Below are positions 1-12,485 of a stretch of 12,485 nucleotides of DNA, one piece after another. The stretch comes from a bacterium (GTDB lineage Bacteria > CSSED10-310 > JAJRTK01), in the NCBI GenBank assembly GCA_024278345.1, contig JAJRTK010000186.1, forward strand, positions 1 through 12,485, written 5' to 3'. The position numbers and the translations under genes are program-made. Below the pieces are notes generated by a model. That model saw only the letters and a program-made list of their open reading frames with translations, made no database searches and was not told where the DNA came from. Within the stretch, counting starts at the first letter, position 1. Every line of letters begins with the position of its first letter.

Positions 1-74
1 GGTCGTCCGGGGACGCTGTCCCCGGTCCCCAGGCAGGGCTTTGCCCTGCACCCACCAGGGAGTGACCTCCCTGG
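1..74. repeat. Cluster of three perfect hairpins, probable end of a dispersed structured repeat
   Basis: Three perfect inverted repeats follow each other with little spacing. CCGGGGAC-GCT-GTCCCCGG lies at 7-25 (8-bp stem, 3-nt loop). GCAGGGC-TTT-GCCCTGC lies at 33-49 (7-bp stem). CCAGGGAG-TGAC-CTCCCTGG lies at 55-74 (8-bp stem). No convincing reading frame crosses them. Serial short hairpins of this style recur as intergenic dispersed repeats in many GC-rich bacteria; that comparison is from general knowledge, and only one copy is visible here. The element may extend left of the window. Confidence 0.6.
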
Positions 75-349
75 ACCCACGTTCTTGTACGCTGCGCGTC
101 TTTCTCTTTGTTTTGTTGCGTGTCCCGGCTTACCATGAAAGTACATGGTTAAATCCATCTTCGACGGCGTGGTTATGGCGCTCGGCGCCATTCACTTTCA
201 TCTTCCGGGGGTGTGGTCGCCGGGATCATGCTCGTTAACTGGATACCCGGTGTCCCGGCTTACGTTGATACCCGCCAAATCCTCTTTCAGGGAACCCCAA
301 CCACAAAGCTCCACTCACCAAGCCCCACACTTCCTTCTACCGCGGCGTC

Positions 350-373
350 AAAAAAACACCGCCACAAGGCGAT
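350..373 (-). terminator. Intrinsic terminator reading on the minus strand
   Basis: Read on the minus strand, ATCGCC (373-368) pairs with GGCGGT (363-358) around a TTGT loop, with one G-U pair. One G follows, then seven T residues (356-350). A wider alternative stem, CACCGCC (391-385) with GGCGGTG (363-357), ends at the same T-tract. No minus-strand gene lies to the right before it, so it would stop antisense transcription coming from the kinase gene, or it is left from a lost gene. Confidence 0.5.
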
Positions 374-406
374 CCGTTTTTTCCGGCGGTGAAGACCAGG
401 CGGCAT

Positions 407-435
407 TTGAATCCCTGGAGTGGCTGGGCTAAAGT
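407..435 (+). promoter_or_regulatory. Candidate sigma-70-type promoter for the first kinase
   Basis: TTGAAT (407-412) and TAAAGT (430-435) are 17 bp apart, each matching 4 of 6 consensus positions. Initiation would be near 442, leaving a leader of about 48 nt before the ATG at 490. The match is modest and rests on spacing and position only. Confidence 0.3.
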
Positions 436-489
436 GCCGGAATGGCCTAGTGTCGGGATTTGACCTTCTCTGGACCTGGTGGGCGAAGC

Positions 490-3400
490 ATGGCGACCAA
501 CGGAGAAAAGCAGGAAGCAGACCGGGATTCCAGGTCGGCGTCAGAAGTGAAGCAGCCTGCTTCCAGCCTGTCCACCCAAGACGAGTTACACAGTCCGGAG
601 TTCGGAGAGGCTACCGGCGACCCCGTGGATGCTTTACCGCCGCCAAGGGAAGCTGCGCCACCGGATACCCACACGCCACGGGGCGGGCCCGACGAAACCA
701 TCGACCTTCGGGATTCCGACTCCACCACGCCGTCAAGCCTTGTATCTCCCGACGGGGCAAGGCCGATTCCCGTTGCGGAAGGAGTCTTTCGTCGAGGTGA
801 TCGGGTAGCGAATCGCTACCAGATCATTCGGTTCATCGCCCACGGTGGAGTGGGCGAGGTCTACGAGGCCCTGGATCTGGAGCTCAATCTACGAGTGGCG
901 CTCAAGACGATACGCCCTGAGCAGACCGAGACCCCCAAGATTGCGGAGCGTTTCCGGCGAGAAATCCAACTGGCAAGGAAGGTCACGCATCACAACGTTT
1001 GTCGCATCTTCGATTTCGGACGTCATCAGGCGGTGAGACAAGGGGCGGCGGAGGCCAGATCCATCCTCTTCTTGACCATGGAGTACCTGGAAGGCGAAAC
1101 ACTCTCCCACCGGCTCCGGCGAAACGGGGCACTAGCACCGGCAGAAGCCCTTCCCTTGGTGCGCCAGATGGTCAAGGCGCTCCAGGCCGCCCACGCCGTG
1201 GGAGTCATCCACCGGGACTTCAAAAGCAGCAATATCATGCTGGTGCCCTCGGCCGACGGGCAATCCGTTCCACGCCTGGTAGTCACGGACTTTGGACTGG
1301 CCAGAGCGGCATCCGGCAAGGACTCGGGGGCATCGTTCACCGGTACGGGTGGAATAGTAGGGACGCCGCTATACATGGCGCCGGAGCAGGTAGAGGGCCA
1401 GCCCACCACTCCGGTGACGGATCTCTTCGCTTTGGGCGTTGTCATGTTCGAAATGGTGACGGGCCATTTCCCGTTTACCGGAGAGTCCGCCCTCTCCACG
1501 GCGGTGCGGCGATTGCGGGAAAAGGCGCCGTCGCCGCGGATCTACACCCGGGACTTGGACCGGCAATGGGAGAAAACCATCCTTCGGTGCCTGGAGAAAA
1601 ATCCCCACAACCGTTTCGCCCGAGCAGAAGACGTGACCCGAGCACTGGAGGGCGATTCTGTCCGCCCGCCTTGGCCGGTGATTCGGTGGCGGCTCCTTGT
1701 GGCAACCCTCGTCATCTTAGTTGGGGCCGGCATCTGGAAATCGGCCGACACCTGGCTAAGAACAAAATCCGCCACGGAGACGAGCGCTTCCTCCACCACC
1801 CGGCGCACTCTGGCACTCTTCGGTTTCAAGAACCTCTCGGGACGACCCGAAAGCGACTGGATCTCCACGGCGCTGTCGGAGATGTTGGCCATGGAGATCT
1901 CCGCCGCCAAGGACCTCCGAGCGGTTCCCGGGGAGACCGTGGCCCGGGCCAAATTGGAGCTCGAACTTCCCGAAGCCGACGCCTATGCCTTGGATACTCT
2001 GGTACGCATCGGAAAAAACCTGGGCGCCGAATTGGTGGTCCTGGGCTCCTATCTGGCTAGCCGCCCCGAAGCCGGTGGCCGAGTTCGCCTGAACCTGCGC
2101 GTGCAAAGCACACGGACCGGAGAATCCGTGGTCCTTGTCTCCCTGGACGGAACCGAGGCGGGCTTGCTGGATTTGGTCTCGGAGGCGGGAAACAAGCTGC
2201 GGCGGGTCCTTGGAGTGGGCACGATCTCGCCCGCCGAGGCCGCCGCCATCCGGCTGGCGTTTCCCTCGGACGCCGAAGCAACCAAACTTTACGCTCAGGG
2301 CCTGAAACGCCTCCGACACTCCGACGCCCTCGAAGCCCGCGATCTCTTGGAAAAATCCGTTGCCGCGGATCCGGGAAACGCTCTGGCCCATGCGGCGCTG
2401 GCCGAAGCCTGGGCGGCCCTGGGACAGAGCCGCCGCTCCGAAAAAGAAGCTCGGCTGGCCTATGAACTCTCCTCGCAACTCATCGGACACCAGCGCCTCT
2501 GGGTCGAAGCGCGCTACCGCGAAGCAGCGGGAAACTGGAACGAAGCGGAAGAACTCTACCGAATGCTCTGGCAAACCTTCCCCGACGACCTGGAGTATGG
2601 GCTCCATCTGGCCAATGTGCAGATCGCAAGTGGCAATGGCCCCAAGGCCCTCCAGACCATCCACACCATTCAAGAGCAGGCGGGAAAAGGGCATGCCGAC
2701 CCAAGACTCGATCTGGCCGCGGCGCGGGCCTACTATGCCAAGGGCGATTTTGAACGGCAGCGGCAGGCAGCCGCGAAAGCAGTCCGGAAGGGACTGGCCA
2801 TCGAAGCTCAACTGCTGGTGGCACAAGCCCGCCGCCTGGAAGGCCTTGCTCTCCTCCCCCTGGGTCAACCCATGCAGGCACTAGAAAGCCTAAAAAAGGC
2901 CAAAGAAATTGCCGACGCCGCGGGGGACCGGCAACTGGCGGCCCAAGCCACCGAAGACATGGCCCGGGTCCACTGGAACCATGGCGATCTCCGAAAAGCT
3001 CTGGCCCTGTCGCGCCAAGCCCTGGGCACCTTCCAGGAAGAACAGAACATCCGGAGCATGACCTCGGCGCTCACCTTGATCTCCAGTTGCCTGGATCGGC
3101 TGGGACAGACTCAAGAAGCCACCGCCGCGGCAAAGAAATCACTGCGGCTGGCCGAAAAGCTCGACGACCTCGCCGCCGTGATTCGCGCTCAGAACAATCT
3201 GGCCGAGTTCTCACTCTGGCAAGGAAAGCTCTCCGAGGCCGAAAGCCGCTACCGCAAGATCCTGGAACTCTCGAGAAAGATCGGCTCTAAAACCGGAAGG
3301 GCGGCGGCGTTGTTGAACATGGCCATCGTGGCCCTGGAACGTGGCCAACCACGGAGAGGAACCGAAATCGCGCAACAAGCCCTGGAGGCCTTCACCGCCA

Positions 3401-4179
3401 TGCAGTTCCAACGGGGGATCGCCTGGTGTCTCTCCGAGCTGGGCCGCGCCGCCCTGGACCAAGGGCAACTCAAAGAAGCCCAAGAGAAACTCCACCAGGC
3501 TTTCAGGCTCTGCCGCGTTTACGACCTGCGCCACACCATCGGCTACGTTCTCAACAATCTGGGGAGACTGGCCCTGGTGCAAGGAGATCTGGAGACCGCC
3601 GAACGCCGCTTCCAGGAGGCCCTGAAGGAAGATCGCACACCGGAAGTGAACGCAGCCGCGAGCCAACTCGGCCTGGCCAAAGTCTACCTGGAACTCGGCG
3701 ACCTCGAAAAAAGTCGCGCACTGGCCAAAAAGAGCTTGGCCACGTTCCAAAAACGGGCCAGCCCCGGCCAACAAGCCCTGGCGCAAGTCATTCTGGCCCG
3801 CTCCTTCCTTGCACTGGGGGACCTCGCTCAAGCAGCGGCACACTCCAACCGGGCGCAAGCGTTGGCCAAGGGTCTGGAGACTCGAGGCGTCTCCTTCGAT
3901 GTCGAGTTGCTCAATCTCCGCCTGCAGGCCGCGAAAACCAACGCCAGGTCAAGGACGGGCCAGATTCGACGCCGCCTCGAGAAGCTGGAGAAACGCGCCA
4001 AGGAAGCCCATCTGGCCAAGTTCCGGTTTGCGGCGGCCATCGAGCTGGCAAGGCTGGCCATGACGGCAGGAGAATCGGCCCGCGGCCTGGAAATCCTGGA
4101 AAAAATCGACCGAGAGGCCCGGGCCTTGGGAATGGGGCTCGTTTCCCGATGGGTCGATGAGCTCCGAAATGGAAAATGA
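490..4179 (+). CDS. Transmembrane Ser/Thr protein kinase with TolB-like domain and long TPR array
   Basis: About 1229 residues. The first 100 look disordered (Pro, Asp, Ser rich). The Hanks-type kinase domain spans about 110-385: glycine loop AHGGVG (117-122, first Gly replaced by Ala), Lys139 in VALK, helix-C Glu158, HRDFKSSN (241-248, RD type), DFG (267-269), APE (297-299) and Asp311. A membrane helix at about 400-417 puts the remainder outside the cytoplasm. Residues 439-585 resemble the TolB N-terminal/FlgO-like domain of bacterial kinase and cyclase sensors (GFKNLSG near its start). From about 598 to the end there are TPRs, many with a roughly 40-residue period. The kinase should phosphorylate Ser/Thr of cytoplasmic targets in response to an envelope signal; ligand and substrates are unknown. 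ATG 490 is chosen because GGTGGG lies 6 nt upstream; an in-frame TTG at 460 would add ten residues. It is monocistronic here, convergent with the next gene. Confidence 0.93.
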   Translation: MATNGEKQEADRDSRSASEVKQPASSLSTQDELHSPEFGEATGDPVDALPPPREAAPPDTHTPRGGPDETIDLRDSDSTTPSSLVSPDGARPIPVAEGVFRRGDRVANRYQIIRFIAHGGVGEVYEALDLELNLRVALKTIRPEQTETPKIAERFRREIQLARKVTHHNVCRIFDFGRHQAVRQGAAEARSILFLTMEYLEGETLSHRLRRNGALAPAEALPLVRQMVKALQAAHAVGVIHRDFKSSNIMLVPSADGQSVPRLVVTDFGLARAASGKDSGASFTGTGGIVGTPLYMAPEQVEGQPTTPVTDLFALGVVMFEMVTGHFPFTGESALSTAVRRLREKAPSPRIYTRDLDRQWEKTILRCLEKNPHNRFARAEDVTRALEGDSVRPPWPVIRWRLLVATLVILVGAGIWKSADTWLRTKSATETSASSTTRRTLALFGFKNLSGRPESDWISTALSEMLAMEISAAKDLRAVPGETVARAKLELELPEADAYALDTLVRIGKNLGAELVVLGSYLASRPEAGGRVRLNLRVQSTRTGESVVLVSLDGTEAGLLDLVSEAGNKLRRVLGVGTISPAEAAAIRLAFPSDAEATKLYAQGLKRLRHSDALEARDLLEKSVAADPGNALAHAALAEAWAALGQSRRSEKEARLAYELSSQLIGHQRLWVEARYREAAGNWNEAEELYRMLWQTFPDDLEYGLHLANVQIASGNGPKALQTIHTIQEQAGKGHADPRLDLAAARAYYAKGDFERQRQAAAKAVRKGLAIEAQLLVAQARRLEGLALLPLGQPMQALESLKKAKEIADAAGDRQLAAQATEDMARVHWNHGDLRKALALSRQALGTFQEEQNIRSMTSALTLISSCLDRLGQTQEATAAAKKSLRLAEKLDDLAAVIRAQNNLAEFSLWQGKLSEAESRYRKILELSRKIGSKTGRAAALLNMAIVALERGQPRRGTEIAQQALEAFTAMQFQRGIAWCLSELGRAALDQGQLKEAQEKLHQAFRLCRVYDLRHTIGYVLNNLGRLALVQGDLETAERRFQEALKEDRTPEVNAAASQLGLAKVYLELGDLEKSRALAKKSLATFQKRASPGQQALAQVILARSFLALGDLAQAAAHSNRAQALAKGLETRGVSFDVELLNLRLQAAKTNARSRTGQIRRRLEKLEKRAKEAHLAKFRFAAAIELARLAMTAGESARGLEILEKIDREARALGMGLVSRWVDELRNGK

Positions 4180-4189
4180 TCTCCTCGGG

Positions 4190-4243
4190 GCAAAGCTCCG
4201 GCCCGCCGGCGAACTTTGCGAGTAGCGGGCGCGGGCCCGCGCC
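4190..4243. terminator. Inverted repeats between convergent genes, possible bidirectional terminator
   Basis: GCAAAG (4190-4195) pairs with CTTTGC (4214-4219), enclosing CCGGC-cc-GCCGG (4198-4209). Next to it is a 16-bp perfect palindrome, GGCGCGGGCCCGCGCC (4228-4243). They fill most of the 85-bp gap between two converging stop codons, a usual place for a shared terminator. Neither is followed by a T-tract, so intrinsic termination is not shown. Confidence 0.3.
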
Positions 4244-4264
4244 TGATGCGAGCGGAACGCAACT

Positions 4265-6001
4265 CTAAAGATCATCCCCCCGAGAACCGCTACCGAAGGC
4301 CGGCCAGAGCAGGATCATGGGAAAAGCTAGCAGTAGAAGGGCCACGGTCTGCCAACCCGCTGGCGAACCCGCCATCGGCGGAACAACGAAGATCGCGCTG
4401 GCGACGGTCCTTTGGGGCTGAGGCTCCGTGATCTCAGGATCGTAAGTTGGGCCTAGCGGAATCACCTGAGCCCCGTTGACCACGAGGACGAAGTATTGGC
4501 CCGGCGCCACCGAAAGGGGGTCCGCACCAGCCTGACATGCGCCTCCGGGACCTACGGAGAAAGTAACGTCGAGGCGATAAGCCTCCGGCGCGGGATCGAG
4601 ATCGGCCAAAAGCGAGGGGCTGGCGCTGGAGCAAAGGACGCGATCCACGGCCCGGGGATGGTTTGAATAGACGGTGAGCCGGACGATCTCCGGACCTCCG
4701 GTATTGGCTGGAGACATCTTCGCGCTCTCCAGGAGGTTCTGGACCTGGAGGCGAAAAGTCACGGGCTCACTTCCGGCCACGGGGAGCTCGCCCCCTACGG
4801 GAACCGGCAACGCTTGGGCCTGCACCTCGAAAAGAAGGCGCAGATTGGCGTCAGCATCCTCGGTGACGAAGGTTCGGTGGGAAAGAATGGCCTCGGCGAC
4901 GGATTCCCGGGTAAGATCGGCGTCGAAGGCGGCCCGGCGGCCATTTTTCCAACGATCCGCGGTTCCATCGCTGTCCGGCACGAGGTAACCGGTGAACTGG
5001 TCGGATCCACTCTCGCCTGGAGACGCGGATGAGAAGGGCTTCCAGCGCTGATCTCCATGCTCGGTATGCCCCGTTTCATAGTCCTTCTGATGGGTGTCAT
5101 GGGAGCCGTCAACGCCCACGCGGAAACCGGCATCCAGGGCCCGAAGATACTCGTCAAGCTCGCCAAAAACGGCGGAAGGATCGTCAGAAAACGTGGGAAT
5201 CCCCGTGGTCACTTCAATGGAAGCAAGTCCTGGCGGTGAGCCCGTCACCGGCAAGTCCCACTGCCGCTCCAAGCAATCATAAAGGCTCGGACCCGTGCAG
5301 TTTTCCTCAAGATCCCGCTTTGAATAGGGAAGAAGGCTGAAGCGGGAGCGCTCCCGATCCGGGTGGCTGGTCGTCGGCGCGGAAAAGAAGTCCGGATGGT
5401 TCACCTGGGCGAAAGCCAAACGTCCCAATGGATTGGACGAACCCGCCCGCTGCCCGGCCACCTGGCTCAGGAAGTCGAGCCAAACGTTATCGATGTCTTC
5501 CGGAAAAAAAACGGACTCCGGGAAGAAGACCGAAAGGTGCTCCTGGCTTCGCGTCGTATATTCGAAGCCGTAAAAGGCCAGGAACCGGCCAGGATCGTTA
5601 GCGGCGTCGGCCTGGGGCATCAAATAATTCCGATACTGGTCGGTGTCGGAATTGGGGTGCGTCCCTGGATCAGACCTTTCTCCCGGCCCCAAGGGGGTCA
5701 TCTCGCTGTCTTTGGGAATGACGCCAGTGGAAGGCATCCCATCGGGCACGAGCCAGGTGCGGGGATAGACGTGCTCGGAAATGCCATAGACCTGGACACG
5801 CCCATTGGAACGTGCCTCCTGATAAGCTGCATCGGGAAGTTGCGGCAACTCGCTCTCTGAAAAAGCGGCGTGATTGTGGAGGTCGCCCAAAAAAATGTCG
5901 AACTCCGCAAGCTCCGCGGCCAGAAGAGACGCAGGCAAAAGAAGGAAGACCAGACCGAGGAAAAGATCTTTCAGACCCAACAAGAGGTTTTTCGGCACCA
6001 C
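4265..6001 (-). CDS. Exported PHP-domain (DUF3604-like) phosphoesterase-like protein
   Basis: About 578 residues from GTG 6001. A hydrophobic signal peptide covers residues 1-29, ending ASLLAA. The body resembles PHP metal-dependent phosphoesterases of the DUF3604 kind: GDLHNH (39-44) opens it, ISEH is at 74-77, GFE has Glu147, HLSV has His155, NHPD has His202, IEV has Glu263 and GVDGSHDTH supplies Asp298, His301 and His304. These are plausible ligands for the metal cluster typical of the family. A beta-rich C-terminal region follows, and a hydrophobic helix at about 550-568 is followed by a short polar tail, so the product is probably held at the membrane facing outward. The substrate is unknown; DUF3604 members are poorly characterised. 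An in-frame GTG at 6091 would add 30 polar residues before the signal, but AGGAG with 6-nt spacing favours 6001. Transcribed divergently from the kinase cluster, with no evident functional link. Confidence 0.85.
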   Translation of the reverse strand: MVPKNLLLGLKDLFLGLVFLLLPASLLAAELAEFDIFLGDLHNHAAFSESELPQLPDAAYQEARSNGRVQVYGISEHVYPRTWLVPDGMPSTGVIPKDSEMTPLGPGERSDPGTHPNSDTDQYRNYLMPQADAANDPGRFLAFYGFEYTTRSQEHLSVFFPESVFFPEDIDNVWLDFLSQVAGQRAGSSNPLGRLAFAQVNHPDFFSAPTTSHPDRERSRFSLLPYSKRDLEENCTGPSLYDCLERQWDLPVTGSPPGLASIEVTTGIPTFSDDPSAVFGELDEYLRALDAGFRVGVDGSHDTHQKDYETGHTEHGDQRWKPFSSASPGESGSDQFTGYLVPDSDGTADRWKNGRRAAFDADLTRESVAEAILSHRTFVTEDADANLRLLFEVQAQALPVPVGGELPVAGSEPVTFRLQVQNLLESAKMSPANTGGPEIVRLTVYSNHPRAVDRVLCSSASPSLLADLDPAPEAYRLDVTFSVGPGGACQAGADPLSVAPGQYFVLVVNGAQVIPLGPTYDPEITEPQPQRTVASAIFVVPPMAGSPAGWQTVALLLLAFPMILLWPAFGSGSRGDDL

Positions 6002-6012
6002 GGGAATCTCCT
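5999..6012 (-). promoter_or_regulatory. Ribosome binding site deciding the GTG start of the PHP protein
   Basis: On the minus strand AGGAG (6012-6008) is followed by ATTCCC and then GTG (6001-5999). A second GTG comes directly after. The upstream GTG at 6091 has only AGGG three bases away. The downstream start also places the signal peptide at the extreme N terminus. Confidence 0.7.
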
Positions 6013-6412
6013 GATTCAATCGTCGTATCACGCCTGGCAACCCAAAAAGAACAAGTCCGCGTTTCTTGGTAGTGGGCTGCTTCCAGGGCACAATCCCTGA
6101 AGACTGCTTTTTTGGTTGAGGTCCGGTCGGGTCGGCGGCAATCCGTCCGCCTCCCCTCCCCTCTCATCGCCCTCCAACCGGTCTCAAGACCCTCAAGGCG
6201 GCCTGAAACCCGAAAGCACCGGTTCACCGGTTCCTTGGAACGACGGAAACCCGCCGCCAGCTTTGACACCGGCACCTCCGACTTTCTAGGCTGAATCTTG
6301 ATGCCCGAATTTTTTCGACACCGACGCTACAATATCCTGTCATCAAGAAGGAAACTTGACCAGCGAGAAACACTCAAGCATACCGGAAGTCAATATCCTC
6401 GGCGATTTTACT

Positions 6413-6420
6413 TCCGGACG
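6413..6420. repeat. Target-site duplication, left copy
   Basis: TCCGGACG directly precedes the left inverted repeat of the miniature element and is repeated exactly at 6575-6582 directly after the right one. Confidence 0.85.
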
Positions 6421-6574
6421 GGGACCTATCAAATCCACACGATTCTGCTTTACAGTCCGCACTGCCGCACCGGTGGCACCGGCATCTTGCCGGTGGCGGG
6501 CCGGTCGGGATTCACGAACTTGAACGGTGGGTTCGTTTCGGGCGTGAACTTGTCAACCGGATCTGATAGGTCCC
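6421..6574 (+). mobile_element. Miniature inverted-repeat transposable element (MITE), complete copy
   Basis: The left end GGGACCTATCAAATCC (6421-6436) is the reverse complement of the right end GGATCTGATAGGTCCC (6559-6574) with one mismatch in 16. The octamer TCCGGACG abuts both ends (6413-6420 and 6575-6582), giving an 8-bp target duplication. The 154-bp element has no transposase. Its interior contains a hairpin, CACCGGC-ATCTT-GCCGGTG (6477-6495), and another with stems ACGAAC/GTTCGT (6514-6519, 6531-6536). Movement would need a transposase acting in trans that recognises GGGACCTAT ends. An 8-bp duplication occurs in several insertion sequence families, so I do not assign one. Confidence 0.88.
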
Positions 6575-6582
6575 TCCGGACG
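6575..6582. repeat. Target-site duplication, right copy
   Basis: TCCGGACG directly follows the right inverted repeat of the miniature element and matches 6413-6420 exactly. The undiverged duplication suggests a fairly recent insertion. Confidence 0.85.
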
Positions 6583-6768
6583 CAACAAAACTTCCCGGTC
6601 AAAACTCGCTGAACGACCCATGAAACTGGAATTTCAGCAAAACCCACCGAAACACGGATGGGAGCACGGCGACGAAGGGGTGGCCGGGAAAAATCTGCTG
6701 AACACCACCCTCAGAGAGAAGCCCAGTTTTATCGTGGAGGGTAGACTCCTAAGGAGACAAGGAAAATC

Positions 6769-7284
6769 ATGACTGATAGCCACCTATCCCCAACGCCCTG
6801 GGACCTCGAACGTCTGGAGGCCGCGTGGGCGAATGTTCTGGAACACTGGAACGACCTTGACCAGCACAATGCCTTCGTCCACCTGGCCGACGAGGTCAAT
6901 CTTTTGGATATCGCCGCCAAGCGGTACGCCGAAGAACGCGGCAAAAGGCCGGACGACGAATTCGTCCGCAAAATGGCCACACAAATCGTCTTCCGGGCCC
7001 AGTTCCGCCTCCGAAAAAAGGACAAAGAAGATTCTGACGGCGATCTTGAGAAAAGAGTCAAACGGCTTCTGCTGGTGGCCGCCATCGTCCTCATCCCTCT
7101 GATCCTCCTCTGGGTGGTCTTTTCCCAATTCGGCAACCGGCTGGAAGAGATGCTCGTAACCTCGCCAACCCCCGTAGCCAAGAAACTGGCGTCGCCGACT
7201 CCCATCTCCGCGGAGCGGGTCTTCCCAACGCCATCTTCCGAGGCTGCCCCGGCGGCGGAAAAGTTCGCGCCTGCGCCGCCGTAG
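6769..7284 (+). CDS. Small single-pass membrane protein of unknown function
   Basis: 171 residues from ATG 6769, with AAGGA (6759-6763) 5 nt upstream and AAGGAG at 6751-6756. I do not recognise the family. Residues 1-98 are hydrophilic, mainly helical and rich in charge, with a Trp-rich start (Trp11, Trp20, Trp27). A basic stretch (KRVKR) precedes one strong membrane helix at about 100-119. The tail is a Pro/Ala/Ser-rich linker with three PTP motifs. By the positive-inside rule, the N-terminal domain is cytoplasmic and the tail lies outside. It starts the plus-strand cluster ending in a kinase, separated from the next gene by 260 bp. It may belong to the same envelope signalling unit, but shared transcription is not shown. 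Confidence 0.8.
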   Translation: MTDSHLSPTPWDLERLEAAWANVLEHWNDLDQHNAFVHLADEVNLLDIAAKRYAEERGKRPDDEFVRKMATQIVFRAQFRLRKKDKEDSDGDLEKRVKRLLLVAAIVLIPLILLWVVFSQFGNRLEEMLVTSPTPVAKKLASPTPISAERVFPTPSSEAAPAAEKFAPAPP

Positions 7285-7544
7285 AGCCGGACATTCTTTG
7301 GCAAGAGACTGGCAAACCCAGAGGCTATGGCTGTTTTGCCTGGATCCGTACCAGCACTCTCTAGGAACTCTTTCGGAACTGGGTGTTACGCGCCGGGATT
7401 GCCGATAACTTCGAGTTTTGGGAATCTTGTTTCGGAGTATGCTACAAAAAAATGCTGGCGGCCCAAACAGGCAGGCAGTTCCCATCTGGTAGAAAGCCCG
7501 GTACGGAACCGGCGAGTCGGCAAGGAAAACACGGGAGGAGTCCT
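7285..7544 (+). other. Structured leader-like gap upstream of the secreted protein gene
   Basis: No gene is supported in these 260 bp. Visible structure: GGCAAA/TTTGCC stem (7311-7316, 7335-7340), GGATCCGTACC (7342-7352) that could pair at 10 of 11 positions with GGTACGGAACC (7500-7510), direct repeats GGAACT (7364-7369, 7375-7380), and a hairpin CCGGT-acgga-ACCGG (7498-7512) about 20 nt before the Shine-Dalgarno site. This may be a 5' leader with RNA structure and its own promoter, or simply spacer. No known riboswitch class fits. Confidence 0.35.
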
Positions 7545-8015
7545 ATGAAGAAACGAACCATCGTCTCCGGCTTGCTGGTCCTTTGCCTGGCAGGTTCCCT
7601 GGCATGGGCGAAGAGAGTCGAAGATTTCGTGGAAATGAGAATCGAGCAGGCGGCCATTTGCTCTGGGCTCAAGAAAGTCGAAGGGATCACCGTACCGAAG
7701 GATCCCGGGACGTTTTTTTCCACTCGGGTGCGGAAGCTGGTGAGCTACATCCGGTTCCGTCACGTGATGAAGCGTCATACCCTGCAATGGAAATGGTACA
7801 CTCCGTCGGACAAGCTTTACGTCCAGAGCAGCGAGATCGATGTTGTGCCCACGGGGAAATACCACGATTTCGTCACGGGCGCTCACGAGATTGTCATTCG
7901 CGGCGAGACGGCGATGTTGTCTCCAGGCGGCTGGCGGGTAGTCATTTTCCGGGATGGCACGATGGTAAAGACGCTTCGCTTCACGCTTTCGAGTCGGGAA
8001 GGGGGAGCGGAATGA
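7545..8015 (+). CDS. Secreted small protein, probable beta-sandwich domain, unknown function
   Basis: 156 residues. ATG 7545 is chosen because GGAGG (7534-7538) lies 6 nt upstream and because it starts a clear signal peptide: MKKR, a hydrophobic core, and cleavage probably after AWA (residue 22). The open frame continues upstream, but that part has no ribosome site and would bury the signal. The mature part alternates short hydrophobic and polar stretches as in a beta-sandwich. It ends with a PGGWRVVIF-type strand near 117-125 and a final strand, a pattern found in DUF2914-like and other small Ig-like periplasmic domains; this is resemblance of pattern, not a family assignment. No lipobox is present: Cys14 lacks a small residue before it. 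The stop overlaps the next start (ATGA), so the two are probably translationally coupled. Confidence 0.83.
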   Translation: MKKRTIVSGLLVLCLAGSLAWAKRVEDFVEMRIEQAAICSGLKKVEGITVPKDPGTFFSTRVRKLVSYIRFRHVMKRHTLQWKWYTPSDKLYVQSSEIDVVPTGKYHDFVTGAHEIVIRGETAMLSPGGWRVVIFRDGTMVKTLRFTLSSREGGAE

Positions 8016-8896
8016 CCAGGCTTCCGCGACAGTTTTTGTGCTGGATGATGGTGCTTTCCCTTGGTGCCGGGCCATGGCTTGGGATCGCCCGCGGTGAGGC
8101 GGATCCAAGGGATCGCCTTGAAGAGGGCAAACTTAACTTTCAAGATGGAGAGTTTGAGAAGGCTCTGGCGTTGCTGGATGGACTCGCTGGAAAAGAGTTG
8201 GGCAAGAAGGAGCTAGATCTCAGGTTGTATAGTGGATTCTGCCATTACAAGCTGGGGAACCCGGAGAAAGCGTCGTCGGAGTTTCAGCGGGTTTTGGAGC
8301 TGGAACCGGACTACCGGCTCAATCGGTCGGTGGCGCCCGATCTCCGGAAAGCGTTTGAGAATGCCCGGCGTCAAATGCAGGGGGAACAGGTTTCCGAGGT
8401 GATCACGATTCGAGATCCCTGGATCGAGGTGGGACCAGCTCGAAAGAAGATGCCGAAGCAGTTTGTCAAGAAGTTTTACAAACAGTGGTGGTTCTGGGCG
8501 CTAGCGGGAGCTGCTGCCGCTGGCGTTGTTCTGGTGGTGAAATCGAGTGGCGGTGGCGAGAGTGACACCTACTTGGCGCCAACAATCGATCTATCGCATA
8601 GGGCGGAAGACTGCGCCACGCTACCAGGATCTTACCAGGCAGGCAAGATCGATGTTGCCGTGGCCATTAGCCGCGGAGAGGCACCCTATACGGTGACCTA
8701 CCTCCTGGACTCTGAGGTGATAGAGACACAGACACTCTCTGGCAAAAGCGGCTCCTTTACCTACCCAAGCGTGCTTCCTTTGGCGGGGGGGCAGTGTAGC
8801 AATCGAACCTTGACGGCCCAGGTGAAGGACAAGCGAGACAACGACGGAGCCCAGGTGAAGGACGACGAGACTTTACTGGTATGCGAGTGTCCTTGA
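8012..8896 (+). CDS. TPR protein with membrane helix and C-terminal Cys-containing domain
   Basis: 294 residues from ATG 8012, overlapping the previous stop as ATGA, with GGGGGAG (8001-8007) upstream. A signal-like hydrophobic segment covers 10-25, with possible cleavage after GEA (residue 30). Residues 31-115 form about two TPR-like units: an AL-rich helix pair, then LGNPEKASSEFQ and LELEPD. A membrane helix, beginning WWFWALAG, lies at 159-176, followed by a Ser/Gly linker. Residues 187-294 look like a beta-rich Ig-like domain with Cys201, Cys262, Cys291 and Cys293, suitable for disulphides. The chain ends CECP. The positively charged stretch before the membrane helix is hard to reconcile with a cleaved signal. 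It sits between the secreted protein and the second kinase and probably assembles with them in the envelope. The exact function is unknown. Confidence 0.85.
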   Translation: MTRLPRQFLCWMMVLSLGAGPWLGIARGEADPRDRLEEGKLNFQDGEFEKALALLDGLAGKELGKKELDLRLYSGFCHYKLGNPEKASSEFQRVLELEPDYRLNRSVAPDLRKAFENARRQMQGEQVSEVITIRDPWIEVGPARKKMPKQFVKKFYKQWWFWALAGAAAAGVVLVVKSSGGGESDTYLAPTIDLSHRAEDCATLPGSYQAGKIDVAVAISRGEAPYTVTYLLDSEVIETQTLSGKSGSFTYPSVLPLAGGQCSNRTLTAQVKDKRDNDGAQVKDDETLLVCECP

Positions 8897-8914
8897 GAAG
8901 CTTGTGCTTCCAGC

Positions 8915-8929
8915 GGAGGGCGATAGGTG
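8915..8929 (+). promoter_or_regulatory. Ribosome binding site deciding the GTG start of the second kinase
   Basis: GGAGG (8915-8919) is 7 nt before GTG 8927, and there is no upstream in-frame start with a comparable site. The 30-bp gap after the preceding stop leaves little room for a separate promoter. Confidence 0.7.
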
Positions 8930-11900
8930 GCGGATGGCGAAGAGAAAAAGCTGACGCTCGACGATTTGGCCGCCGGCGTGCGGATCGGGGGCCGTTACGA
9001 TCTCAAGAGGGAGTTGGGCACTGGTGGCTTCGGGAAGGTTTTCCTTGTTCGGGATGGCGAGCTGGAGGAAGATATTGCCCTCAAGTTTTTGAGGCCCGAG
9101 CATGTCCGGGACGAAACCCAACTGGCTCGTTTCAAGCGGGAAGTGCTGCTTGCCCGGAGGATTTCCCACCCCAACGTCTGCAAGATATTCGATCTTGGGC
9201 GGGCGAACGGGCTGGTTTATCTTTCGATGGAGTACATCGAGGGAGAAGAACTCCACGGCATCACGAGGCGGATGGGTCCTCTTGCTCCTCGAACAGGCCT
9301 CAAGATCTGCTTTCAGATTTGCGACGGCTTGGAGGCCGCCCATCGGGAGAAGATCGTTCATCGGGATCTCAAACCCACCAACGTGATGCTCGATACCTCC
9401 GGAAGAGTGAAGTTGATGGACTTCGGTATCTCCAAGGCCACGGATATGGGGGGACTGACGGCTACGGGATCGCTGGTGGGGACACCGAAGTACATCGCGC
9501 CTGAGCAGTGTCGCGGGAAAGTGGGCGACCACCGAAGTGATCTCTACTCTCTGGGCGTCATGATGTACGAGCTTTTCACCAATGTACCGCCTTTCCAATC
9601 CAACACACCGATGGGGGTCCTCTTCAAGCACGTGGAGGAACTGCCGCGGCCCCCCATGGACCTGGCCCCCAGTCTTCCAGCCTCTATCAATACCTTGATC
9701 CTTCGGTGCCTGGAGAAACGACCGGAAGATCGCTACCAGTCGGCGGGTGAAATTGCCGCGGAAATCACCCGTATTCTGGCGAACACCTTGGAACCGGGGG
9801 AGAAGGTTGGAGAACCACTTTTGGGTACCGCCATCCAAGTTTCTCCGTCAAGCAATCATGACTCGTCCCAGGGGAAGCCAACTCTCAAGAAAATGACGGC
9901 TCCCTTGGTGCCAGCCGTGGAGACTCCGACAAAAAAGCAGGGAGCGACTCCCGTCTCCGCTCGGGAAGAGCTGCCGGCCCAAGGAAGCCACGTCCCACCG
10001 GCCGCGGTGACCAAGGGAACGCTGGAGATGCCTGCTGGATCTTGTCCCACCAGCGCCACTGTCGCCCTCGTGGAGACCGAACCAAAGACAAAAGCAACCG
10101 TGCTGCTGCCCGGTTTGGCTCTCGCGTATACCGATTGCGACACAAAAGAAAAGGCATCGCCAAAGGTATCTTTGGGCAAAAAAACCTCTTCGATACCCCT
10201 GGCCACAAGAAGGAAAACGAAGAACCACAGGGTGCGTCGAACCAAGAGACGATCCGCCAAGAGCGCAGACAAGCGAAGGGGCATGGAAAAACCCAAGAGA
10301 GGCGGATTGCTCAAACCCGCCCTTCTTATTCTCTTCCTGGGGTCGGCGTTCTGGTTTTTTTTACCGAGAGGCGAACTCCCACAAGTCGGTCCCGGGAAAT
10401 CGGGCAAAGAATCTGGCCTGGCAGGAGTCCGGAAACAGGTTTCCCTGGAGTCCTCCGAGGCAGGGGCACATGTTTCGAAAGAGCCCCAGAAACAGCCCAC
10501 GGCCCCGACCTCAAAAGTCCCGAGGGATGGCGCACGCCAGGAAGGGGCTCAGGAACAGCCTCTCCCCGAGCCGGCCGAGATCCGGGCACAGGCTTCCATG
10601 GAGGCTGAGAAACAGGTTTCCCTGGAGTCCCCGGAGGCAGGGGCGCCTATGCCGCAAGAGCCGCGGAAGCAGCCCACGGCCCCGACCTCAAAAGTCCCGA
10701 CGGGTGGCGTGCGTCGGGAAGAGGCTCGGGAGCAGTCTTCCGCAACAGCGTCAGAGACCGCGAGGCATGGCAGGCGCCTGAAAGAGGCACTCCAAAGAGC
10801 CCGCCGCTTCTTGGAGGAAGGACGCCTCGTCGATGCTTCCAAACCTGACGATGCTTTGCGGGCTGCCCGCCGTCTCCTGACCATCGAGCCGGGAAATCCG
10901 GAGGCGACAGCGATCCTGTCCAGGATTGCCAGCCATTATCGGAGAATCGGCCTGGAGGCGATGAAAAAGAAAGATTTTCCCGCGGCTGTCGGCGCGTTCC
11001 GGCAGGGCATCCAAGCAGTTCCCGGTGACTCGGCTCTTCAAGAAAGCCTGGATCTGGCAATTCGACAATGGGAGAAAACCACGGCCACTCGCCAACTCCT
11101 GGCCGAAGTAGATACCGCTCTTAAGAACTACGACGGTGAAACCGCTCTCAGGCTCCTGAAGCAGCAATTGGAGGATTCGCCCCACGATGAGAAAGCGTTG
11201 CGGATGGAGGCATCGGCCAAGGGGATACTTCGGGCACGGGCGGATCTCACAACGGCCACCCGCTACACAGAGGCTTGGGATCTGGAAAAAGCCGCCGCGA
11301 TGTTGGAGCTTCTCCTGGAAAAATATGGCGAATGGCCGGAGATGGTACAAGCAGACCGGGAACTCACCAGGCGGCAAGAAGCGGAAACTGCTCTTGACGA
11401 GGCCGGGAGGTTCTTGGCGGCGGCGCAACTGGACGAAGCGGCGTTGCGACTGAATGCCACCGCGCGGGATTTCCCCAACCATCCACGGCTCGCCGCCTTG
11501 CGGGAAAGATACAACAGGCAGGTCCAAGTGGCCGATCTATTGGATGCAGCCAACAAGCTTCTTCGGGGGGGCCAGTTCCATGAGGCATCGCGGAAGATTG
11601 CCGCCGCCGCACAGCTAGAACCCGAAGATCCGAAGATCAAATCGATGGAGGAGGAGCTTCAGCACGCACAACGCCGTGCGGCGGCTCGTGCGGCGGCGGC
11701 CAAGAAAAAGCAGCGGGCGCAAGAGGCCGAAAGACGACGAAAGCAGCAGTACGACGCGGCGTTTTCTAGGGCAAAAAAGGCGCTTGCTTCCGGCGACCGT
11801 AAATCGGCGGGATCGTTTCTTCGGAAGGCGGAACGCCTGGCCAGGACCCGGGCTGAGGCATCGCGGATCCAAAAACTGCGGAACCGTTTGGAAGAAGAAA

Positions 11901-12331
11901 ACACGGTTTCTTTTGGGCGACTGAAGCTTCGAATTCGCCCATGGGCCGTAGTCTTCATCGACGGTAAGAAGATCGGAAATACCCCCATCCCTCCGCAAGA
12001 ACTGTCACCTGGCAAACATACGGTTTTGCTGGAAAACAAGGACACGGCCACGCGCTTGGAAAGGCAGGTGTTGATTCGGGCGGGCGAAGAAGTGCTCCTA
12101 GAGCTGGAGCTCTCTACCGGTACCTTGGTGGTGGAGACGAATCCCACGGCCTGGGCGACCCTGAGAATACCCGGCGAATCCAAGCCTCTGGATTTGGGAA
12201 AGACGCCGGTCAACCGCCAAGTGCCGGCAGGCGTGGATCTGCAGCTTCGCCTCATCATCGGCGACCGAACCCACACCTTCAAAGTCCGGGTGCCAGGCGG
12301 CGGACAAGTTCGTGTTCAAAAAGATCTGTAG
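8927..12331 (+). CDS. Transmembrane Ser/Thr protein kinase with helical repeats and C-terminal PEGA-like domains
   Basis: 1134 residues from GTG 8927. The N-terminal Hanks-type kinase spans about 22-285, with all key residues: GTGGFG (31-36), Lys53, Glu72, HRDLKPTN (145-152), DFG (165-167), APE (191-193) and Asp205. The activation loop has several Thr/Ser before GTPKYIAPE. A low-complexity basic linker (285-460) leads to one membrane helix (464-480). Outside are two tandem 59-residue repeats (503-561, 562-620), TPR-like helical repeats (618-905), a charged, probably coiled-coil stretch (906-990) and two beta-rich PEGA-like domains (about 995-1062 and 1063-1134; the first has VFIDGKKIGNTPI and LSPGKHTV). 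PEGA domains are often envelope-located, so an envelope-sensing receptor kinase is the likely role. It is the last gene of the cluster. The first PEGA unit is more convincing than the second. Substrates are unknown. Confidence 0.93.
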   Translation: MADGEEKKLTLDDLAAGVRIGGRYDLKRELGTGGFGKVFLVRDGELEEDIALKFLRPEHVRDETQLARFKREVLLARRISHPNVCKIFDLGRANGLVYLSMEYIEGEELHGITRRMGPLAPRTGLKICFQICDGLEAAHREKIVHRDLKPTNVMLDTSGRVKLMDFGISKATDMGGLTATGSLVGTPKYIAPEQCRGKVGDHRSDLYSLGVMMYELFTNVPPFQSNTPMGVLFKHVEELPRPPMDLAPSLPASINTLILRCLEKRPEDRYQSAGEIAAEITRILANTLEPGEKVGEPLLGTAIQVSPSSNHDSSQGKPTLKKMTAPLVPAVETPTKKQGATPVSAREELPAQGSHVPPAAVTKGTLEMPAGSCPTSATVALVETEPKTKATVLLPGLALAYTDCDTKEKASPKVSLGKKTSSIPLATRRKTKNHRVRRTKRRSAKSADKRRGMEKPKRGGLLKPALLILFLGSAFWFFLPRGELPQVGPGKSGKESGLAGVRKQVSLESSEAGAHVSKEPQKQPTAPTSKVPRDGARQEGAQEQPLPEPAEIRAQASMEAEKQVSLESPEAGAPMPQEPRKQPTAPTSKVPTGGVRREEAREQSSATASETARHGRRLKEALQRARRFLEEGRLVDASKPDDALRAARRLLTIEPGNPEATAILSRIASHYRRIGLEAMKKKDFPAAVGAFRQGIQAVPGDSALQESLDLAIRQWEKTTATRQLLAEVDTALKNYDGETALRLLKQQLEDSPHDEKALRMEASAKGILRARADLTTATRYTEAWDLEKAAAMLELLLEKYGEWPEMVQADRELTRRQEAETALDEAGRFLAAAQLDEAALRLNATARDFPNHPRLAALRERYNRQVQVADLLDAANKLLRGGQFHEASRKIAAAAQLEPEDPKIKSMEEELQHAQRRAAARAAAAKKKQRAQEAERRRKQQYDAAFSRAKKALASGDRKSAGSFLRKAERLARTRAEASRIQKLRNRLEEENTVSFGRLKLRIRPWAVVFIDGKKIGNTPIPPQELSPGKHTVLLENKDTATRLERQVLIRAGEEVLLELELSTGTLVVETNPTAWATLRIPGESKPLDLGKTPVNRQVPAGVDLQLRLIIGDRTHTFKVRVPGGGQVRVQKDL
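10433..10786 (+). repeat. Two in-frame 177-bp tandem repeats inside the second kinase gene
   Basis: Two units offset by exactly 177 bp (59 codons) encode matching segments such as KQVSLES, EAGA and QPTAPTSKVP. A run of 31 identical bases occurs at 10493-10523 and 10670-10700. The end of unit 2 is more diverged. A smaller 24-bp echo (CAGGCTTCCATGGAG at 10589, CAGGTTTCCCTGGAG at 10613) crosses the unit boundary. The repeats encode the flexible linker just outside the membrane helix. Confidence 0.85.
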
Positions 12332-12346
12332 CCACCTATCGTCTCA

Positions 12347-12485
12347 GGGACCTATCAGATCCGGTTGACAACATCACCGCTGGGGCGGGCCTCCTTCCCG
12401 GCTCCGTGCAGCCCGGAGGGCGCTACACCGGCAAGATGCCGGTGCCACCGTTTCGGCGAAGAAAATTGTAAAGCAAAAACACGAC
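12347..12485 (-). mobile_element. Second miniature element copy, inverted, cut by the window end
   Basis: It begins with GGGACCTATCAGATCC (12347-12362), 15 bp after the kinase stop. Read on the minus strand, it aligns without gaps to the element at 6421-6574: 91 of the 128 positions from GCTTTACA to the GGTCCC end agree by hand count. The ends, the GCTTTACA block and the central CACCGGC-ATCTT-GCCGGTG hairpin are conserved, while the core differs. By alignment about 15 bp are missing beyond the window. Its position could also affect 3' end formation of the kinase transcript. Confidence 0.85.

Follow-up and report, generated by a model that had tools for sequence, protein, structure and literature searches.

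The window analysed here, a stretch of 12,485 nucleotides, is one contig (C108) of a 6.06-Mb host genome that is 88% complete and spread over 550 contigs. It contains a complete, gene-less element of 154 bp that can be read directly from the sequence at positions 6421-6574. The element ends in inverted arms of 16 nt each, which are complementary at 15 of 16 positions and enclose 122 nt, and the octamer TCCGGACG flanks it on both sides with 8/8 identity. A preliminary description of this DNA had reported a 154-bp element whose 16-bp inverted ends pair with one mismatch and whose 8-bp target duplication is perfect, and every coordinate proved correct. It had also placed the element, itself without a gene, in a divergent region. 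The element indeed has a minus-strand ORF at 4265-6091 (furthest start 6091) on one side and, on the other, a plus-strand ORF that begins at 6769; these frames point apart, and the intergenic region is therefore divergent. Of the kinase cluster named in the same account, the kinases at 460-4179 and 8927-12331 are confirmed. Its 'PHP' label for the minus-strand gene is consistent with a weak match of the protein to CehA/McbA-type metallohydrolases, but this match falls below the curated cut-off and the label is unproven. The features of the locus are as follows.

6405-6432, minus strand: possible hybrid outward promoter-like match, with TTGATA in the left inverted repeat, a 16-nt spacer and TAAAAT in the flank
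6413-6420, no strand: left target-site duplication TCCGGACG, read from the sequence; duplications of the same length occur in 35 of 50 copies
6421-6574, plus strand: complete 154-bp MITE of a divergent 'A' subtype, 137/154 to the subfamily B consensus and 110/154 to that of C
6421-6436, plus strand: left terminal inverted repeat (A-end), GGGACCTATCAAATCC, conserved across copies
6472-6495, plus strand: central palindrome GGTGGCACCGGCATCTTGCCGGTG, common to subfamilies A, B and C in the alignment; inner hairpin in the predicted fold
6559-6574, minus strand: right terminal inverted repeat (G-end), recognised by arm pairing; given as GGATCTGATAGGTCCC for 6559-6574, with the minus-strand reading GGGACCTATCAGATCC
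6575-6582, no strand: right target-site duplication TCCGGACG, read from the sequence
12347-12485, minus strand: second family copy, subfamily C, truncated where the contig stops; it matches the C consensus at 139/139

The element is one member of a large family. Searching the genome with the 154 bp, as the preliminary description had proposed, returned many matches. Genome-wide there are 267 element-like candidates, 40 of which were scored, and all 40 match. The end sequence occurs 313 times with at most one mismatch (169 exact), against 0 for a reversed-pattern control. In 100 sampled contigs totalling 1.04 Mb there were 39 family hits, or 37 per Mb, with a small bias from three stretches that were picked for holding an end. 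Since half of the 313 ends is about 156 and the sample density corresponds to about 226, the host genome carries roughly 150-225 copies. Such repeats break assemblies, and 18 of the 39 sampled hits are broken off at contig ends. Length is uniform, at exactly 154 bp in 42 of 54 full copies. The terminal inverted repeats at the boundary are conserved across the 54, a conservation biased upwards by the partial use of the ends in locating the copies. Nearly all of the single unpaired ends inspected are MITE fragments or chance matches. On contig C142 (L067 2456-2486, C142:2456), an exact 16-bp end is followed by GGATTGACCAC, without the element interior or a partner end; it is either a fragment of a relative not yet characterised or a product of chance.

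The copies split into two subfamilies: B, which includes the diverged A subtype represented by the window copy, and C. Ends, subterminal blocks and the central palindrome are common to both, and two inner stretches differ. Mean divergence from the consensus is 1.4% in B and 1.7% in C, values biased downwards by the exclusion of copies below 140/154. Such low divergence in both subfamilies suggests that amplification of the family, and hence its activity, was recent. A mosaic copy (L069 4727-4880) is C-type at its A-end and B-type at the other, the result either of copies recombining with or converting one another or of a chimeric assembly. A diverged copy on contig C7 (L091 4459-4656) has a partial, tandem duplicate of its own G-end in front of it and belongs to a separate older lineage.

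The preliminary description had interpreted the element as a transposed MITE, a reading that would suffer if other copies had boundaries away from the inverted repeats and lacked 8-bp duplications. Among 50 complete copies with both flanks, exact 8-bp duplications lie at the boundaries in 35 and 7/8 matches in 7 more, and an exact flanking repeat of any other length was found in none of the 50. The duplicated 8-mers display no strong base preference. On contig C533, a B-type copy (153/154) is inserted in a C-type copy. The inner copy has CCGCCCCA on either side, and GATCACCC is duplicated around the outer copy in turn. Once the inner copy and one duplicate are removed, the outer element measures 154 bp and matches the C consensus at 152/154. 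It is thus a natural empty site, and together with the duplications it upholds the claim of transposition.

A de novo scan for stretches of 60-3200 bp with 8-bp flanking repeats and inverted ends of at least 13/16, covering 1.24 Mb of the genome, recovered 25 elements, all of 130-355 bp. Of these, 17 belong to the window family, the window copy included. Because 17 of 25 scan hits are of the same family, and because its ends occur 313 times against none in the control, the window element is not a chance arrangement. At empty sites, 4 of 29 copies fall inside ORFs of at least 300 codons, compared with 74% of random positions. This near-exclusion from genes represents either an insertion preference or selection against gene disruption, the two being indistinguishable here.

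Judged by its structure, the element is a MITE: 154 bp is too short for a transposase gene, and MITEs are recognised as elements of less than 500 bp without one. We consider it very probable (about 0.95) that the family is one of such non-autonomous, IS-derived elements. Its derivation from an IS is read from the anatomy, since no element combining a transposase with the family ends was found, and we infer both the DDE type of the transposase and its supply in trans. Such an enzyme would recognise the ~16-bp ends, probably along with the subterminal blocks TTGTCAACC and TTTTTGCTTTACA, and would insert the element at a staggered cut in the target. Repair of this cut would then leave the 8-bp duplication.

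An intergenic palindromic repeat of the REP/REPIN or ERIC kind, whether maintained or propagated through a Y1 (RAYT) transposase or in the role of a structured RNA, would also exhibit an intergenic bias, a central palindrome, strong predicted folding (for the element, z is -4.7 and -5.5) and inner blocks conserved between subfamilies. However, neither Y1 transposition nor RNA genes are known to produce target duplications. The exact 8-bp duplications at the boundaries of 35 of 50 copies depart from the REP/REPIN pattern, in which there is no duplication, and the nested insertion in C533 is clean. Rfam covariance models gave 0 matches to the window at the gathering threshold, which argues against a structured RNA. 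We therefore regard this explanation as extremely improbable beside a MITE moved in trans. The conserved inner blocks and strong predicted fold nonetheless leave room for a possible host or RNA function besides mobility.

The family is new but of the well-known MITE kind, and copy numbers of this size are already known, for example among Correia and ERIC repeats. Correia elements duplicate TA, whereas the window family duplicates 8 bp, and the two differ in sequence and ends. They are alike as short, gene-less elements with inverted ends, high copy number and promoter-like sequences near genes. In Neisseria, the short and gene-less Correia element, also bounded by inverted ends, exceeds 120 copies per genome (PMC10969869). 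The Chunjie MITE of Geobacter uraniireducens is 178-235 bp long and mostly intergenic, carries conserved inverted as well as direct repeats at its termini and has 38 full copies (PMC10969869). Likened by description, the window family has repeats of these kinds and the intergenic tendency, but Chunjie is variable in length where our family is mostly of one length, and the copy number of the window family is several times higher. ERIC repeats, which number 30 to 711 per genome in Enterobacteriaceae and Vibrionaceae (PMC10969869), are likewise short, intergenic, abundant and palindromic. In contrast to these, the window family is directly marked as transposed by its clear 8-bp target duplication and its nested insertion.

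The preliminary description had further suggested looking for a full insertion sequence with the same ends. None emerged: neither a whole-genome Pfam/NCBIfam search for seven transposase families (ISL3, DDE_Tnp_1, ISAzo13, ISKra4, IS256, IS1595 and IS6) nor the 1.24-Mb scan found a complete, transposase-bearing element with GGGACCTATCARATCC ends, and the scan contained no IS. Transposase remnants do occur, of ISL3 (C5, C395), DDE_Tnp_1/ISAs1-like (C373), ISKra4-like (C17, C481, C464) and IS1595 (C322, C295) type, and the family ends are absent from all of them. IS256, IS6 and ISAzo13 transposases had no match in the genome, the ISAzo13 search being one without a positive control. A multi-copy IS of 1-2 kb could have dropped out of this fragmented assembly, in which the shortest contig seen is 2.5 kb. 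The partner transposase may have died out, may be missing from the binned assembly, or may belong to a family other than those seven.

Mobilisation by an ISL3-family transposase is possible, though we think it unlikely. ISL3 elements have ends beginning with GG and generate 8-bp duplications, the length found here, and the genome retains two ISL3 remnants. Yet both remnants, incomplete and in one case broken by a contig end, are without the family ends, and ISL3 is not singled out when ISKra4-like, IS1595-like and DDE_Tnp_1-type remnants are also present. Improbable, too, is the idea that several MITE families of the host phylum were driven simultaneously by a single transposase, unknown or by now extinct. 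It arises because a recent burst of some 150-225 near-identical MITEs coexists with two other gene-less families that have 8-bp duplications, with no intact partner IS detected.

Insertion might also have had regulatory consequences, with an outward promoter or a terminator altering how the CehA/McbA-like gene or the kinase cluster is expressed. The divergent promoter region would suit such a role. So would the match at the left end of the window copy, where TTGATA and, in the flank, TAAAAT (10/12 matches; shuffles mean 0.2) are directed at the gene at 4265-6091. Across 51 copies, however, 5 outward promoter-like matches are observed where shuffles give 2.7, an excess short of significance (p 0.12), and the other end shows no significant enrichment either (p 0.40). 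A regulatory effect therefore seems improbable, and what is suggested at the window copy is at most a weak, putative hybrid outward promoter.

None of the phylum's seven other genomes contains the end sequence, and the element has no match in 40 other genomes and no copy among plasmids, phages and viral contigs. The ISL3 transposase piece had no match among plasmids either. Against GTDB contigs the end pattern gave 16 single matches, by estimate about the number expected by chance, and only one is a real copy. This is a truncated C-type copy of about 112 bp near the end of a Myxococcota MAG contig, JAJRTE010000302.1 (L175 4931-5042), where horizontal transfer and a binning or assembly error are inseparable. 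The contig also holds two ORFs named by eye, one SNF2-type helicase-like and the other RadC-like. In the literature searched, the end's first 11 bases appear only in unrelated papers. The family documents a high-copy, recently active MITE lineage, its recent activity being judged from divergence, in a small and little-sampled phylum (8 genomes). It is otherwise ordinary mobile-DNA biology, and offers clean targets for studying the rise of gene-less elements to high copy number in bacteria and for tracing the transposase that mobilises them.

Two further gene-less families share the genome. One is 201 bp long, has the ends GGCCTCGGTCATGGTACCGGCCAC and, in intact copies, is flanked by an 8-bp duplication (L072 3100-3300, L089 335-535, L154 225-425); 43 of its ends lie in 1.04 Mb. 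One of its copies interrupts an ISL3 transposase remnant, and others interrupt window-family copies (L034, L053, L074). The third family, which the de novo scan recovered, varies in length from 169 to 355 bp; its ends resemble GGGTATCCACGCAAGGCG and its copies have 8-bp duplications (L127 1204-1469, L110 4011-4179, L161 2808-3162, L192 2437-2692).

Follow-up and report, generated by a model that had tools for sequence, protein, structure and literature searches.

The window, which is the whole stretch of DNA analyzed here, was a contig of 12485 bp from the JAJRTK01 genome, a draft of 6.06 Mb in 550 contigs with a completeness of 87.9%. A host gene at 8927..12331 on the + strand encoded a Ser/Thr protein kinase with a PEGA domain (Pfam PF00069, E = 5e-54; PF08308, E = 8e-7). 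A second large Ser/Thr protein kinase was encoded at 460-4179; one of the two carried TPR repeats and one carried PEGA.

Fifteen base pairs downstream of the kinase gene started a repeat, designated copy 2 (12347..12485, + strand), which was truncated by the contig end after 139 of 154 bp. Position 12485 was both the last base of the contig and the last visible base of the repeat. Copy 2 started at 12347 with GGGACCTATCAGATC, and the sequence 12347-12485 ran from GGGACCTATCAGATCCGGTTGACAACATCACC to AAACACGAC, where the contig ended. Its left terminal and subterminal repeat, GGGACCTATCAGATCCGGTTGACAA, occupied 12347..12371 (+ strand). It was adjoined on the left by the octamer TCGTCTCA (12339..12346, + strand), the putative left copy of an 8-bp target-site duplication. 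A core at 12425..12450 (+ strand) contained the palindrome CACCGGCAAGATGCCGGTG, which is predicted to form a stem-loop. Among the matches listed, about 40 sequences of the genome were at least 97% identical to copy 2. A simple scan detected no promoter- or terminator-like sites in copy 2, and for this reason we claim no regulatory role for it.

A complete relative, copy 1, was present in the same contig at 6421..6574 on the - strand. It was 154 bp long with terminal repeats at both ends, and was flanked by the identical octamer TCCGGACG on the left (6413..6420) and on the right (6575..6582). Its own relatives were found on C224, C225 and C484 at 88-97% identity. The repeat at 12347..12371 was part of a 94% match to copy 1. 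In an ungapped alignment, copy 2 and the reverse complement of copy 1 were identical at 96/139 positions, compared with 37 on average and at most 57 in 2,000 shuffles. The sequence-only reading, which had taken the repeat at the contig end for a second MITE copy inverse to the first, was borne out by this result.

The same reading had supposed the family to be abundant, and a genome-wide count agreed. The 14-base end GGGACCTATCARAT occurred exactly 261 times over many contigs, while the reversed pattern, used as control, gave 0. With two ends per element, this would correspond to about 130 copies or more.

Duplications were counted in 56 unique complete copies for which both flanks were present. 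The terminal repeats GGGACCTATCARAT stood at both ends of the element, and the length was exactly 154 bp in 48/56. Target duplications of 8 bp, variable in sequence, were perfect in 39/56 and had one mismatch in 8/56, and a clear duplication was missing in the other 9/56. An earlier set comprised 77 entries, most copies being entered once for each strand. In that set 8 was the only perfect duplication length among the lengths tested, and shuffling the flanks left 0.8 cases with no more than one mismatch. The 8-bp rule that had been read from the window was thus upheld in the genome. An element of 154 bp has no room for a transposase gene. We interpreted copy 2 as almost certainly a member of a young family of non-autonomous DNA transposons (MITEs), in line with the identity first proposed for it, as the other copies in the genome show the same 154-bp length, terminal repeats and 8-bp duplications.

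The copies fell into three subfamilies: A, which includes copy 2; B; and C, which includes copy 1 and has few copies. From the consensus sequences of A and B, the copies diverged by a median of 1.3%, with the C copies assigned to the A and B groups. A divergence of about 1% from the subfamily consensus suggested recent amplification. At L025 a subfamily-B element was nested within a subfamily-A element, with the octamer CCGCCCCA on both sides, and a chimeric or nested copy was seen at L042. Older copies, with partly different interiors, were present at L041, L083 and L212.

The MITE copies avoided genes. When 25 empty sites were rejoined, 28% of the insertions lay in an open reading frame of at least 200 aa, compared with 65% of random positions. 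A separate observation was an exact 14-base MITE end at L082:2456 (C142), contained in GGGACCTATCAAATCCGGATTGAC within a 169-aa open reading frame (DGTYQIRIDHFGEAD); this was either a chance occurrence or an old captured end.

The end missing from copy 2 could be read from its relatives. Two complete subfamily-A copies, L006:3-156 and L006:850-1003 at the start of contig C207, were 154 bp long. They had the same AAACACGAC, and after it one base, T or A, in front of ATTTGATAGGTCCC, so that the sequence after ACACGAC was TATTTGATAGGTCCC or AATTTGATAGGTCCC, exactly 15 bp. The prediction had been that about 15 bp beyond 12485 would complete an inverted repeat; in copies of the same subfamily these were indeed the 15 bp made of A or T and ATTTGATAGGTCCC, ending in GATAGGTCCC.

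Four other contigs (C536, C520, C306 and C219) broke off at the same ACGAC as copy 2. The breaks probably arose because the assembler was faced with identical repeat copies in which the next base was A or T. The junction of ATTTGATAGGTCCC with TCGTCTCA that copy 2 would form was absent from the assembly, even with up to 3 mismatches allowed. Since about 84% of the complete copies had an octamer that was perfect or had one mismatch, a right-hand TCGTCTCA is likely to follow copy 2 beyond the contig end.

Three pairs of broken contig ends shared an exact octamer and a matching subfamily, against 0.24 expected by chance. The octamer GGATTTTG rejoined C520 with C41, GATCCGGA rejoined C522 with C171, and CAAGAGCA rejoined C232 with C419. 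MITE copies account for many contig breaks in this assembly, and some contigs can be joined in practice through octamer matching. The boundary, the missing length and the duplication rule of a new element had been correctly deduced from raw sequence without tools.

Because only 139 bp were visible, copy 2 might instead be one end of a full-length insertion sequence interrupted where the contig stops. Longer elements may exist, as on another contig end (C395:43026-43133) this terminal repeat adjoins non-MITE sequence. The interior of copy 2, however, was that of MITE subfamily A at 97-100% up to base 139, and complete subfamily-A copies close 15 bp further on. We therefore regarded a truncated insertion sequence as extremely improbable, and copy 2 as a MITE.

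A search of the genome for five transposase families revealed no autonomous element with the MITE ends. The ends of the candidates were assigned by our own reading of their sequences. ISKra4, whose elements begin with GGG, was at first suspected as the parent, but it was rejected because the ISKra4-like remnants in this genome have GGGTGCGGCTCTTT ends. The IS1595 copies begin with GGCTCTATATGCGATCC, and the 3' end of an ISAs1-type element reads GATGCGATTGCCATG; both were also rejected. For ISL3, remnants were present on C5 and C395, with no GGGACCTATC end directly beside transposase sequence. IS256 was absent from the genome. Unpaired terminal repeats and 0.54 Mb of further contigs were read, with no parent insertion sequence carrying the MITE ends except for the 108-bp lead on C395.

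This lead, C395:43026-43133 (L191:1027-1134), carried GGGACCTATCAAATCTGGTTTACAAGTTC, beyond which the sequence was non-MITE as far as the contig end; the sequence on C395 includes AGTTCAGGAGGCGATAGACCCGGGCGAGGG. The lead was separated from the ISL3 remnant by about 0.7 kb and was oriented away from it. It had no match in the plasmid collection. It may mark where an autonomous element ends, or be an old MITE that was truncated. Multicopy insertion sequences are often lost from draft assemblies of such completeness.

A second repeat family, of about 190-200 bp with inverted ends GGCCTCGGTCATGGTACCGGCCAC, was encountered on C5 at approximately L188:345-545. There it interrupted an ISL3 transposase gene and was flanked by GTTCAAGCG on either side. 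It was also present at L042, L070, L072, L084, L091, L093 and L095, and elsewhere its fragments adjoined truncated MITEs.

The element appeared almost private to the JAJRTK01 genome. An exact 25-base end search of a named collection of 84,980 species hit one other record, a truncated subfamily-A copy at L081:4931-5050 on a contig of a Myxococcota MAG. The repeats adjacent to it resembled those of the JAJRTK01 genome, and the 7 Mb Myxococcota MAG contained no further exact terminal repeat. We interpreted this record as the result of either misbinning of the contig or one transfer event. Seven genomes of the same phylum were searched without a MITE match; only short stretches around the palindromic core matched in the other genomes of that search.

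The long end patterns had no match in the viral collection. Thirty-nine viral matches to a 15-mer looked like chance, and the possible end pairs that were checked did not extend as terminal repeats. The core 15-mer was not found in the literature searched, and the papers listed for the end sequence dealt with unrelated animal subjects.

The core of the element was conserved between subfamilies, unlike part of the interior. Element positions 26-78 were only 43-49% identical between subfamily A and subfamily B or C, whereas the left 25 bp were 100% identical in the three subfamily sequences and the 26-bp core around CACCGGCAAGATGCCGGTG was nearly invariant (92-96%). In the older copies the palindrome was CACAGGCAAGATGCCTGTG, in which both sides of the stem were changed and the pairing was kept. 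The whole element gave an RNA fold z of -6.1, as expected from its inverted repeats, with the core predicted as a hairpin within it.

This hairpin brought up another reading, in which the mobile unit would be the core itself, a REP/BIME-type repeat moved as single-stranded DNA by a RAYT tyrosine transposase. In its favor, the core GTGGCACCGGCATCTTGCCGGTG is similar to GTAG-tagged REPs, and the bare palindrome is present in unrelated genomes. Moreover, in one MITE copy (L051:1571-1737, on C28) a 35-bp core unit was tandemly expanded about 4.8 times, with 98% matches, as far as the end of the contig. Transposition of the RAYT/IS200 type does not duplicate its target, but in 84% of the complete copies an 8-bp duplication with at most one mismatch was present, and most copies had precise ends at 154 bp. 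In the loci sampled, the core was also restricted to MITEs or to tandem units within single copies, and no free-standing palindrome units were seen. The duplications largely refuted the idea that RAYT moves the 154-bp unit, and we considered a REP-type repeat very improbable as an account of copy 2.

Under the MITE interpretation, the family may possibly, though we put this forward only tentatively, have captured a REP-type palindrome, kept nearly invariant beside an interior of which a part differs by about half among the subfamilies, and amplified it through transposition as well as local tandem duplication. If so, the palindrome would serve a function in its own right, for example as a site for a transposase or a host factor.

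In insertion sequences and MITEs, fixed-length duplications together with terminal repeats indicate a DDE transposase (PMC10969869, PMC6382973). The 8-bp duplications and the terminal repeats of this family accordingly pointed to such an enzyme acting in trans. It would recognize the GGGACCTATCARATC ends, make staggered cuts of 8 bp and mobilize the copies. The conserved hairpin core and the fold of the whole element might be by-products of transposition or of transcript folding, or aids to them. Copy 2 represents a new, recently amplified MITE family, ordinary in kind, from a poorly sampled phylum.

Several known systems resemble parts of this picture. ERIC and the Correia elements are likewise small and non-autonomous, with more than 100 copies per genome in some hosts (reviewed in PMC10969869); they share small size and high copy number with the present MITE and are not known to be related to it. 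GTAG-tagged REPs, of which GTGG variants occur in Opitutus terrae (PMC3733652), share the stem-loop core tagged with GTGG and the short loop. Here, on the other hand, the palindrome lies within a 154-bp element with target duplications.

MITEAba12 of Acinetobacter (PMC6382973) is also short, gene-free and near-uniform in length, with terminal repeats and target duplications. It differs in size (113 bp, compared with 154 bp here) and in its 9-bp duplications. Its proposed parent is ISAba12, and relatives of ISAba12 carry GGCTTTGTTGC-type ends, whereas for the present family, with 8-bp duplications and GGGACCTATCARAT ends, no parent was found. MITEAba12 is present in 1-22 copies per genome, and the copy number here is higher. 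BrickBuilt of Porphyromonas gingivalis (PMC4596501) is similarly a MITE with an internal tandem repeat, which was seen here in one copy, L051, with the 35-bp core unit. The duplications of BrickBuilt are inconsistent and its internal repeat is 23 nt long, while in the present family the duplications are consistently 8 bp and tandem expansion is exceptional.
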